A stretch of 64,000 bases of DNA from Desulfosporosinus sp. (GTDB taxonomy: Bacteria; Bacillota; Desulfitobacteriia; Desulfitobacteriales; Desulfitobacteriaceae). Shown here piece by piece: positions 1-64,000 of this stretch. The stretch is from positions 1 through 64,000 of the forward strand of contig JAIMKP010000014.1 of assembly GCA_020692355.1 (NCBI GenBank), read 5' to 3'. Under the pieces are notes generated by a model. The model had not been told where the DNA came from. It searched no databases and saw nothing but the letters and a program-made list of their open reading frames with translations. Position 1 is the first letter of the stretch. Every line of letters starts with the position of its first letter. The position numbers and the translations under genes are program-made.

Positions 1-28
1 GGTGCTTTTTTGGTATATTAGAAAACAT

Positions 29-62
29 AAGTTTTGGGGTGCCAGGGGATACCCCAAAACTT
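29..62. repeat. 12-bp inverted repeat upstream of the ger operon
   Basis: Positions 29-40 (AAGTTTTGGGGT) and 51-62 (ACCCCAAAACTT) are perfect reverse complements around a 10-nt loop. It lies about 70 nt before the first germination gene. Only a weak T/A tract follows, so it could be the terminator of an upstream gene outside the window or an operator. No convincing promoter is visible in the first 131 bases; a ribosome binding site (GGGAGGG) precedes the start at 132. Confidence 0.45.
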
Positions 63-131
63 TATATGTCTGTAAGGTGTATAAGGGAAGGGGGTTCGGA
101 GGAAAACTAAGCCAGATAGGGAGGGAAAAGG

Positions 132-1700
132 ATGCGCAGTTATTTAAAAATGTTCAAAGAGCTTCTCATTCGCCCCGAAGCACGCAGCGTCCGCAAAGCC
201 CCCCCAATGCCAAGCGATCGGGAATGGTCCCAACCCTTGACGGGCAGCCGGATCAAAAGTTTGCTGGATAAGAGCAGTGACATTGTGTTTCGTGAGTTTG
301 TCTTGCGGGGAAAGAAAGAAATCCCTTGTTTGCTAGCCTATGTGGACGGCTTGACGGACAAAAATCTGATCGATCATTATCTTCTCAAGATTCTTATGGT
401 GGATTTGTCAGGGGCGCCGGAACTTGCAGAGGTGACAGAAGAGACGGTTGTGCAGACGGTTTTTCATCGTTTGGCCCCTGCCAGTGAACTGAAAAAGGTG
501 AAACTTTTGGGCGAAGCCCTGGATGGGGTTTTGGGCGGGGATGCCGTTTTGTTTTTTGGAGAGCAGCAGGAAGCGCTCGTAATCGGTGTACGCAACTGGC
601 CGAACCGGGGGGTGCAGGAGCCAGAAACCGAATCAGTGGTGCGAGGACCACGGGAGGGGTTTACTGAGACCCTGCGTACGAATACCACTTTACTCAGGCG
701 AAAAATTAAGCATCCCTCTTTGCGCATCGTCTCCTTAAAATTGGGAGATTTGACCCGGACTGATATCGTGGTCGTCTATGTCGAGGGACTGGCCAGGCCG
801 GACGTTATTTCTGAGGTGCTGAAACGCCTCAGCCGCATTAAAATGGATGGGGTTTTGGAAACAGCGTACTTAGAAGAGATGATTGAGGATGTCCCCTATT
901 CTCCCTTTCCCCAAATTGCCTATACCGAAAGGCCAGATGTTCTGGCTGCCGATCTTTTAGAAGGAAAAGTAGGGATTTTAGTCGATGGAACTCCGATTGC
1001 CTTAAGCGTTCCAGTGGTGATGGCGCAGTTTCTCCAGGTAGGTGAAGATTACTATGAGCGGGCCATGATCGTGATCTTAATCCGTTTTATTCGCTACCTT
1101 GGCGTGCTGACGGCTTTGCTGGCCCCTAGCCTTTATATTGCGGTGACGACTTTTCACCAGGAGATTCTACCGACCAAAATAGCCTTAAGCGTGGCGGCCG
1201 GTCGAGAAGGCGTCCCCTTTCCTGCGCTGTTAGAGGCACTGACGATGACTCTGGCTTTAGAGATCCTGCAAGAAGCGGGACTCCGTTTGCCGAAACCGAT
1301 TGGGCAGACGATCGGGATTGTTGGAGCTTTGGTCATTGGGGATGCAGCCGTCAAAGCCAGTCTCGTGAGTCCCATCATGGTGATTATTATTGGTTTAACC
1401 GCAATCTCCAGTTATACCATACCAGCCTATGATTTAGCGATTGCCGTACGCTTAATCCGGATCCCCATGATGATCCTAGCCGGAAGCATGGGTTTTTTCG
1501 GACTGGGCTTAGGCCTTTATGCCTTACTGATCCATCTGCTCAGTCTGCGTTCCTTCGGATATCCTTACTTAAGTCCGCTCGCTCCCCTGAGAATTCGCTC
1601 CCTCCTTCAGGATACATTGGTTCGGGCCCCCTGGTGGGCCTTAAAGCATCGGCCCCATCTTATTGATACCGAGAGGCCTAAATCTGGGGGTAAGCGTTGA
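132..1700 (+). CDS. gerAA: Spore germination protein, GerA family (A subunit of germinant receptor)
   Basis: This 522-residue protein matches the GerAA/GerKA/GerBA family: a soluble N-terminal half (about residues 1-290) followed by a membrane half with roughly five hydrophobic segments (about 300-480). The family signature is visible as a GVPFPALLEAL stretch, then LRLPKPIGQTIG, GIVGALVIGDAAV and a conserved SP pair. Known role: with B and C subunits it forms an inner-membrane germinant receptor of the spore. It starts at ATG 132 after GGGAGGG and overlaps the next gene by one base, so A, B and C form one operon. Which nutrient it senses cannot be read from sequence, and the choice among gerA, gerB and gerK paralogue names is arbitrary. 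Confidence 0.93.
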   Translation: MRSYLKMFKELLIRPEARSVRKAPPMPSDREWSQPLTGSRIKSLLDKSSDIVFREFVLRGKKEIPCLLAYVDGLTDKNLIDHYLLKILMVDLSGAPELAEVTEETVVQTVFHRLAPASELKKVKLLGEALDGVLGGDAVLFFGEQQEALVIGVRNWPNRGVQEPETESVVRGPREGFTETLRTNTTLLRRKIKHPSLRIVSLKLGDLTRTDIVVVYVEGLARPDVISEVLKRLSRIKMDGVLETAYLEEMIEDVPYSPFPQIAYTERPDVLAADLLEGKVGILVDGTPIALSVPVVMAQFLQVGEDYYERAMIVILIRFIRYLGVLTALLAPSLYIAVTTFHQEILPTKIALSVAAGREGVPFPALLEALTMTLALEILQEAGLRLPKPIGQTIGIVGALVIGDAAVKASLVSPIMVIIIGLTAISSYTIPAYDLAIAVRLIRIPMMILAGSMGFFGLGLGLYALLIHLLSLRSFGYPYLSPLAPLRIRSLLQDTLVRAPWWALKHRPHLIDTERPKSGGKR

Positions 1701-2791
1701 TGCAAAGGATCTCGATTCACCAGTTCATGATCCTGAGTGCGGCTATCCTTTTGGGAACGACGTTTATGCCGGTGGCCCAAGCAACCGCACAGACGGCGGG
1801 GCGTGATGCTTGGCTGGCGGTGATGCCGGCTTATAGCTTGGCTATTCCCTGGGGCTATATGATTCTGTACCTCGCGAAAAACCATCCTGGCTTAACGCTG
1901 ATGCAAATCGCGGAAAAACTCCTGGGCAAATGGCCAGGCAAGGGAATTAACCTGATGTATGCCGGCATCACAGGTTACTTCGCCGCTTTACTATCGAGTC
2001 AACTCGTAGACCTATTTCGGCGCTCCATTCTTCCCCTTGTGCCAACGACGGTTTTTGCGGGAGGAATTTTGCTGCTCGTTGTCATCCTGGCATGGTCAGG
2101 AGTCGAAGTTTTTGCCCGCTTTGCTGAAATCGTATTTCCGCTGATTGCTTTAGGCCTGATTTTCACAACACTCTTTTCTATTCCCCGTTTTGAATGGGGC
2201 GAGTTCTTGCCAATCCTAGAGAATGGATGGATGCCGGTGGTCTGGGGAGCGTTGCCGATTGTTCCCTTTGCCATGGAATACCCTCTTTTTTTGGCGGGAA
2301 TGCTGGCTTTTTTACCCCAAGGAGAAGGGCCAAGGTTGAAAGCAGGCATATGGCGGGCCGTCCTTCTGGTGGGCCTGTTGGATACCGCGATCACACTCAC
2401 GCAGACGATGGTTTTTGGTCCGGAAGAGACGAAGCGCTTGAATTACGGTCTTTTGGCTCTGGGCAAAATGATTGAAATATCCAAAACGATTGCGGGAGTC
2501 GAGTCCATTTTTATGCTGGTTTGGATGGGAGCGTCCACTTTAAAGATCACAGGCCTGTTTTTGGGGGCCATCTGGGGAATTGAGCAGGTTACAGGCTGGA
2601 AAAGAAAGGGCTGGGTCTATATCGGGGTCGGTTTCCTCTTGTTGGGGATTAACCTAAACAAGCCCGGAGGGGCGGCTTTAGTCTTGGAAATTGCCTGGGT
2701 TGATCAGTATCTGATCTTGCCGTTGGTCGCGATGGGGGTTCCCTTACTGATGGTTGCCGAATTTTGGCAGAGGAGGCGACAGCGACGATGA
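1700..2791 (+). CDS. gerAB: Spore germination protein, GerB family permease subunit
   Basis: A very hydrophobic 363-residue protein with about ten membrane segments, belonging to the spore germination permease family (GerAB, amino acid/polyamine/organocation superfamily). In characterised receptors this subunit binds the germinant. ATG 1700 shares its A with the TGA stop of the preceding gene, the typical coupling of ger operons. A TTG three bases earlier is a possible alternative start. It ends in a basic tail (QRRRQRR). The next gene overlaps it by four bases. Confidence 0.92.
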   Translation: MQRISIHQFMILSAAILLGTTFMPVAQATAQTAGRDAWLAVMPAYSLAIPWGYMILYLAKNHPGLTLMQIAEKLLGKWPGKGINLMYAGITGYFAALLSSQLVDLFRRSILPLVPTTVFAGGILLLVVILAWSGVEVFARFAEIVFPLIALGLIFTTLFSIPRFEWGEFLPILENGWMPVVWGALPIVPFAMEYPLFLAGMLAFLPQGEGPRLKAGIWRAVLLVGLLDTAITLTQTMVFGPEETKRLNYGLLALGKMIEISKTIAGVESIFMLVWMGASTLKITGLFLGAIWGIEQVTGWKRKGWVYIGVGFLLLGINLNKPGGAALVLEIAWVDQYLILPLVAMGVPLLMVAEFWQRRRQRR

Positions 2792-4005
2792 GAAAATGGT
2801 TTTCCCTATTATTAGCCTTCTTAATGCCTTTTTCCATGAGTGGGTGTTGGGGAAAGACAGAAGTGGAAGAACTGGGGTTTATTATGGCGATGGGTATTGA
2901 TCAAGGGCAATCACCTGACACCTATAACATAACCTACCAGATGGGGGTTCCGAAAAAGGGGGGTGAGGGAGGTGGGAGATCGATTGATAATCTCACGTTA
3001 ACGGTAGAAGCGCACAGCATGCGGGAGAGCATGGATAAAGTTTATTCTGTTTCCAGCCGCCGTCCCTTTGTCGGAACGGTGAAGGTGATTGTTGTGGGCG
3101 AGAAATTAGCCCGCTCGGGCATCAATCCGGCCTTGGACTTTTTTCAGAGGTATTATGAATTTCGGAGGACTGCGTTCCTCGTAATCAGCAAAGGCCCGGC
3201 AGGACAGCTTCTGGGCGTGGAGACCAGACAGGATAAACTAGCGGGTCTCAGCATTCTGGGAATTATTGAACAGTCAAAGGCAACATCGTCTTTCCCGGTC
3301 GTTCGCCTTGGCCATTATCTGACCATTCTTGCTGACGAAATTCTGGCTCCGGTCATTCCAATCGCGTATCCGCTGAAGTCCGGTGAAGCAGGGATGATGT
3401 ACAAGGGGAAGGAAGGGGACGTGGCAGAGGAAATTCGCCTGAGCGGCGCAGGGGTTCTGAAGGGAGACCGCCTGAAGGACATCCTAAGCGAGAAGGAGAC
3501 GCGGGGCAATATGTTCCTTCAAAATGAAGTTAAGCAACGGTTTATTACGGCAGAGCTGGAGATGGGAGGCAAAAATAGTTTTGCCAGCGCTCGGATTTTG
3601 ACGACCCGGACAAAATGGAAATTGGAACCAATGGATGGCAAGGTCGGAATTCACTATACCATCACAGGAACGTGGGATGGGGATGAGCTGTCTGGCGCAC
3701 AACAAAGGCTGAGCCCTTCTGAGTGGCTAAACCAATACGAGTCGAAGGTCAATGAAGCTTTTACGGAAGTCATTCAGGAAGAATGTGTTGCTGCCATACA
3801 GAAAAGCAGAGAACTGCAATTAGACTTCATCGGTATAGGAAAACACATCCAGCAACGTGATCCACGTTATTGGAAAATGGTTAAAGATGACTGGGAAAAT
3901 AGACTCGCGAGTTTTCCGGTTGTCGTTGATGTGAACTTGCGGCCTGAAAATGAAGGGACGACCATTGGCCCGCCGACTAATCCTCCCGGTACAGGGGAAG
4001 AATAG
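2788..4005 (+). CDS. gerAC: Spore germination lipoprotein, Ger(x)C family
   Basis: A 405-residue lipoprotein. The N terminus has a basic start, a hydrophobic core and a lipobox ending MSGC, so Cys20 is the predicted lipidated residue. The mature part begins with WGKTEVEELGFIMAMGID, typical of Ger(x)C proteins. Known role: third subunit of the germinant receptor, anchored on the outer face of the spore inner membrane. ATG 2788 overlaps the gerAB stop (ATGA) and has AGGAGG 12 nt upstream; an in-frame TTG at 2764 is less likely because it would put an extra peptide before the signal sequence. The C terminus is Pro/Gly/Thr rich. Confidence 0.92.
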   Translation: MRKWFSLLLAFLMPFSMSGCWGKTEVEELGFIMAMGIDQGQSPDTYNITYQMGVPKKGGEGGGRSIDNLTLTVEAHSMRESMDKVYSVSSRRPFVGTVKVIVVGEKLARSGINPALDFFQRYYEFRRTAFLVISKGPAGQLLGVETRQDKLAGLSILGIIEQSKATSSFPVVRLGHYLTILADEILAPVIPIAYPLKSGEAGMMYKGKEGDVAEEIRLSGAGVLKGDRLKDILSEKETRGNMFLQNEVKQRFITAELEMGGKNSFASARILTTRTKWKLEPMDGKVGIHYTITGTWDGDELSGAQQRLSPSEWLNQYESKVNEAFTEVIQEECVAAIQKSRELQLDFIGIGKHIQQRDPRYWKMVKDDWENRLASFPVVVDVNLRPENEGTTIGPPTNPPGTGEE

Positions 4006-4043
4006 AAAGGAAAGATGTGAAATAGTTAGAGAGGGCGATTTTT

Positions 4044-4268
4044 ATGGGGGAACTTCATCCCGTCTGCCAGAGTTGCGGCAAGGTACCGTATCTGGGTTTA
4101 TATGACGGCTTTCGTATCCACGGACGGTTTTTCTGTACAGAGTGTGAGCAAAGGTTATTAACAGAAGCGATCGGTTCAGCGTTCTATTTGAAGATGGCCC
4201 AGCATTTGCGTTTTTTAGGGGATGGCCAAGAGATGGAGGTGCTCAGGCCGGGTGCCTGGCGCAGATGA
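4044..4268 (+). CDS. gin: Inhibitor of sigma-G, Gin (CsfB) family
   Basis: A 74-residue zinc-finger-like protein. Two CxxC pairs are visible (C8/C11 and C31/C34) separated by a GLYDGFRIHGRFFC segment that resembles B. subtilis CsfB/Gin (GIHLYTKFIC in that protein, from memory). The next gene is the yaaO-type decarboxylase, the same neighbour as in B. subtilis. Known role: anti-sigma factor that blocks premature sigma-G (and sigma-E) activity during sporulation. A purine-rich site (GAGAGGG) precedes ATG 4044. The C terminus past residue 55 is unlike Bacillus Gin. Identification rests on the cysteine spacing and the locus together. Confidence 0.82.
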   Translation: MGELHPVCQSCGKVPYLGLYDGFRIHGRFFCTECEQRLLTEAIGSAFYLKMAQHLRFLGDGQEMEVLRPGAWRR

Positions 4269-4331
4269 TGCAATATCCTGCCACTTGTGATACAATAAAT
4301 TGTAAATTCTCGTGGACAAGGGGGTCTGTTG

Positions 4332-5735
4332 TTGCCAGGTTTGTACGAGGGTTTGCAGCATTACCTAAGTCAGGGGCTGCGTTCGTTTCATACCCCAGGA
4401 CACAAGGGGAAGCGGGAGTTTTTTCCGGGAATGAGGTTTCCGGAGGGGGATTTGACCGAGCTGCCGGGGTTGGATATGCTTCATTCCCCAACGGGGATTA
4501 TTGCTTCGAGTCAGGCCCGGGCCGCAGAGATTTATGGTGCACAAGCGAGCTTTTTCTTAGTCAATGGGGGCACGGTAGGCAATCAGGCCATGTTTCTTGC
4601 CCTTGGCCAGGCTCAAGGAGAGGTTATCGTGGAAAGGCAGGCTCATCGTTCGGTGATGTCTGCTTTAGTCTTGACAGGACTTACGCCCCGCTACCTTCCA
4701 GCAACGATTCACCCGGAGTTTAATTTGCCTTTGGGCCTGGATCTCAAACACACTGCAACGTGCTTGGGTAATGCCCTTGCCTGGCATTTTACTTATCCAA
4801 GTTATTATGGTTCTCTGATTGACTTAACGCAGATTTTGGGTATCCGGGAGCGAGATTTTCCGGGTCTTCCGGTTTTTGTCGATCAAGCCCATGGAGCGCA
4901 TTACCTTCATGATTTGTTTCCTCCGGGAGCCTTGGCCATGGGTGCGGATGCCGTGCTTCAGAGCCCGCACAAAACCTTGAGTGCTTTAACTCAAGCGGGA
5001 ATGTTGCATGTGCAGGGGCAGCGGCTGGCTCGCCACTCCCTGCAGCAGGCCCTGGAATTGCTACAATCATCCAGTCCCAGCTACTTGCTCATGGCTTCCT
5101 TAGAGCAGGCGCTTGAATTTGCCCAGGATCGAAAGCGTTGGGCAGGCCTTGAAGAGGAGGTAGCCCGGCTACATCACGACACCGAGGGGCTGCGCCTTCT
5201 CAACCGCGAGGACGAAGGAAGGTATGGCATTTGGCGGGTGGATTGGTCTAAGATTTTGGTCAATACGTCCTCATTAGGCATCAGTGCTCCGGAATGTGTC
5301 GAGTGGCTGCGCCGGGATGAGGGGATCGAACCGGAGCTGTGGGATGGAGAAAACATCCTGTTTATGTTGGGCATCGGGAATACGGCAGAGGATGTCAGGT
5401 CGCTTAACCAGGCCTTGCAGCGGCTAAGGGACGGGCACAAGGGTAGCGTTCGTAGGAATCGGAAATGGCCACGCTTGGAGCTGCCGCCCCAGCCGCCGTT
5501 GCGTCGAACGCCCAGAGAGGCTTTTTTTGGTCGGAAACGAAGATTGACACTAAGGGATAGCCTTGGCCAGGTGGCCGCAGAAAGCATCTCTCCCTATCCT
5601 CCAGGGATTCCGATCGTTGTCATGGGGGAAGTGATCACGCCTGAGGTTTTAGAAACCCTGCAAAACCGTGGGGTGCAGTGGCAAGGTTGGGAAGGGTATG
5701 CGGATCAATGGATTTGGGTACTCGATGAGGGGTAG
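4332..5735 (+). CDS. yaaO: PLP-dependent Orn/Lys/Arg decarboxylase family protein (YaaO-like)
   Basis: A 467-residue fold-type I PLP enzyme. Family marks are FHTPGHKG near the N terminus, a substrate/PLP region with VNGGTVGNQAMF, DQAHGAH (PLP ring aspartate), and SPHKTLSALTQ with the predicted Schiff-base lysine. The C-terminal decarboxylase domain ends with ISPYPPGIPIV and GEVI. B. subtilis YaaO is the locus equivalent; the true substrate (arginine, lysine or another) cannot be told. The start is TTG (4329 or 4332) after AAGGGGG; no ATG fits. In B. subtilis tmk, yaaQ and yaaR follow, but here holB follows after 6 nt, so those genes are absent or elsewhere. Confidence 0.88.
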   Translation: MPGLYEGLQHYLSQGLRSFHTPGHKGKREFFPGMRFPEGDLTELPGLDMLHSPTGIIASSQARAAEIYGAQASFFLVNGGTVGNQAMFLALGQAQGEVIVERQAHRSVMSALVLTGLTPRYLPATIHPEFNLPLGLDLKHTATCLGNALAWHFTYPSYYGSLIDLTQILGIRERDFPGLPVFVDQAHGAHYLHDLFPPGALAMGADAVLQSPHKTLSALTQAGMLHVQGQRLARHSLQQALELLQSSSPSYLLMASLEQALEFAQDRKRWAGLEEEVARLHHDTEGLRLLNREDEGRYGIWRVDWSKILVNTSSLGISAPECVEWLRRDEGIEPELWDGENILFMLGIGNTAEDVRSLNQALQRLRDGHKGSVRRNRKWPRLELPPQPPLRRTPREAFFGRKRRLTLRDSLGQVAAESISPYPPGIPIVVMGEVITPEVLETLQNRGVQWQGWEGYADQWIWVLDEG

Positions 5736-5741
5736 GGGAAG

Positions 5742-6599
5742 ATGGCAAATGCATTCATTAAACCTTTAGAGAAAGCCGCACAGGCTGGAAGGCTGCCTCA
5801 CTTGCTCATTTTTCATGGCGGCAGCGGGGTCGAGAGAACCAAGACCGCGCTGAGGCTGGCTCAAGTGCTGAATTGTACAGCTGGCGCAGGGGACAGGCCT
5901 TGCCAGGAGTGTGTGGCCTGCCGCAAGGTTCTTTCCGGAAATCATCCGGATGTGTCTGTGCTTAAGTCAGCCAAGGCTTCGATTGGGATTGAAGCGATTC
6001 TTCATTGGCAGGAAAAAATATACCGTAAACACTACGAAGGGATGTATAAGGTTTTTTCCCTTGAAGAAGCGGAGCGGTTGACGCTTCCAGCCGCCAACGC
6101 TTTGCTAAAGGTGGCTGAAGAGCCGCCAGAACGCACTGTCATCATCCTGAGCGCGCAAAATATAGAGGGGATCTTGCCGACGCTTCGTAGCCGATCGCAG
6201 GCGATCTATTTTCCGCCTCCAAGTTATGAAGTTTGGCTGACCCACTTGGAAACATTGAGTTCGAACGCCTTGCCCGAAGAGGCGTTTCGCTTGAGCGGTG
6301 GTTCAGCGGAATTGGCGGAAAAAATTCTCGGGCTAGGGGTGAGCCCAGTCCAAACATGGGTCGAGAACTACTGGGCAGCGCTTGAACAAAGGGATTTTTC
6401 CCAGCTATTTCCTCTGTTTCCCGTGGAGAAAGTAGAGGCGTTAGTGTTCTTAGAGGTTTTGGCGGTCAAGCTACGAAACGAAGATCCCAAAACCCATGCC
6501 GTGGCTTTGCTTAAGATAGGGAAAGCAATTGAGAACATTGAACATAATGCGACCCCGCGTTTGGCTTTAGAAGTGCTGGCCGTGCAATTATTCCGATAA
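5742..6599 (+). CDS. holB: DNA polymerase III subunit delta' (clamp loader)
   Basis: A 285-residue AAA+ clamp-loader subunit. It carries the GGSGVERTKTA version of the Walker A site, which is degenerate as usual for delta', a zinc-module cysteine set (CTAG...CQECVAC, about residues 46-63), NALLKVAEEPP and the sensor region LRSRSQAIYF. That last motif reads SRS where many clamp-loader subunits have SRC. Known role: stator of the clamp loader that places the sliding clamp on DNA. It is followed 12 nt later by ricT, then yabA, the same block as in B. subtilis. Confidence 0.92.
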   Translation: MANAFIKPLEKAAQAGRLPHLLIFHGGSGVERTKTALRLAQVLNCTAGAGDRPCQECVACRKVLSGNHPDVSVLKSAKASIGIEAILHWQEKIYRKHYEGMYKVFSLEEAERLTLPAANALLKVAEEPPERTVIILSAQNIEGILPTLRSRSQAIYFPPPSYEVWLTHLETLSSNALPEEAFRLSGGSAELAEKILGLGVSPVQTWVENYWAALEQRDFSQLFPLFPVEKVEALVFLEVLAVKLRNEDPKTHAVALLKIGKAIENIEHNATPRLALEVLAVQLFR

Positions 6600-6611
6600 G
6601 GAGGAACGTGT

Positions 6612-7469
6612 GTGATTGAGGTGGTGGGAGTCCGCTTTAAACAAGCAGGTAAAATTTATTATTTTGCCCCAGGAGATTTGAGCCTGGCCACAGCTGATCG
6701 AGTGATTGTGGAAACGGCCCGAGGGGTTGAATTTGGCGAAATTGTGATTCCATCCCGGGAGGTTCGGGATGATGACGTGGTTCTGCCGCTTAAGCAGGTG
6801 ATTCGCAGGGCCACGCCAGAGGATGAACACGTGCTCGATACCAACAAGGCTAAGGAAAAAGATGCATTTCAAATTTGCCTCAAGAAAATCGCCGATCATC
6901 ACCTGCCGATGAAACTTGTGGATGTTGAGTACACCTTTGACAGCAATAAAATCATCTTTTCCTTTACAGCTGAAGGAAGGGTTGATTTTCGTGAACTGGT
7001 CAAAGATCTGGCCGCTGTGTTTCGTACGCGCATTGAACTGAGGCAGATCGGGGTCAGAGACGAAGCGAAAATGCTTGGCGGAGTTGGTTCCTGTGGGAGA
7101 GTGCTGTGCTGTGCCTCCTTTTTGGGGGACTTCGAACCGGTGTCCATTCGCATGGCGAAGGATCAAAAGCTCTCCCTGAATCCAACGAAGATTTCGGGCA
7201 TTTGCGGGCGTCTGATGTGCTGTCTGAAGTACGAGAACGAATGCTATGGCTGTGAAGATAAGGAAGATGCTAAGAAACCGTTCCCGAATGAGGATATCTA
7301 TGATATACCTGAAGAAGAGGGCCCGGAGGTTCAGCCGCCGAAGGCTGCTACAGCCAGTCAGCGGGTTGAAAAACGAGAGCCGGCCGCTGTTTCGGTGCTG
7401 GCCCCCAAGGGAAAGGCGCCAGCTCACCGCAGAGGGGAAAAACCCAAGGGAAAGAGTGAGCGGGCATGA
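6612..7469 (+). CDS. ricT: PSP1-domain regulator RicT (YaaT)
   Basis: 285 residues with the PSP1 fold. Two cysteine motifs, SCGRVLCC (about residue 160) and ICGRLMCC (about residue 198), plus a YGC further on, match the iron-sulfur ligands of RicT. In B. subtilis RicT works with RicA and RicF in a complex that affects RNase Y, the Spo0A phosphorelay and biofilm formation. Start is GTG 6612, six bases after AAGGAGGA. After about residue 215 there is a charged, proline/alanine/lysine-rich tail of about 70 residues that looks disordered. The ATG of yabA overlaps its stop. Confidence 0.92.
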
Positions 7470-7777
7470 GTCAATTGACGCAGGCCATTGTCGAGGTTCT
7501 GGAGCGGCTTAAGTCACTGACAGAAGAGATGGAACGGCTAAAACGATATGTTACGGCTTTAGAGGAAGAAAATATCCGCTTGAAGCGGGAACTCTGTGCG
7601 ATACCAGAGCAAGAGACCGAGCGGGTGCAGCAGAATGCTGAGCGGCTACAGGGCGTAGGGCACGAAAATCTGGCCAAGCTCTATCAGGAAGGATTTCATG
7701 TCTGCCATCTTCATTTTGGCCAGCCTTTAGAGGCGGGGGATTGTCTGTTTTGCACGGCTTTCTTAAGGAAGGATTGA
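7466..7777 (+). CDS. yabA: Replication initiation control protein YabA
   Basis: 103 residues. The N-terminal half is a leucine-zipper coiled coil (about 8-45), and the C terminus has the zinc site HVCHLHFG then CLFC. In B. subtilis YabA forms tetramers through the coiled coil and binds DnaA and DnaN to prevent re-initiation. ATG 7466 overlaps the ricT TGA (ATGA), so the two are translationally coupled. The order holB-ricT-yabA-rsmI is conserved. Confidence 0.92.
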
Positions 7778-7784
7778 ACTGAGG

Positions 7785-8621
7785 ATGTTGGAGAAGGGAA
7801 CACTCTATGTTTGCGCGACACCCATCGGCAATTTAGGGGACATCACATTGAGGGTGCTTGATACCCTACGCGAGGCTGACTTGATCGCCGCAGAGGATAC
7901 CCGCCACTCCCGTAAGCTCTTGGAACATTACCAGATCAAGACTCCGCTCACGAGTTATCATGAACATAACGAAAAGGGGAAAACGCAGGCGTTGCTTAGG
8001 AGGCTGAAAGAAGGAGACAGCATTGCCTTGATCTCCGATGCCGGGATGCCGGGGATCTCGGATCCAGGAGCAGAGATTATGAGAGCTTGTTTGGAAGACG
8101 AGGTTAAAGTGGATGTGCTGCCCGGCCCTAATGCAGCCTTAACTGCTCTTTTGCTTTCGGGGCTTCCAGCCGAACCCTTCGTCTTTCACGGCTTCTTGCC
8201 CGCCGCAGGGGGAGAAAGGCGGCGCAGGTTGGAAAACTTGGCGAAGCTCCCATTTACCCAGGTTTTTTACGAAGCACCCCATCGTTTGACGGAAGTGCTG
8301 CAAGATATGAGTGCCATCTTGGGCGCGCGGCAGGCAGCCGTCGTGCGGGAAATAACCAAATTGCACCAGAGTGTGCACAGGGGGCTTTTGCCTGCTCTTG
8401 AGGAGGAATTTTCCCTGCAGCCAGCCAAAGGGGAATGCTGTGTGGTGATAGCTCCCTATTCAGAAGAAAAAGAACAGGGAAGTTCAGAGGATTGGGTGAG
8501 GGAGGTTCATGTTCGCTTGGCCTTAGGGGTTCCTCCTCAGGAGGCGATGAAGGAAGTGGCCAAGGTGTTCGGGGTTTCGAAACGGGAGGTTTATCAGGCG
8601 GTTCTTAAGTACAGGGAGTGA
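7785..8621 (+). CDS. rsmI: 16S rRNA (cytidine1402-2'-O)-methyltransferase RsmI
   Basis: 278 residues of the tetrapyrrole-methylase fold. Recognisable motifs are LYVCATPIGNLGDIT at the N terminus, AAEDTRHSRKLL, SDAGMPGISDPG (SAM-binding loop) and LPGPNAALTALLLSG. It 2'-O-methylates C1402 of 16S rRNA. ATG 7785 lies seven bases after yabA. A short C-terminal helical domain (about 230-278) with SKREVYQAVLKY is typical of Firmicute RsmI. It converges on abrB across a hairpin. Confidence 0.93.
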   Translation: MLEKGTLYVCATPIGNLGDITLRVLDTLREADLIAAEDTRHSRKLLEHYQIKTPLTSYHEHNEKGKTQALLRRLKEGDSIALISDAGMPGISDPGAEIMRACLEDEVKVDVLPGPNAALTALLLSGLPAEPFVFHGFLPAAGGERRRRLENLAKLPFTQVFYEAPHRLTEVLQDMSAILGARQAAVVREITKLHQSVHRGLLPALEEEFSLQPAKGECCVVIAPYSEEKEQGSSEDWVREVHVRLALGVPPQEAMKEVAKVFGVSKREVYQAVLKYRE

Positions 8622-8636
8622 TTAGGAGCGTTAGGT

Positions 8637-8666
8637 AAAAAAAGAAGGCCCTTAAGTAAGGCCTTC
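8637..8666 (-). terminator. Rho-independent terminator of abrB
   Basis: GAAGGCC (8644-8650) pairs with GGCCTTC (8660-8666), and the plus-strand A-run at 8637-8643 becomes a U-run after the stem in a minus-strand transcript. The orientation therefore fits termination of abrB; the plus-strand side lacks a good T-tract. Confidence 0.8.
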
Positions 8667-8713
8667 GAGATTCTTTGGCTGAGGCGATGAAAATTATGTA
8701 ACCCTCAGGCGGC

Positions 8714-8998
8714 TTAGACGGCTTCCGTATCAGCGCTTCCTGCTGTAAGTCCTACGGTCTCGCCCATGGCTGCAGCGCATTCCCGGCAGACATTTTTGCC
8801 CCGGAAAATTTGCACATCGCTGGCATTACCACAAAACACACAAGCCGGCTCATACTTTTTAAGGATAATCTTCTCTTGATCGACATAGATTTCCAAAGCG
8901 TCCTTTTCCTCGATCCCCAGAGTTCTCCTTAGTTCGATGGGGAGCACGACACGACCCAGTTCGTCTACTTTTCTCACGATCCCAGTTGATTTCATCAT
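8714..8998 (-). CDS. abrB: AbrB-type transition-state regulator with CxxC...CxxC tail
   Basis: The N-terminal half has the swapped-hairpin DNA-binding sequence of AbrB/SpoVT proteins (STGIVRKVDELGRVVLPIELR). Known role: global repressor of stationary-phase genes, itself repressed by Spo0A. It sits between rsmI and metG on the opposite strand, as in B. subtilis. The start is placed at ATG 8998 (94 residues) because GGAGGAG lies nine bases before it; MKSTG at 8995 is the alternative. The C-terminal half is not Bacillus-like: C53/C56 and C71/C74 form a small zinc-ribbon pattern with FRGKNVCRECA. The same layout is, to my knowledge, common in clostridial AbrB proteins. Confidence 0.9.
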   Translation of the reverse strand: MMKSTGIVRKVDELGRVVLPIELRRTLGIEEKDALEIYVDQEKIILKKYEPACVFCGNASDVQIFRGKNVCRECAAAMGETVGLTAGSADTEAV

Positions 8999-9045
8999 CT
9001 TACTACACTCCTCCGCAACAAGTTTCGACATAAATTTACACCCTT

Positions 9046-9074
9046 ATGATACCAATGGTTCCATTAAAAGTCAA
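9046..9074 (-). promoter_or_regulatory. Sigma-A promoter of abrB
   Basis: On the minus strand TTGACT (9069-9074) and TATCAT (9046-9051) are separated by exactly 17 bp. The spacer holds a small inverted repeat, AATGG-TT-CCATT on the plus strand (about 9055-9066), a possible operator for autoregulation. The divergent metG has only an isolated TATAAT at 9129-9134 with no clear -35. Confidence 0.75.
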
Positions 9075-9169
9075 CCTTTTTTGGGGTTAGACAAAAAAAT
9101 TTTTGTATAAATTTTGGGTATTGGTGGGTATAATTGAGTATTCAGAGAGATTAAAAAGGGGATGCAGCG

Positions 9170-11125
9170 ATGAAATACTACATAACGACACCGATTTTTT
9201 ATCCAAATTCGAGTCCCCACATCGGAACGGCTTATACGACCATTGCGGCGGACGCCTTGGCACGCTACCATCGGATGAACGGAGATGATGTCTTCTTTTT
9301 AACCGGTACAGATGAAAATGCCCAGAAAATCGTGCGCACCGCTGAGAGCCAACATGTGGCTCCGAAAGAATATGTCGATGGGGTTGTGGAAAAATTTAAA
9401 GCCCTGTGGAAAGCATTAGATATTTCTTATGATGATTTTATTCGTACGACCGAGGAGCGGCATCACCAGGTGGTGCAAGCCATCTTTACCAGGCTCTATG
9501 AACAGGGAGATATTTATAAATCTGAATATGAGGGCTGGTACTGCACACCCTGTGAGACCTTTTGGACCGAGAACAAGCTCGTCAATGGGCGCTGCCCGAA
9601 TCCTGACTGCGGGCGCGAAGTCGAGTTGTTAAAGGAAGAAAGTTACTTTTTCCGCCTTTCAAAATATCAGGACAAATTACTAGAACATATTCAACGTCAC
9701 CCCGAATTCATTCAGCCTTCGTCCCGGCGGAATGAAATGATCCGCTTCATTGAAGGAGGGCTCGAGGATCTCTGTGTTTCCAGAACGACATTCCAATGGG
9801 GCATTCAAGTCCCGTTTAACCCCAGGCATGTCGTTTATGTTTGGCTGGATGCGTTAATCAATTATATTTCAGCCCTGGGTTATCCAGATGGAGAAAAATA
9901 CCAGAGGTACTGGCCGGCAAATGTACATTTGATGGGCAAGGATATTGTCCGCTTCCATGCCGTTATTTGGCCCATCGTCCTTTTAGCACTTGATATCCCA
10001 TTGCCGCAAGTGGTTTATGGGCATGGCTGGTTTTTAGGGAAAGAAGGTGGCAAGATTTCCAAATCCCGAGGAAATGTTCAGGATTCCTTTGAACTCATCC
10101 GGCGCTATGGCTCGGATGCGATCCGCTATTTCCTCCTACGGGAGATGCAGGTCGGACAAGATGGAACCTATGCTGAAGATAATCTTGTTGAACGGATTAA
10201 CAGCGATTTGGCGAACGACTTTGGGAATTTTATTTCCCGGAGTTTGGCCATGATCGTGAAGTACCGTAAAGGGATCCTTCCGGATCCGGGTGTGGACACC
10301 CCGTTAGAGGCTGAACTCAAGTCCCTCAGTACGGAGGTTCAATCTAAAGTGGAAGAACGCCTGGCAGCTTGTGATCCGGCAGGGGCCTTGGAGCAGATTT
10401 GGCGGTTTGTCGCCCGTTGCAACAAGTATGTGGATGAAACGGCACCTTGGGCTTTGGCGAAAAAGCCTGAGGAAGAAAAACGTTTGGATCATGTGTTAAA
10501 TACCTTTGCCCAATGTATTCGCATCATGACAATCCTTAGCGCTCCGTTTATGCCTGGTGTACCAGGCAAAACAGCGGCCTTGCTCGGAAAGACGGAAGGG
10601 GATTTCTTAAACTGGGACAGCCTCAAGGACTGGAATGGCTTAGAACCGGGGCTGAGGGTTGTCAAAGGCGAACCTCTTTTCCCTCGTGTCGATATGTCGG
10701 ATTGGATTACACAGGAGGAATTAAAAGAAATGCAAGAAGAAAAAATGACATCTTCCGCTGAACCTGCTGAAGAAGCGGTTCCGGAATTTGAGCCGATCAA
10801 AGAAGAAGTGACCATCGATGAGTTTGCTAAGCTCGATCTTCGTGTGGCTAAAGTCCTTAAAGCAGAAAAAGTCGAGAAAACCGATAAATTATTAAAGCTG
10901 GAAATCGAAGTAGCGGGGGAGACTCGGACGATTGTCTCTGGGATAGCGTTGCATTATGCTCCAGAGGAACTGGTTGGCAAGCATGTCGTCATTGTGGCGA
11001 ACTTAAAGCCGGTTAAACTGCGGGGAATCCTATCTCAAGGCATGATTGTGGCAGCATCTCACGGGGAAAACTTGGAGGTTCTCAGTGTGGATGCGAAAAT
11101 TCCCGGAGGTGCGCGGGTCAAATGA
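9170..11125 (+). CDS. metG: Methionyl-tRNA synthetase
   Basis: 651 residues. The class I signature PHIGTAY (about 16-22) and KISKS (about 294-298) are both present. A zinc knuckle with four cysteines (CTPC ... CPNPDC, about 126-146) sits in the connective peptide. The C-terminal 110 residues (from about 540) form the EMAP/Trbp111-type tRNA-binding domain after a Glu/Lys-rich linker, giving the long bacterial form. It charges initiator and elongator tRNA-Met. Ribosome binding site AAAAAGGGGATG precedes ATG 9170. tatD overlaps its stop by four bases. Confidence 0.96.
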   Translation: MKYYITTPIFYPNSSPHIGTAYTTIAADALARYHRMNGDDVFFLTGTDENAQKIVRTAESQHVAPKEYVDGVVEKFKALWKALDISYDDFIRTTEERHHQVVQAIFTRLYEQGDIYKSEYEGWYCTPCETFWTENKLVNGRCPNPDCGREVELLKEESYFFRLSKYQDKLLEHIQRHPEFIQPSSRRNEMIRFIEGGLEDLCVSRTTFQWGIQVPFNPRHVVYVWLDALINYISALGYPDGEKYQRYWPANVHLMGKDIVRFHAVIWPIVLLALDIPLPQVVYGHGWFLGKEGGKISKSRGNVQDSFELIRRYGSDAIRYFLLREMQVGQDGTYAEDNLVERINSDLANDFGNFISRSLAMIVKYRKGILPDPGVDTPLEAELKSLSTEVQSKVEERLAACDPAGALEQIWRFVARCNKYVDETAPWALAKKPEEEKRLDHVLNTFAQCIRIMTILSAPFMPGVPGKTAALLGKTEGDFLNWDSLKDWNGLEPGLRVVKGEPLFPRVDMSDWITQEELKEMQEEKMTSSAEPAEEAVPEFEPIKEEVTIDEFAKLDLRVAKVLKAEKVEKTDKLLKLEIEVAGETRTIVSGIALHYAPEELVGKHVVIVANLKPVKLRGILSQGMIVAASHGENLEVLSVDAKIPGGARVK

Positions 11126-11898
11126 TCTGGGATACACATGCACACCTTGACGATGAACGTTACCGCAGGGATTTTGCTGAGGTGTTGGCACGCGCTAAAG
11201 GATCAGGGATCAGCCGTATCCTCAATCCCGGCTATGACTTGGAGTCGTCCCGACGGGCGGTCGCCTTGGCGCGGGAGTATCCTTTTATTTGGGCCGCGGT
11301 GGGTATCCATCCGCATGATGCTGGGGGGGCAGGCCAAGCAACGTGGGATGAACTAGTCAGCTTGGCTCAAGAGGAGAAAGTGGTCGCCTGGGGCGAAATC
11401 GGGCTTGATTATTACCGTGACCTTTCCCCTCGGTTCGTGCAGCAGCAGGCTTTTGTGAATCAGATTGAGCTGGCGAACGCGGCGGGGCTTCCCATTATCA
11501 TTCACAATCGAGATGCCCATCAGGACATTCTGCGTCTGCTCAAACAACATCGGCCAGAGCACGGCTGTGTATTTCATGTTTACTCCGGATCCTGGGAGAT
11601 GGCTAAGGAACTTTTGAATTTGGGGTTTTACCTCTCATTTGGAGGTCCTTTAACCTATAAGAATGCGCGTCAGACCCTGGAAGTCGCGCAAGGGGTTCCA
11701 ATGGATCGCTTTATGGTGGAGACGGATTCGCCCTATTTGACACCCGAACCCTACCGCAGCCAACGCAATGAGCCTGCGCGGGTTGTGGAGGTTGTCAAAC
11801 GCTTAGCAGAAATCAAAGGGCTCGAAGTTCCTGAAGTTGCCCGTCTGGCGCTGGAGAATGGCGAGGCGCTCTTTGGGAAAGCCTGTGCAGCGGGCTAA
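11122..11898 (+). CDS. tatD: TatD family metal-dependent DNase
   Basis: 258 residues of the TatD amidohydrolase fold. Metal ligands are visible: the HAH pair in WDTHAHLD at the start, the glutamate of GEIGLDYY, two later histidines (HNRDAH, FHVYSG) and the aspartate in ETDSPYL. The family hydrolyses DNA 3' ends and has roles in repair and quality control. ATG 11122 overlaps the metG TGA. It is followed by a clear terminator, so metG-tatD is the transcription unit. Confidence 0.94.
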   Translation: MIWDTHAHLDDERYRRDFAEVLARAKGSGISRILNPGYDLESSRRAVALAREYPFIWAAVGIHPHDAGGAGQATWDELVSLAQEEKVVAWGEIGLDYYRDLSPRFVQQQAFVNQIELANAAGLPIIIHNRDAHQDILRLLKQHRPEHGCVFHVYSGSWEMAKELLNLGFYLSFGGPLTYKNARQTLEVAQGVPMDRFMVETDSPYLTPEPYRSQRNEPARVVEVVKRLAEIKGLEVPEVARLALENGEALFGKACAAG

Positions 11899-11920
11899 AG
11901 CGAGTCTCATTATGCAGCTC

Positions 11921-11965
11921 AACCCTCTGGCGGGGGCAATCCTCAGCCACAGGGTTCTTTTTTTG
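11921..11965 (+). terminator. Terminator after metG-tatD
   Basis: AACCCTCTGGC (11921-11931) pairs with GCCACAGGGTT (11946-11956) with one mismatch, followed by C and a run of seven or more T. Confidence 0.88.
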
Positions 11966-12003
11966 TTTGAGGTTTCATAGGCTTGAGCAAGGGAGGGAAA
12001 GCT

Positions 12004-12807
12004 ATGTATTCGCTGCCAATTACAACGTATACAGATTATTGGCGCACGACCAAGCTGTGGAGTACTTATGTGGGTGGAGCGCTTGCTTTATGGGCGGGTA
12101 CGAGTTGGGCTGGGCGAAGGTCGGAGCCGTTTATGGCAACCATGGCTATCCCAGCTTCTTTAAGAGCAACAGAAACCATCCGTGTCGGAGAGCATCTGAG
12201 CATACCGGACGTTCCTTACCGTCCACAAGAAAAGGATGGCCAGATGCCTGTTGCGCTGCGCCCACAGGTTATGACAGAATATCGCCTGCAGGAAGTGCCG
12301 ATCCCCGTCGAAGTGAGGGAAAGCAGTCAGGTTCCTCCGGGTATGAAAAAGGTGGTTGAAGAGGGTAGCATTGGCTTGAAGCGCCAGGTTATCAAAGTGG
12401 TCACGGTTCAAGGGGACATTCAAGAACAAGTGGTGCATGAGTTTGAGTTGAATGCCCCCAAAAAACGAATCATGATTCAAAATAGCAAACCCGTAGCCGG
12501 TGAACCGTTAGACTTGACCAGGCTCAATGTGGCAAGAATATTCACGGTGGAGGCCACCGCCTATACCTATACAGGAAATCGCACGGCGACAGGGGTTCAG
12601 CCACGCAAGGGCCTAATTGCAGTGGATCCGAGCGTGATCCCTTTAGGTAGCCGCGTGTATGTGGACGGGTATGGCTATGCCACTGCGGCCGATACGGGAG
12701 GAGCCATCTTGGGCAATAAAGTAGATGTCTTTTTTCCTTCATTGCGTGAGTGCCTGGACTGGGGGCGCAGACCAGTCCGCCTCTATCTTTTGGCGAATTC
12801 GCGGTGA
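12004..12807 (+). CDS. G5- and 3D-domain cell-wall protein (first of two)
   Basis: 267 residues from ATG 12004, which has GGGAGGG six bases before it; the frame is open upstream to a TTG at 11983. The N terminus has a weak hydrophobic segment (about 20-38). A G5-like stretch (about 95-155: EYRLQEVPIPVEV, KRQVIKVVTVQGD) is followed by a C-terminal 3D domain (about 178-267) with ATAYTYTG, TATGVQP, AVDPSVIPLGSRVYVDGYG and AADTGG, the three aspartates that name the family. 3D domains are the catalytic part of lytic transglycosylases (MltA-like) and appear in Rpf/Sps-type wall enzymes. It shares only the last domains with the yabE-like gene downstream, which suggests duplication and divergence. 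Confidence 0.85.
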   Translation: MYSLPITTYTDYWRTTKLWSTYVGGALALWAGTSWAGRRSEPFMATMAIPASLRATETIRVGEHLSIPDVPYRPQEKDGQMPVALRPQVMTEYRLQEVPIPVEVRESSQVPPGMKKVVEEGSIGLKRQVIKVVTVQGDIQEQVVHEFELNAPKKRIMIQNSKPVAGEPLDLTRLNVARIFTVEATAYTYTGNRTATGVQPRKGLIAVDPSVIPLGSRVYVDGYGYATAADTGGAILGNKVDVFFPSLRECLDWGRRPVRLYLLANSR

Positions 12808-12824
12808 ATCGACAAAGGGTGTTT

Positions 12825-12853
12825 TTGACAACTGCCCACCTATCTATTAAAAT
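12825..12853 (+). promoter_or_regulatory. Sigma-A promoter of the yabE-like gene
   Basis: Consensus TTGACA (12825-12830), a 17-bp spacer, and TAAAAT (12848-12853), about 50 nt before ATG 12902 and 18 nt after the previous stop codon. Confidence 0.85.
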
Positions 12854-12901
12854 GGGGTTGTAAGTCTAGTTGGTGGTTATATTTGGTAGTGGGGGGATAA
12901 A

Positions 12902-14074
12902 ATGATTCACGAAACCTGGATGCGGGCCGTCGCTTTGGTTCGGACTTCGCGGTTAGCCCAAATCCTCGCTTCTACAGTCTTTCTGGCGCTCATTGTGCTC
13001 TCGTTAGTCATATGGAAAGCCCAGACTATTCAAGTTCAAATTGATGGTAAAAACGTCCGAGTCATTACCCTGAGTCAAACGATCGGGGAAGCACTTGCCC
13101 ACACGAGTTTGGGGATTTATCCGGAGGATGATGTTCAACCGGATCGGAATACCCTCATCTCTTCCGGTCTCAAGGTAGAAGTTCAAAGGAGTGTTCCAAT
13201 CAAACTCAGTGTGGATGGCAGACTCATCCTGGCTCGTTCGGCCCAATCCAGCGTTGGCAAGGCACTTACGGATCTTTCAGAGCGCTATGGGCTCCAATTG
13301 AAAGATGTCGATGAGGTGAACTTGCCGCAGGATACGCCCACGAAAGCGGGAATGGCCATCGATGTTCGCCGGGCTGCATTGCTGCATGTTCAGTCCGATG
13401 GAAAAGCATGGGATACTTATCTGGCTCCGAGAACGGTGACAGAAGCGTTAGCTAAATTGAATATTTCCCTTGGGGAGAAAGATAAGCTAACCCTGGCGCC
13501 GGATCATCGCCTAGCGTGGGGGGATACGCTTCAGGTCGTACGGGTTACGGAAAAGGAGGAAAAGCTTCAGACTGATCTTCCTTATCAAGTGGTGGCGCAA
13601 GCCGCTGATTTCCCGGTGGGATTGCCAGATAAGGTTATAAGCCGGGGTTCGAATGGGTTGCAGGAGCAGACCGTGAAGCTGACATTGGAAGATGGGAAAG
13701 AAGTCAGCCGCGAGATTCTCTCGCAGAGGATCACGCGTCCACCGGTGAACCAAGTCGTCTCACGGGGGGCACAAACCTCTGTATCGCGCGGCGGGCAAGT
13801 TATCCAGTTTCAACGCGCTTATCAGATGCGCGCCAGTGCTTATTCTGAGTCGGGGGCCACGACAGCGACCGGGGCTGCAGTCAGCAGGGGGATTGTCGCG
13901 GTCGATCCAAGGGTCATTCCTTTAGGAACAAGACTTTATGTGGATGGGTATGGAGAAGCCGTTGCACTGGATACCGGCGGTGCGATTAAGGGGAATCGAA
14001 TTGACCTGTATATGGATACCCCCGAAGCTGCGTCGAATTGGGGTGTGCGAACCGTCATTGTATATGTGCGCTAA
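12902..14074 (+). CDS. yabE: YabE-like cell-wall protein (DUF348 repeats, G5, 3D)
   Basis: 390 residues. One N-terminal membrane segment (about 19-40) is followed by ubiquitin-like DUF348 repeats (about 45-200; VQIDGKNVRVITL, IKLSVDGRLILA, LLHVQSDGKAW), a G5 domain (about 200-285) and a C-terminal 3D domain (about 300-390) with TATG, AVDPRVIPLGTRLYVDGYG and LDTGG. This is the domain order of B. subtilis YabE, a putative autolysin of the Rpf-like group, which also lies before rnmV-rsmA there. Start ATG follows GGGGGGAT. Terminated by a strong hairpin. In Bacillus yabE is controlled by an antisense RNA; nothing here lets me say whether that holds. Confidence 0.9.
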   Translation: MIHETWMRAVALVRTSRLAQILASTVFLALIVLSLVIWKAQTIQVQIDGKNVRVITLSQTIGEALAHTSLGIYPEDDVQPDRNTLISSGLKVEVQRSVPIKLSVDGRLILARSAQSSVGKALTDLSERYGLQLKDVDEVNLPQDTPTKAGMAIDVRRAALLHVQSDGKAWDTYLAPRTVTEALAKLNISLGEKDKLTLAPDHRLAWGDTLQVVRVTEKEEKLQTDLPYQVVAQAADFPVGLPDKVISRGSNGLQEQTVKLTLEDGKEVSREILSQRITRPPVNQVVSRGAQTSVSRGGQVIQFQRAYQMRASAYSESGATTATGAAVSRGIVAVDPRVIPLGTRLYVDGYGEAVALDTGGAIKGNRIDLYMDTPEAASNWGVRTVIVYVR

Positions 14075-14088
14075 GGTGCAGATACGCT

Positions 14089-14102
14089 GAAGTCAGAAGT
14101 CA
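14089..14102. repeat. Two copies of the GAAGTCA heptamer
   Basis: GAAGTCA occurs twice in direct succession just before the terminator of the yabE-like gene. The same heptamer forms a longer array at about 23106-23140 and occurs twice, inverted, at 54313-54326. Confidence 0.7.
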
Positions 14103-14109
14103 AAGGTAG

Positions 14110-14141
14110 AAAAAAGCTTGGAGAAAACTCCAAGCTTTTTT
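14110..14141 (+). terminator. Terminator after yabE-like gene
   Basis: A perfect 14-bp stem, AAAAAAGCTTGGAG (14110-14123) with CTCCAAGCTTTTTT (14128-14141), around an AAAA loop. The A/T flanks make it able to stop transcription in both directions. Confidence 0.9.
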
Positions 14142-14473
14142 CCATGTAAGCAAAGGTAAGCAAAGGGACGGTTCTTGTGCTTCCATATTTCTGGTGCTAG
14201 TCCTACTAAATTGTGTTGGGGTCTGACCACGGGTAACGCGGGGGGTGATAGGGACTTTGTCATTCTGAGCATCAGCATCAGCGAAGGATCTTCATAAGGA
14301 CCTTCACAAGGATCTTTACTTCGTTTCAGAATTACAGGGCTTCCTTGAAACCACGGATAGTTCATGCTTGTTTCTTTGTCTAGTTGCTGATTTTTCCAGG
14401 GTCCGGTTAGAATAAAGCGTTTTCACTGGAACATATCTTGAACAGAAAGGATGATCTGCAAAGGAGGAATCTC
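14142..14473. other. Intergenic stretch with dispersed-repeat remnants
   Basis: About 330 bases without a credible gene. It holds GGGACGGTTCTTGTGCTT (about 14165-14182), which resembles the conserved core seen near REP-associated transposase genes in Clostridia, and TTCTGAGC...GCGAAGGATCTT (about 14260-14291), a motif seen as a dispersed intergenic repeat in several bacteria; a second AAGGATCTT follows near 14308. Both attributions are from memory. No transposase gene is present. Confidence 0.4.
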
Positions 14474-15190
14474 ATGCGCAGGCTTGTCATTATACCCGCA
14501 AGGCATACACACCGTTTAGCGGTAGCCCTAGTGCTCTCGGTCATGGCAACCCTCATCTTGTCTATCTTTTGGCAAGGTTCTGCGATCGTAAACAGCCAGC
14601 TTAATGTTCTGCATGTCGTGGTTCTCGATCCGGGGCATGGAGGGTATGATCCGGGTGCGATTACAAGACAAGGCGTGTATGAAAAGGAAATCAATCTTCA
14701 GATCGCCGCAAGGGTCGAGCGAATGCTGAAGCCGAGCGGGATAAAAGTTTTGTTAACGCGGGATGAAGATGAAGATTATGTTCCTCCGGGAGTTAAGGGA
14801 AGAGACTCTAAGAAGCAAACGGATCTGAATTACCGTATTGCCCTGGCGGCGCAGGCCAGTGCAGATGTTTTTGTCAGCCTCCATGTCAACGCCAACGCTG
14901 GAACGCCGAAATCCGGGGCTGAGACCTTCTATCATATAAAGTCGGAGAAGGGAAAATACTTAGCAGAAAGGATTCAGGAGGAACTCGTTAAAGTGCCGGG
15001 GATGAATCGCCGCGTTGCGAAGCCGGGTGACTTTTATATTATCAACAACACCGCTATGCCGGCCGTTATCGTCGAATTGGGGTATCTGAACAATACAGCG
15101 GAACTAATCAAGCTGAAACAAGCTTCGTATCAAGAGCAGTTAGCACATGCTATCGCGAAAGGGATTGGCAACTACTTTGGTCTTCCTTAA
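14474..15190 (+). CDS. cwlD: N-acetylmuramoyl-L-alanine amidase CwlD (spore cortex)
   Basis: 238 residues. An N-terminal membrane anchor or signal (about 13-38) precedes an Amidase_3 domain with the zinc ligands: VVLDPGHGGYDPG (His), YEKEINL (Glu), FVSLHVNAN (His) and the catalytic VELGYLNN (Glu). Known role: with PdaA it makes muramic-delta-lactam in the spore cortex, the mark recognised by germination lytic enzymes. ATG 14474 follows AAAGGAGGA; a TTG at 14438 in the same frame is unlikely. A GH18 protein with a possible cortex role follows. Confidence 0.9.
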   Translation: MRRLVIIPARHTHRLAVALVLSVMATLILSIFWQGSAIVNSQLNVLHVVVLDPGHGGYDPGAITRQGVYEKEINLQIAARVERMLKPSGIKVLLTRDEDEDYVPPGVKGRDSKKQTDLNYRIALAAQASADVFVSLHVNANAGTPKSGAETFYHIKSEKGKYLAERIQEELVKVPGMNRRVAKPGDFYIINNTAMPAVIVELGYLNNTAELIKLKQASYQEQLAHAIAKGIGNYFGLP

Positions 15191-15298
15191 AAAATAAGGA
15201 GATCAATGGTCAAAGGCTGTATTCATACATAAGGTCAATTAAATAGGGAAATCTAAAGCCAGGAACGCTAATTGCTAGTTTAAGGAGTTGAGGATTAG

Positions 15299-16447
15299 AT
15301 GAAGAGGTTTCTGGCTTTTCTTGTTATAGGCAGTATATCCTTAAGTATGGCTTTAACAGGGTGCAACAATGTGCCTCAGCCGACCCCCCAGCCACCTCAG
15401 CAAATGACGGACACCGGTAAACCGCCCGAAGCAGAAGCAACCCGTCAGGATGTCCTAGGGTCTGAGAAGCGGGTTGTGATGGGATTTTACACAGATGCAG
15501 AAGGCCCGGTGCCAGGCTCGAAAGACTCTATGGTGAAACATATCAATGCCCTGGATGAGGTTTCTTTCTTCTGGTACACGTTTGATGGAAGCGGGAATGT
15601 GAAGAAGACCGGGAAAGTAGATATGGATACCAAAAACCTGGCTCAGAAAAATAAGGCGAAAGCCTATGCCTTAGTGCATAATATGGCTGGCGGTGGGTTT
15701 GATGCTAACTTGGCGCATCGTGTTATCTCCAATACAACGGTTAGAGCAAACTTCGTGAGCAATCTCGCCAATCTTACGACCCGTGAGGGCTGGGACGGTA
15801 TCGCTATTGATATTGAAAAGACCCCTCCGGCCGATCGGAACAATTACTCTGCCTTCCTTGATGAGCTGCATAAAGCCTTGAAAGCGAAGGACAAAGTTTT
15901 GAATGTATCGATTCCTGCGAAATATATCGATTATCCCTCTGACCTCTGGTCCGGTGCTTATGATTATACAGCCATCGGAAAGGCGGCTGACCAAGTGGTC
16001 TTGATGACCTATGATGAGCACGGTTTGGGTACCACGCAAGGGCCGATTGCTTCCCACGACTGGGTTAACAAAGTCATCACTTATGCGGTAGGAAAAATTC
16101 CGAAGGAAAAAATCGTGATGGGGCTTCCGGTTTACTCGTTTGACTGGGGTTCCAACAAGCCGACCGTTCCCGCATACCTCTCCTTTGCCCAAAGCATCGA
16201 CCAAGCCAAAAAACATGGTGTCGATCTGCAGTATAATGACCATGAGCAGGTTCCCCATTATCAGTACACTGCTTCAGGCGTTCGCCACGAGGTCTACCTG
16301 GAAAACTCAAAGAGCCTGGGGGTTAAATTAGATTACGCCCGTAAACATAAATTACATGGAGTCGCCATCTGGCGGCTGGGGATGGAAGACCCGATGATGT
16401 GGGACAATGTCCTCAAAAGCTATGGAACGAACAAGAATAAGCAATAA
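15299..16447 (+). CDS. GH18-family lipoprotein, possible cortex N-acetylglucosaminidase
   Basis: 382 residues. A signal peptide ends in a lipobox (ALTGC, Cys22), followed by a short Pro/Gln-rich linker and a GH18 TIM barrel (about 58-375). The catalytic strand reads WDGIAIDIEK: the catalytic glutamate of DxxDxE is present, but the third family aspartate is Ala. VVLMTYDEHG, KIVMGLPVYSFDWG and GVAIWRLGMED fit the SleL/YaaH branch, which cleaves cortex peptidoglycan after it is modified. Unlike YaaH it has no LysM domain and is membrane anchored instead. Promoter not obvious; AAGGAGTTGAGG precedes ATG 15299. Function in the cortex is inference from family and from cwlD upstream. Confidence 0.83.
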   Translation: MKRFLAFLVIGSISLSMALTGCNNVPQPTPQPPQQMTDTGKPPEAEATRQDVLGSEKRVVMGFYTDAEGPVPGSKDSMVKHINALDEVSFFWYTFDGSGNVKKTGKVDMDTKNLAQKNKAKAYALVHNMAGGGFDANLAHRVISNTTVRANFVSNLANLTTREGWDGIAIDIEKTPPADRNNYSAFLDELHKALKAKDKVLNVSIPAKYIDYPSDLWSGAYDYTAIGKAADQVVLMTYDEHGLGTTQGPIASHDWVNKVITYAVGKIPKEKIVMGLPVYSFDWGSNKPTVPAYLSFAQSIDQAKKHGVDLQYNDHEQVPHYQYTASGVRHEVYLENSKSLGVKLDYARKHKLHGVAIWRLGMEDPMMWDNVLKSYGTNKNKQ

Positions 16448-16496
16448 GACGGGGAATGTGCGCATAACATTGATAATATGCTAAGAAACAGGGTTA

Positions 16497-16538
16497 AAAG
16501 AAATGAACCGGAACTAACCAGTTCCGGTTCATTTCTTT
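16497..16538 (+). terminator. Terminator after GH18 gene
   Basis: A perfect 19-bp stem: AAAGAAATGAACCGGAACT (16497-16515) with its complement at 16520-16538, loop AACC, ending in a T-rich arm. Confidence 0.9.
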
Positions 16539-16688
16539 GTGTCCGAGTGGGCAAGCCGCATCAGCTTTCTAGAGTGACCGTTAGTTGTCAGATTTGAGTG
16601 CGGGTCGTATCCTTAAAGAACTATCGAAGCAACAAATGAGATTTGTGTTATAATTAGTAATAAGTATTAAATTAGCGGGGTGATGATC

Positions 16689-16951
16689 ATGTTAAGAATC
16701 AGTCAACCGTTTAATTACAATTGCCCGAAGGATTATTACCGTTTTTGGATAAGATCAATGGAGATTCCATCAACCAAAAGGTAAGAGTAGCTTTTGCGAT
16801 TAATCTATTTGCCCAAAAGACGGTTTCTTTGGAAAAGGCGGCAGAGCTTTCGGGTGAAACATTGTTCGATTTTATGAAGATTCTAAAGGAACAAGGGCTT
16901 CCGTGGGGAGAATATACAGAAGAACATTTGCTCCAAGATGAGCGGTTATAA
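16689..16951 (+). pseudogene. UPF0175 family small protein, apparent frameshift near the start
   Basis: The 76-codon frame from 16721 encodes VRVAFAINLFAQKTVSLEKA, AELSGETLFDFMKILKEQG and LPWGEYTEEHL, a clear UPF0175 protein; some members act as antitoxins to PIN-domain toxins. It has no ribosome binding site or ATG of its own. Just upstream GGGGTGATGATC plus ATG 16689 starts another frame reading MLRISQPFNYN, which looks like the missing N terminus; adding one base near 16720 joins the two into an 88-residue protein of usual length. So the gene is broken by a one-base deletion, or the base was lost in sequencing. A TATAAT at 16649-16654 lies upstream. No PIN toxin gene follows. Confidence 0.6.
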
Positions 16952-17272
16952 GAGTAGGCGAAATAGGCAGGAATCATGAATAGCTTTAGAAGGTATAAAT
17001 TATCAGAATAGGTCTCACGGCTTCAGGCACAAGAGCCATGGATGCTAAAACCCTGTCAGAGGAAAAAGGTTTTCCAACTGGCAAGGTTTTTGTGTCTTTG
17101 TATCGTAAAATTCACTAACTGTTTGGAAGACCGGCAGTTTCCCCACTGAGAATCGGTCAGACTGTACCCCGTTAAAGTACCGGATGCGCCTCTGGATCCT
17201 TCTAGCTTCTCAGAATATTTGGTACAGCCAACTACTATCTGTTATTATAGATTAAGAATGGAGGGTAATGTC
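16952..17272. other. Intergenic stretch before rnmV, no gene supported
   Basis: About 320 bases. A short open stretch (17008-17118, ending TAA) could be a gene fragment but has no start signal and matches nothing I recognise. No strong hairpin or promoter was found; TATTATAGATT near 17240 is a weak -10 candidate for rnmV. Confidence 0.4.
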
Positions 17273-17809
17273 TTGATACGGGAGTTAATTGTGGTTGAGG
17301 GAAAAAATGACGCCCATGCTGTCCGCCGAGCTTTGGGTTCGGTGGATATTATTTGGACAGAAGGATATGGGCTAAGCGAGGATAAACTGAGACTCATCGC
17401 GGAGGCGGCGAAGCGTCAAGGGGTGATCGTGTTCACGGACCCGGACTTTGTGGGCGGTCAGATTCGGGAACGAATTCGCCAAAGCGTGCCGTCGGCTAAG
17501 CATGTCTACCTTTCCCAGGAAGCGGCCCGCAAAAAAGGGGATATAGGGGTAGAAAATGCAACGCCTGCGGAAATTCAGAGGGCTTTTGCCCAGATCCGGC
17601 AAGAAAGCCTCCCGCCTGTAAGATTTACGGCTGATATCTTGATAGAAACAGGTCTCACAGGATTACCGGATTCCCAAGCCAAACGTCAAGCCATCGGTCG
17701 GGCTTTAGGCATAGGAGAGTGCAATGCAAAGCAGTTTTTAAAACGATTAAACCAATTCGGGGTTTCGCCAGGAGAATTCTGGCAGGCCGTGCGGGGGACT
17801 GAAGGATGA
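17273..17809 (+). CDS. rnmV: Ribonuclease M5 (5S rRNA maturation)
   Basis: 178 residues with an N-terminal TOPRIM domain: ELIVVEGKNDAHAV (catalytic Glu) and VIVFTDPDFVGGQIR (Asp pair of the DxD motif). It trims 5S rRNA precursors in low-GC Gram-positives. The start is taken as TTG 17273, seven bases after GGAGGG (17260-17265), because it gives the usual N terminus just before the TOPRIM motif; the in-frame ATG 17258 would place the ribosome binding site inside the gene. rsmA overlaps its stop, the conserved rnmV-rsmA pair. Confidence 0.92.
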   Translation: MIRELIVVEGKNDAHAVRRALGSVDIIWTEGYGLSEDKLRLIAEAAKRQGVIVFTDPDFVGGQIRERIRQSVPSAKHVYLSQEAARKKGDIGVENATPAEIQRAFAQIRQESLPPVRFTADILIETGLTGLPDSQAKRQAIGRALGIGECNAKQFLKRLNQFGVSPGEFWQAVRGTEG

Positions 17810-18654
17810 GGGAAAGTGCTGCGGATTATACATTGAGGCTCCTGAAGAGCGGAGCCAGAGCGCAGAAGGCTTTGGGCCAAAATTTCCTTGTGGATGACCG
17901 GGTGATTGCTGAGATCGTGGAAGCCAGTGAACTTAGTTCTGAAACCCCTGTCGTTGAAATAGGCCCCGGGCTGGGGGTGTTGACCCGTGCGCTCGCCCAG
18001 AAGGTCGACGAACTGTGGGCGATTGAGTTGGATAGGGCTAAAGTGGAACTGCTCAAAAGAGAACTGCGGGATATGACGGTGGAAATTCTGCACCGTGACG
18101 CCTTGAATCTGGATGTGAGGGAACTCTGGGGAGAAAGAAAAGGGTATCTCATCGGGAATCTTCCCTATTACATCACGAGCCCCCTCCTCAATCATTTTCT
18201 GGCCCAAGCGTCCTCTTTATCTGGCATGACCGTCATGGTGCAAAAGGAAGTCGCCGAACGTATCCTAGCGAAACCAGGTAGCAAGGCCTACGGTATTCTA
18301 TCGATTGCGATCCAACTGAGTGCCGAGCCGACGAAGGTATTGGATGTGCAGGCCAGTGCCTTTTGGCCTGCGCCCAAGGTGGACTCTGCGGTGGTCAAAC
18401 TGAAGGTTCGTCATTATCCGAACTTTAGCGTAAAGCCTGAAGCGTTTTTTCGCATCGTTAAGGGAGCCTTTGCCCAGCGCCGCAAGACTCTGGGGAATAC
18501 CCTGTCTGCCGCACTCAATCTTCCCAAAGCGGTTGTCTTAGGTGTTTTGGCTGAAACAGGGGTGTCAGGGGAGAGAAGGGCAGAGACGTTAAGCATTGAA
18601 GAGTTCCAAACTTTGACAGAAGCCTTTGCTTGTCATGTACAAGGTAGCGGCTAA
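17806..18654 (+). CDS. rsmA: 16S rRNA (adenine1518-N6/adenine1519-N6)-dimethyltransferase
   Basis: 282 residues. The SAM-binding motif VVEIGPGLGVLT, ELD (ribose-binding acid), the target-adenine motif NLPYYITSPLL and the C-terminal RRKTLGNTL are all as in KsgA/RsmA. It dimethylates two adjacent adenines in the 3' terminal helix of 16S rRNA during 30S maturation; loss gives kasugamycin resistance in other bacteria. ATG 17806 overlaps the rnmV TGA. Confidence 0.95.
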   Translation: MRESAADYTLRLLKSGARAQKALGQNFLVDDRVIAEIVEASELSSETPVVEIGPGLGVLTRALAQKVDELWAIELDRAKVELLKRELRDMTVEILHRDALNLDVRELWGERKGYLIGNLPYYITSPLLNHFLAQASSLSGMTVMVQKEVAERILAKPGSKAYGILSIAIQLSAEPTKVLDVQASAFWPAPKVDSAVVKLKVRHYPNFSVKPEAFFRIVKGAFAQRRKTLGNTLSAALNLPKAVVLGVLAETGVSGERRAETLSIEEFQTLTEAFACHVQGSG

Positions 18655-18707
18655 AGAATATAACAGATATAACGAGTTGCAGGAAGTCTAAAGGGAGGAA
18701 GAGGAGA

Positions 18708-19391
18708 ATGGACCTCGCATTTTTCAGCGCTCTTTTAAGTATTATCATCATCAACATCGTCTTAAGCGGAGACAATGCCGTAGTGATTGCCATGGCGACT
18801 CTCAGGTTAGAACCGAAGCAGAGGAAAAAGGCGATATTTTGGGGGACCTTTGGAGCCGTGGCTTTGCGCGTGGTTTTAACGGCGATCGCTGCCATGCTTT
18901 TAACCGTTCCCTACATTCAAGCCATTGGCGGACTTTTGCTGACTTGGATTGCCGTCAAGCTATTAGCGGAGGATAAAAGCGGGGAAGATAAGGAAGCACC
19001 CGGCAGTATGGCGGAAGCGATTAGGACGATCATTATCGCAGATTTTCTCATGAGTTTGGATAATGTCCTGGCGGTGGCTGGAGCTTCGGGCGGCAACCTT
19101 CCCCTTTTGATCGTTGGCCTCATGTTAAGTATTCCCTTGGTCGTGTGGGGCAGCACGTTTCTCTCTCAGCTTATGCGCAAATGGCCTTGGCTGGTGGGTT
19201 TAGGTGCTGGACTGTTGGGCTTTACGGCAGGGGAAATGCTGCTGAAAGAGCCTTATTTAAAATTTCTAACGGAGAATCCAATCCTTGAATATTTAATTCC
19301 GGGTTTGTTCGCCGTGGGGGTTATTGGGATCGGCTACTGGAAAGGCAAGAAGAAGGAGAAGAATGAGGAAGCCGGACGGGATAAGGGGTGA
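18708..19391 (+). CDS. TerC family integral membrane protein (YjbE-like)
   Basis: 227 residues with seven predicted membrane segments. Two inverted-repeat signatures are visible: VLSGDNAVVIAMA in the first half and FLMSLDNVLAVAGAS in the second, with the acidic residues thought to bind metal. A charged Lys/Glu tail ends the protein. Some TerC proteins (YceF, YkoY, MeeF/MeeY group) export manganese or help metallate exported proteins; which role applies is unknown. GGGAGGAAGAGGAG precedes ATG 18708. Confidence 0.87.
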   Translation: MDLAFFSALLSIIIINIVLSGDNAVVIAMATLRLEPKQRKKAIFWGTFGAVALRVVLTAIAAMLLTVPYIQAIGGLLLTWIAVKLLAEDKSGEDKEAPGSMAEAIRTIIIADFLMSLDNVLAVAGASGGNLPLLIVGLMLSIPLVVWGSTFLSQLMRKWPWLVGLGAGLLGFTAGEMLLKEPYLKFLTENPILEYLIPGLFAVGVIGIGYWKGKKKEKNEEAGRDKG

Positions 19392-19419
19392 AAAAGCTTA
19401 GAAAGCGGAAATTGAAATA

Positions 19420-19449
19420 TTGACAGGTGAAAGCAATAAAAAGTATAAT
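19420..19449 (+). promoter_or_regulatory. Sigma-A promoter of the methylene-THF reductase gene
   Basis: Consensus TTGACA (19420-19425), 18-bp spacer, consensus TATAAT (19444-19449), 78 nt before ATG 19528. Confidence 0.87.
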
Positions 19450-19527
19450 TCGAGAAGAAAGTAAAAATTCGTAATTAAAATATCTTATAGAAAGCTTTTT
19501 CATAAATATAGATAGGGGGAGAAGGGA

Positions 19528-21072
19528 ATGGAGAACCGTTTTAAGGACTCGCTTTTGGACAAGAATGCCTTGTCCGTGACCTGGGAGCTTGTACCAGGCC
19601 GAGGAGCGAGGGAGAAAGCCCAAGAGGCTGCTTTGGCGTCCGCAGAGCAGGCGGCTAAAGGGGGAAAAGTCCACGCCTTAACGATTACGGACAATCCAGG
19701 TGGGAACCCGGCTATTTCAGCAGATTACTTGGGGATGGAGATTATCAAGCTCGGAATTGAACCGCTGGTGCACTTTACGTGCAAAGACAAGAACCGGAAC
19801 CAAATGGAAAGCCAGCTCTATGCTTTGGATCGGGCCGGAGTGCGCAATCTCTTGGTGATGACCGGAGATTATACGGTATCAGGATTCAAAGGTCGGCCGA
19901 AGCCGGTGTTTGACCTTGATCCATCCCATACCTTAGAACTGATCGCCGGTATGAATAAGGGATTAGAAATTCCGGGTCCTAAAGGTTCGACTTACCATCA
20001 GCCCAGTGACTTTTTTGCTGGAGCAGCGGTTTCCCCCTTTAAAGCGACGGAAGCCGAACTGATGGTTCAATATTATAAGTTGAAGAAGAAGATCGCCGGC
20101 GGGGCTCAGTTCATCGTGACCCAGCTGGGTTATGATGCTCGCAAATTCCATGAAGTGCTCCAGTTTGTCAAGGTGAACAATCTGAACGTGCCAGTGGTTG
20201 GGAACATCTATATCCTTCCTTTTGGCGCGGCGAGGATCATGAATCAAAACCTGCTTCCGGGCTGTGTGGTGACGGATAAGCTTTTAAACGAGCTGGAGCA
20301 GGAAAAAGGTGCTCCTGATAAGGGCGTGGGGGCTCGGTTACTCCGGGCAGCTAAGATGTATGCCATGATGAAGGGAATGGGTTTTGCCGGGGTACACATC
20401 GGCGGGCACAATATCAAGTATGAACAAGTGGAATACATCATTGACAAAGGAGAAGAACTGAGTGCGAACTGGATGGATTTGGTGCGGGAATTCGATTATC
20501 CGATGCCGAATGGTTTCTACTACTTTGAGAAAGATGAAAAGACAGGTTTAAACACAGATAAGCCAACCAACCGTCAAGGCCGGTCGCTTGATGCGCCTGT
20601 TGGATTTGCGTTCAGCATGATGCGTGTAATGCACAGTATGCTCTTCACCCCGGGCAAGGCCTTTTTCCCGGTGATGCGTAGCATTTATGCAGGCAAAGGA
20701 AATCCCCGCAAACACACCCTGGAACACCTTACAAAAGTTATTACAAATGACTGCAAAGACTGTGGGGACTGTGCTCTCTTAGATATGGCCTATCTTTGCC
20801 CCATGTCTCAATGTCCGAAAAACCAACGCAACGGAGCCTGTGGCGGCAGCTTCAATGGGTGGTGCGAGGTCTATCCGAATGAGAAGCAGTGTGTCTGGGT
20901 GCGCGCCTATGCCCGCCTGAAAAAGTATGGTGAGGAGTCCCAGTTGGATGCTAATCGTCTCCCGCCCGCGAACTGGGATCTCTATCAGACCTCTTCGTGG
21001 TACAATTTTTATACAGGCAGAGATCACTCGGCAGCCCTGTTAGGGATTCCGAAAGTCGAGAAGAAAGGGTAG
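19528..21072 (+). CDS. metF: Methylenetetrahydrofolate reductase with C-terminal MetV-like cysteine domain
   Basis: 514 residues in two parts. Residues about 15-310 are the MTHFR TIM barrel (SVTWELVPGRG, ALTITDNPGG, LLVMTGDY, and GGAQFIVTQLGYD). Residues about 400-470 form a cysteine-rich domain (CKDCGDC, CPMSQCPKNQRNGACGG, then two more Cys), the MTHFR C-terminal/MetV-type domain. In acetogens the zinc- or FeS-bearing MetV partner is usually a separate subunit; here both are one chain. It reduces methylene-THF to methyl-THF, for methionine synthesis or the methyl branch of the Wood-Ljungdahl pathway; fhs at 52066 supports the latter. Own promoter and terminator make it monocistronic. Confidence 0.9.
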   Translation: MENRFKDSLLDKNALSVTWELVPGRGAREKAQEAALASAEQAAKGGKVHALTITDNPGGNPAISADYLGMEIIKLGIEPLVHFTCKDKNRNQMESQLYALDRAGVRNLLVMTGDYTVSGFKGRPKPVFDLDPSHTLELIAGMNKGLEIPGPKGSTYHQPSDFFAGAAVSPFKATEAELMVQYYKLKKKIAGGAQFIVTQLGYDARKFHEVLQFVKVNNLNVPVVGNIYILPFGAARIMNQNLLPGCVVTDKLLNELEQEKGAPDKGVGARLLRAAKMYAMMKGMGFAGVHIGGHNIKYEQVEYIIDKGEELSANWMDLVREFDYPMPNGFYYFEKDEKTGLNTDKPTNRQGRSLDAPVGFAFSMMRVMHSMLFTPGKAFFPVMRSIYAGKGNPRKHTLEHLTKVITNDCKDCGDCALLDMAYLCPMSQCPKNQRNGACGGSFNGWCEVYPNEKQCVWVRAYARLKKYGEESQLDANRLPPANWDLYQTSSWYNFYTGRDHSAALLGIPKVEKKG

Positions 21073-21078
21073 GATGTA

Positions 21079-21106
21079 AGAGCGGTTGCAAAACCGCTCT
21101 TTTTTT
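21079..21106 (+). terminator. Terminator after metF
   Basis: AGAGCGGTT (21079-21087), loop GCAA, AACCGCTCT (21092-21100), then a T-run to 21106. The T-run abuts the end of the convergent glycosyltransferase gene. Confidence 0.92.
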
Positions 21107-21941
21107 AAACGAGTTCACCATAGATAACGTGACGCCAGTATTCTGTGCCTCGTTCCTGGCAGGCTGCTTGCCAAGTGCCTAAACGATCAAAACGGCGGGC
21201 GGGATGATAACCGAGCAGGGAGTGCTTGCCCAAGGCACGTTCCAGCGGCAGGCCTTGGGCAGATTGGATGGCCATGACGCAGTCACCCATGATGGTTTCC
21301 GACAGCAGGCGGGCATGGCGGCGGTGTTTGCGCGGGGAGCGCAAGGCTTCATGCGGGATGGATGTTGCGACCTTGATGGTTAAGTTGGCCCGTTTTGCCT
21401 GGGCAAGGCTGAGGGGTGGGATGGCAAGGGATTCAGGTTCAAGGATGGATAAGGCTCGTACCGAAAGGGCATGGGGCCCATGGGTTGGGGTGGCCAAGCC
21501 GAGCGTTTTGAGCAGGTCGAGTTCTCGATTCAAACGGGCGCGAAACTTAAGGACAAGATTGGCGAGTTTCGCGCGATGCGTAATATATGGGTAACAGTTG
21601 GTGAGTGCCACGTCCACTCCTGCTTCCAAGGCTGCCACAAGCTGCTCTAAATTGGCATAAATGTTTCCCGACATATCTCCGTCTAGGAAGAGTACGCCCT
21701 CTGTTCCCAGCGCCTTAGCATAGATGGCCCCGATAGCCCGGGGGATATCGATTCCGAGCGCTTCTTCGAAATAGAGAATGTGAAGGTGAGGATCAGGGAT
21801 GGAACGGGTAAGTTCCAAGGTTTGATCAGAACAGCCATTGATCACGACAATGATCCGTTTGAGTGGCAGGCGGAGGGCGGTTGTCAGGGTGGCCAGAATG
21901 CTTTTCTCCTCGTTTTGGGCAGGAATGACGATGTCGAACAA
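21105..21941 (-). CDS. Family 2 glycosyltransferase
   Basis: 278 residues with a GT-A fold: IVIPAQNEEKSILATL at the N terminus, VVINGCSD, and LFLDGDMSG carrying the metal-binding DxD. The C-terminal half (about 130-278) is basic and lacks membrane segments, so it is cytosolic. Acceptor and donor are unknown. Start is TTG 21941, preceded nine bases upstream by AAAGGAGG; the N terminus from there is exactly that of the family. It lies divergently from yabG. Confidence 0.85.
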   Translation of the reverse strand: MFDIVIPAQNEEKSILATLTTALRLPLKRIIVVINGCSDQTLELTRSIPDPHLHILYFEEALGIDIPRAIGAIYAKALGTEGVLFLDGDMSGNIYANLEQLVAALEAGVDVALTNCYPYITHRAKLANLVLKFRARLNRELDLLKTLGLATPTHGPHALSVRALSILEPESLAIPPLSLAQAKRANLTIKVATSIPHEALRSPRKHRRHARLLSETIMGDCVMAIQSAQGLPLERALGKHSLLGYHPARRFDRLGTWQAACQERGTEYWRHVIYGELV

Positions 21942-22124
21942 GCCGCGATTCCTCCTTTTGCTAAATTGTATTTATTTTACCGGTCGGGAAGTATAGCTAT
22001 ATGGTGGCATAAGTGCAACCTCGGCTTCTGTCGTCGCCAAAGGCTCGCCACAAGCCGGGTTTTCTTTATAATATATGCCTTTTTCCCCAAACCGCCATAA
22101 GCTATAGGGAAAGGGGGGAGAGCA

Positions 22125-22964
22125 GTGTTTGAGCTGGGGGACATAGTGGCCCGACGTTCGCATCGCCAAGACGTTTTTTTTCGAATTGTCCAGACCTACA
22201 CCGGTATGAACGGCGAACGGCAGGCTCTCTTGAAAGGGCTCAATCTTCGCCTGATTGCGGATGCGCCGTTTAATGATTTAGTGGAGAAAAATCCTGCCGA
22301 AGTCGCCTATTACCAAAGAGAAGATTCGAGAGTCCTGTATCAGAAGCTGCACTTGGTGCTGGATCAACGGAAGAGCTTTGCTGAACCGATGGACGAATTT
22401 TTTGAGATGCCCGGAAGAGTTCTGCACCTTGACGGGGATCAGGAATACCTTGACCAATGCATTAAAACCTACCGGCAGTTGGGCTTGGAGGCCAAAGGGA
22501 TCTGCAAGTCTGAAGTGGAGCAGCCCAAGGCCATTCATCAGATTCTTATGGAAAATCTCACCGATATTTTAGTTCTGACAGGACATGACGGGCTCTTGCA
22601 TACCAATAAACGAGATTTCCGGAGTTTGGACAGCTACCGCAGTTCCCGCTACTTTGTTGAGTCAGTGCTGGAGGCACGGCGTTTCCAGCCCAACAAGGAT
22701 GCCTTGGTTATCTTTGCGGGAGCCTGCCAGTCGAATTATGAGGCAATCCTAAAAGCAGGGGCCAATTTTGCCTCTTCTCCCAAACGCATGCTGATCCATG
22801 CTTTTGATCCGGTGTTTATTGTGGAACGGATCGCGTTTACTCCAATCGATCAAACCATTTCAGTCAAAGAAATCTTAAGGCATACAATTACCGGGACGGA
22901 CGGGGTCGGAGGGATTGAGACTCGGGGTCAGCTGCGCCGAGGATACCCGCGAAGCCCATACTAA
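22125..22964 (+). CDS. yabG: Sporulation-specific protease YabG
   Basis: 279 residues clearly of the YabG family (GDIVARRSHRQDVFFRI at the start; ILVLTGHDGLL; FAGACQSNYEAILKAGANFASSP, which includes the conserved Cys). In Bacillus it is a mother-cell (sigma-K) cysteine protease that processes coat proteins; in C. difficile it processes the germination proteins CspBA and SleC. GTG 22125 follows AGGGGGGAG. CATAAGCTA at 22096-22104 fits the -10 of sigma-E/sigma-K promoters, but I see no good -35. The B. subtilis neighbours veg and sspF are not here. Confidence 0.93.
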   Translation: MFELGDIVARRSHRQDVFFRIVQTYTGMNGERQALLKGLNLRLIADAPFNDLVEKNPAEVAYYQREDSRVLYQKLHLVLDQRKSFAEPMDEFFEMPGRVLHLDGDQEYLDQCIKTYRQLGLEAKGICKSEVEQPKAIHQILMENLTDILVLTGHDGLLHTNKRDFRSLDSYRSSRYFVESVLEARRFQPNKDALVIFAGACQSNYEAILKAGANFASSPKRMLIHAFDPVFIVERIAFTPIDQTISVKEILRHTITGTDGVGGIETRGQLRRGYPRSPY

Positions 22965-23300
22965 TGAGAAGTCGGAGGCAGGAGGTCGGAAGTCGGATAG
23001 GAGGCAGGCAGTCGGAGGCGACAAGAGGGGAGAAGTCAGATAAGAGGTGAGGGTGTCAGAAGTCAAATGCCAGACATCAGACGTCAGAAGTCAGATGAGA
23101 GGTTGGAAGTCAGAAGTCAGAAGTCAGAAGTCAGAAGTCAGAATCGGGAGACGGGATACAGGAGACGGGAGGCCGGAATTAAGATAAGAGGTTGGAAGTG
23201 GGAATACCGCCTTTGGCGGGAGATTTCTAACACCAACCTCTCTTTTTTGTGGGTTACCTTTTAATTCCGACGTCCGACCTCCTACTTCTGACTTCTAATT
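22965..23300. repeat. Degenerate GAAGTCA tandem repeat block with inverted end
   Basis: This purine-rich stretch is made of variants of GAAGTCA/GGAGTCGG. Five exact copies lie in tandem at 23106-23140, with degenerate units on both sides from about 22970. At 23284-23295 the complementary unit (ACTTCTGACTTC) appears in the opposite direction and reaches the stop codon of the L,D-transpeptidase gene, so the block can fold back on itself. No gene is supported inside it. It is not CRISPR: there are no spacers. Confidence 0.85.
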
Positions 23301-23636
23301 TCGGTAAATATTGACCGGTGTTCCAGGTGCGACCTTCTCGAAGAGCCTTTCAACATCCCGGTTGTGCATGCGGATACATCCTTTGGACACTGCTTGGCCG
23401 ATGCTCGCGGGGTTATTCGTGCCGTGGATGCCATAGTGGGCGGAGGATAGCCCCAACCAGCGGGAACCGAAAACCCCGCCGGGATTGGTCCGTTTTTCGG
23501 CAATGGTGAATCGTCCTTCTGGGGTGGGAGTGCCTGCTCTCCCAATGGCGATGGGATAGCGCCCGAGGAGGCGCGGGCCCTCATAGAGTTCGAGAAGACG
23601 CTGCGATTTTCGGATGACAATATGACGTTCAGGCAT
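23295..23636 (-). CDS. Short L,D-transpeptidase (YkuD domain)
   Basis: 113 residues, essentially a bare YkuD domain. The active-site motif is complete: HGTNNPASIGQAVSKGCIRM, with the conserved His and the catalytic Cys in SKGCIRM. Such enzymes make 3-3 cross-links in peptidoglycan or attach proteins. There is no signal peptide, membrane segment or LysM domain, so export is unexplained; several spore-former proteins of this size act in the mother cell or forespore. ATG 23636 follows AAAGGAGGG five bases upstream, clearly better than in-frame codons further up. It ends inside the repeat block. Confidence 0.88.
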   Translation of the reverse strand: MPERHIVIRKSQRLLELYEGPRLLGRYPIAIGRAGTPTPEGRFTIAEKRTNPGGVFGSRWLGLSSAHYGIHGTNNPASIGQAVSKGCIRMHNRDVERLFEKVAPGTPVNIYRN

Positions 23637-23899
23637 GGAAACCCTCCTTTCTGACATTAATAACATATGATTCCATAGTCATTATCGCTTACGGTTCGGT
23701 CAAGTATGATTGTCTGTTCGCACAAACGTGATCGCTTTTGCCATTGTGAGTACTCTTCAGACCAAAATTGTCAGCCATGCCGCCACCTCCTTCCTGCGTT
23801 ATGTGGGGGTAGAATTGATCCCCGTTGTGTGGGGGTACGACCCCAATGTATAGTCAAAGGATTTTAGGTTGAAACTAAATCCTTGAGGGAGGAATGCGC

Positions 23900-24745
23900 A
23901 TGAGTGAGCATGTTCAGGGCAAACTTTTGATTATCGGTGGGGCTGAGGATAAGACTGGGGAATGCAAAATTCTGAAGTGTTTCGTTCGTGAAGCCCAGGC
24001 ACAGACCGTCGTTATTCTAACGGCTGCAACGGAATATCCAGGGCAGGTAGGAGCTGAATATACGGAGTTGTTTCAGCGTTTGGGCGTACGGGACGTGAGG
24101 GTTTTGGATGTCGCCAACCGCAGACAGGCTAATTCGGAAAGTGTAGTGTGCCAACTGGAAACGGCCAGCGGAGTCTTCTTTACGGGCGGAGATCAGCTCA
24201 GAATCACCGGGCTCATTGGAGGAACTCTTCTTGGGCGCACCCTGCAGCATCTCTATGAGCGTGGGGTGATCATGGCTGGGACCAGTGCCGGGGCCTCTGT
24301 CATGTCCGATACAATGATTGTTGGTGGGGAGGCGGGGACGCCGAAGAAGAGCACGCTTGCCATGGCCCCGGGGCTTGGGCTCTTGCGCGCGATCGTCATT
24401 GATCAGCATTTTGCTCAGCGGGGGCGGATTGGCAGGCTCCTGGAAGCCATAGCCCATAATCCCTATGTATTGGGCATCGGGCTCGATGAGGATACGGCTA
24501 TTTTGGTCTCGTCCGATGGCAAGTTCCAAGTGGTAGGAAGCCAAACCGTAACGGTTGTCGATGCCTCCCCTTCAGAAGCCACCAATCTGTCCGAATCCTT
24601 ACCAGGCCAGCCCTTGGCATTGACCCCGGTTGTCATGCACGTCCTGCCAGAGGGATATGAATTTGATCTCAAACAGAGGATGTGCCTAAAAAATGGACCT
24701 GCGGATGGCCCTGGGAATACATCGTCCGAAAAAGGTCAAAACTAA
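23900..24745 (+). CDS. cphB: Cyanophycinase
   Basis: 281 residues of the peptidase S51 family. GKLLIIGGAEDK at the start, VFFTGGDQLRI, and the nucleophile elbow GTSAGASVMS with the catalytic Ser are typical of CphB, followed by IDQHFAQRGRIGRL (His). It cuts cyanophycin (multi-L-arginyl-poly-L-aspartate) to beta-Asp-Arg dipeptides. ATG 23900 is seven bases from GAGGGAGGA; ATG 23894 overlaps the ribosome binding site. cphA follows 42 nt later. The upstream gap (23637-23899) contains two TGTGGGGGTA units near 23803 and 23828 and no clear promoter. Confidence 0.93.
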   Translation: MSEHVQGKLLIIGGAEDKTGECKILKCFVREAQAQTVVILTAATEYPGQVGAEYTELFQRLGVRDVRVLDVANRRQANSESVVCQLETASGVFFTGGDQLRITGLIGGTLLGRTLQHLYERGVIMAGTSAGASVMSDTMIVGGEAGTPKKSTLAMAPGLGLLRAIVIDQHFAQRGRIGRLLEAIAHNPYVLGIGLDEDTAILVSSDGKFQVVGSQTVTVVDASPSEATNLSESLPGQPLALTPVVMHVLPEGYEFDLKQRMCLKNGPADGPGNTSSEKGQN

Positions 24746-24787
24746 GATAGTGGAAGTCCCATGGCTAAAAAGGAGGACATAAAAGGA

Positions 24788-27436
24788 ATGGAGATCAAAC
24801 TTGTCCAGGCTGTCGAAGGGGCGAATGTCTATAGTTACCGCCCTGTCATACGTGCTGTTCTGGACATCCAGGAATGGGCAGGAAAGACAAGCGATAGCTT
24901 GGGAGACTTTAATGCCCGTTTGGTTCAAAGTTTACCCGGTTTGGCAGAACATTTTTGTTCAAGGGGGAAACCGGGGGGATTTCTAGAACGGCTTAGGGAA
25001 GGGACATTGATTGGCCATATCATTGAACATGTTACGATAGAATTTCTAACCATGGTGGGGCAGACGATTCCCTATGGTAAAACCATGGTCATGTCTGGTT
25101 CAACTTCCGAATATGAAATCATTTTTAACTATGAGTCCAAAGAAGGGGCGATGGAGGCCTTTTATCAGGCGGTTGGCTTTATTGAGGCATTGCTGAAGGG
25201 AGAACCTGCTGCACCCTCAGAGCATTTGAATAAAATAAAAAAGCAAATAGCCCCCCACGAATTAGGTTTATCCACCAAAGCGATGATTCAAGCGTGTGAG
25301 CGCCGAGGAATTCCGGTAATGCGTTTGAATGAACATAGTCTGTTGCAGCTGGGGTATGGGCGCAATCAACGCCGGGTCCAGGCCGCCATGACCGATGAAA
25401 CGAGCTGCATCGGCGTAGATATTGCCTGTGATAAGGGATTGACTAAACGCCTTCTCCATGAAGCAGGAATCCCAGTGCCACGGGGACGGGTGGCGAAGAC
25501 CGAGGAGGAGGCTTTGAAAGCCTTGCGCTGGTTGGAAAGTCCCGTGGTCGTTAAACCGTATAACGGAAACCAGGGCAAAGGGGTATCCCTGGCTTTGATG
25601 AATGAGGCCGAAGTTCGGGCTGCCTTCCGTGTGGCTCAGGTTTATGGGGATGAGGCCATTGTTGAAGAATATATTGAAGGCCAGCATTACCGTTTGTTGG
25701 TGATTGGGAACAAACTGATCGCAGCCGCTGAACGGATTCCCGCCCATGTCATCGGGGATGGAGTCTCCAGTATCGAAGCCCTGGTGGAAAAAGCCAACCG
25801 CGATCCGCTACGGGGAGAAGACCACGAAAAGGCTTTGACCAAAATAAAGGTCGACCCCGTGGTTCTCTTAACCCTGGCGCAAAAGAACCTGACCGTTTCT
25901 TCCGTTCCGGAAAACGGGGAAGTGGTCTATTTGCGCGATAGTGCTAATTTGAGCACGGGCGGGATAGCGGTCGATGTGACCGATTGGGTGCATTCAGACA
26001 ACGCTAAACTTGCCATTTATGCCGCCAGAGTCGTAGGGTTAGATATTGCAGGGGTCGACTTGGTCATAGAGGATATTACCCAGTCCTACCGGAGCGCCAA
26101 TGGCCAGATTATTGAAATCAATGCGGCCCCAGGCATTCGTATGCACCACTTTCCTTCATTGGGTAAGGCTAGGGATGTAGGGAAGATTCTCGTTGACCGG
26201 GTCATTCCTACAGGGAATGCGCGCATCCCGATCGTCGCCATTACCGGAACAAATGGTAAGACCACGACAACGCGTCTCATCGGGCGGATGCTTTCTGATC
26301 AGAATTTGGATGTGGGCATGACTACCACAGATGGTATCTACATTAAGGGAGAACGCTTGGTTGAGGGAGACACCACAGGACCGGAGAGTGCCCGCATCGT
26401 ACTTAGGCATCCAGATGTACAGGTGGCGGTGCTGGAGACCGCCAGAGGTGGAATCCTGCGAGCGGGGATCGCTTATGATTATGCGGATGTCGCGGTGGTG
26501 ACGAATGTGTCGGGTGATCATTTGGGGCAATACGGTATCGAGACCCTGGAGGATTTGGCCCATGTTAAAAGCCTAGTTGCTGAGGTTGTGAAGCCCCATA
26601 GTTATGTGGTTCTTAATGCAGATGATCCTTATGTTGTAGCCATGGCTAAAAAAACCAAGGGGAGAGTTATTTATTTCAGTATCCATAAAGACAATATTCA
26701 TGTCCGCAAGCATCTGGGCCTCGGCGGAACGGCTATTTTTGTCCGCCGCGGGATAATTCTTCTCTGTCAGGGGTCGCAAATTTATAGAATGGGTGCAGTT
26801 AGGCAGCTGCCGATCACCCTTGAGGGGATGGCGGTGCACAATATCCAAAATGCGTTGGCAGCCTTGGCGGCGGGTTGGGCTTTAGGCTTAAGCGCTGAGA
26901 CGATGCGTAAATCCCTACAGAACTTTCACTCAGACGAAATAGACAGCCGAGGTCGCTTAAATTTCTACAATCTGTCCGGTGTAAACGTCTGTATCGACTA
27001 TGGGCATAATGCCGAAGGGATCAAGACGGTTATTAGTACCTTGAAGAAATTTAAGCCTTCCGCTTTAGTAGGTTGTATCACGGTGCCGGGAGATCGCTCA
27101 GATGCAACCGTGCGGGAGGTCGCCCAGGTGGCAGCCAGGGGTTTTCAGCGTTTGATTATCCGGGAAGATGAAGATTTGCGCGGGCGACGGCCTGGAGAAA
27201 TTGCCGGGATGCTCTATGCAGAAGCAGTGGCTTCTGGAATGGCTCCGGAACGGATCGAGAGGGTGCTTCCGGAACGGGAGGCTTTCCAATATGGACTTGA
27301 TACTTGTGTACCAGGGGAGATGTTTGTTATGTTTTATGAACATCTGGAGCCGATTGAAGAAGAGATCCGAAAGCGCATGGACAAAAACCCCGTCATCAAA
27401 TCGGCTGAATTGGCTATTGGGGGGGCTGGTAAGTAA
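24788..27436 (+). CDS. cphA: Cyanophycin synthetase
   Basis: 882 residues. Three regions are seen: the N-terminal CphA domain (about 1-160), an ATP-grasp domain (about 220-470; VVKPYNGNQGKGVS and EINAAPG) that adds aspartate to the chain, and a Mur-ligase-like domain (about 480-880; ITGTNGKTTTTRL P-loop, NVSGDHLG, INYGHN-like IDYGHNAEG) that adds arginine. Start ATG 24788 has AAGGAGG about 11 bases upstream; ATG 24761 would add nine residues but lacks a good site. With cphB it makes a nitrogen/energy storage polymer cycle, known experimentally for CphA of Desulfitobacterium hafniense. The operon ends in a hairpin overlapping the stop codon. Confidence 0.95.
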   Translation: MEIKLVQAVEGANVYSYRPVIRAVLDIQEWAGKTSDSLGDFNARLVQSLPGLAEHFCSRGKPGGFLERLREGTLIGHIIEHVTIEFLTMVGQTIPYGKTMVMSGSTSEYEIIFNYESKEGAMEAFYQAVGFIEALLKGEPAAPSEHLNKIKKQIAPHELGLSTKAMIQACERRGIPVMRLNEHSLLQLGYGRNQRRVQAAMTDETSCIGVDIACDKGLTKRLLHEAGIPVPRGRVAKTEEEALKALRWLESPVVVKPYNGNQGKGVSLALMNEAEVRAAFRVAQVYGDEAIVEEYIEGQHYRLLVIGNKLIAAAERIPAHVIGDGVSSIEALVEKANRDPLRGEDHEKALTKIKVDPVVLLTLAQKNLTVSSVPENGEVVYLRDSANLSTGGIAVDVTDWVHSDNAKLAIYAARVVGLDIAGVDLVIEDITQSYRSANGQIIEINAAPGIRMHHFPSLGKARDVGKILVDRVIPTGNARIPIVAITGTNGKTTTTRLIGRMLSDQNLDVGMTTTDGIYIKGERLVEGDTTGPESARIVLRHPDVQVAVLETARGGILRAGIAYDYADVAVVTNVSGDHLGQYGIETLEDLAHVKSLVAEVVKPHSYVVLNADDPYVVAMAKKTKGRVIYFSIHKDNIHVRKHLGLGGTAIFVRRGIILLCQGSQIYRMGAVRQLPITLEGMAVHNIQNALAALAAGWALGLSAETMRKSLQNFHSDEIDSRGRLNFYNLSGVNVCIDYGHNAEGIKTVISTLKKFKPSALVGCITVPGDRSDATVREVAQVAARGFQRLIIREDEDLRGRRPGEIAGMLYAEAVASGMAPERIERVLPEREAFQYGLDTCVPGEMFVMFYEHLEPIEEEIRKRMDKNPVIKSAELAIGGAGK

Positions 27437-27459
27437 GAGCGGGCAAGTCCGCTCTTTTT
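27436..27459 (+). terminator. Terminator after cphB-cphA
   Basis: AGAGCGG (27436-27442), 6-nt loop, CCGCTCT (27449-27455), then TTTT. The stem begins at the last base of the cphA stop codon. Confidence 0.85.
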
Positions 27460-27542
27460 GCGTGGGTGCTTCTGGAACTTATCCTGAAAAACCGCTATAA
27501 TAAGAGGAAAAGCCTAAAGAATGTTCGGAAAGGATTCGAGGA

Positions 27543-28412
27543 ATGCAAAGCGATTCGGTGACAATGTTCGCCTATGCCAAAGTGAATTTAGCCTTAGCGA
27601 TCACGGGCTGGAAAGAGGGGTTTCATCAACTGGAAACCATTATGCAGTCGATCGAGACCCATGATCTGGTCTGGGTGAAACGGCAGAGTGAGGGTATTGT
27701 CTGTGAGTGCGGTGATTTAAGCGGCCCGCAAAACTTGGCCTTTAAGGCTGCGGACCTGTTTCTCAGGTATTTGGGTAAGCCTGAAGGGATAGAAATAAGG
27801 ATCACGAAAAACATCCCACTGCAAGCGGGTTTGGCCGGAGGGAGCAGTGATGCCGCAGCCGTATTGCGGGCTTTGAACAGGCTGTTTCACGAACCGTTCA
27901 GCTCGGCGGAGCTGGAAGGGATGGCGCGCTTGTGTGGCTCAGATGTTCCGTTTTGCTTAAGCGGAGGGACAAAATGGGCGATTGGACGAGGGGATCAGAT
28001 GGAAAGGCTTCCAGAACCACCTGACTTGGATCTCGTGTTGATCAAACCTCAGCGGGGAGTCGACACGGCAGAAGCCTATCGACGCTTTGCCGCAAAACCG
28101 GTTTATCGACATTTGGAGCGGGGGCGTTGGGCTAATTTTCTCAAGGGAGGCGACAAGGAAGGGATCGCGCAAATGCTATTCAATGATTTGGAGCCTGTGT
28201 CCGTAGTACTTGTCCCTGAGATTGACGAAGCGAAAAGGAAACTGAGAGAAGCAGGCTGCCTCGGTACTCTAATGTCGGGCAGTGGTTCAGCGGTGTTTGG
28301 GATCGCGAAGGATGCCGAACAGGCGCAGTTCATTGCGGAGCGGTTGCGGTGGCAAGGTTTTAACACTTGGGCGACGAGGAGCATTTGTTCAGAAGAAGTT
28401 GGAAAGGGGTAA
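27543..28412 (+). CDS. ispE: 4-diphosphocytidyl-2-C-methyl-D-erythritol kinase
   Basis: 289 residues of the GHMP kinase family: AYAKVNLAL at the start, the ATP loop PLQAGLAGGSSDAAA (about 96-110), SDVPFCLSGG, and MSGSGSAVFGI near the C terminus. It phosphorylates CDP-ME in the MEP isoprenoid pathway. In B. subtilis ispE also sits between the yabG area and purR. A TATAAT at 27495-27500 is a likely -10. The GntR gene starts 5 nt after its stop. Confidence 0.95.
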   Translation: MQSDSVTMFAYAKVNLALAITGWKEGFHQLETIMQSIETHDLVWVKRQSEGIVCECGDLSGPQNLAFKAADLFLRYLGKPEGIEIRITKNIPLQAGLAGGSSDAAAVLRALNRLFHEPFSSAELEGMARLCGSDVPFCLSGGTKWAIGRGDQMERLPEPPDLDLVLIKPQRGVDTAEAYRRFAAKPVYRHLERGRWANFLKGGDKEGIAQMLFNDLEPVSVVLVPEIDEAKRKLREAGCLGTLMSGSGSAVFGIAKDAEQAQFIAERLRWQGFNTWATRSICSEEVGKG

Positions 28413-28417
28413 GAAGC

Positions 28418-29110
28418 ATGGAGAGACGTTTGGTACCGGTGAAGTTGGACAGTTACAAGCCGCTCAGGGAGATTGTATTTGAGTCTATGCGCGAGGCGAT
28501 CATTCAGGGAGTTTTGAGGCCAGGAGAACGCCTTATGGAAATTCAGTTGGCCGAAGAGATGGGAGTAAGCCGGACGCCGGTGCGGGAGGCGATTCGCAAA
28601 CTGGAGCTGGAGGGTTTTGTCGTTATGATTCCCCGCAAAGGGGCGTATGTGGCCGGAGTTTCCCTGAAGGACATGGCTGACGTGTTCGAGATCCGGGCCG
28701 CATTGGAAGGGCTTGCCGCAGGCTTGGCTGCCGAACGGATCACGGATGAAGAACTTGAACTAATGGAGCGGGTTCTTCTGTTTGATGAAAGCCTGGAACC
28801 TGATCTGGAGCAGATTGTTGCATCGGACACGGACTTCCATGCCCTCGTGTACAAGTCCAGCCGCAATGAACGCTTGGTACAGATCCTAGGAAACCTGCGT
28901 GAGCATTTTCAGCGTTTTCGTTCCACCTCCCTGGCCGTGCCTGGACGGGTTAAAGTTGCGATCGAGGAGCACCGTACGATCGTGGAGGCCTTGGGGCGGC
29001 ATGATGTGGCCGAAGCTCAGGAACTGGCAACTCAACACATCGTGACAGCCGAAAATGTCCTTTTCGAAGCACTGCGGACACAGGGCGGGGTCAACCAGGA
29101 TTCGGAGTGA
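28418..29110 (+). CDS. GntR-family transcriptional regulator (FCD domain)
   Basis: 230 residues. An N-terminal winged helix (about 12-75; RLMEIQLAEEMGVSRTPVREAIRKLE) is followed by an all-helical FCD ligand domain (about 85-220) with the metal-binding Asp/His set (DTDFHALVY, EEHRTIVEAL, ATQHI). The ligand is unknown; FCD regulators commonly sense organic acids or sugar acids. ATG 28418 follows AAAGGGG; five bases separate it from ispE, so the two are probably cotranscribed. This gene has no counterpart between ispE and purR in B. subtilis. Confidence 0.9.
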   Translation: MERRLVPVKLDSYKPLREIVFESMREAIIQGVLRPGERLMEIQLAEEMGVSRTPVREAIRKLELEGFVVMIPRKGAYVAGVSLKDMADVFEIRAALEGLAAGLAAERITDEELELMERVLLFDESLEPDLEQIVASDTDFHALVYKSSRNERLVQILGNLREHFQRFRSTSLAVPGRVKVAIEEHRTIVEALGRHDVAEAQELATQHIVTAENVLFEALRTQGGVNQDSE

Positions 29111-29128
29111 TGAGAACGAAAAGGTTGT

Positions 29129-29959
29129 GTGAAGTGTGTTAAGACGATGAAAAGAGCGGAACGCCTTGTGGCTATAACTCAAATTCTCATGGCTAAACCC
29201 AATGTCTTAATTCCTCTAACGGTGCTTTCGGAGCGTTTTGCTGCCGCCAAATCGACGATCAGCGAAGATTTGGTGGTGGTAAAAGAAGGGTTTCAGCTTT
29301 CTAGACAGGGATATATTGAAACAATGCCAGGGGCGCTTGGAGGGGTTCGCTATATTCCGGATCTTGATGGGGCAGAGGTCGGCCAGTTTCTCAGTGAACT
29401 GGCGGCTCGGCTGAGTGTGAAAGAGCGGATTTTAGCCGGAGGATACCTCTACATGACCGATCTTCTCTTTGATCCTGCGGTTCTCCGCCCTCTGGGTCTC
29501 ATCTTCGCGAAAATTTTTCGGTCCCAGAAACTGGATGCTGTGGTCACGATCGAGACAAAAGGGATCCCATTGGCCTTAGTGACGGCTGAAGCCCTAGGGG
29601 TACCGATGATCATTATCCGGCACGGGAATAAAGTGACAGAGGGAACGTCTGTGAACATCAACTTTGTTTCCGGTTCATCCCAGCGGATTCAGACGATGTC
29701 GCTTTCCCGCAGAGCGCTCGAACCAGGCCGGCGGGTTCTAATATTAGATGATTTTATGAAAGCGGGTGGGACGGCCATAGGGATGATCCAACTGATGAAG
29801 GAATTTGAAGCCCATGTGGTTGGGGTAGGGATGTTAGTTGAATCGGCGTTAGGGCATTTCCCCAAACTGGTTGAGGAATATCAGGCATTACTCAAGTTGA
29901 CCGAACTGGATGTTTCCGGACGAGTGGTTGTTACTCCCGTGGTAGCATTTGCTCAGTAA
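29129..29959 (+). CDS. purR: Purine operon repressor PurR
   Basis: 276 residues with an N-terminal winged helix (about 7-75) and a C-terminal phosphoribosyltransferase-like domain whose PRPP loop reads LILDDFMKAGGTA. In B. subtilis PurR represses purine genes and PRPP relieves repression, or (p)ppGpp strengthens it. The start is GTG 29129 just after AAAAGG, or ATG 29147 (270 residues), which matches other PurR N termini better but lacks a ribosome binding site. The stop codon is part of a palindromic repeat. yabJ/ridA, normally next, is missing; spoVG follows. Confidence 0.92.
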   Translation: MKCVKTMKRAERLVAITQILMAKPNVLIPLTVLSERFAAAKSTISEDLVVVKEGFQLSRQGYIETMPGALGGVRYIPDLDGAEVGQFLSELAARLSVKERILAGGYLYMTDLLFDPAVLRPLGLIFAKIFRSQKLDAVVTIETKGIPLALVTAEALGVPMIIIRHGNKVTEGTSVNINFVSGSSQRIQTMSLSRRALEPGRRVLILDDFMKAGGTAIGMIQLMKEFEAHVVGVGMLVESALGHFPKLVEEYQALLKLTELDVSGRVVVTPVVAFAQ

Positions 29960-29982
29960 ACGCGTTTTGCGTAAAGCAAAAT
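29955..29982. repeat. Degenerate copy of the AGTGAACTCGTTTTGC palindrome at the purR stop
   Basis: AGTAAACGCGTTTTGC (29955-29970), loop GTAAA, then GCAAAAT (29976-29982). The left arm overlaps the purR TAA (29957-29959). It belongs to the repeat family described for 40025-40060; the right arm has decayed. Confidence 0.6.
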
Positions 29983-30014
29983 AAAGAAAAGAATGAAATT
30001 TTTCGGAATATCCA

Positions 30015-30043
30015 GGAGGATTTTTTTACCAAGCAGAGAATAT
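30015..30043 (+). promoter_or_regulatory. Sigma-H promoter of spoVG
   Basis: GGAGGATTT (30015-30023) matches the sigma-H -35 consensus RnAGGAwww at every fixed position, and AGAGAATAT (30035-30043) matches the -10 RnnGAATww, with an 11-bp spacer. B. subtilis spoVG is a classic sigma-H gene, so match and context agree. It lies 47 nt before the start codon. Confidence 0.85.
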
Positions 30044-30089
30044 TCAATGTACGAGCCGGATTTCCGATATGGGAGGGTGGTGATGCACA

Positions 30090-30344
30090 ATGAATATTAC
30101 AGATGTACGGGTTCGGAAGGTTAATGTTGAAGGCAAGATGAAAGCCGTAGTTTCTGTGACTTTCGACAATGCTTTTGTTGTCCACGATGTCAAGGTTGTC
30201 GAAGGTACAAATGGGTTGTTTGTGGCCATGCCGAGCCGGAAGACGCCTGAAGGGGAATTTCGTGATATCGCTCATCCCATTTCTGCAGCGGCGCGTGAAG
30301 TGATCCAGTCAGCGGTTTTGAAGGCTTATCAAGAAGCGATGTAA
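30090..30344 (+). CDS. spoVG: SpoVG, RNA/DNA-binding regulator
   Basis: 84 residues, full-length Spo[13 protein letters not shown], then [15 protein letters not shown] and [10 protein letters not shown]. In Bacillus it affects asymmetric septation and cortex formation; in other Firmicutes it binds nucleic acids and tunes gene expression. ATG 30090 follows GGGAGGGTGGTGAT. It is preceded by a sigma-H promoter and followed by a terminator, so it is monocistronic. Confidence 0.96.
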
Positions 30345-30352
30345 ATGACAAG

Positions 30353-30383
30353 GAGGTCCTTGAGGGGGCCTCTGTTTTTTTTT
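30353..30383 (+). terminator. Terminator after spoVG
   Basis: GAGGTCC (30353-30359) pairs with GGGCCTC (30366-30372) including one G-U pair, followed by TG and nine T (30375-30383). Confidence 0.87.
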
Positions 30384-30491
30384 ATTAAGCTAAGTACAAA
30401 GGAATTCCCCGATCAAGAAATTTAGGGTATAATATTTTAGTTGAGGTTAAACTATTCCCATCGGGGAGAGGAAAACTGGAGGCGGACATTC

Positions 30492-31844
30492 ATGCCGAAG
30501 TGGGCAGCAGTTATCATGGCAGCGGGCAAAGGGACGCGGATGAAGTCGAAGTTGCCTAAAGTCATGCATAGGTTGGCAGGTAAACCTCTCATTGCTCATG
30601 TATTCGATACGGTTCAGCAGATTGGCATAGATAAGACGATTTTGATTCTCGGTCATGGAAAAGAGCCGATCGAAAGCTATTTTAGAGGGAAAGTTCAAGT
30701 GGTTTTTCAGGACGAACAATTAGGAACAGGACACGCGGTGATGCAGGCTCTGCCAGAACTCGAAGGGGTTGACCATGTTCTGGTTCTGAGCGGGGATCAA
30801 CCCTTGTTTAGGGTGGAGACGCTGCAGCATCTCTTAGATGTCCACGAAAGGGAAGATGCGGTAGCTACAGTATTAACAGCCTGCTTTCAGGATCCTTTCG
30901 GTTATGGTCGGATTGTCCGCAGTGGGGGAGCCTTTCAGATGATCGTGGAAGAAAAGGACGCCCAACCGGAGGAGCGCTTGATTGCTGAAATCAATACGGG
31001 AACGTATGGTTTCAAGGTGTCGGCACTGAGGGAGGCCTTAGCGGAGTTGACCCCTCAGAATGCTCAAGGAGAATATTACCTAACAGGGGTTTTTGATGTC
31101 TTTCAACGTAGCCACAATAAGGTTGCAACGGCGCTGGTTGAAGACCCCGGTGAAGCGCTGGGGATCAATAGCAGGGTGCAGCTGGCAGAGGCGGAGCGCA
31201 CCCTGCGGCAGCGCATTCTGGCTTACTGGATGGCTGAAGGGGTTACGATTGTGGATCCTGACACCACCCATATTGATGCGGAAGTGGAGCTTGCTCAGGA
31301 CGTCATCGTCCTTCCGTTTACCATGCTACAAGGACGGACCACGATTGGGGAGGATGCGATCATTGGCCCCCATGTACTTTTGGATTGTTGCCGCTGTGGC
31401 AAGGGCTCGGAGATTACACATACCGTGGCTCGGGAAGTGGTTGTGGGAGACGGATGCAAGGTCGGCCCGTTTGCTTATTTGCGGCCGGGAACCGAACTGG
31501 GCTCAGACGTGAAAGTCGGGGATTTTGTCGAGGTTAAAAATAGTAAAGTAGGGCAGGGTTCGAAGATACCTCATCTGAGCTATATTGGGGATGCTGACAT
31601 TGGACAAGCCGTAAATATTGGGGCAGGGACAATCACGTGCAATTATGATGGAATGAAAAAGTATCTGACCGTAATCGGGGATCACTGCTTCGTCGGCAGC
31701 AATTCCAACTTAGTCGCCCCCGTGACGGTAGGGGAAGGGGCTTATATAGGGGCGGGTTCGACCATTACCAAGGATGTCCCAGCCAGGGCGCTGGCGGTTG
31801 AACGCAGCCGCCAAGTCATCCGAGAAGATTGGCATCGCGAATAG
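30492..31844 (+). CDS. glmU: Bifunctional UDP-N-acetylglucosamine pyrophosphorylase / glucosamine-1-phosphate N-acetyltransferase
   Basis: 450 residues. The uridylyltransferase half (about 1-228) opens with AAVIMAAGKGTRMKSKLPK and includes GTGHAVMQA and the catalytic SGDQPLF (SGDxP). The C-terminal half (about 250-450) is a left-handed beta helix of hexapeptide repeats ending with GAGTITCNYDG and GSNSNLVAPV. It makes UDP-GlcNAc for peptidoglycan. ATG 30492 follows GGAGG; the in-frame ATG 30441 would add 17 unrelated residues. A TATAAT at 30428-30433 is the likely -10. prs follows after 24 nt. Confidence 0.96.
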   Translation: MPKWAAVIMAAGKGTRMKSKLPKVMHRLAGKPLIAHVFDTVQQIGIDKTILILGHGKEPIESYFRGKVQVVFQDEQLGTGHAVMQALPELEGVDHVLVLSGDQPLFRVETLQHLLDVHEREDAVATVLTACFQDPFGYGRIVRSGGAFQMIVEEKDAQPEERLIAEINTGTYGFKVSALREALAELTPQNAQGEYYLTGVFDVFQRSHNKVATALVEDPGEALGINSRVQLAEAERTLRQRILAYWMAEGVTIVDPDTTHIDAEVELAQDVIVLPFTMLQGRTTIGEDAIIGPHVLLDCCRCGKGSEITHTVAREVVVGDGCKVGPFAYLRPGTELGSDVKVGDFVEVKNSKVGQGSKIPHLSYIGDADIGQAVNIGAGTITCNYDGMKKYLTVIGDHCFVGSNSNLVAPVTVGEGAYIGAGSTITKDVPARALAVERSRQVIREDWHRE

Positions 31845-31868
31845 AGTGATAGGGGGATTAAAAGAGTC

Positions 31869-32810
31869 ATGTCATCCAAGGAATTAAAAATCTTTTGCGG
31901 AAATGCGAACCGAGAACTCGCTCGGGAAATCGGAGAGTACTTGGGGGTTTCGTTGGGAGAATCCAAAGTCAAGCGTTTCCAGGACGGAGAGATCTCGATA
32001 GCTATTGATGAGAGTGTGCGGGGAGCAGACATTTTTGTCGTTCAGCCTACTTGTGCGCCAACGAATGACAACATTATGGAACTCTTAATCATGATCGATG
32101 CCCTGAAGCGGGCCTCTGCCCGGCGGATTACGGCGGTCATGCCCTATTATGGTTATGCACGCCAGGAGCGCAAAGCGCGGGCGAGAGACCCTATTACGGC
32201 CAAGTTGATGGCGAATTTGATCACGACGGCTGGAGCGGATCGGGTCGTGACCATGGATCTGCATGCTCCGGCGATTCAGGGCTTTTTTGATATCCCTGTC
32301 GATCATTTGCCGGGTGTCCCGATCCTGGCTGAATATTTCAAGGAAAAGGACTTCTTGGATTTAGTGGTGGTCTCCCCGGACTTAGGCGGAGTGACGCGCG
32401 CGCGGAGTTTGGCCGAACGGATTGGAGCTTCAATTGCCATTATTGACAAGAGACGCCCTGAACCCAATGTTTCCGAAATCATGCATGTAATTGGGGAGTT
32501 CAAAGGGAAAACGGCGATCATGATCGATGATATTATTGATACGGCAGGAACCATCACGCAAGGAGCGCAGGCCTTGATCGAACGGGGAGCGAAGGAAGTG
32601 TACGCCTGCTGCACGCACCCGGTGCTCTCTGGCCCGGCTATCGAGCGTTTGGAGAACTCAGTGTTTAAAGAAGTCATCGTGACCAATACGATTCCCCTTG
32701 ATGCAGAAAGAAGCCTGCCCAAGATGAAGGTGCTTTCGGTGGCACCCTTGCTGGGGGAGGCTATTGTGAGGATTCACGAAGACCTGTCAGTCAGCAAGCT
32801 GTTCAGTTAA
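31869..32810 (+). CDS. prs: Ribose-phosphate pyrophosphokinase
   Basis: 313 residues. PRPP synthase marks include [10 protein letters not shown], the flexible-loop [35 protein letters not shown] and the PRPP loop [12 protein letters not shown]. It supplies PRPP for purines, pyrimidines, histidine and NAD (nadC lies in this window). glmU-prs is a conserved pair. Confidence 0.97.
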
Positions 32811-32837
32811 GTGTGTGCTTAAACACCCCAGGAATAT

Positions 32838-32874
32838 TGATTCGATGTTTCGCTTTAGCAAAACGAGTTCACTA
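32838..32874. repeat. Palindromic repeat copy between prs and the PRC-barrel gene
   Basis: GCAAAACGAGTTCACT (32858-32873) with loop TTTA and a decayed partner arm upstream. Read on the minus strand, the intact arm begins in the TAG stop codon of the PRC-barrel gene, the same placement as at prsA. Confidence 0.6.
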
Positions 32875-33600
32875 TTCCAGGGGTTGTTTGTCTATGGGGT
32901 TTTCTACGTCTTCCGATGCTGGCTTCGAGACGGTGTTCTCATGGGTTATGGTACTATCTTCGGCGTCGGTCAGAACCACTGTAGCTTCGGTGGCGGAGTC
33001 TTTTTTGCGGAAATATTTGCTGATGTTTTGGGTTTTTTCGCTCGCCAAATGAGATGTGGAATGGATGAGCGATTTCAGGGTATCATTCAGACCTTTGTCG
33101 GCGACGGCCAGAAGGCGTTCGCTTCCTTTCTGAGCCACGATGGCATCGGGGCCTATCGTGACGAGCTGCTCAGCTTGGAGATAGGCGCGACCGTTGATGA
33201 GGCCACCGAGCTTGCCGCCCGAGATTTCAAGGTGTGTGACTTGGCCGGTATCGGGGTTCACGAAGTATTCTTCAGCGACCCCAAGGATCTTGCCGGATTC
33301 CGTGACCACTTTGGTGCCAATGATCCCGAGCTTTTCTTTCAAAAGATCCAGGATCTCCGGGAGACTCGCCGATTTTTCGACATAGCTTTCTTTGTCAATC
33401 GTGATCGCATCTTCGCCCACGCTGACGACCTTGGTATAAGGGATGATACGCTGATCTTTGAAGAAACCTTTGGGATCGATAACCAAAGCTGCAACGGCTT
33501 TTTCCTGGGCATTTAGGATCAGGCTTTTGACATACCCGATCTGCTGTCCTTCTCTAAGGGAAATGATGGGAAGGGAGAGGAATTTGCGACTGGGTTTCAT
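32872..33600 (-). CDS. PRC-barrel domain protein
   Basis: 242 residues with two PRC-barrel units: about 5-75 ([28 protein letters not shown]) and about 85-165 ([30 protein letters not shown] split by KLG). The remaining 80 residues are acidic and probably disordered. PRC barrels occur in RimM, photosynthetic reaction centres and YlmC/YmxH-type sporulation-associated proteins; no specific function can be assigned. ATG 33600 follows GAGGTGG; codons further up lack a site. It sits where ctc (rplY) lies in B. subtilis and is divergent from pth. Confidence 0.82.
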
Positions 33601-33681
33601 CTTTTTTACCACCTCATTTCGTGTACCGTCCGTTGGAAAACAATTCTTCTGCTTGATGAATATGCTTGTGGGGGCGAGATT

Positions 33682-34239
33682 ATGAAGGTTGTTGTCGGGC
33701 TGGGCAATCCCGGAATCGAATACGCTGAGACGCGTCATAATGTGGGCTTTGTCCTGGTGGATATGCTGGCAGAGGCCTGGGGTTTGAGTTTTAGGTCGAA
33801 GTATCAAGGACTTCTAGCCGAGGGTGCATGGCGTGGTGAACGGATTTTCCTGTTCAAACCTCAAACCTATATGAATTTGAGCGGTCGGGCTGTCCGCGAG
33901 CTGACCGCCTTTTATAAAATCCCGCCTGAAGAGCTTTTGGTGGTTCATGATGATTTGGATCTCTCTTTGGGAAAGATCCGTTTACGCCCGCAAGGGAGTG
34001 CAGGCGGACATAATGGAATTCGTTCCCTGTTGGCTGAATTGGGGACGGAGTTATTCTGGCGTTTAAAGTTGGGAATCGGTCGCCCGCCGCAGGGTTGGGA
34101 CAGTGCCAAGTTCGTCTTGGGCCGTTTTACGGATGAGGAGATTCCGTTGCTTGAGGATGCTTTGGGTAAATCTGGGAAGCTGGTTCAGTTATGGCTTTCC
34201 GGAGAAAGCGAGAAGGGGATGAATCTTTATCATCGCTAG
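33682..34239 (+). CDS. pth: Peptidyl-tRNA hydrolase
   Basis: 185 residues, full length. [19 protein letters not shown] (catalytic His in RHN), [17 protein letters not shown] (catalytic Asp) and [12 protein letters not shown] are all in place. It frees tRNA from stalled peptidyl-tRNA. The order pth-fin-mfd is that of B. subtilis (spoVC-fin-mfd). Confidence 0.96.
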
Positions 34240-34290
34240 GGTATAAGGGGAATGAGGCAGGGTAACCCTATGAACATGGAGGTGTAAGAC

Positions 34291-34476
34291 ATGTTCATGC
34301 TAAAAGTCTGCCATGTTTGTGATAGCATCCTCGGTGAGATGGAAGTCGAAGATAGCTTGACCAATGCTTATCCTGATTCTATAATGGATGTCGTTGGGAA
34401 TGTTGCCTATACCCTTTGTCCTGAGTGTCTGCGCCAGTTGGAATTAGAAACAGAAACAGGGTCGGTGTATAACTAG
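34291..34476 (+). CDS. fin: Fin-like anti-sigma-F factor
   Basis: 61 residues with C7/C10 and C43/C46, a small zinc-binding pattern. Sequence alone is weakly diagnostic, but size, cysteine spacing (including CPEC near the C terminus) and position between pth and mfd match Fin (YabK), which in B. subtilis inhibits sigma-F and helps the switch to sigma-G. ATG 34291 follows GGAGGTG. If correct, the window encodes both forespore anti-sigma factors, Gin and Fin. An unrelated small zinc protein is the alternative. Confidence 0.72.
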   Translation: MFMLKVCHVCDSILGEMEVEDSLTNAYPDSIMDVVGNVAYTLCPECLRQLELETETGSVYN

Positions 34477-34628
34477 GCCTGTGTTTTGAAAAAGGTTGTG
34501 GGCAGGATTGAGAACTGTAGCACAATCTTGCTGGAGTATGGGGCTACATTTGGTTTGGGATGAGGACGGTAGCGATTTAGAGTGAGGGCCTGGGCCAAGG
34601 CGTTCATCTTTTTGTGTTGCGTGAAAGG

Positions 34629-37600
34629 ATGGCTGATTTGAGAACAATTCATGATTACTTAGGAGCGGGGCTGGATATCGGAGAGGCAAAGCAACATTTA
34701 AGCCAAAGTACACCGCAGATGGTCTATAATCTGACGGGAAGCCAAAAAGCGGCTTTTATTGCGGAACTCATGGGTAAAACGTGCGCCGTCATCCTCACCT
34801 ATTCGGAAGAGCAAGCGCGTAAATGGCAAAGCGATCTGCGTACGTGGCTGCCGGATGAGGAGATTCTCCTGTTTCCGCCGACAGATTGGCTCCCTTTTGA
34901 GGTGTTGGGGCGAAGCCGGGAGACCACAGCTGAACGTATTCAGGTATTGGATCGTTTGGCTCAAGGGGGTCAGGTGACCGTAATTGCTCCGGTAATAGCC
35001 ATCGAGCGCCGCCTTTCCGCCCCTACACCGTGGCGTGAGGCAGCCCTTGACCTGAAGGTCGGAGAATATTATGACCTGCAAGGGATCTTGGCCAAACTCG
35101 TTGAGATAGGCTATGAGCGTCAGGATGTCGTGGAAGGCAAAGGTCAATTTGCCTTGCGCGGGGGAATTTTAGATATGGCTCCTTTATTTGGAGAGGCCAT
35201 TCGGGTTGAATTCTTTGATGATGAGGTCGACTCGCTGCGCTTTTTTGATTTGGAGTCCCAAAAATCCACTCAGTCCATCCAGAGTGCCCATATCCCACCG
35301 GTTCTGGAATATATTCTGACAACCAAGGACATGGAAGCCTTACGCTGGGAAGTGCGAGCTCAGGCCCGTAAGGCCGCAGGGCGTTTGTTTCGGCTGGGTA
35401 AAGAGGATGCCGCCAGACGCATCCAAGAGAAGGCCGTGCACCTCGAGGAGCGGTTAAGCCAAGGGATGGTCGATGAGAGCATCTATCCCCTCCTGGGCCT
35501 CACAGGGGACCCTTTAGCAAGCTTTTTTTCCTATCTGCCCGGGGAACGCCTTCTTGTGTTGGATGAACCACTGCGCATCAAGGAGCAACTGGTTTTTCAA
35601 GAACGTGAACGGATGGAGGAATTTACGCAACAGCTAGAGCAGGGGGAGGTTTTTGTCCATTCCGAGAAGCAATTCATCAATTATGAAGAAATCCTCGCTT
35701 ATGGACAGTCTCAGAGGATTGTGGCCTTGTCGACCCTGCCTAGGGAAGCGCCGGGGCTCGTACCTAAAAGAGTATTAAACCTTACGGCGCGGCCGCTGAC
35801 CGGGTTTATGGGCAAGACTCGCATGTTGGTCGATGAGATCTTGCACTGGCAGGCTCAGGGAAATGTGATTGCCCTGTTCGCCGGGGATCGCGAACATGCG
35901 CATCGGCTCCATCAGGGCCTTAAGGATTTGGGTGTGACAGCCTACCTGAGGCACCTTTGGGATGAGCTAGATGGAGGGAACGCCTATATTTTTCCTCACT
36001 CGCTCGATCATGGGTTTGAACTGCCTCTGGGGAAACTGGTCATTTTAACGGAATTGGAAATCTACAAACGGGAACGCAAGGGCGGCCCGGTCGCCGTTAA
36101 ATCCTCCCAGCCGAAGAAGAGCGCTTCTGCGGTTCTCTTGGCTGATTTAAAGCCAGGGGACTATGTGGTGCATGTACAGCACGGTATCGGCCAGTTCGTT
36201 GGGATTGAACGCTTGAAGGTCAGCGGAGTGGAAAAAGATTATTTTGCCGTCCGTTATGCGGGCGAAGATAGGCTCTACATCCCGCTGGATCAGCTGCATC
36301 TCATGCAAAAATACTTGGGAAGCGATGGGGACAGTGCTCCTAAGCTTTATAAGCTCGGGGGCAACGATTGGCATAAAGTGAAGTCCAAGGCCCGCAGTGC
36401 CATTAAAGAACTGGCCTTTGACCTGGTAAAGCTCTATGCTCAAAGGGAAGCCACGAAGGGATTTACCTTTTCGCCGGATAATGTCTGGCAGAGGGAGTTT
36501 GAAGAGAAGTTTCCTTATCAGGAAACCCCCGATCAGATCCAGTGCATTGGAGAAGTCAAAGCGGACATGATGAAGCTTCGCCCCATGGATCGCCTGCTCT
36601 GTGGGGATGTCGGCTATGGCAAAACGGAGGTGGCGTTGCGGGCTGTGTTTAAGGCTGTAATGGACAGCAAGCAAGTGGCCGTACTGGTGCCGACAACGAT
36701 TCTGGCCCAGCAGCATTTCAATACGTTTCGCGAGCGGTTCATGGGCTACCCGGTCACGATTGAGATGTTAAGCCGTTTTCGGACGCCGAAGGAACAGAAG
36801 GCCATTCTGGCCGGTCTGAAAGAGGGTACGATTGATGTCGTGGTTGGAACGCATCGCTTGGTATCAGACAGTGTCAAATTTAAGGATCTGGGGCTGCTCA
36901 TCATTGACGAAGAACAGCGCTTTGGGGTTTCACATAAAGAAAAGTTGAAGTCATTAAAAGCAACGGTCGATGTCCTCACCCTCTCGGCTACGCCCATACC
37001 CCGCACGCTCCATATGTCCATGATTGGGGTACGGGACATGAGCGTCATCGAGACGCCTCCGGAGGATCGTTACCCGGTTCAGACCTATGTCGCTGAATAC
37101 CAGCCGGAACTGGTGAGGGATGCCGTGCGCCGGGAGATCCAGCGGGGAGGGCAGGTGTTCTATGTCCATAATCGGGTGGAGAACATGGATCAGGTGGTCG
37201 AATTTCTGCAGAAATTGATACCGGAAGCGCGCTTGGGAATTGCCCATGGGCAAATGAGTGAAGTCGAACTGGAGCGGGCGATGCTCGCTTTCCTGGAGCG
37301 AGAAACCGATGTTTTGCTGGCCACGACGATTATTGAGAGCGGGTTGGATATGCCCAATGTAAACACCTTAATTATTGACGAGTCGGATCGTCTGGGTTTA
37401 GCTCAACTCTATCAGCTGAGGGGGCGGGTTGGTCGTTCGAATCGCAAGGCGTTTGCCTATTTTCTCTACCAGCCGCAGAAGGTTCTCTCAGAGATTGCGG
37501 AAAAGCGGTTGGCGGCGATTCGGGAATTTACGGAGTTTGGTTCCGGTTTTAAAATTGCCATGCGTGATTTGGAGATCCGCGGGGCCGGGAATATTATCGG

Positions 37601-38174
37601 AGCACAGCAGCATGGGCATTTGGCGGCCGTTGGCTTTGACCTGTATGTCCAGATGTTAAGAGAAGCAGTAGCGGAAATTCGCGGAGAGAAAGTGGAAACC
37701 CGAGTTGAGCCGAGTATTGAATTGGCGGTGGATGCTTTCTTGCCTGATGATTATGTCGGAGATCGGCAGGCGAAGGCGTCTCTCTATCAGCGCATGGTAC
37801 AAATACGCGCTGAGGGAGCCCTTCAGGAAATGGTCGATGAACTGATTGACCGCTTCGGGACGCCGCCACGCCAGGTTGAGAATCTCCTCCAGATCGTGAG
37901 GCTGAAATGGCTGGCAGCGGATCTCGGCATCGAGCAGATACAGCAGGCTAAACAGCAGATCAGTTTGCGTTTCGCGGCTGACATCGGGCTCAGCGGCGAA
38001 AAGTTGATGGAGATTGCCGCACGTTCCCGTTATCCGCTTTCCTTTGGCACGACCGGTGAAGGGGCTCTGGAATGCAAGGTGAGAATTCGAACACTTGACC
38101 AAGGGCAACTGCTGCAGGCAGTTCGCGAAACCCTTGTGACGTTTTTCGACATTGCAGAGAAAACATCGGCTTGA
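34629..38174 (+). CDS. mfd: Transcription-repair coupling factor Mfd
   Basis: About 1181 residues, normal length. In order: UvrB-like N-terminal domains (about 1-330), the RNA-polymerase-interacting CarD-like domain (about 500-575; GDYVVHVQHGIGQFVG), the SF2 translocase with Walker A GDVGYGKTEVALR (about 660) and Walker B IIDEEQRFGV (about 758), SATPIPRTL, QLRGRVGRS, and the C-terminal TRCF domain. It removes RNA polymerase stalled at lesions and recruits UvrA. Start is uncertain: ATG 34629 directly abuts AAAGG, TTG 34638 is nine bases from it and best spaced, TTG 34614 is least likely. Confidence 0.96.
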   Translation: MADLRTIHDYLGAGLDIGEAKQHLSQSTPQMVYNLTGSQKAAFIAELMGKTCAVILTYSEEQARKWQSDLRTWLPDEEILLFPPTDWLPFEVLGRSRETTAERIQVLDRLAQGGQVTVIAPVIAIERRLSAPTPWREAALDLKVGEYYDLQGILAKLVEIGYERQDVVEGKGQFALRGGILDMAPLFGEAIRVEFFDDEVDSLRFFDLESQKSTQSIQSAHIPPVLEYILTTKDMEALRWEVRAQARKAAGRLFRLGKEDAARRIQEKAVHLEERLSQGMVDESIYPLLGLTGDPLASFFSYLPGERLLVLDEPLRIKEQLVFQERERMEEFTQQLEQGEVFVHSEKQFINYEEILAYGQSQRIVALSTLPREAPGLVPKRVLNLTARPLTGFMGKTRMLVDEILHWQAQGNVIALFAGDREHAHRLHQGLKDLGVTAYLRHLWDELDGGNAYIFPHSLDHGFELPLGKLVILTELEIYKRERKGGPVAVKSSQPKKSASAVLLADLKPGDYVVHVQHGIGQFVGIERLKVSGVEKDYFAVRYAGEDRLYIPLDQLHLMQKYLGSDGDSAPKLYKLGGNDWHKVKSKARSAIKELAFDLVKLYAQREATKGFTFSPDNVWQREFEEKFPYQETPDQIQCIGEVKADMMKLRPMDRLLCGDVGYGKTEVALRAVFKAVMDSKQVAVLVPTTILAQQHFNTFRERFMGYPVTIEMLSRFRTPKEQKAILAGLKEGTIDVVVGTHRLVSDSVKFKDLGLLIIDEEQRFGVSHKEKLKSLKATVDVLTLSATPIPRTLHMSMIGVRDMSVIETPPEDRYPVQTYVAEYQPELVRDAVRREIQRGGQVFYVHNRVENMDQVVEFLQKLIPEARLGIAHGQMSEVELERAMLAFLERETDVLLATTIIESGLDMPNVNTLIIDESDRLGLAQLYQLRGRVGRSNRKAFAYFLYQPQKVLSEIAEKRLAAIREFTEFGSGFKIAMRDLEIRGAGNIIGAQQHGHLAAVGFDLYVQMLREAVAEIRGEKVETRVEPSIELAVDAFLPDDYVGDRQAKASLYQRMVQIRAEGALQEMVDELIDRFGTPPRQVENLLQIVRLKWLAADLGIEQIQQAKQQISLRFAADIGLSGEKLMEIAARSRYPLSFGTTGEGALECKVRIRTLDQGQLLQAVRETLVTFFDIAEKTSA

Positions 38175-38180
38175 TATAAT
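38152..38180 (+). promoter_or_regulatory. Candidate sigma-A promoter of prsA inside the end of mfd
   Basis: TTGCAG (38152-38157), 17-bp spacer, consensus TATAAT (38175-38180), overlapping the last codons of mfd and 32 nt before the prsA start. Confidence 0.6.
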
Positions 38181-38211
38181 GTCCCTATGGACAGGAAAGG
38201 TTGTGAAATGA

Positions 38212-39150
38212 TTGAAAAGACCATGGCTAGCACTCATCACCGGAGTTTTAACGGTCGCCCTGGTTTCTGGATGTTCCGTGGCTGGCGGGAAATGGGTTGC
38301 TAAAGTCAACGGGGAAAGTATTCCGATGAACGAACTTGATCAGAGGCTTGCGGCTTCGGAGGCCTTGTACCAGGCTCAAGGGGCGGACTTCAAATCGGAT
38401 CAGGGTAAACAGATGGAAACCCAGCTTAAAAGCAGCATTTTGGATCGGCTGGTTCAGGGACGAATCATTGCCCAGGAAATCCGCAAACAAGGGTTAAGCA
38501 GTAGCGACCCTAAAGTTAAGCAGGAAGAAGAAGGCCTGAAGAAGAATTTTGCCGATGAGGCGAAATTCCAAGATGCCTTGAAGCAACAAGGGATGACCGA
38601 ACCGGAACTCTTAGACTTTCTCACCATTTATCAAAAGGTGACCGCTGATGTCAACGTAACTGATAGTGATGTGAAAACGTATTTCGATCAAAACCAAGGT
38701 CAATACGGTCATCCGGAACAAGTTCAGGCTAAGCACATCTTGGTCAAAACCGAAGACGAGGCCAAGGCCATTATTGCCCAATTGAAGACTGGCGCAGATT
38801 TCACCCAGCTTGCCAAGGAAAAGTCGATTGAGCCTGGAGCAAAGGAGAGCGGCGGAGAATTGGGAACGTTTGGTCGCGGCCAGATGGATGCCGATTTTGA
38901 GAAGGCTGCCTTTACTCAAGCGGTTGGGACCTTCTCTCAAAGTCCTGTGAAGTCACAGTTTGGTTATCATGTGATTTTTGTAGAGGCGCACCAGCCGGAA
39001 GTCAAAGCGGATTTTGAGAAGTCCAGGACTCAAGTGGGACAGGATGCGTTGACCGCAGCGAAAGACCAAAAGTTTCAGACCTATGTTAATGACTTGCTCA
39101 CCAAAGCGAAAGTTGATTATGCCCAAGGATTTAAACCCGCTGGTAAGTAG
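38212..39150 (+). CDS. prsA: PrsA-type lipoprotein foldase (parvulin PPIase)
   Basis: 312 residues. Signal peptide with lipobox LVSGC (Cys21), an N-terminal SurA/PrsA helical part (about 30-160), a parvulin domain (about 165-265; VQAKHILVKTEDEA, GGELGTFGRGQM, FGYHVIFV) and a Lys-rich C-terminal helix. It assists folding of secreted proteins outside the membrane. Start is TTG 38212; no ATG in this frame gives a signal peptide, and AAAGG is 11 bases upstream. Placement between mfd and spoVT differs from Bacillus. The TAG stop is the beginning of a palindromic repeat. Confidence 0.92.
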   Translation: MKRPWLALITGVLTVALVSGCSVAGGKWVAKVNGESIPMNELDQRLAASEALYQAQGADFKSDQGKQMETQLKSSILDRLVQGRIIAQEIRKQGLSSSDPKVKQEEEGLKKNFADEAKFQDALKQQGMTEPELLDFLTIYQKVTADVNVTDSDVKTYFDQNQGQYGHPEQVQAKHILVKTEDEAKAIIAQLKTGADFTQLAKEKSIEPGAKESGGELGTFGRGQMDADFEKAAFTQAVGTFSQSPVKSQFGYHVIFVEAHQPEVKADFEKSRTQVGQDALTAAKDQKFQTYVNDLLTKAKVDYAQGFKPAGK

Positions 39151-39180
39151 TGAACTCGTGTTGCTAAAGCAAAACGTTTC
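39149..39180. repeat. Palindromic repeat copy at the prsA stop
   Basis: AGTGAACTCGTGTTGC (39149-39164), loop TAAA, GCAAAACGTTTC (39169-39180). The left arm begins in the prsA TAG (39148-39150); the right arm diverges after eight bases. Confidence 0.65.
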
Positions 39181-39264
39181 GAAAACGTCTCAAAAAAGGA
39201 TCAAGGAAAGTGAAGGAAGGGTGGTTTTTATAACCAGTCTTCCTTTGTGTTCTTTGGAAAAAAA

Positions 39265-39295
39265 TGAATAATCTGCGCTTGGGAGATATATACTA
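39265..39295 (+). promoter_or_regulatory. Sigma-G-like promoter of spoVT
   Basis: TGAATA (39265-39270), 18-bp spacer, TATACTA (39289-39295). This is close to the sigma-G/sigma-F pattern (TGAATA, 17-18 bp, CATACTA), with C replaced by T in the -10. B. subtilis spoVT is transcribed by sigma-G. It leaves a leader of about 125 nt. An interrupted hairpin at about 39211-39246 may terminate prsA. Confidence 0.65.
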
Positions 39296-39426
39296 TCAAT
39301 GAATTGAAAGGCATAAGTGGAAAGACCTTGTTTTCAGGATTTTCTTGAAGAAAGGGTTCAGTTTGGAGACTCAGGCGCTGGCTGGTTGGGCGTTGCGAGT
39401 ACGACAAAAGGAGGGAAGGGCATCCA

Positions 39427-39990
39427 ATGAAAGCTACAGGTATCGTGAGAAGGATTGACGACCTTGGCCGCGTCGTTATTCCAAAGGAAATTCGTCGGAC
39501 GCTTCGTATAAGAGAAGGTGATCCGCTTGAGATCTTTGTCGACAGGGACGGGGAAGTCATCCTCAAAAAATATTCTCCGATTGGGGAATTGGGGGAGTTT
39601 GCCAAGGAATATGCTGACTCTCTCTATGAAGCCACAGGACACATTGCGTGTATTGCCGACAGGGATATGATCATTGCGGTTGCGGGTGCTTCAAAAAAGG
39701 AGTATTTGAATAAACCGATTGGCCCGGCCACCGAACAAGCTATGGAAGATCGCAAGCTGATTCATATTGGTAAAGCAGGTGAGCATGCGCAGTGTAAGAC
39801 CTGCCCTGAAAATGAAGAGGAGGACAAATGCAAGCTGAGTTGTGAGGTCATTGCCCCGATCATTGCTGAAGGAGATCCGATTGGAGCTGTTCTCTTGATG
39901 TCAAAGGATCCAAATATCAAGATGGGAGAACTTGAAGTAAAGCTGGTCGAAACGGCAGCGGGATTCTTGGCTAAGCAGATGGAGCAGTGA
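39427..39990 (+). CDS. spoVT: Stage V sporulation transcription factor SpoVT
   Basis: 187 residues. The N-terminal 50 residues are the AbrB-type DNA-binding domain, virtually the B. subtilis sequence (GIVRRIDDLGRVVIPKEIRR). A GAF-like C-terminal domain (about 58-187) ends with IGAVLLMSKD and ETAAGFLAKQMEQ. Known role: sigma-G-dependent activator/repressor that tunes forespore genes. Unlike B. subtilis SpoVT, a loop at about residues 121-136 has four cysteines (CKTC, then CKLSC), which could bind metal. AAGGAGGGAAGG precedes ATG 39427. Confidence 0.96.
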   Translation: MKATGIVRRIDDLGRVVIPKEIRRTLRIREGDPLEIFVDRDGEVILKKYSPIGELGEFAKEYADSLYEATGHIACIADRDMIIAVAGASKKEYLNKPIGPATEQAMEDRKLIHIGKAGEHAQCKTCPENEEEDKCKLSCEVIAPIIAEGDPIGAVLLMSKDPNIKMGELEVKLVETAAGFLAKQMEQ

Positions 39991-40024
39991 ACTGGGCGTT
40001 TTTGAAAACGGATCCTGTTTGGAT

Positions 40025-40060
40025 AGTGAACCCGTTTTGCGTTGGCAAAACGGGTTCACT
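40025..40060. repeat. Perfect 16-bp palindromic repeat (best copy of the family)
   Basis: AGTGAACCCGTTTTGC (40025-40040), loop GTTG, GCAAAACGGGTTCACT (40045-40060). The long perfect stem has only TT after it, so it is a poor terminator. Other copies are at 29955, 32858 and 39149; weaker matches sit at the spoVT stop (about 39986-40002, AGTGAACTGGGCGTTTTTG) and at the end of the glycosyltransferase gene (about 21106-21118). Confidence 0.85.
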
Positions 40061-40070
40061 TTGCTACAAT
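40042..40070 (+). promoter_or_regulatory. Candidate promoter of yabN built partly from the palindrome
   Basis: TTGGCA (40042-40047, in the loop and right arm of the palindrome), 17-bp spacer, TACAAT (40065-40070), 31 nt before the start codon of yabN. Confidence 0.5.
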
Positions 40071-40101
40071 TAAATCTGATGCTAGGTTGGGAGGTGTACT
40101 T

Positions 40102-41565
40102 ATGGGAAAGCGGCTTCATATTATCGGGTTAGGCCCGGCTGGATTGGACAAGCTCAGTGTGGGCAGTTACCGTCGGCTGCTCCAAGCCGACAAGGTTTTT
40201 GCCCGCACGCTGAAACATCCGTGTATTGAGGATTTGCGTAAGGAAGGCGTGAACTTCGTTTCCTTTGATCCGGTTTACGAAGAGGAGGATTCCTTTGAAG
40301 CGGTGTATGAACGCATCGTGGCGGGGTTGCAGGCGGAACTAGAGGAGGGGCGGGAAGTGGTTTATGTCGTCCCTGGTCATCCTTATGTTGCAGAAAGGAC
40401 GGTGCGCATGCTTGCCGAGAGGCTGTCGCCAGAGGTTGAGATTATCGCGGAGGCGGCTGTGAGCTTCCTCGATGAAATTTTTACGTCACTCAAGCTTGAT
40501 CCCACGGAAGGGCTGGTCATCAAGGATTACGACGGCTTGCGGGATGCAGGGTTGACGGGGGAAGACTGGGTCATTATTCCGCAGGTTTATGATGCGCTGG
40601 TGGCTTCCAATGTAAAGTTGGATCTGATGCTCACTTATCCTGATGATGCCTTGGCTTTCGTTGTTAAAGGGCTGGGAACGGATCAGGCTCAAACACGAGA
40701 GGTTCCACTTTATGAACTGGATCACGAGGAATATGATTATCTGACCAGCGTGGTGCTCCCCCCAGAGGAGAGGGTTGCTTCCTTTCGTAAACTGACTGAG
40801 ATTATGGAAAAACTACGTTCGCCCGGGGGTTGCCCGTGGGATCGCGAACAAACTCATGTTTCCCTGAAGCCTTACCTTATCGAAGAAAGCTATGAAGTCC
40901 TAGAGGCGATTGAGAACCAAGATATGTATAATTTATGTGAAGAATTGGGAGACTTATTATTACAAGTGGTCTTTCATGCCCAGATAGCGCATGAGGCTAA
41001 TGTCTTCACGGTCAATGATGTTCTGCGCGAAATCACCGAGAAATTGGTTCGCCGTCATCCCCATGTCTTTGCTAACGGGAAGGCCAACACGTCTGGGGAG
41101 GTTGTCAGGGCGTGGGAGGAAATCAAGAAAGAAGAGAAAAAGGATCCAGAGAGGGAAAAGGATTATTTTAAAGAGCCGAAGGGGTTGCCTTCTCTCATGT
41201 TGGCCCAAGCAACACAGGGCCGAGCGGCCAAATTCGGGTTTGATTGGCCTGATTGGCAAGGGCCTTGGCAAAAGATCCATGAGGAGTTAGGTGAACTCCA
41301 AGGCGCGATGGCCGAGGGAGATGGGATTAAAGAAGAATTAGGGGATGTGCTGTTTGCCGTTGTCAATCTGGCCCGGTTTTTAAACCTTGATGCTGAAGAG
41401 GCTCTGCGCGCAAGCGTACATAAATTCCAAAGCCGATTCCGTAAAATGTCTGAATTAGCGGCCAGAGAAGGGAGAAAATTGGAGGGAATGACCCTTGGGG
41501 AGATGAATTTATATTGGGAATTGGCAAAAACCCATGAAAAAAGTGGTAAAGTTGCTTGGGCTTAG
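40102..41565 (+). CDS. yabN: MazG-family nucleotide pyrophosphohydrolase with N-terminal methylase-like domain (YabN)
   Basis: 487 residues. Residues about 1-220 are a tetrapyrrole-methylase-like domain (IIGLGPAGLDKLS, VPGHPYVAERTV), as in B. subtilis YabN. Residues about 235-480 hold MazG modules with LRSPGGCPWDREQTH, EESYEVLEAIE and EELGDLLLQVVFHAQ, and a second EELGDVLFAVVNLAR copy. MazG hydrolyses NTPs and non-canonical dNTPs. ATG 40102 follows GGGAGGTG; the ATG-free extension from 40042 runs through the repeat and is not coding. yabM (spoVB), which precedes yabN in Bacillus, is missing. Confidence 0.93.
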   Translation: MGKRLHIIGLGPAGLDKLSVGSYRRLLQADKVFARTLKHPCIEDLRKEGVNFVSFDPVYEEEDSFEAVYERIVAGLQAELEEGREVVYVVPGHPYVAERTVRMLAERLSPEVEIIAEAAVSFLDEIFTSLKLDPTEGLVIKDYDGLRDAGLTGEDWVIIPQVYDALVASNVKLDLMLTYPDDALAFVVKGLGTDQAQTREVPLYELDHEEYDYLTSVVLPPEERVASFRKLTEIMEKLRSPGGCPWDREQTHVSLKPYLIEESYEVLEAIENQDMYNLCEELGDLLLQVVFHAQIAHEANVFTVNDVLREITEKLVRRHPHVFANGKANTSGEVVRAWEEIKKEEKKDPEREKDYFKEPKGLPSLMLAQATQGRAAKFGFDWPDWQGPWQKIHEELGELQGAMAEGDGIKEELGDVLFAVVNLARFLNLDAEEALRASVHKFQSRFRKMSELAAREGRKLEGMTLGEMNLYWELAKTHEKSGKVAWA

Positions 41566-41633
41566 CTAAATTTAGCAGGAGTTTGAGTATTAATCGCGAA
41601 ATATAAGGCGAATACTTATTGGGAGGGAGCACT

Positions 41634-41909
41634 TTGAATAAGGCAGAATTGGTTACCGCTGTGGCGGAAAAAGCCGACATGTCCAAGAAAGACGCTGAAA
41701 AGGCCGTGAATGCAGTTTTTTCAGCGATAGAGGATGCGCTGGTCAAGAAAGATAAGGTTCAACTCGTGGGCTTCGGCACATTCGAAGTCAAGGACCGCGC
41801 TGAGCGGACAGGGTTGAATCCGCAGACCAAAGAGAAGATCACTATCCCGGCTTCAAAAGTGCCTGGATTTAAAGCGGGGAAAGCGCTAAAGGATGCAGTT
41901 CAAGCTTAA
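41634..41909 (+). CDS. hup: DNA-binding protein HU
   Basis: 91 residues, normal [48 protein letters not shown] with the beta-arm [21 protein letters not shown]. It compacts and bends DNA. The start is TTG 41634 with GGGAGGG seven bases upstream; no ATG fits. Placement between yabN and rqcP is common in Clostridia. A terminator follows. Confidence 0.96.
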
Positions 41910-41927
41910 GTCTGTGGAGGTGTCGTG

Positions 41928-41956
41928 AAATCAGGTTCTTTTTGAACCTGATTTTT
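41928..41956 (+). terminator. Terminator after the HU gene
   Basis: AAATCAGGTTC (41928-41938), loop TTTTT, GAACCTGATTT (41944-41954), then further T. Perfect 11-bp stem. Confidence 0.88.
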
Positions 41957-41979
41957 ACGTTTATGTTGGAGGGGGATCG

Positions 41980-42243
41980 ATGAGATTAGACAAGTTTTTA
42001 AAGGTTTCACGTCTTATCAAGCGGAGAACGGTGGCCAAGGACATTTGTGAAGGCGACAAAATTCAGGTTAATGGGCGGATTGCCAAACCATGCGCCGAAG
42101 TCAAACCAGGGGATGTCTTGCTCATTGAGTTGGGGAATCATCGTTTAGAAGTGCGGGTCAAGTCGGTTGCGAATACCGTTCGGGCCGACGAGGCTCATCT
42201 GCTCTACGAGGTATTGCGGGAAGAACACAAAACAGGGCTGTAG
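41980..42243 (+). CDS. rqcP: S4-domain RNA-binding protein RqcP (YabO)
   Basis: 87 residues, an S4 domain: RLDKFLKVSRLIKRRTVAK and GDKIQVNGR, with VKPGDVLLIELG. B. subtilis RqcP (YabO) works with RqcH to add alanine tails on stalled 50S subunits in ribosome quality control. It is followed by yabP and yabQ, the Bacillus order. Its last seven codons and stop lie in a 19-bp hairpin. Confidence 0.93.
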   Translation: MRLDKFLKVSRLIKRRTVAKDICEGDKIQVNGRIAKPCAEVKPGDVLLIELGNHRLEVRVKSVANTVRADEAHLLYEVLREEHKTGL

Positions 42244-42264
42244 GGGCCCTGTTTTGTGTTCTTC
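42220..42264 (+). other. 19-bp perfect hairpin enclosing the rqcP stop codon
   Basis: The arm 42220-42238 (starting GAAGAACACAAAACAG) is the exact reverse complement of 42246-42264. The 7-nt loop contains TAG, the rqcP stop (42241-42243). No T-tract follows, so it is not a standard terminator. The 5' arm encodes the last residues EEHKTG. Confidence 0.9.
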
Positions 42265-42325
42265 ATGTCTAAACCCACTGGCAAACGAATATGGTTTTAA
42301 GAGAAAAGTTTGGGGGGTGGCCAAC

Positions 42326-42598
42326 GTGGAGAAAACGAAAGGACACCGCTTAGTTTTGCAGGATCGAGGAAATATAACCATAACCGGGGTTGTTAAGATT
42401 CAGACGGTGGATCCCAAGGAGATCGTCTTGGATACGGAACAGGGGATGCTTAATATTAAAGGGGAGAAGCTGGAGATTAAGCAATTGGATCTCCAGAATG
42501 GTTCGTTGGAAATCAATGGGCATGTGGATGCCCTGGTTTATCTCCGCCAATCCCAAGGGGGTTCTCGGGGAAGCCTTCTTGGCAAGATTTTTAAGTAA
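42326..42598 (+). CDS. yabP: Sporulation protein YabP
   Basis: 90 residues with the YabP/YqfC fold pattern: GHRLVLQDRGNITITGVVKI, then DPKEIVLDTEQGMLNIKG. YabP and YabQ are needed for spore cortex formation in Bacillus. Start GTG 42326 follows GGGGGGTGG; the longer frame opens at 42167 but runs through the hairpin. rqcP-yabP-yabQ is a conserved set. Confidence 0.92.
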   Translation: MEKTKGHRLVLQDRGNITITGVVKIQTVDPKEIVLDTEQGMLNIKGEKLEIKQLDLQNGSLEINGHVDALVYLRQSQGGSRGSLLGKIFK

Positions 42599-42625
42599 AA
42601 GGAGTGCAGTGCAATTTCTGAGTTC

Positions 42626-43120
42626 TTGGCGTTGGTTTGGATCCTCGCAGCGGGTGGCTTGATAGGGTTTGTCTTTGATTGGTATCGCACGTTCCGCCGT
42701 TGGCGCCGCTGGGGGCCTGTCTTAACATTTGTTGGCGATATTGCCTTCTCGCTCTTAGCATTATCTGTGCTCATTGTTTGTTTGCAGCGGGCGAATTTCC
42801 TCGCGTTTCGGGTGTATGCCTTCGTCGGTGTGCTCCTAGGACTTTTAATTTATGGCCGCTTGTTGAGCGGAATGGTCACAGGCAGTGTTTTACGGGTGTA
42901 TCGTTTGTTGGAATGGTTGATAGAGTGGATGGTTCAGGGCGTGAAAGCGGGACTTTGTCTGCTGACCGCCTTGATGCAGCCTTTTTATGCTGTACTACGT
43001 TGGGCGAGCCTCCTTTTTTACCGTATGGGGGAAGCGATCCTTTGGGAACGGGCTCGGACACGCCAGCAAAAAGCCGAGGCCTGGTGGAATAGGCACTTTC
43101 CGCCTAGGACGAATGGGTAA
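42626..43120 (+). CDS. yabQ: Spore cortex biosynthesis membrane protein YabQ
   Basis: About 164 residues with four hydrophobic segments in the first 130 residues and a basic tail. The N-terminal LIGFVFDWYRTFRRW is like YabQ (family FDxYR motif). The start is unclear: AAAGGAG lies at 42598-42604, and the only codon in frame at normal spacing is ATT 42614; the first usual start, TTG 42626, is 21 bases away. Either ATT is used or TTG starts inefficiently. Role: membrane protein for cortex formation, with yabP. Confidence 0.87.
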   Translation: MALVWILAAGGLIGFVFDWYRTFRRWRRWGPVLTFVGDIAFSLLALSVLIVCLQRANFLAFRVYAFVGVLLGLLIYGRLLSGMVTGSVLRVYRLLEWLIEWMVQGVKAGLCLLTALMQPFYAVLRWASLLFYRMGEAILWERARTRQQKAEAWWNRHFPPRTNG

Positions 43121-43137
43121 TTATTTCCAAAAGGGAT

Positions 43138-43165
43138 TGATCCTTGCCTCGGAGGAGGGTATAAT
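43138..43165 (+). promoter_or_regulatory. Sigma-A promoter before the sigma-like gene and divIC
   Basis: TTGATC (43138-43143), 16-bp spacer, consensus TATAAT (43160-43165). The predicted transcript begins upstream of the DnaA-box cluster, leaving a leader of about 120 nt. Confidence 0.65.
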
Positions 43166-43209
43166 AAAAGGGCAGTTTGTAGCTATTTTGTAGCAATTTT
43201 GTACATAAT

Positions 43210-43240
43210 TTGTCCACAGATGTGGATGGTTTGTGGATAA
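43210..43240. promoter_or_regulatory. Cluster of three DnaA-box-like sites
   Basis: Within 31 bp: TTGTCCACA (43210-43218, one mismatch to TTATCCACA), TGTGGATGG (43221-43229, one mismatch, inverted) and TGTGGATAA (43232-43240, perfect, inverted). The cluster lies between the predicted promoter and the sigma-region-4-like gene. No AT-rich unwinding element or dnaA/dnaN is nearby, so it is a candidate DnaA regulatory or titration site, not an origin. Confidence 0.65.
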
Positions 43241-43292
43241 CTTCCGAGGAACTGTGTATAAGCCATAGTTTAGAGGGCGAGGGTGTGTTACG

Positions 43293-43529
43293 GTGCATCT
43301 GGAAATTAGGGGTTTAGAGAAGCTTAGTTTTCGGGAGCGCCAAGCCGTCATGCTCAAAGAAAGTGGACAAACCCTCGAACAGATTGCGAAACGTTTAGGT
43401 GTGAGTTCGAGTTCGGTGGCTACGTTGCTGACTCGGGCTAAAACCAAAGGGTATGAAATTGTGTGCATTATTCCTGGCCAGGAGCTAGGCTTAGGAGGGG
43501 ACGATTGGAGTGAAGAAGAAACAAAGTAA
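43293..43529 (+). CDS. Small sigma-70 region 4-like HTH protein
   Basis: 78 residues. Residues about 8-55 read like sigma region 4.2 or a LuxR-type HTH: LSFRERQAVMLKESGQTLEQIA then KRLGVSSSSVATLLTRAK. There is no region 2, so it cannot be a full sigma factor; it probably binds DNA or RNA polymerase. The acidic tail ends EEETK. GTG 43293 follows GAGGGTGT; its end overlaps divIC by 20 bases, so they are coupled. I know of no B. subtilis counterpart between yabQ and divIC. Function unknown. Confidence 0.78.
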   Translation: MHLEIRGLEKLSFRERQAVMLKESGQTLEQIAKRLGVSSSSVATLLTRAKTKGYEIVCIIPGQELGLGGDDWSEEETK

Positions 43530-43800
43530 AAAACACTCATTTCCCCGTCTATGGCGGGCTGTCAGCATCGTCGCCTTCGGTATCTTGGTTAGTACGGGCT
43601 GGAACCTTTGGCAGCTTCGTCAACACGTTGAAGCTCAGCTTTTGGCTTTAACCAAGGAAAAGGGAGCACTTGTGGAAAAGCAACAAAAACTTCAAACCGA
43701 AATCGAACGTTTGAATGAGCCGACCTATATTGAGCAATTAGCTAGAGAGCAATTGGGCTTAGTGCGGCATGGTGAGATTACGATTGCCCCCAAAAATTAA
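43510..43800 (+). CDS. divIC: Cell division septum protein DivIC/FtsB family
   Basis: 96 residues: short basic cytoplasmic start, one membrane segment (about 14-33), then a coiled coil (about 36-70) and ARE-QLGLVRHGE, the usual end of FtsB/DivIC domains. It joins FtsL and DivIB in the division complex. GTG 43510 is preceded by AGGAGGGG inside the previous gene. Position before yabR and spoIIE matches B. subtilis divIC. Confidence 0.9.
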   Translation: MKKKQSKKHSFPRLWRAVSIVAFGILVSTGWNLWQLRQHVEAQLLALTKEKGALVEKQQKLQTEIERLNEPTYIEQLAREQLGLVRHGEITIAPKN

Positions 43801-43827
43801 ATCGCTGGCTTGAGGCTCACTTCTTGC

Positions 43828-43857
43828 TTGACACTGAGCCAGGCATTTCTATATAAT
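43828..43857 (+). promoter_or_regulatory. Sigma-A promoter of yabR
   Basis: Consensus TTGACA (43828-43833), 18-bp spacer, consensus TATAAT (43852-43857), 46 nt before the yabR start. Confidence 0.87.
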
Positions 43858-43903
43858 ACAATTAAGTGTAGCTATCATCATCACAAGGAGGAATTTGCTT
43901 CGT

Positions 43904-44287
43904 ATGGCCATTGCGGTTGGCACCATTATTGAGGGAGTGGTCACTGGGATTACAAATTTTGGGGCGTTTATCGAATTGCCTGACAAAATGACCGGTTTAG
44001 TGCATATCTCAGAAGTTGCGGATGCTTATGTGAAGGACGTTAGGGATTATTTAAAAGAACAAGATCATGTCAAGGTGAAGGTTATTCATGTGGATGAAAA
44101 GGGTAAAATCGGATTGTCCATCAAACAAGCAAGTCCCAGTTCCCGGAGCGGGCGTGAACGCCGCCAGCCAACCGTATCCTTTGAGGATAAACTATCTAAA
44201 TTCCTAAAAGATAGTGACGAACGTCAATTGGAGTTCCGCCGGGCTACGGAGTCGAAACGCGGGGGTCGAGGTTCGAGCCGTTATTAG
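43904..44287 (+). CDS. yabR: S1-domain RNA-binding protein YabR
   Basis: 127 residues. An S1 domain covers about residues 3-72 (GTIIEGVVTGITNFGAFIEL, GLVHISEVADAYV, VKVIHVDEKGKIGLSIK). The rest is basic and Arg/Ser/Gly rich, a likely disordered RNA-binding tail. ATG 43904 is 12 bases after AAGGAGG; the in-frame TTG 43895 is too close. In Bacillus this family (YabR/YugI) associates with ribosomes. Own promoter and terminator. Confidence 0.92.
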   Translation: MAIAVGTIIEGVVTGITNFGAFIELPDKMTGLVHISEVADAYVKDVRDYLKEQDHVKVKVIHVDEKGKIGLSIKQASPSSRSGRERRQPTVSFEDKLSKFLKDSDERQLEFRRATESKRGGRGSSRY

Positions 44288-44294
44288 AAAGAAG

Positions 44295-44318
44295 AGCCGC
44301 CTAAACGGGCGGCTTTTT
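44295..44318 (+). terminator. Terminator after yabR
   Basis: AGCCGCC (44295-44301), 6-nt loop, GGCGGCT (44308-44314), with TTTTT to 44318. Confidence 0.9.
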
Positions 44319-44327
44319 GTATTTATC

Positions 44328-44392
44328 AGTCGAAAGTTGTTTTGGTTTTCTGACAGCACTAGACAAGGTTTGCCGAGAAGCTGGGTTATAAT
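44328..44392 (+). promoter_or_regulatory. Candidate promoter region of spoIIE
   Basis: TATAAT (44387-44392) lies 30 nt before the start. No -35 matches at 17 bp. AGTCGAA (44328-44334) differs by one base from the Spo0A box TGTCGAA. B. subtilis spoIIE uses sigma-A with a wide spacer and Spo0A-P, so the lack of a normal -35 fits but does not prove Spo0A control. Confidence 0.45.
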
Positions 44393-44421
44393 GTTACCAT
44401 AAAATGGTAAGAGGTGACATT

Positions 44422-46509
44422 ATGGCTGATTGGGCAACACTTAAAATTGAACAGGGTATCCGGAAAGAAAGCGCATCGATGCAAAATGCAGTTCTTCCGC
44501 TTCTATTGGGTATTTTTTTGGCCAGGGGTAATGTCATAGGAATTTATCCGCTGGGGGTTGCCTTTGGTGCCGCATTGCTTTTGCGGGGCGGAAAAGGCGC
44601 GGTGCTTGGGATTTTGGGTGTGTTGGCGGGTGTTGGCACTCTGCAGGATCTTTCGCTCCTCCTGCGGACGGTGATAAGTTTAGCCGTACTTATTTTGGTT
44701 GCCCCCTATTTAAAACGGAAAGATCATGCTCTCGTGTATCTCGGCTTAGTCACCGGATTTGTGGGTATCCTGGTCTCTTCCTTGGCGCTGGGGTTAAAAC
44801 TCCCGGAACAGCATGCGTTATTTCTGACCGGGGTGGAAGCTCTCCTTTCTGGGGGGATGAGTGGGATATTTTGGTATGCTCTCTCGCATCAAGGGGCCCT
44901 GTGGAGAGGGGAGTTCAATCAGGAACAAGGGATGGCGTGGCTGGTCCTGTTGACCGGTGTGATTAGCGGTTTACAAGGGCTGCACGTGGGGGGTATCAAC
45001 TTACCTGTTGTCCTTCTTAGCTTTTTTGTATTGTTTGCGGCAAAGCGCTTTGGGGCGGGGACAGCATCTGGAGTGGGTGCTATGCTTGGCTTTCTTCCCC
45101 AGCTTTCCTTTGATGTCCAAAATTTAACGGCTGCCGGTATTTATGCCCTGGCTGGGTTTTGTACAGGAGCCTTTCAACGCCTGGGCAAACTAGGTATTGG
45201 GCTCGCCTTTTCGGCTGTGACCCTTACCCTCACCCTCTTTCTAAGGCAAGAGGTACTTTTCTCTCAACTTATCTCAGCAGCACTCGGGCTTCTGCTATTC
45301 TTGCTGTGGCCGACTCCGGCACCCCGTGCGAATTTTCTCAAAGTGAAAGCGGTGCCCGAAGTGGAGACAACGGTCACAAAAGTTAAGGCGTTAGCTGAAA
45401 TTTTTGATCAAATCGCGCTGGGTTATCAGGCCGCTGAAGTAGAGGCAACGGACAAGATGCGTCCGGAAGTCCCGGAGCTTATGAATGTCTTGGTCGAACG
45501 CGTTTGCCAGAACTGCCCGACGATCGGAACTTGTTGGGAAAGAGAGTTTTATAAGACTTATCGTTTTCTCTTAGACTTGTTTTCCACTGTGGAAACTCAT
45601 GGCGCTATCCAGGCTGGGGATTTACCAGTCGAATGGAAGCGGCACTGTGGCCGACTAAAGGAGATGCTGATTGGGATCCAGTTCTTAGTGGAACAAGAGA
45701 AGAATCAAGAGACGTGGCGCAAGAGACTTGCATCTAACCAAGAAGCGATAGCGCGTCAGTTTCAGAGCGTTTCCCATGTTATTGGGAATCTTGCCAAAGA
45801 GCTGAATGCACGGCACAATTGGCCTGATGCAGGGTCATCGAGTCTCGCCCGCCGCAGGCGACACTTCCTTGATGTCGGGGTCGCCTCTTTTAGCAAGAGC
45901 GGAAGCGGAATTAATGGGGACAATTACGCATCCTTAGCCTTTGCCCCCACACAGCACGCCTTTGTCATCAGTGATGGAATGGGGGCAGGCGAAAACGCCG
46001 CCCAAATGAGTGCGGCTGCCCTGACGCTACTGGAACAGCTTCTCAACACGGGATTTGAGCCGCTGGGAGCAGTCCAGGCACTCAATTCGATGCTAGTGCT
46101 TCGTTCTCCTGAAGAAAGTTTTGTGACCCTTGATATGGTGATTTTGGATTTAGAGTCGGAACGTGTTAAACTGATAAAAGCAGGTGCGGTCGCCAGTTAC
46201 ATCGTCAGGTCCGATACGGTGGAAACGTTCAGTTCATCCAGCTTACCGGCAGGAATCTTAGATCAAATTGAAGTTCCTGTTTTGGAATCGGCCTTAAAGC
46301 CGGGAGAGTCACTGGTAATGGTAAGCGATGGGATTCTGGATGTGGTACGAGATGGAAACTGGCTCTGTGCCTATTTGGAAAAAGCCAAAGGAAGCCACTC
46401 TCAGGATTTAGCCGATACGATCACGTCGGAAGCGAGGCGTTTGGCTGGCGGAGAATTGCCGGACGACGGAGTGGTGTTAGTGGTTCGGAAAAACTATTGG
46501 AATGAATGA
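44422..46509 (+). CDS. spoIIE: Stage II sporulation protein E, PP2C-type phosphatase
   Basis: 695 residues, shorter than B. subtilis SpoIIE (about 827). About ten membrane segments fill residues 25-300, then a linker with CQNCPTIGTCW (about 362-372), then the PP2C phosphatase domain (about 475-695) with FVISDGMGAGENA (about 515) and MVSDGILD (about 634), the metal-binding aspartates. It dephosphorylates SpoIIAA-P to free sigma-F in the forespore and acts at the polar septum. ATG 44422 follows AAGAGGTGAC; ATG 44404 upstream lacks a site. tilS overlaps or abuts its end. Confidence 0.95.
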   Translation: MADWATLKIEQGIRKESASMQNAVLPLLLGIFLARGNVIGIYPLGVAFGAALLLRGGKGAVLGILGVLAGVGTLQDLSLLLRTVISLAVLILVAPYLKRKDHALVYLGLVTGFVGILVSSLALGLKLPEQHALFLTGVEALLSGGMSGIFWYALSHQGALWRGEFNQEQGMAWLVLLTGVISGLQGLHVGGINLPVVLLSFFVLFAAKRFGAGTASGVGAMLGFLPQLSFDVQNLTAAGIYALAGFCTGAFQRLGKLGIGLAFSAVTLTLTLFLRQEVLFSQLISAALGLLLFLLWPTPAPRANFLKVKAVPEVETTVTKVKALAEIFDQIALGYQAAEVEATDKMRPEVPELMNVLVERVCQNCPTIGTCWEREFYKTYRFLLDLFSTVETHGAIQAGDLPVEWKRHCGRLKEMLIGIQFLVEQEKNQETWRKRLASNQEAIARQFQSVSHVIGNLAKELNARHNWPDAGSSSLARRRRHFLDVGVASFSKSGSGINGDNYASLAFAPTQHAFVISDGMGAGENAAQMSAAALTLLEQLLNTGFEPLGAVQALNSMLVLRSPEESFVTLDMVILDLESERVKLIKAGAVASYIVRSDTVETFSSSSLPAGILDQIEVPVLESALKPGESLVMVSDGILDVVRDGNWLCAYLEKAKGSHSQDLADTITSEARRLAGGELPDDGVVLVVRKNYWNE

Positions 46510-46516
46510 GGGGATT

Positions 46517-47962
46517 ATGTACCGGAGGTTGTGTGACAAAGTTTTGCCAAACTTGATCCCTGCTCAGAGCAGAGTGCTGGTCGCCGTATCCGGCGGGCCT
46601 GATTCGGTGGCTTTAGCGCATATTCTATGGCGGTATGCTAAGGAAAGGCGAGATCAGGGAATTGAACTCGCCTTAACCCATGTGAACCACCAAGCAAGGC
46701 CGGAAGCTGACGCGGAGGAGCAGCTGGTGCAGGGTCTAGCTGGGGCTTGGGGTCTGCCCTGTTTTGTCCATCGTTTTCAGGCAAAACAGTACGCCAAAGC
46801 AGCGCGGCTGTCTTTTCAGGAAGCGGCGCGCCAGTGGCGCTATGCCCGCTGGCAGGAGGATATGGCAAAGGGTAGCTTTACGCTTTTGGCGACCGCCCAT
46901 CATCTGGGTGATCAAGCGGAAACGATTCTTTATCGGCTTTTACGTGGAAGCGGGACGGCTGGTTTGGCTGGGATCTATCCCGGCAAAGGGAGAGTCATCC
47001 GACCCTTGCTTTCGGTCAAAAAGGAAGATCTTCTTCGCTATTGTCAAGCCGAAGGGCTTCCCTATGCCTTGGATCAGAGTAATGCAGAGCCGATTTACGC
47101 TCGGAACCGCATTCGTCTGAAACTCCTCCCTGAGCTGGAGGCCAACTATAATCCGAGGATTTTGGAGACACTAGGGCGGACTGGAGTTTTATTGCGTTGG
47201 GATGAGGAATATATGGCTGCAGCAGCCGAAGCAGCGTGGGTTCAGTATTCCCTTGCGGCAGAGCCAGGGGCTGCGGCCTTGAGTCTTGATGTGTTTTCTT
47301 TGCCTCCCGCGCTCTTATCCCGCCTGATCCGCAAGGCTGCCGCACAGGTTGGGAGCGATCCGCGAGGGTTAGCTTTTAATTTTGTTGAGGCGATCATGGA
47401 AAGCGGAGGAAAGCCTGGCTGGATGCAGGATTTGCCGGGAATTTTGGTTAAAATAGATTCTAAAGGGTTATGGTTTGTCCATACAGCGCGATCCGAATCT
47501 GGAGAACAGGTAGAAGCACGAGACTGGGAAATTGTGGTTCCTTTCTCGGGTTGGTGCGCACGACTTGAAGCGGGTGTAGAAGTCGGTATGTTTGCTGAGG
47601 AAGAGCTGTCTGGCCAGCAAGTGTATTCTACCCACAGCCCTGTGGATATTGAAGCGTTTAGCCTCAGTGCCCTGCGAAAACTGAAGGAGCCATTGGTTTT
47701 GCGCACTCGTCGTTCGGGTGACCGGATGTGGATCAAAGGTACGGGGCATAAAGCACTCAAGAAGGTTTTTCAGGAAATGGGGATTGCGTCCGAAGCCCGA
47801 AAGGGTTTATGGTTGCTCGCTTCCGAACAGGAGGTTTTTTGGATTCCGGGGGTTCGCCGGGGTAGTCTCTTGCAGCCGATGGGGAATGAGGAAAGGGCCT
47901 ATTGTGCGGTGCGGCGGCTGGCGCCGGAAACGTCGCAAGCTTCGTTGTATAATGGAATTTAG
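46517..47962 (+). CDS. tilS: tRNA(Ile)-lysidine synthase
   Basis: 481 residues. The PP-loop reads LVAVSGGPDSVALAH near the N terminus; then THVNHQARPEADAEE, TAHHLGDQAETIL and the C-terminal TilS domain (about 385-460, including RRSGDRMWIKGTGHKALKKVFQE). It makes lysidine at the tRNA-Ile anticodon so it reads AUA. ATG 46517 follows GAGGGG; ATG 46502, inside the end of spoIIE, lacks a site. In B. subtilis hprT lies between tilS and ftsH; here ftsH follows after 67 nt, so hprT is absent from this locus. Confidence 0.94.
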   Translation: MYRRLCDKVLPNLIPAQSRVLVAVSGGPDSVALAHILWRYAKERRDQGIELALTHVNHQARPEADAEEQLVQGLAGAWGLPCFVHRFQAKQYAKAARLSFQEAARQWRYARWQEDMAKGSFTLLATAHHLGDQAETILYRLLRGSGTAGLAGIYPGKGRVIRPLLSVKKEDLLRYCQAEGLPYALDQSNAEPIYARNRIRLKLLPELEANYNPRILETLGRTGVLLRWDEEYMAAAAEAAWVQYSLAAEPGAAALSLDVFSLPPALLSRLIRKAAAQVGSDPRGLAFNFVEAIMESGGKPGWMQDLPGILVKIDSKGLWFVHTARSESGEQVEARDWEIVVPFSGWCARLEAGVEVGMFAEEELSGQQVYSTHSPVDIEAFSLSALRKLKEPLVLRTRRSGDRMWIKGTGHKALKKVFQEMGIASEARKGLWLLASEQEVFWIPGVRRGSLLQPMGNEERAYCAVRRLAPETSQASLYNGI

Positions 47963-48029
47963 CGTGGTATAATGTGTAATATTGCTTCAAAATGAGGCGG
48001 TTTTCCAGATGGAGAGGAGGACCCAAGAC

Positions 48030-49946
48030 TTGAAATTTTTTAAGAATATCGCGATCTATTTGCTTATCATCTTGTTGGCAATTATGCTCATCAGATGGCA
48101 GAGTCCTCCGGTTAATAAAGACTTGACCTTGGATTACAATAGCTTTAAAAAGGCTGTTGTCGAAGACAGGGTTACCGAAGTGACGACCGTTGGTGATAAA
48201 AGTGTAAATCACTATTCCGTCACTATGAAGGACGGCAAGACATACGATATTGTCGGCCCTATCGGGGATGATAAGCTGTACTCCGACCTCTATACCCACG
48301 GGGTGGTCCTGAATTTCAAGACCCCACCTGAACCGCCTTGGTGGACGAGCCTGATTACGACGTTGCTTCCGATTTTGCTCATTGTCGGATTGTTTTTCTT
48401 CATGATGCAGCAGACCCAGGGCGGGGGTAACCGGGTCATGCAGTTTGGCAAGAGCCGGGCCAGGCTAGTTGGAGATGACAAGAAAAAGATTACGTTTGCT
48501 GATGTCGCAGGGGTAGATGAAGTTAAGGAAGAGCTTGAGGAAGTCGTAGAGTTCCTGAAATATCCGAAAAAGTTTAATGATCTTGGTGCTAAAATTCCTA
48601 AGGGGGTTCTGCTGTTTGGTCCTCCGGGTACCGGCAAGACCTTACTAGCTCGGGCTGTCGCTGGGGAAGCCGGGGTGCCATTCTTCAGCATCAGCGGTTC
48701 AGACTTTGTGGAGATGTTTGTCGGGGTAGGGGCTTCTCGCGTGCGCGATTTATTTGAACAGGCGAAGAAGAATTCCCCCTGTATCGTTTTTATTGATGAG
48801 ATCGATGCAGTTGGCCGCCAGCGGGGTGCCGGTCTAGGCGGGGGCCATGATGAACGCGAGCAGACCTTGAATCAGATGTTGGTTGAGATGGATGGATTTG
48901 CCGGGAACGAAGGAATCATTATCATTGCAGCAACGAATCGCCCTGATATTTTGGATCCCGCGCTGCTCCGGCCAGGCCGTTTTGACCGCCAAGTTTCGGT
49001 CGATGTGCCGGATGTCAGGGGAAGAGCACAGATTCTAGGGGTTCATATTAAGGGAAAGCCGCTTTCTAATGATGTTGATCTTGATGTGCTAGCACGCCGA
49101 ACGCCTGGTTTTACGGGCGCGGATTTGGCCAATCTTGTCAATGAAGCAGCACTTCTTTCCGCACGCCGTAGTGAGAAAGAGGTGGGGATGCTGGCCTTAG
49201 AAGATTCCATCGAAAGGGTGATTGCGGGACCGGAGAAGAAGAGTCGCGTGATCAGTCCCTACGAGAAGAAACTCGTATCCTATCATGAAGCGGGACACGC
49301 ATTGGTCGGGGAGCTTTTAACACATACCGATCCGCTGCATAAAGTATCGATCATCCCTCGGGGACGGGCAGGGGGCTATACCCTGTTGCTACCCAAAGAA
49401 GATCGCAACTATATGACCAAGTCTCAGTTGCTTGACCAGGTGACGATGTTGCTCGGTGGACGAGTGGCGGAAGCCGTTATTTTAAATGAGATTTCTACTG
49501 GGGCCTCGAACGACCTGGAGCGGGCTACGGGTTTGGTGCGCAAAATGATTACGGAGCTTGGGATGTCTGAGGAGCTTGGCCCCTTAACCTTTGGGCACAA
49601 AGAAGAGCAGGTATTTCTCGGTCGGGATATCGCCCGTGACCGTAACTACAGTGAGGCGGTTGCTTATGCCATTGACAAAGAGGCCCGCCGCATCATTGAT
49701 GACTGCTATCAAAAGGCGGAGAACCATATTCGGCAAAACATCGATAAGCTTCATGCCATTGCCGAAGCTCTGATGGAAAAAGAAACCTTGCAAGCGAAGG
49801 AATTCGCTGATTTGATGGCAAAGTTCGATAAGCCGAGTGAGGGCGAGCCCGTTGTTGCGGTGGAAGGCCGAATCCCGTCCCAAGAGGAGCAAGGAGCTGC
49901 AGAACTCGGCCGGGATTACGAACGAGAGAAAAACAAGATTGAATAG
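48030..49946 (+). CDS. ftsH: ATP-dependent zinc metalloprotease FtsH
   Basis: 638 residues. Two membrane segments (about 5-23 and 105-125) flank an extracytoplasmic domain. The AAA+ module has Walker A GPPGTGKT (about 198), Walker [12 protein letters not shown], the pore motif [11 protein letters not shown] and SRH; the protease has HEAGH (about 418). It degrades membrane and short-lived regulatory proteins. The start is TTG 48030, ten bases after GAGAGGAGG; the frame extends up to 47982 but that would put the ribosome binding site inside the gene. GTATAATG at about 47965-47972 may be its -10. Confidence 0.96.
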
Positions 49947-49958
49947 GAGGACGTTGTT

Positions 49959-50408
49959 GTGGAACGAACATTCATCATGCTGAAGCCGGATGCAGTCCAG
50001 CGGGGGTTGATCGGGGCGATTATCGCGCGCTTCGAAGGGAAAGGGTGCAAACTGGTAGGCATGAAACTAATACAAGTGGATCGTACTTTAGCTGAACAGC
50101 ATTATGCCGAGCACCGAGGCAAATCCTTCTTCGAGCCCACGGTTGCCTACATCATGTCCTCTCCGGTCGTGGCGATGGTTTGGGAAGGCAAAAATGTGGT
50201 GGCTATCGCACGTGAATTGATGGGTTCAACGAATCCGGCTGTGGCCAATCCCGGCTCGATTCGTGGTAGCTACGGCATGGACATCAGCCGCAACGTGATT
50301 CACGGCTCTGACTCCGTGGCGAGTGCCGAGCGTGAGATAGGCTTGTATTTTAGCCCAGAGCAACTGCTCTCCTACACAAAAGCAGGGGAAGATTGGTTGA
50401 GCGAATAA
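49959..50408 (+). CDS. ndk: Nucleoside diphosphate kinase
   Basis: 149 residues: [16 protein letters not shown] at the start, and NVIHGSDS with the catalytic His that is phosphorylated. It balances nucleoside triphosphates. GTG 49959 follows TAGGAGG that overlaps the ftsH stop. An ndk next to ftsH is not the Bacillus order. Confidence 0.96.
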
Positions 50409-50445
50409 CCAGGGGAGATGGGTTGACGTTTGCTGGGGGTAATGC

Positions 50446-51153
50446 ATGTCGTGGTTTAGAGAACGAAAGGTTCTGATTTCCGTTGCTTCGGTTCTGGTGG
50501 GGTTTCTTTTTGTTGTGCTTCTAAAAGCTCAGGGTTTAGTCGGCAACCCAACCCATCAAGAAGCTACCCTCCCAAGTTTGATTCAAACCGAGCAAGAAAA
50601 TCAACAATTGGCTGCCGATAATGATAAGATCCGCCAGGAGTTAGCGAAGTACACCCAGGGGGCGAGTGCATCAGCTCTCGCATTGCAGCAATTGCAGGAT
50701 AGTCGCATGAACGCCGGGCTGATCCCCGTTACCGGTCCGGGGATTCGCGTTACCCTTGATGATGCTCAGCACAAAGGGAAGAATGATGATCCTCAGAATT
50801 ATGTGATTCACGAAGCCTACATCCGCCTCCTGATCAACATTCTCTGGAGTGGCGGAGCAGAGGCCATTGCGGTTAACGGACAACGCGTGCTGGGGACGAC
50901 AGAGTTTTTCTGCAGCGGCCCCTATATTCAGATCAATGGGACACGGCAGGTGCCTTCTTATGTTATCGAGGCGATTGGGGACAACCGCAATCTGCAGTCG
51001 GTTTTGCACTTTGCCTATACCTGGGATCAGTTAGGTGAGTTTCAAACGATGTATGGCATCACTAGGCAGCTTGAAGTAGTAAATAGCCTGCATATCCCGG
51101 CAGGGACAATGCGCAAAATACAATACGCTCAACCGGTGAAGGAGGGGGCCTAA
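50446..51153 (+). CDS. DUF881 family membrane protein (first of two)
   Basis: 235 residues: one N-terminal membrane segment (about 8-29), a coiled coil (about 40-75) and the DUF881 domain (about 90-225; GPGIRVTLDDA, LLINILWSGGAEAIAVNGQR, TTEFFCSGPYIQINGT, YVIEAIGD). Topology suggests a membrane-anchored domain outside the cell. DUF881 proteins often lie in division or sporulation clusters (YlxW/YlxX group), but their function is not known. The stop TAA shares its last A with the ATG of the next copy. Confidence 0.87.
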   Translation: MSWFRERKVLISVASVLVGFLFVVLLKAQGLVGNPTHQEATLPSLIQTEQENQQLAADNDKIRQELAKYTQGASASALALQQLQDSRMNAGLIPVTGPGIRVTLDDAQHKGKNDDPQNYVIHEAYIRLLINILWSGGAEAIAVNGQRVLGTTEFFCSGPYIQINGTRQVPSYVIEAIGDNRNLQSVLHFAYTWDQLGEFQTMYGITRQLEVVNSLHIPAGTMRKIQYAQPVKEGA

Positions 51154-51863
51154 TGACACGTTGGAAAAGAGAATTGGCTCTTCCGGTAACCTTGGTGGCG
51201 ATTGCCCTCGGATTTTTGATATCGATAGCGGTGCAGACGCAGAAAAACGTGTCTGCTGCTGAGCAAATTAATGCCCAGCGTATGACCGCAGCAAAATCCG
51301 TTTTAACGACTGTACAAGCGCAAAATGACCAGCTCAAACAGACGAACAAGGAACTCAGGTCCCGATTGGAGCAGGCTAGGAAACAGGGGGGTACCGATCC
51401 TAGCATACTTACTGACTTGGCTCAGGCCGGGATTCTTGATGGGACTCGGAAGGTTGAAGGACCAGGGGTACAGATCTTTATTGATGACCGGAAGCAGGAT
51501 CATAAAACAGTTTTGCCGCTGACGCCTGATAATCTGCTCGAGATCGTCAACACCTTGCGTTTTGCGGGGTCGGAGGCTATCGGCATCAATCAACAACGCA
51601 TGGTGGCTTCTACGGCCATTGTCTATAGTGGAAGCTCCACGATTCTTGTCAATCAGGTGCCAATCACACGGGTAGAAGGGATCCCCTATGAGATCGATGT
51701 CATCGGGAATCAAGATACTTTAGTCGATTATTTTTCAAACCTGGAGGCGGATGCGCTTAAGAAGGCCGGGATCAATGTAAGCATCGTCCGCAAGGTCGTA
51801 CAAATTCCCGCTTTTAAGGGGTCAAGAGTATTTCGGCTTGCGAAGCCGGATCCTAATGAATAA
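51153..51863 (+). CDS. DUF881 family membrane protein (second of two)
   Basis: 236 residues with the same layout: membrane segment (about 9-28), coiled coil (about 45-75), DUF881 domain (about 90-232; GPGVQIFIDD, LLEIVNTLRFAGSEAIGINQQR, STAIVYSGSSTILVN, YEIDVIGNQDTL). It is clearly a diverged duplicate of the previous gene. ATG 51153 overlaps the upstream stop, so they are made together, possibly as a heteromer through the coiled coils (inference). Confidence 0.87.
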   Translation: MTRWKRELALPVTLVAIALGFLISIAVQTQKNVSAAEQINAQRMTAAKSVLTTVQAQNDQLKQTNKELRSRLEQARKQGGTDPSILTDLAQAGILDGTRKVEGPGVQIFIDDRKQDHKTVLPLTPDNLLEIVNTLRFAGSEAIGINQQRMVASTAIVYSGSSTILVNQVPITRVEGIPYEIDVIGNQDTLVDYFSNLEADALKKAGINVSIVRKVVQIPAFKGSRVFRLAKPDPNE

Positions 51864-51870
51864 AAGAAAG

Positions 51871-51903
51871 GCTCCCCATCATACTAAAGGGGAGCTGTTT
51901 TTT
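51871..51903 (+). terminator. Terminator after the DUF881 pair
   Basis: GCTCCCC (51871-51877) pairs with GGGGAGC (51889-51895), followed by TG and six T. Confidence 0.87.
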
Positions 51904-52065
51904 CACATGCTCTGAGATTTTCCCGATCGACTTTAGGGAAACAGGCAGGAAAATAGAATTCAATGGCGAATCAAGCAAATATATATAAATCCAACAATTA
52001 AGTTTAATTTTACTCCCCACTAATTATAAGGGGAGCAGGATGGAAACGAAGGGAGAGGACTACCA

Positions 52066-53826
52066 ATGGCTTATGATGCCACCCAAATGAAGGATTGGCA
52101 GATTGCTGAAGAAGCAGAAAAGACCATGCCAACTACCGAACAGCTTGTAGACATGCTTGGGCTGGAAAAGGATGAACTGATTCCCTATGGTAAAACTCCG
52201 AAAGTCGACTTTCTCAAGGTCATGGAGCGCCTCAAGGACAAACCCGATGGCAAATACATTGAGGTAACGGCGATTACGCCGACCCCTCTTGGTGAAGGAA
52301 AGACGACCACCACGCTGGGATTGATCGAAGGTTTGGCGAAGCGGGGCAGGAGTGTCGGTGGTGCGATTCGCCAGCCTTCCGGCGGGCCGACTATGAATAT
52401 TAAGGGAACGGCAGCGGGTGGTGGAAACGCCCTTCTGATTCCTATGACTGAATTCTCGCTGGGTTTGACCGGGGACATCAATGATATCATGAATGCCCAT
52501 AACCTGGCTATGGTGGCCTTGAACGCTCGGATGCAACATGAGGCTAATTATACGGATGAAGAGTTGGCAAAACGCAATTTGCGTCGGCTCGATGTCGACC
52601 CGAAGAATGTGGAAATGGGTTGGATCATCGATTTTGCAGCTCAAGGCTTGCGCAATATCCTGATTGGATTAGGCGGCAAAAAAGATGGCTTTGTAATGCA
52701 GTCGAAATTCGGGATCGCAGTCGGCTCAGAACTCATGGCTATTTTGGCTATCGCCAAGGATCTGCCTGATTTGAGGGAACGGATTGGCAAAGTCATCGTG
52801 GCTTATGATAAGACCGGTAAGCCAATTACAACCAAAGACTTAGAAGTAGATGGAGCCATGGCCGCCTGGATGCGAAACACGATTAATCCGACCATCTGCT
52901 ACACCGCAGAAGGCCAGCCGGTCTTTGTCCATGCCGGGCCGTTTGCAAACATTGCGATTGGACAGTCTTCTATCATAGCTGACAGAGTCGGACTTAAAGT
53001 GTTTGACTACCATGTTACTGAGAGCGGCTTTGCGGCTGATATTGGCTTCGAGAAGTTCTGGAATGTTAAAGCTCGGCTTAGCGGTTTGAAGCCGGATGTT
53101 TCCGTATTGGTCGCTACCATTCGGGCACTGAAAATGCATGGAGGCGGACCAGCCGTGGTTCCAGGCCGTCCGCTGCCGCAAGAGTACACCCAGGAGAACC
53201 TGGAATTGGTGGAAAAGGGTTGTGCCAACCTGCTCCATCATCTCAGCATCATCAAAAAGTCTGGAATCAAGCCCGTTGTTTGTATTAATAGCTTCTATTC
53301 GGATACCGAAGCTGAGGTTAAGCTGGTTAAGAAGATCGTGGAAGCGGCAGGGGGGCGTTGTGCCCTATCAGAGCACTGGCTCAAAGGGGGAGACGGTGCC
53401 TTAGAGCTTGCCGATGCTGTTATTGAAGCGTGTGAAGAACCGAATGAATTCAAACCGCTTTACCCGCTGGAGATGCCTTTGCGGCAGCGGGTAGAATTAA
53501 TTGCCCGCGAAGTATATGGAGCAGATGGTGTCGACTGGTCGCCGGAAGCGGAAGCGAAAGCCAAACGTTTCGAAGCGGATCCTGCTTACGCCGATTTCGC
53601 GACCATGATGGTGAAAACCCATCTCAGCCTGTCGCATGATCCGGCGCTCAAAGGGGTTCCCAAGGGTTGGAGGCTTCCGATCCGGGATGTCCTGGTCTAC
53701 GGTGGAGCTAAGTTCCTCTGCCCGATGGCTGGCACGATTACCCTCATGCCGGGAACAAGTTCGGACCCGGCTTATCGGCGGATTGATATTGATGTCGAGA
53801 CCGGGAAAGTCAAAGGGTTATTCTAA
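52066..53826 (+). CDS. fhs: Formate-tetrahydrofolate ligase
   Basis: 586 residues, about 30 longer than the Moorella enzyme. The P-loop reads [15 protein letters not shown] and the fold is clear ([41 protein letters not shown]). Several stretches are atypical: [21 protein letters not shown] and [13 protein letters not shown] where the usual enzyme has GIKGGAAGGGY and FTGDIHA. It activates formate to 10-formyl-THF, the first step of the methyl branch of the Wood-Ljungdahl pathway, or feeds purine synthesis. A small hairpin (CTCCCC 52013-52018 / GGGGAG 52030-52035) lies in the leader; no clear promoter in the 160 nt upstream. Confidence 0.93.
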
Positions 53827-53841
53827 AACGCGGTTGGGATG

Positions 53842-53874
53842 AACGGTGGGAAGGCCTTTGGCCTTTCCACCGTT
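53842..53874 (+). terminator. Terminator after fhs
   Basis: AACGGTGGGAAGGCC (53842-53856), loop TTT, GGCCTTTCCACCGTT (53860-53874), one G-T pair. The trailing T-tract is short (GTTTGTG). Confidence 0.75.
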
Positions 53875-54338
53875 TGTGTTCAGGATAGTCTGGGACAGTC
53901 TGGGGTCGGGAATGCTCCACAGCACCACGCTCACCCGTGGCGCTTTCAGACCAAACTTACTCCGCTAGGCTCGATCTGGGGTCGGTGGGGTAGATCTTCA
54001 GCCGGAAGGTCATCCTTTGATGGTGGCGGCTTCGGCGATACTCTCCACCGGAGACTATCGTGCCAAATTCGCCATTCCACTGCGAGGATAAGAGTTCTAG
54101 CGAAGTCATAGATTTCGAGAACTCTTTACCGTGGCTCAGTTGGCGACGCCGCGCATCCGGCGCGGTCGCCCCATAGCTTTGAGGTACGAGCCTAGCGGAG
54201 AGTTTGATTGCTGCTCGCTTTAGGGTTCACTTAGGTGCTCGTGTGACATTCCCTACTCTTGGGCAAGACATGGAAGAGGGCAAGAAGGGGGAACGGTTCC
54301 TGCTGACGCGCTTGACTTCTGACTTCTGGAGGGGTTTT
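53875..54338. other. 460-base stretch without a gene
   Basis: No frame with a start signal is credible here; the frame open from 54204 simply runs into the HD-domain gene. It contains an imperfect GC-rich hairpin at about 54132-54164 (GGCGA...CCGCGC / GCGCGG...TCGCC), several CTCCACCGG-type segments, and at its end two inverted GAAGTCA units. The composition (more C-rich on this strand, broken short frames) differs from the neighbouring genes and may mark a decayed insert. Confidence 0.45.
54313..54326. repeat. Two inverted GAAGTCA heptamers
   Basis: TGACTTC twice in tandem (54313-54319 and 54320-54326), the reverse complement of the heptamer at 14089 and 23106. It ends directly before the ribosome binding site of the HD-domain gene. 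Confidence 0.7.
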
Positions 54339-54827
54339 ATGGAGCGATTAAACCGAATGATTCAGGGAGAGGCATTCCGAGAGCATTTGGCGCGTACCCA
54401 AGCGGAGGAGAAAGAGCGGATTTACTGCAAGCATGGGATGGATCACTTGCTGGGTGTGGCACGGATTGCTTATGCTTATTTGCTGGAAAGGGAAGAGGTT
54501 TCCTCGAAACCGCAGTTTAAGGAATTGGTGTATGCAGCGGCACTTTTGCATGATCTGGGGCGCTGGGTGGAATACAAAACAGGAGAGGATCATGCCCAGG
54601 CTAGTGTCAGGCTGGCCAAGCCGTTGCTCATTGAGGCGGGGTTTCAGGTGGATGAAGTGGAGACGATTCTGGACGCTATTATGGAGCATCGGCAAGAAAC
54701 CGGGCATACGAGCGTGTTGGCTAGGGCTTTAGCCTTAGCAGACGATTGGGCGAGGGATTGCGCGAACTGTTCAGCACAAGGGACATGCCATAAATTTAGT
54801 CCAGAGATGCTTAATATAACCTATTAG
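54339..54827 (+). CDS. HD-domain phosphohydrolase-like protein
   Basis: 162 residues. KHGMDHLLGVARIAY supplies the first His and LLHDLGRWVEY the HD pair of an HD domain; MEHRQE may provide a further metal ligand. The C terminus has three close cysteines (CANCSAQGTC). HD proteins hydrolyse phosphoesters or nucleotides; the substrate is unknown. ATG 54339 follows GGAGGGG; the frame upstream to 54204 is repeat sequence. It precedes folP by 23 nt, so a folate role (for example dihydroneopterin phosphate dephosphorylation) is a guess from context only. Confidence 0.82.
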   Translation: MERLNRMIQGEAFREHLARTQAEEKERIYCKHGMDHLLGVARIAYAYLLEREEVSSKPQFKELVYAAALLHDLGRWVEYKTGEDHAQASVRLAKPLLIEAGFQVDEVETILDAIMEHRQETGHTSVLARALALADDWARDCANCSAQGTCHKFSPEMLNITY

Positions 54828-54850
54828 GGTTCAGGACAGGGGAGGTTACC

Positions 54851-56065
54851 ATGCACGATTATGGTTTACGTTGGATTACGCTGGCTAATATCGATGAGGT
54901 CAAGCGGGCTTTGGGTCACATTGGTTCTGATCCCGGTGGGATTGCCTTAATGGCGGGGAAACCATTGGGGAGGGCGATAAAGCTAGAAGAGGTTCCGCTT
55001 AGGGTTGCACATATCCTAAAACAAGAGATGCTGGCAGCGGGAGGAGATGCTGCGGTTCATCGCAATGTCATCATCAACGCGATAGAACATACAGATGTTT
55101 TACTCATGGGCACACAGCGACAATTGGGACATTTGGCACAGAAACTCCTGGCGCAACCGTTTGGTCTGAAGGATATCGGACATTCCCTGAAAGATCTCTT
55201 AGCGAGGCTTGAGCCTCCGCGAAAGCGCATCTTAAATTGTCGAGGCAAGGAATTACCGTTAGGTAAGCGAACTTTGATCATGGGGATATTAAACATCACT
55301 CCGGATTCGTTTTCTGACGGCGGCAAGTTTTACTCGGAAAAAGAGGCACTGAATCATGCTTACCGTTTAATTGGGGAAGGCGCGGATATTCTCGATATTG
55401 GCGGCGAGTCTACGCGCCCAGGGCATAAAGTGGTGAGCGCGGAAGAGGAATGGGCCAGGCTGGAACCCGTTTTGCGCGTATTGGTGAGGGAGGTTCCGGT
55501 TCCCATTTCGGTAGATACCTATAAGGCGGAGGTTGCTGCTCAGGCTTTAGAGGCCGGAGCTCATATCATCAACGATATCTGGGGTCTGCAGAAGGATCCG
55601 GATATGGCGCGTGTGGTCGGGGAATACAGGGCACCGGTGGTTGTCATGCATAACCAGGAAGGAACATCCTACCACCATTTGCTGGGGGATATCCTTTCAT
55701 TTTTGCGCCGGAGCATTCTGTTAGCCGAAGAGCACGGCTTAGCAGGGGATCAAATCATTCTGGATCCCGGAATCGGGTTCGGTAAGACGACAGAGCAAAA
55801 TCTGGAAGTCATGGCTCGCTTGGCGGAGTTTAAAAGTTTGGGTCATCCGATTCTTCTCGGGACATCACGTAAATCTATGATTGGCAACACGCTGAACCTG
55901 CCGGTGGATGAGCGTTTAGAAGGAACCCTCGCGACCAGCGTGATGGGAGTGGAGGCTGCTGTGGATATTATACGGGTTCATGATGTTGAGTCTAATAAGC
56001 GGGCGATTATGATGGCTGATGCGATTTATCGCGGCCAAAGGGGGATGAATTATGGTGGAGCATGA
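54851..56065 (+). CDS. folP: Dihydropteroate synthase with N-terminal extension
   Basis: 404 residues. The DHPS TIM barrel covers about 138-400: LIMGILNITPDSFSDGG, DIGGESTRPGHK, INDIWGLQ, DPGIGFGKTTEQN, GTSRKSMIG. It condenses 4-aminobenzoate with dihydropterin pyrophosphate; this is the sulfonamide target. An extra domain of about 130 residues at the N terminus (from WITLANIDEVKRALGHIG) is unlike B. subtilis Sul (about 285 residues) but, to my knowledge, is widespread in Clostridia; its function is not known. folB overlaps the stop. Confidence 0.94.
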   Translation: MHDYGLRWITLANIDEVKRALGHIGSDPGGIALMAGKPLGRAIKLEEVPLRVAHILKQEMLAAGGDAAVHRNVIINAIEHTDVLLMGTQRQLGHLAQKLLAQPFGLKDIGHSLKDLLARLEPPRKRILNCRGKELPLGKRTLIMGILNITPDSFSDGGKFYSEKEALNHAYRLIGEGADILDIGGESTRPGHKVVSAEEEWARLEPVLRVLVREVPVPISVDTYKAEVAAQALEAGAHIINDIWGLQKDPDMARVVGEYRAPVVVMHNQEGTSYHHLLGDILSFLRRSILLAEEHGLAGDQIILDPGIGFGKTTEQNLEVMARLAEFKSLGHPILLGTSRKSMIGNTLNLPVDERLEGTLATSVMGVEAAVDIIRVHDVESNKRAIMMADAIYRGQRGMNYGGA

Positions 56066-56423
56066 TATCATCCACCTGCGCGGATTGGAGTTTTACGCCT
56101 ATCATGGAGTTTTGCCCGAGGAACAACGGCTTGGGCAGAAATTCATAGTGGATGTTGATCTCTATCATGATTTGCAGTCTGCAGGAATCTCGGATGAAGT
56201 GGGGGATACCCTCAATTATGCTGAGGTGTATGCTGAGATTAAGGGAGTCGTTGAGAGTGGCCCTTATCGCTTGCTGGAGCATCTTGCCGAACAGATAGCC
56301 GAGACACTTTTGCCAACGTTTCCCTGTGACGAAGTTCGGGTGGAGGTTCACAAGCCGCAGGCACCCGTTCCCGGGTTGTTCCGGGACATTTCTGTTGAGA
56401 TACGGCGGGGCCGGAAAGGATGA
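56052..56423 (+). CDS. folB: Dihydroneopterin aldolase
   Basis: 123 residues: LRGLEFYAYHGVLPEEQRLGQKF, LNYAEVYAEI and LEHLAEQIAE match FolB. It cleaves dihydroneopterin to the hydroxymethylpterin used by FolK. ATG 56052 lies within folP by 14 bases; folK overlaps its end by four. Confidence 0.95.
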   Translation: MVEHDIIHLRGLEFYAYHGVLPEEQRLGQKFIVDVDLYHDLQSAGISDEVGDTLNYAEVYAEIKGVVESGPYRLLEHLAEQIAETLLPTFPCDEVRVEVHKPQAPVPGLFRDISVEIRRGRKG

Positions 56424-56884
56424 ATGCCTATTTAAGCCTTGGAAGTAATATGGGGGATCGGGGTTACTACCTACATCAAGCCTTGGATCGCTTGCGAGAC
56501 GCAGACGTGACCCTACGTGGAGTTTCTAGTGTTTATGTGACTGAGCCTTGGGGGGGAGTGGAGCAGGAGAAGTTCTGGAATATTGCGGCTTGGATTGAAA
56601 CATCCCTAGAGCCTTTGGAGCTTCTTCATCTTTGCCAAGGCATTGAACAGGAACTCGGGAGAAAGCGGCTCGTACGTTGGGGCCCGCGAACCATTGACAT
56701 GGATATCCTTCTCTGTGATAATGTAACTATCCAGACTCCAGAGCTTAGCATACCTCACCCTCACTTAGAGGAGAGGGCGTTTGTCTTGACTCCATTGCGT
56801 GAAATCGCACCCTCGCTTATTCTGCCTTCAGGCCGCTTAATCCAGGAGGTAGCGGGAGAAGGGAAAGTTTGGCCGTTGTCCTAA
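56420..56884 (+). CDS. folK: 2-amino-4-hydroxy-6-hydroxymethyldihydropteridine pyrophosphokinase
   Basis: 154 residues: AYLSLGSNMGDRGYYL, YVTEPWGGVEQEKFWN, RWGPRTIDMDILL (metal-binding aspartates) and LSIPHPHLEERAFVL. It pyrophosphorylates the pterin before FolP acts. The folP-folB-folK order is the B. subtilis one. Confidence 0.95.
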   Translation: MNAYLSLGSNMGDRGYYLHQALDRLRDADVTLRGVSSVYVTEPWGGVEQEKFWNIAAWIETSLEPLELLHLCQGIEQELGRKRLVRWGPRTIDMDILLCDNVTIQTPELSIPHPHLEERAFVLTPLREIAPSLILPSGRLIQEVAGEGKVWPLS

Positions 56885-56904
56885 CAAACAGCATTGTGTT
56901 TGCG

Positions 56905-57044
56905 AGTTGTATTGTTAGGCGGTTGGGGTTACTCGGTTGGGTAAAATTTAATAAGGGAAAACCTTTAGATGCCGCTTGGATCGGAAATGACCGAGACGGT
57001 GAAGGATGGATGTTTTTGCACCTTCACGTTGTGAAGGTGTTTTT
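56905..57044 (+). promoter_or_regulatory. Candidate attenuator or riboswitch leader before DUF2520-panC
   Basis: A terminator hairpin at 57019-57044 sits only ten bases before the ribosome binding site of the next gene. Its 5' arm CCTTCAC (57021-57027) can also pair with GTGAAGG at 56999-57005, which would break the terminator: mutually exclusive structures. Upstream, GCGG (56919-56922)/CCGC (56971-56974) can enclose AAGG-GAAAA-CCTT, and TCGG/CCGA (56981-56984/56991-56994) forms another small stem. No known aptamer core (TPP, FMN, SAM, THF, cobalamin) is recognisable. The orphan pan motif, known upstream of pantothenate genes, is one candidate class. Confidence 0.55.
57019..57044 (+). terminator. 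Terminator hairpin between folK and the DUF2520 gene
   Basis: CACCTTCAC (57019-57027), loop GTT, GTGAAGGTG (57031-57039), then TTTTT. Perfect 9-bp stem. It could end the fol operon or act as the switchable part of the leader. Confidence 0.85.
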
Positions 57045-57065
57045 ATTTGTACCGGGGGTGATTAC

Positions 57066-57986
57066 GTGAAATTTGCCATTATCGGGACGGGAGTCGTCGG
57101 GACGGCCCTAGCAGTCAGCTTAGAGCGGGCGGGCCATGCTTGCGTGGGAGTCCACACCCGAAGCAGTGTCTCTTATCAGAGTTTTAGCCGCTACCTCGAT
57201 GTGCCCCATCTCTCTCTGGGAGAGTTGATTCCGCTGGCAGATTTGCTGTTCATCACAACGCAAGATGGGGTGATTCGCTCGGTTGCTGAGCACCTGGCGG
57301 CCCAAACACTCCAGCGTGATGGCCAAGTTTGGATCCATTGCTCAGGAGCGCATCCTTCGGGTATCTTGCGCGTGGAAGGGGTTCCGATCAGTTGTCTGTC
57401 GATACACCCTTTGCAGTCATTTGCCGATGTGGATAGGGCTGTGGAGCTTCTGGGGAAATCCCACTTCTCGGTGGAGGGAGATAGGCCGGAATTGGGAATG
57501 GCTTTGGTCAAGGACTTGGGGGGGATACCGCATTGGATTCCTACCGCCAATAAGGTGTTGTATCATGCTGGGGCTGTGATGGCTTCCAATTATGTGGTGG
57601 TGTTGGCTTCTCTAGCTACAAAGTTTTTGGAACTGGCAGGGTTTGAGCGCACTCAGGCGCTGGATGCCTTATTGCCCCTCATGGAAGGAGCGTTAAAGAA
57701 CCTCAGCCAGTTGGGGCTGCCCCAGGCCTTGACTGGCCCATTGGCACGAGGGGATGTGGACGTTGTCCGCAGCCACCTTGAACAGATGCCTGAGCCTTTG
57801 GCCAGCGTGTATTCCGCCTTAGCCCCAGAGGCACTGAACCTTGCCATACAAAAGTGGGCGGAAAATGGTAAGGAATATCCGGCTAGCGTTTATGCGGACA
57901 TGAGTCTTTTATTCGGTCGAGGGAGTGAGCCTAACACAGAACCAGACGAGGGTAAAGCGATGCCAAAGCCTGAACAGGTCGCGTAA
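57066..57986 (+). CDS. Rossmann-fold and DUF2520 domain protein
   Basis: 306 residues. An NAD(P)-binding start FAIIGTGVVGTALAVSLERAG, then the family stretch WIHCSGAHPSGIL and CLSIHPLQSFAD, and a helical DUF2520 domain (about 150-290). The fold resembles ketopantoate reductase and F420/NADP reductase-type enzymes. The gene is 65 nt before panC, so a ketopantoate-reductase (PanE) role is a reasonable guess but unproven. Start GTG 57066 follows GGGGGTGAT; the frame open from 57006 crosses the terminator. Confidence 0.85.
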   Translation: MKFAIIGTGVVGTALAVSLERAGHACVGVHTRSSVSYQSFSRYLDVPHLSLGELIPLADLLFITTQDGVIRSVAEHLAAQTLQRDGQVWIHCSGAHPSGILRVEGVPISCLSIHPLQSFADVDRAVELLGKSHFSVEGDRPELGMALVKDLGGIPHWIPTANKVLYHAGAVMASNYVVVLASLATKFLELAGFERTQALDALLPLMEGALKNLSQLGLPQALTGPLARGDVDVVRSHLEQMPEPLASVYSALAPEALNLAIQKWAENGKEYPASVYADMSLLFGRGSEPNTEPDEGKAMPKPEQVA

Positions 57987-58051
57987 GATGTCGTTTTTAG
58001 CAAAAAGGTATCAGGAAAAGACAGTTTAGAGACGAAGAGAGGATATAAAAA

Positions 58052-58894
58052 ATGCAGAGTACAGAGAAGATTGCAGAGGTTCGTCAGATCATTCAAAAGG
58101 CTAGAGAGAAGGGCAGAAAGATAGCCCTAGTACCGACCATGGGGTATCTCCATGAAGGACATGTAGCTTTGGTTGCAGAGGCCAAAAAGGCAGAGGCTAT
58201 GGTTGTGATGAGTATTTTTGTCAATCCATTGCAATTTGGCCCGAATGAGGACTACGAGCGTTATCCACGCGATTTGGAGCGGGATGCTCGTATGGCTGAA
58301 GCAGCGGGGGTGGACCTGCTATTTCATCCGAAGGCGAAAGCCATGTACCCGGAGGCGATGTTGGCTACTGTCCAGGTAGGAGTCATGGAAAACGTGCTAT
58401 GTGGTGGGTCACGACCAGGGCACTTTCGGGGGGTGGCCACGGTTGTCAGTAAACTGTTTCATATCGTACAACCCGATCTTGCTTTTTTCGGGCTCAAGGA
58501 TTATCAGCAGTATCGGATCTTAAAGAAGATGGTAATGGATCTGAATTTTCCCATCGAGGTGATCGGGGTTCCCACGGTGCGAGAGGTGGACGGTTTAGCG
58601 AAGAGTTCTCGCAATGTCTATCTCTCTCCAAAGGAGCGGGCGGAAGCAGTGGTGCTGTATCAGAGCCTTGGCGAAGCGGCAGCCGCGATCCGGGATGGAC
58701 AAAAGGATCCGAGAAAAATTGAAAAATTAATCAGGAGCCGGGTTGACGAGACGAGCGGGAGGCTGGATTATGTTGAAGTCAGGGCAGCCTCCGATTTGAC
58801 AAACGTGGAGTGGATCGACCGTAGCGTGGTGATTGCCGTGGCAGTTTATTTTTCTTCGACACGCTTAATTGACAACCTGGTGGTTCAAGCTTAA
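58052..58894 (+). CDS. panC: Pantothenate synthetase
   Basis: 280 residues: ALVPTMGYLHEGHVAL (HxGH of the nucleotidyltransferase fold), SIFVNPLQFGPNEDYERYPR, GHFRGVATVV, FGLKDYQQ and SSRNVYLS. It joins pantoate with beta-alanine. panB and panD are not in the window, which is unusual for a panC operon; they must lie elsewhere. Confidence 0.96.
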   Translation: MQSTEKIAEVRQIIQKAREKGRKIALVPTMGYLHEGHVALVAEAKKAEAMVVMSIFVNPLQFGPNEDYERYPRDLERDARMAEAAGVDLLFHPKAKAMYPEAMLATVQVGVMENVLCGGSRPGHFRGVATVVSKLFHIVQPDLAFFGLKDYQQYRILKKMVMDLNFPIEVIGVPTVREVDGLAKSSRNVYLSPKERAEAVVLYQSLGEAAAAIRDGQKDPRKIEKLIRSRVDETSGRLDYVEVRAASDLTNVEWIDRSVVIAVAVYFSSTRLIDNLVVQA

Positions 58895-58923
58895 AATTGA
58901 CCTAAATCAAAGAGAGTAGATAT

Positions 58924-58952
58924 TTGGCCGATTTTTGATTATTTGGTAAAAT
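58924..58952 (+). promoter_or_regulatory. Candidate sigma-A promoter of nadABC
   Basis: TTGGCC (58924-58929), 17-bp spacer, TAAAAT (58947-58952), 46 nt before the nadA start. A TTGACC at about 58897 may be part of an operator; no NiaR-type site is recognised. Confidence 0.6.
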
Positions 58953-58997
58953 ATCGTAGATTGAACCGGAGATAAACATGGTTTGGAGGATGGAGAA

Positions 58998-59906
58998 TTG
59001 AACGGAGGCATTTTGGAAAGCGAAATCCGAACACTCAAAAAAGAAAGAAACGCGATCATTTTAGCTCATTATTACCAACGTCCGGAAATTCAGGATATCG
59101 CGGATTTTGTGGGAGATTCTCTCCAGCTAAGTCAGAAGGCAGCGAGTACGGACGCAGAGGTCATTGTCTTTTGCGGAGTTGATTTTATGGCGGAAAGTGC
59201 AGCCATCCTTTCGCCAGATAAAACGGTAATTCTGCCCGAACTGAAAGCAGGCTGTCCTATGGCCCGAATGGTGGATGCAGAGTCTTTGCGGCAATGGAAG
59301 GCTGAACAGCCAGGGGCGAAAGTGGTTTGCTATGTCAATTCTTCGGCAGAGGTAAAGGCTGAGAGCGATATTTGCTGTACTTCCTCCAACGCGAAGGAAG
59401 TGGTTGAATCCCTGGCAGGTGCAGATATTCTTTTTGTTCCGGATCAGAATTTGGGGCGTTTCGTTTCAGAAAGGCTGGGGCGTTCCTTTGATTTATGGCC
59501 TGGCTATTGCAAGACCCATGATCGTCTGCGGGTAGAGGATATCCAGGTTGCCCGGGGATTGCATCCCAAAGCCGAAATTCTTGTGCACCCCGAGTGCAGG
59601 GAAGAAGTGTGGCGCTTAGCCGATTATGTGGGCTCAACAGCCGGAATCATTCGTTTTGCTCAATCTTCGACAAATGAGGAATTTATTATCGGCACCGAAT
59701 CAGGCATTTTGCATGAGCTAAAGAAAACCTGTCCGGGCAAAACATTCTATTTGGCATCAGATAAGCTGGTTTGCCCGAACATGAAGGCGACGACCCTTGA
59801 GAAAGTGCGGGATGCGCTACGGGATATGTCGTCTCGGATTTCTGTCCCTGAAGGGATTCGGGTCAGGGCCAAACAGGCCCTTGATCGCATGCTTGTTCTC
59901 AAGTGA
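58998..59906 (+). CDS. nadA: Quinolinate synthase A
   Basis: 302 residues: NAIILAHYYQRPEIQDIADFVGDS, FCGVDFMAESA, and the three cysteines for the [4Fe-4S] cluster in KAGCPMA, GYCKTH and LVCPNMK. It condenses iminoaspartate and dihydroxyacetone phosphate to quinolinate. The start is a TTG: 58998, close after GGAGGATGG, or 59013 after CGGAGG. nadA-nadB-nadC in order is the full de novo route to nicotinate mononucleotide. Confidence 0.94.
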   Translation: MNGGILESEIRTLKKERNAIILAHYYQRPEIQDIADFVGDSLQLSQKAASTDAEVIVFCGVDFMAESAAILSPDKTVILPELKAGCPMARMVDAESLRQWKAEQPGAKVVCYVNSSAEVKAESDICCTSSNAKEVVESLAGADILFVPDQNLGRFVSERLGRSFDLWPGYCKTHDRLRVEDIQVARGLHPKAEILVHPECREEVWRLADYVGSTAGIIRFAQSSTNEEFIIGTESGILHELKKTCPGKTFYLASDKLVCPNMKATTLEKVRDALRDMSSRISVPEGIRVRAKQALDRMLVLK

Positions 59907-59988
59907 ACTCCCAGGGAGTCTTGCACGGGGATAAAGACGATTGGTTGAGGACATGGGAGAAGGTTAAGATGTCCAAGAAAGGACAGGG

Positions 59989-61575
59989 ATGGTGAACGTG
60001 ACGGAGATTTCTCAGGCAGACGTGCTGGTTCTTGGGAGTGGAATAGCGGGTTTATATACGGCGATTCAAGCCAGCAGAGAACAAGCCAAGGTTGTCGTGT
60101 TAACCAAAAAGACAATTTCTGAAAGCAACACAGGACACGCGCAAGGTGGAATTGCGGTCGCCCTGGACGAAGAGGATTCGCCAGCCCTTCATTATGAAGA
60201 TACCCTGTATGCGGGTGCGGGACTGTGTAATTCCGAGGCCGTGCGGATCCTTGTGGAAGAAGGGCCAAAACGGGTTGAAGAACTGATGGCGCTGGGGGCT
60301 GTATTTGACCATCAAGGAGCGAGCCTTGCTTTTACACGAGAAGGGGCGCACAGCCGACCCCGAGTTCTCCATGCCCAAGGGGATGCAACCGGATGGGAGA
60401 TTGAGAGGGCCTTAGTCCAAGAGGCAGGAAGAACCCCTCGGCTTGAGGTGAGGGAAGCGCGCTTTTTGCTTGATCTCCTGCGGGATGAGGAAGGGACTGT
60501 GCGGGGAGCACTGGTATTTAACCCGCTGGCCATCAAGCTTGAGGTTTATTTAGCCAAAGCCATAGTCATGGCAACCGGAGGATTGGGACAAGTGTTTGGC
60601 TATACGACGAACCCGGATGTGGCTACTGGAGACGGGATGGCTGCAGCCTTTCGGGTCGGGGCGGAATTAATGGACATGGAGTTTATGCAATTCCATCCTA
60701 CAGCCTTGCTCTTGCCTGAAGCCCCCCGGTTTCTCCTATCAGAAGCGGTCAGAGGTGAGGGTGCTCATTTGCTTAATGCCCGCAGGGAGCGCTTTATGAA
60801 GGGGATTCCGGGAGAAGAACTGGCACCGCGTGATGTGGTGGCCCGCGCGATTTGGTCTGAGATGGCCTCTGGCCCGGTGTATCTGGATTTTAGACCCATT
60901 GGGAGCAACAAAGTCGCAGAACGCTTTCCGAAAATACGCGAAACATGTCTGCATTTTGGCATTGACGTTCTGAAAGATCCTGTTCCGGTCGCACCAGCTG
61001 CCCACTATGCGATGGGTGGAATCCGGACAAATTGCGACGGCCAGACCAATCTTCCGCATCTTTATGCCTGCGGGGAATGTGCCTGCAACGGGGTGCATGG
61101 CGCGAACCGCCTGGCGAGCAATTCCCTGCTGGATGGCCTCGTGTTCGGGGCTCGGATTGTCGCCCACATGCAGAAAGAAAAGGATGGCGTGCAGGCATCC
61201 TTCAAAGACATAGAACCCTATACGACAGATGGTGGGCGGATTCAACGGCCCAAGGGGAAGGTGGAGCGTGCTGCTCTTCAGCATCTCATGTGGAAGAATG
61301 TGGGCATATTACGTGAGGACAAAGGTTTGCGGGAAGCGGTTTCCGAGCTTCAGCTTTGGGGAGATACCTATGAGCCCCAGATGCAGGTCTCCGATTTGGA
61401 ACTGGCCAATATGTTACTCATAGGATCGCTCATTGCGAAATCAGCGTTAAGCCGTAAGGAAAGCAGGGGTAGCCATTTCCGCCTTGATTTCTCTGAGCAC
61501 AAGGATCCCCGGTGGCAAGTACATTCCGTGATTGACAAGGAGGAAGATCGTGTTCGCTACATTCCAGTTGAATGA
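59989..61575 (+). CDS. nadB: L-aspartate oxidase
   Basis: 528 residues of the succinate dehydrogenase/fumarate reductase flavoprotein family: VLVLGSGIAGLYTAI, SNTGHAQGGIAVAL, EFMQFHPTAL, GEGAHLLN and HYAMGGIRTN, CGECACNGVHGANRLASNSLLDGLVFG. It oxidises aspartate to iminoaspartate for NadA with FAD. ATG 59989 follows AGGACAGGG. nadC starts inside its 3' end. Confidence 0.95.
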   Translation: MVNVTEISQADVLVLGSGIAGLYTAIQASREQAKVVVLTKKTISESNTGHAQGGIAVALDEEDSPALHYEDTLYAGAGLCNSEAVRILVEEGPKRVEELMALGAVFDHQGASLAFTREGAHSRPRVLHAQGDATGWEIERALVQEAGRTPRLEVREARFLLDLLRDEEGTVRGALVFNPLAIKLEVYLAKAIVMATGGLGQVFGYTTNPDVATGDGMAAAFRVGAELMDMEFMQFHPTALLLPEAPRFLLSEAVRGEGAHLLNARRERFMKGIPGEELAPRDVVARAIWSEMASGPVYLDFRPIGSNKVAERFPKIRETCLHFGIDVLKDPVPVAPAAHYAMGGIRTNCDGQTNLPHLYACGECACNGVHGANRLASNSLLDGLVFGARIVAHMQKEKDGVQASFKDIEPYTTDGGRIQRPKGKVERAALQHLMWKNVGILREDKGLREAVSELQLWGDTYEPQMQVSDLELANMLLIGSLIAKSALSRKESRGSHFRLDFSEHKDPRWQVHSVIDKEEDRVRYIPVE

Positions 61576-62440
61576 GATCATCGACAAGGCACTGGCAGAG
61601 GATCTGGGTACCGGGGACTTAAGTTCGGCCATCCTGCCCGAATCTCTGCAAGGGTATGCGCAAATCTATGCCAAGGATTCGGGGGTCGTAGCGGGGCTTC
61701 CAATGGCAACCCAGGTCTTTAAGCGGGTTGACCCCAATCTTGTGATTCAACTTTTAGCGGCGGAAGGAGAACGGGTGCGCCCAGGGAATGTCGTGCTCGA
61801 AGTGGAGGGCTCCTTGCGGGGTGTGCTCCAGGCTGAACGGACAGCCTTAAATTTTTTGCAGCATTTGTCTGGTATTGCCACCGCAACCCGGAAAGCGGTA
61901 GAACAATTAAGTGGATTGAACGTGCAGGTTACTGATACGCGCAAGACCCTGCCAGGACTGCGCATGCTGCAAAAATATGCGGTTCAACTCGGTGGGGGAA
62001 AGAACCACCGCTATGGGCTTTATGATGCGGTGATGCTGAAGGACAACCATATCGCTGCCTTGGGTGGGATTCGCCAGGCGGTGGCTGAGGCCCGGGCCAA
62101 AGTGGGCCACATGGTTAAGATAGAAGTGGAATGTGAGAATTTGGTACAGGTCGAAGAAGCGTTGGTTAGCGGTGTGGATGTGATCATGCTCGATAATATG
62201 TCGTTAGAGGACATGCGGGCTGCTGTACGTCGGGTGAATCACCAGGCCTTGCTTGAAGCCTCCGGAGGGATTCGAGAAGAGAATTTACGCCAGGTGGCAG
62301 AGACGGGGGTTGATCTGATCTCCATCGGAGCGTTGACCCATTCCGTCAAGGTCTTAGACTTCAGTTTGGATGTTGGGAAGATGAAGCCTTCGGCCACTGC
62401 GCGCTGGGAGAAAGAAGGCCATATGGACGATGGGGCGTAA
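61550..62440 (+). CDS. nadC: Nicotinate-nucleotide pyrophosphorylase (carboxylating)
   Basis: 296 residues: LAEDLGTGDLSS, QAERTALNFLQHLSGIAT, DTRKTLPGLRMLQKYAV, GGGKNHRYGLYDAVMLKDNH. It turns quinolinate and PRPP into nicotinate mononucleotide. Start GTG 61550 lies six bases after AAGGAGG; TTG 61532 would place that site inside the gene. It overlaps nadB by 26 bases and birA by 11. Confidence 0.95.
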   Translation: MFATFQLNEIIDKALAEDLGTGDLSSAILPESLQGYAQIYAKDSGVVAGLPMATQVFKRVDPNLVIQLLAAEGERVRPGNVVLEVEGSLRGVLQAERTALNFLQHLSGIATATRKAVEQLSGLNVQVTDTRKTLPGLRMLQKYAVQLGGGKNHRYGLYDAVMLKDNHIAALGGIRQAVAEARAKVGHMVKIEVECENLVQVEEALVSGVDVIMLDNMSLEDMRAAVRRVNHQALLEASGGIREENLRQVAETGVDLISIGALTHSVKVLDFSLDVGKMKPSATARWEKEGHMDDGA

Positions 62441-63413
62441 AGCGATCCTCGACCTCTTGGCAGAAAGGCCGGGAGAGTTCGTCTCGGGTGAAATGATGAG
62501 CCAACACCTGAATCTAACCCGGGCAGCCGTATGGAAACAGATTCAGGCACTTAAAGCATTGGGGTTTGAGGTTGATAGTCAAACGAAAAGCGGGTATCGG
62601 CTGGTAAAGTTACCTCTCGCTCTGGATGAGTGGATACTCGAGCGCGAGTTGAGGACAAACGCTTTGGGCAGGGAACTGCATCTTTTTGATACGCTTCCTT
62701 CCACAAATGATTGGATGAAGGATGCAGCCCGAAATGGCGGTGCGCACGGTTTGGTGGCAATCGCCAAAGAGCAGGGAGAAGGGCGTGGCCGGCAAAAACG
62801 ATGTTGGGTGTCCCCTCGAGGAGGGCTCTGGTTTTCCGTCTTGTTAAAGCCCCAGCTCAGCTTGGCCGATGCCGCCAAGCTGACGCTCGTCGCCAGCATT
62901 TCCGTAGCCGACGGCATCGAAGCGGCCACAGGGATTTCGCTGGGTATCAAGTGGCCTAATGATTTACTCTTTGAAGGGCGCAAAGTGGTGGGGATTCTGG
63001 GTGAGGTAGCTGGTGAATGGAATACGGTACAGTCCATTGTTTTAGGGATTGGAATTAACGCCAACCTCAGTCGACAACAGATCGGGGATGATATCTCGGC
63101 AGATACCCTGCAGGCTATTTTGGGGCGGCCCATGAATCTAAATACGCTGACCGCTCGTATCTTAGAGCATTTGGAAGTGGATGTTGAGGTTTTGGAGAGA
63201 CAAGGATTTTCCTCATTGCGCCAACGTTGGTTACACAGAGCGGTTGGTATTGGCACGCAAGCGCAGATTAATCAAGGGAGCGAGGTATTCACAGGTACTT
63301 TTCAGGGTATTAGTGAGGACGGAGAACTCATCTTAGCGGTTGAGGGAGGTGAAAAGGTTTTTGCAGCAGGGGAAGTCAGCGTCCGCTCCGAACGCGGAAC
63401 CTATTTTCAGTAA
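62430..63413 (+). CDS. birA: Bifunctional biotin-protein ligase / biotin repressor
   Basis: 327 residues: N-terminal HTH (about 1-60; SQHLNLTRAAVWKQIQAL), ligase domain (about 75-270) with the biotinyl-AMP loop GRGRQKR, GGLWFSVLL and IKWPNDLLFEGRKVVGIL, and a C-terminal SH3-like part. It biotinylates acetyl-CoA carboxylase or related enzymes and represses biotin genes. A BirA operator stands right after the gene, before bioY, so the target is in view. ATG 62430 overlaps the end of nadC. Confidence 0.96.
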   Translation: MGRKAILDLLAERPGEFVSGEMMSQHLNLTRAAVWKQIQALKALGFEVDSQTKSGYRLVKLPLALDEWILERELRTNALGRELHLFDTLPSTNDWMKDAARNGGAHGLVAIAKEQGEGRGRQKRCWVSPRGGLWFSVLLKPQLSLADAAKLTLVASISVADGIEAATGISLGIKWPNDLLFEGRKVVGILGEVAGEWNTVQSIVLGIGINANLSRQQIGDDISADTLQAILGRPMNLNTLTARILEHLEVDVEVLERQGFSSLRQRWLHRAVGIGTQAQINQGSEVFTGTFQGISEDGELILAVEGGEKVFAAGEVSVRSERGTYFQ

Positions 63414-63469
63414 GCGTTCTAGGAATTTTGAGCCTTAGGAAGGAATTTCCTTGCAAGAATCCTTGGACT

Positions 63470-63504
63470 ATTGTAAACTCATGTCAATGGTGTAAGTTTA
63501 CAAT
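63470..63504 (+). promoter_or_regulatory. BirA operator upstream of bioY
   Basis: ATTGTAAAC (63470-63478), 17-bp spacer, GTTTACAAT (63496-63504): a perfect inverted repeat matching the Firmicute BirA box pattern (TTGTwAAC, 14-17 bp, GTTwACAA). It ends 17 bases before the bioY start, after birA, where repression would block the transporter gene. Confidence 0.88.
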
Positions 63505-63521
63505 AGAGAGGGGTTTATTTC

Positions 63522-64000
63522 ATGAAGTTAAGACAAATCGTATTGACTGCGGCCCTGACGGCCCTGACGGCTTTGGCTGGAATGCTCTCGCATGGTGTTT
63601 TTCAGGCGCTGGTTCCATTTAGTCTGTTGCCTATCATGGTTTATCTTTCCGGAATTATCCTGGGCGGAGCCTATGGGGCGTTAGCGATGTTAACCTATAT
63701 CCTTTTAGGGTTGTTTGGGCTACCGGTTTTTGCTTCCGCTCCTTTTGCCGGCTTTGGATATATTTTTAAACCAACCTTCGGCTATCTCCTCGGGTACATC
63801 GGTGCAGCGTTTGTTGTGGGCAAGCTTTACCGTCCGGGCAGTCTGATTCGTGCGGCATTAGGGGTTTTGGCAGGAATGGTGGTTCTTTATTTTTTCGGGT
63901 TGAGCTATTTATACGCAATTTTCCGCTGGGTGCTACACCGACAGTTGGATGTTAAACAAGTTATGGAGATGGGCTTTTTACCCTTCATTTTGGGGGATTT
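63522..64000 (+). CDS. bioY: Biotin transporter substrate-binding subunit BioY (partial, cut by window end)
   Basis: The first 159 residues are in view. Hydrophobic segments throughout and the family patterns LVPFSLLPIMVYLSGIILGG, GLPVFASAPFAGFGYIFKPTFGYLLG mark BioY, the S component of an ECF-type biotin importer. GAGAGGGG precedes ATG 63522. A BirA operator lies directly upstream. The 3' end is beyond position 64000. An imperfect 9-base repeat (GGCCCTGAC twice, 63552-63569) occurs near the start. Confidence 0.93.
   Translation, partial: MKLRQIVLTAALTALTALAGMLSHGVFQALVPFSLLPIMVYLSGIILGGAYGALAMLTYILLGLFGLPVFASAPFAGFGYIFKPTFGYLLGYIGAAFVVGKLYRPGSLIRAALGVLAGMVVLYFFGLSYLYAIFRWVLHRQLDVKQVMEMGFLPFILGD

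Follow-up and report, generated by a model that had tools for sequence, protein, structure and literature searches.

The window, by which we mean the whole stretch of 64,000 nucleotides of Desulfosporosinus sp. DNA that was analysed, contains the genes folK, DUF2520 and panC in this order (Table 1). The leader studied here spans the intergenic region from the folK stop codon, which ends at 56884, to the GTG start codon of DUF2520 at 57066, and is counted from 56885, the first base past that stop codon. Further upstream, positions 54851–56065 code for a dihydropteroate synthase whose N-terminus carries a long extension (about 120 residues). The nearest solved chains of the DUF2520 protein are 2i76 ("hypothetical protein") and 3d1l ("putative NADP oxidoreductase"). 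Such operons otherwise lack the ketopantoate reductase step, which makes DUF2520 a strong candidate for this missing enzyme, and probably the enzyme itself; in B. subtilis this step is assigned to PanE, PanG and IlvC (PMC11487621).

Table 1. Features of the leader and its neighbour genes (positions in the window).
Feature	Coordinates	Strand	Remarks
folK (HPPK)	56420..56884	+	Pfam PF01288, 4.6e-41; gene just 5' of the leader
Promoter-like site within folK	56694..56722	+	TTGACA-17-GATAAT, TG before the -10 element; 11/12 matches
Pan hairpin 1 (hp1)	56885..56914	+	CAA-ACAGC-A-UU / loop / GA-GUUGU-A-UUG; 10 pairs, both bulged A's
Spacer hp1–hp2	56915..56971	+	57 nt
Pan hairpin 2 (hp2)	56972..56999	+	CCG-CUUGG-A-UC / loop / GA-CCGAG-A-CGG; both bulged A's
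Tail GUGAAGG, antiterminator 5' strand	56999..57005	+	first G also closes hp2
Intrinsic terminator hairpin (57018–57040) and U tract	57018..57044	+	scanner call, 10 pairs
CCUUCAC, antiterminator 3' strand and terminator 5' arm	57021..57027	+	
DUF2520 (Rossmann protein), GTG start	57066..57986	+	PF10728, 1.7e-33; PF10727, 7.3e-16
panC, pantoate-beta-alanine ligase	58052..58894	+	PF02569, 7e-107

The promoter-like site within folK is a near-consensus extended -10 site (0.4 expected from shuffles) and, judged by its sequence, a candidate promoter of the leader transcript. The site overlaps a stretch that codes for folK residues that are likely conserved, and it may therefore have arisen by chance. 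Two other features of the region were considered and rejected, namely an alternative, in-frame start of DUF2520 upstream at 57006, and a leader peptide of 19 amino acids from the ATG at 57010 behind GAAGG, an ATG that is missing in genome G009 and in most other leaders.

Two pan hairpins in the leader

Two hairpins, hp1 and hp2, stand in the leader, each with two bulged A residues (A56893 and A56911 in hp1; A56980 and A56996 in hp2), as in the pan motif (Rfam RF01749), which is described as a stem, mostly in tandem, in which two bulged A residues are conserved (Weinberg et al., 2010, PMC2864571). The preliminary description, which covered 56905–57065, had proposed nested stems as a possible sensing domain; upstream stems do exist, but that interval starts too late and the stems form two separate hairpins. 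We described the pan unit as 3 + 5 pairs, a 5' bulged A, 2 pairs, a loop and a 3' bulged A, and hp1 and hp2 each have all ten descriptor pairs. Chance rarely gives a hairpin as good as hp1 with its two bulged A's: one of 3000 shuffles of the 140 upstream bases did so, and none of 3000 shuffles of the intergenic sequence.

An independent covariance model of hp1, trained on 34 sequences from genomes outside the window's genus, gave exactly two matches on 56600–57100 (both strands, filters off, E up to 1), at hp1 (10.9 bits) and at hp2 (6.1 bits). As the only matches in this region, hp1 and hp2 stand in the tandem arrangement of RF01749. The model is informative only in this 501-base test; over the whole 64-kb window it gave no match at E 10, because a model of 28 positions is too weak for 64 kb. 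In the 34 relatives, which were chosen with the structure descriptor, a choice favouring pairing, 98.5% of the hp1 cells are paired and two-sided changes occur in nine of the ten pairs; pairing was 27–40% in a control in which the partner was slid by one to three columns. The descriptor's picking score of 8 was reached by 85% of real and 1.6% of shuffled sequences. The z-score of the folding energy of the whole leader is only -2.25, and with so modest a value the case rests on comparison and not on folding energy.

At the Rfam gathering threshold, no match was found in the window. A permissive search gave the leader a pan match of 29.9 bits (E 0.0015 in a 251-base search), which lies below the curated gathering score of 36.2, a library cut-off that does not belong to the published pan definition. 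This match is anchored on 56970–57003 and the first hairpin is not truly aligned: the model puts hairpin 1 in the spacer, 40 nt off the real hp1, probably because of the spacer length (spacers in relatives are mostly 20–113 nt). The only other Rfam match in the leader is meaningless (E 2.4), and pan is the only credible one. The pan motif had been suggested beforehand from the gene set, with a search by the Rfam model as a check; the suggestion held, with a sub-threshold match and both two-bulged-A hairpins intact, and the check returned the family at a score short of the cut-off. The pantothenate gene context had been read correctly as well, as the leader precedes DUF2520-panC like pan RNAs elsewhere, and RF01749 is placed upstream of panB, panC or panD operons.

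A first search at the DNA level, with the leader as query, turned up conserved copies within the family. Leaders of the same family before DUF2520-panC score up to 59.5 bits and carry an hp2 nearly identical to that of the window, and a copy before panD in a sister species (G001) scores 41.9 bits, above the threshold. The leader is thus homologous to pan members that pass the threshold. We conclude that a divergent tandem pan RNA of sub-threshold score lies between folK and DUF2520; it is a real conserved regulatory leader and a further member of a known orphan RNA class.

With the Rfam model, a pan match was found in 44 of the family's 46 genomes, in 61 of 74 from the order and in 165 of the 398 genomes drawn from the phylum. 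A pattern scan for hp2, among the genomes it names, found relatives in Paradesulfitobacterium ferrireducens and Desulfosporosinus, and also in Chloroflexota, deltaproteobacteria, Nitrospinia and others. The window's own genome has two pan RNAs, the leader described here and one before panD (TIGR00223), which has its own terminator and a GAAGG/CCTTC pairing. The same genome carries two tandem, divergent panB genes (L187/L188; G000:C78:1878-3596), and no pan RNA was found near either of these copies.

A terminator and a competing antiterminator

Before DUF2520, a terminator hairpin, CACCTTCAC-GTT-GTGAAGGTG, occupies 57019–57039 and is followed by TTTTT at 57040–57044; direct reading of the sequence agreed to the base with the hairpin and T run reported in the preliminary description. 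The tail GTGAAGG repeats part of the terminator 3' arm exactly and is perfectly complementary, over 7 bp, to CCTTCAC in the 5' arm. Since terminator and antiterminator both use 57021–57027, they are mutually exclusive, with predicted energies of -14.4 and -8.8 kcal/mol, respectively. The two alternative hairpins claimed earlier are thus confirmed, the pairing being exact and prefix folding switching between them.

Prefix folding takes the window leader as a transcript that grows step by step and folds it at equilibrium at each length; its values describe equilibrium, not kinetics. With the polymerase at 57027–57037, the antiterminator had a probability of 0.88–0.99 and hp2 one of 0.03–0.15; from 57041 on, the terminator had a probability of 0.96–0.98 and hp2 of about 0.8. 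In this model, therefore, hp2 accompanies the terminator and opposes the antiterminator, and a factor stabilising hp2 before 57027 would favour termination. The overlap between hp2 and the antiterminator is a single nucleotide in the window (G56999) and three in many relatives, so that direct competition is weaker here than in many family members; in the folding model the two are coupled all the same. The same model favours hp1 together with the antiterminator but not with the terminator, a preference that leaves the role of hp1 unexplained by secondary structure. In sequence comparison and in the folding model, a sensing domain is coupled to an expression platform through mutually exclusive pairing.

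To place this layout in the pan family, we gathered 183 pan matches with flanking DNA. The set includes a few false matches; three weak Rfam matches (L065, L073, L123) lie inside coding sequence and are false positives. A terminator-like hairpin was called at most 170 nt behind 177 of the 183, an upper figure, as the search was permissive, accepting a wide range of hairpin shapes, and ran without a control on shuffled sequence. Among 122 dereplicated leaders, the tail/arm score was 6.79, as against 4.98 ± 0.10 for shuffled arms and 6.12 ± 0.11 for swapped arms (0 of 5000). In a stricter set (n = 108), an antiterminator of at least 5 contiguous bp was present in 84 leaders, 70 of which use bases from the 3' side of the hp2 basal stem, and about a fifth of leaders are without a 5-bp antiterminator; the native tail/arm duplexes of this set had a mean energy of -8.6 kcal/mol, compared with -7.3 ± 0.18 kcal/mol after swapping (0 of 5000). 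Swaps between nearest relatives, which control for descent, were worse in 29 cases and better in 14 (sign p = 0.016; Wilcoxon p = 0.006). The matching pairs differ by class: GUGAAGG:CCUUCAC in the window, CAGAGGG:CCUUCUG before panB, and CGGAAGG:CCUUCCG before panC-panD. The DUF2520-panC class by itself gave no covariation signal, since its tails and arms show almost no variation: 1900 of 5000 swaps were as good as the native pairs. An alignment of eight leaders of the order shows no change in the tail G-GA-GG or the arm CACCTTCAC, and GTGAAGG...CACCTTCAC is invariant or nearly so across other genera and families of the order. The preliminary description had staked its proposal on this pairing in relatives; it is conserved in the order and covaries across the pan family, but not within DUF2520-panC. 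Taken across these leaders, the terminator/antiterminator platform is a general one behind pan RNAs.

These comparisons bear on the simpler explanation, voiced from the start, that the hairpin is the fol operon terminator only and the upstream complementarity a by-product. FolK does end directly in front of the leader and the terminator is canonical; indeed, folK lies just upstream in 56 of the 60 DUF2520-panC pan leaders, and the terminator there also serves to end the fol unit. However, the same layout follows pan RNAs that have no detected upstream fol genes (panB and panD leaders), tail and arm are matched to one another from leader to leader, and both pan hairpins are conserved. A fol terminator and nothing else is largely refuted and, in our judgement, very improbable: the hairpin also ends fol transcripts, but it is more than that.

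Two kinds of leader show other features. In L197 and L201 (genomes G341 and G153), no convincing terminator follows the pan RNA and the pan tail GGGAGG resembles the ribosome binding site of the ECF gene, which suggests a translational version of the switch. In the panB leaders L009–L028, a conserved inverted repeat, CCTCTCCT...AGGAGG, lies behind the terminator; it could mask the panB ribosome binding site and be a possible second control point.

Genes behind pan RNAs and the proposed signal

We consider it likely that the leader is a tandem pan RNA acting as a transcription attenuator for DUF2520-panC. Hp1 and hp2, each with two bulged A's, would be the sensing part. A signal, whether a small molecule or an RNA-binding protein, would hold hp2 and make the tail GUGAAGG unavailable, upon which the terminator would form and the genes would be OFF; without the signal, the tail would pair with the terminator 5' arm, hp2 would open, and read-through would put the genes ON. 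Binding is expected to favour hp2, hence this sign of regulation.

The genes next to the 183 matches were DUF2520-panC (60), DUF2520-panB (47), panB (26), panB-panC (12), panC-panD (11), panC (5), panD (3), DUF2520 alone (3) and others (16), with DUF2520 as the commonest first gene (110 of 183). Pan RNAs above the threshold also precede birA-ECF S component-coaX (L195, L198, L199), bioY-ECF-coaX (L200), ECF-coaX (L196), ECF alone (L197, L201), and an OPT transporter followed by a type II pantothenate kinase (L192–L194). The kinase identities are secure: that of L192 matches NF009842 (type II pantothenate kinase) with 278.8 bits against a cut-off of 234, and that of L199 matches NF009847 (type III) with 390.8 bits against 381. 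The OPT and type II kinase genes lie at L192:237-2759, L193 and L194 (genomes G261, G377 and G438), and the OPT-family protein is a candidate importer of pantothenate or pantetheine. For the ECF protein at L195, L196, L198, L199 and L200, the context suggests a PanT-like role, which makes it a candidate pantothenate importer; the libraries assign it no substrate.

As pantothenate kinases and importers, too, stand behind pan RNAs of this layout, we infer an end product of the pathway as the signal, with CoA or a derivative the most likely. The two classes of pantothenate kinase among the targets argue for an end product, and a single RNA in control of pantothenate synthesis, its import and the committed kinase would fit feedback by CoA (or a near derivative) better than by pantothenate. 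We propose, tentatively and as a possibility that we put somewhat short of even, that coenzyme A (or a direct CoA precursor) is the ligand of pan RNAs, which would then be a widespread class of natural riboswitches in which two small hairpins make one binding site and switch a conserved terminator, with pantothenate synthesis, import and phosphorylation as targets, including the OPT transporter and the type II kinase.

Pantothenate itself (or pantoate) would suit most of the targets, which make or, by context, import pantothenate, and we hold it to be an unlikely signal in place of CoA. The pan RNA, mostly in the same layout, also stands before operons with type II and type III pantothenate kinases, and shutting off a kinase when its substrate is plentiful would be poor design, whereas CoA feedback explains all targets; the force of this argument is lessened by the position of the kinase genes, which are second or later in their operons and may be passengers. 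The effector might also be a dimeric RNA-binding protein, responsive to CoA or pantothenate, that binds the pan hairpins and sets terminator against antiterminator. The hairpins are small, simple and tandem, with variable loops and widely varying spacers, the main text of Weinberg et al. (2010, PMC2864571) preferred a dimeric protein from the tandem layout, and the attenuator layout fits a protein equally well. Yet no candidate protein is known or emerged in passing here, and the motif spans several phyla, which would require an equally widespread regulator; such a protein is, to our mind, a somewhat doubtful effector.

CoA, the signal we favour, has been named as a conspicuous gap among riboswitch ligands in reviews (PMC9971707, PMC10043782), and a literature search found no signal assigned to the pan motif since its description in 2010. 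A general expression platform, as the comparison suggests, means that a simple termination assay can address the pan signal, and the predicted sign of regulation and the target set make the question testable as well. As far as the literature searched tells, the terminator/antiterminator platform and the kinase and transporter targets are new; for the platform, compared with the main text of the 2010 paper, we claim no priority.

With the RF01749 pan motif, the window leader shares the tandem two-bulged-A hairpins in the 5' leader of pantothenate genes and the conserved tail GAaGG after the second hairpin; it differs in its score below the cut-off, its 57-nt hairpin spacer and DUF2520 as the first gene. 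The pan section in the main text of PMC2864571 does not mention a terminator/antiterminator arrangement. Unlike OFF riboswitch attenuators, the leader has two tiny hairpins and no complex aptamer as its sensing part, and its effector may be a protein; like them, it has a sensing hairpin, an antiterminator and a terminator that compete for shared strands.
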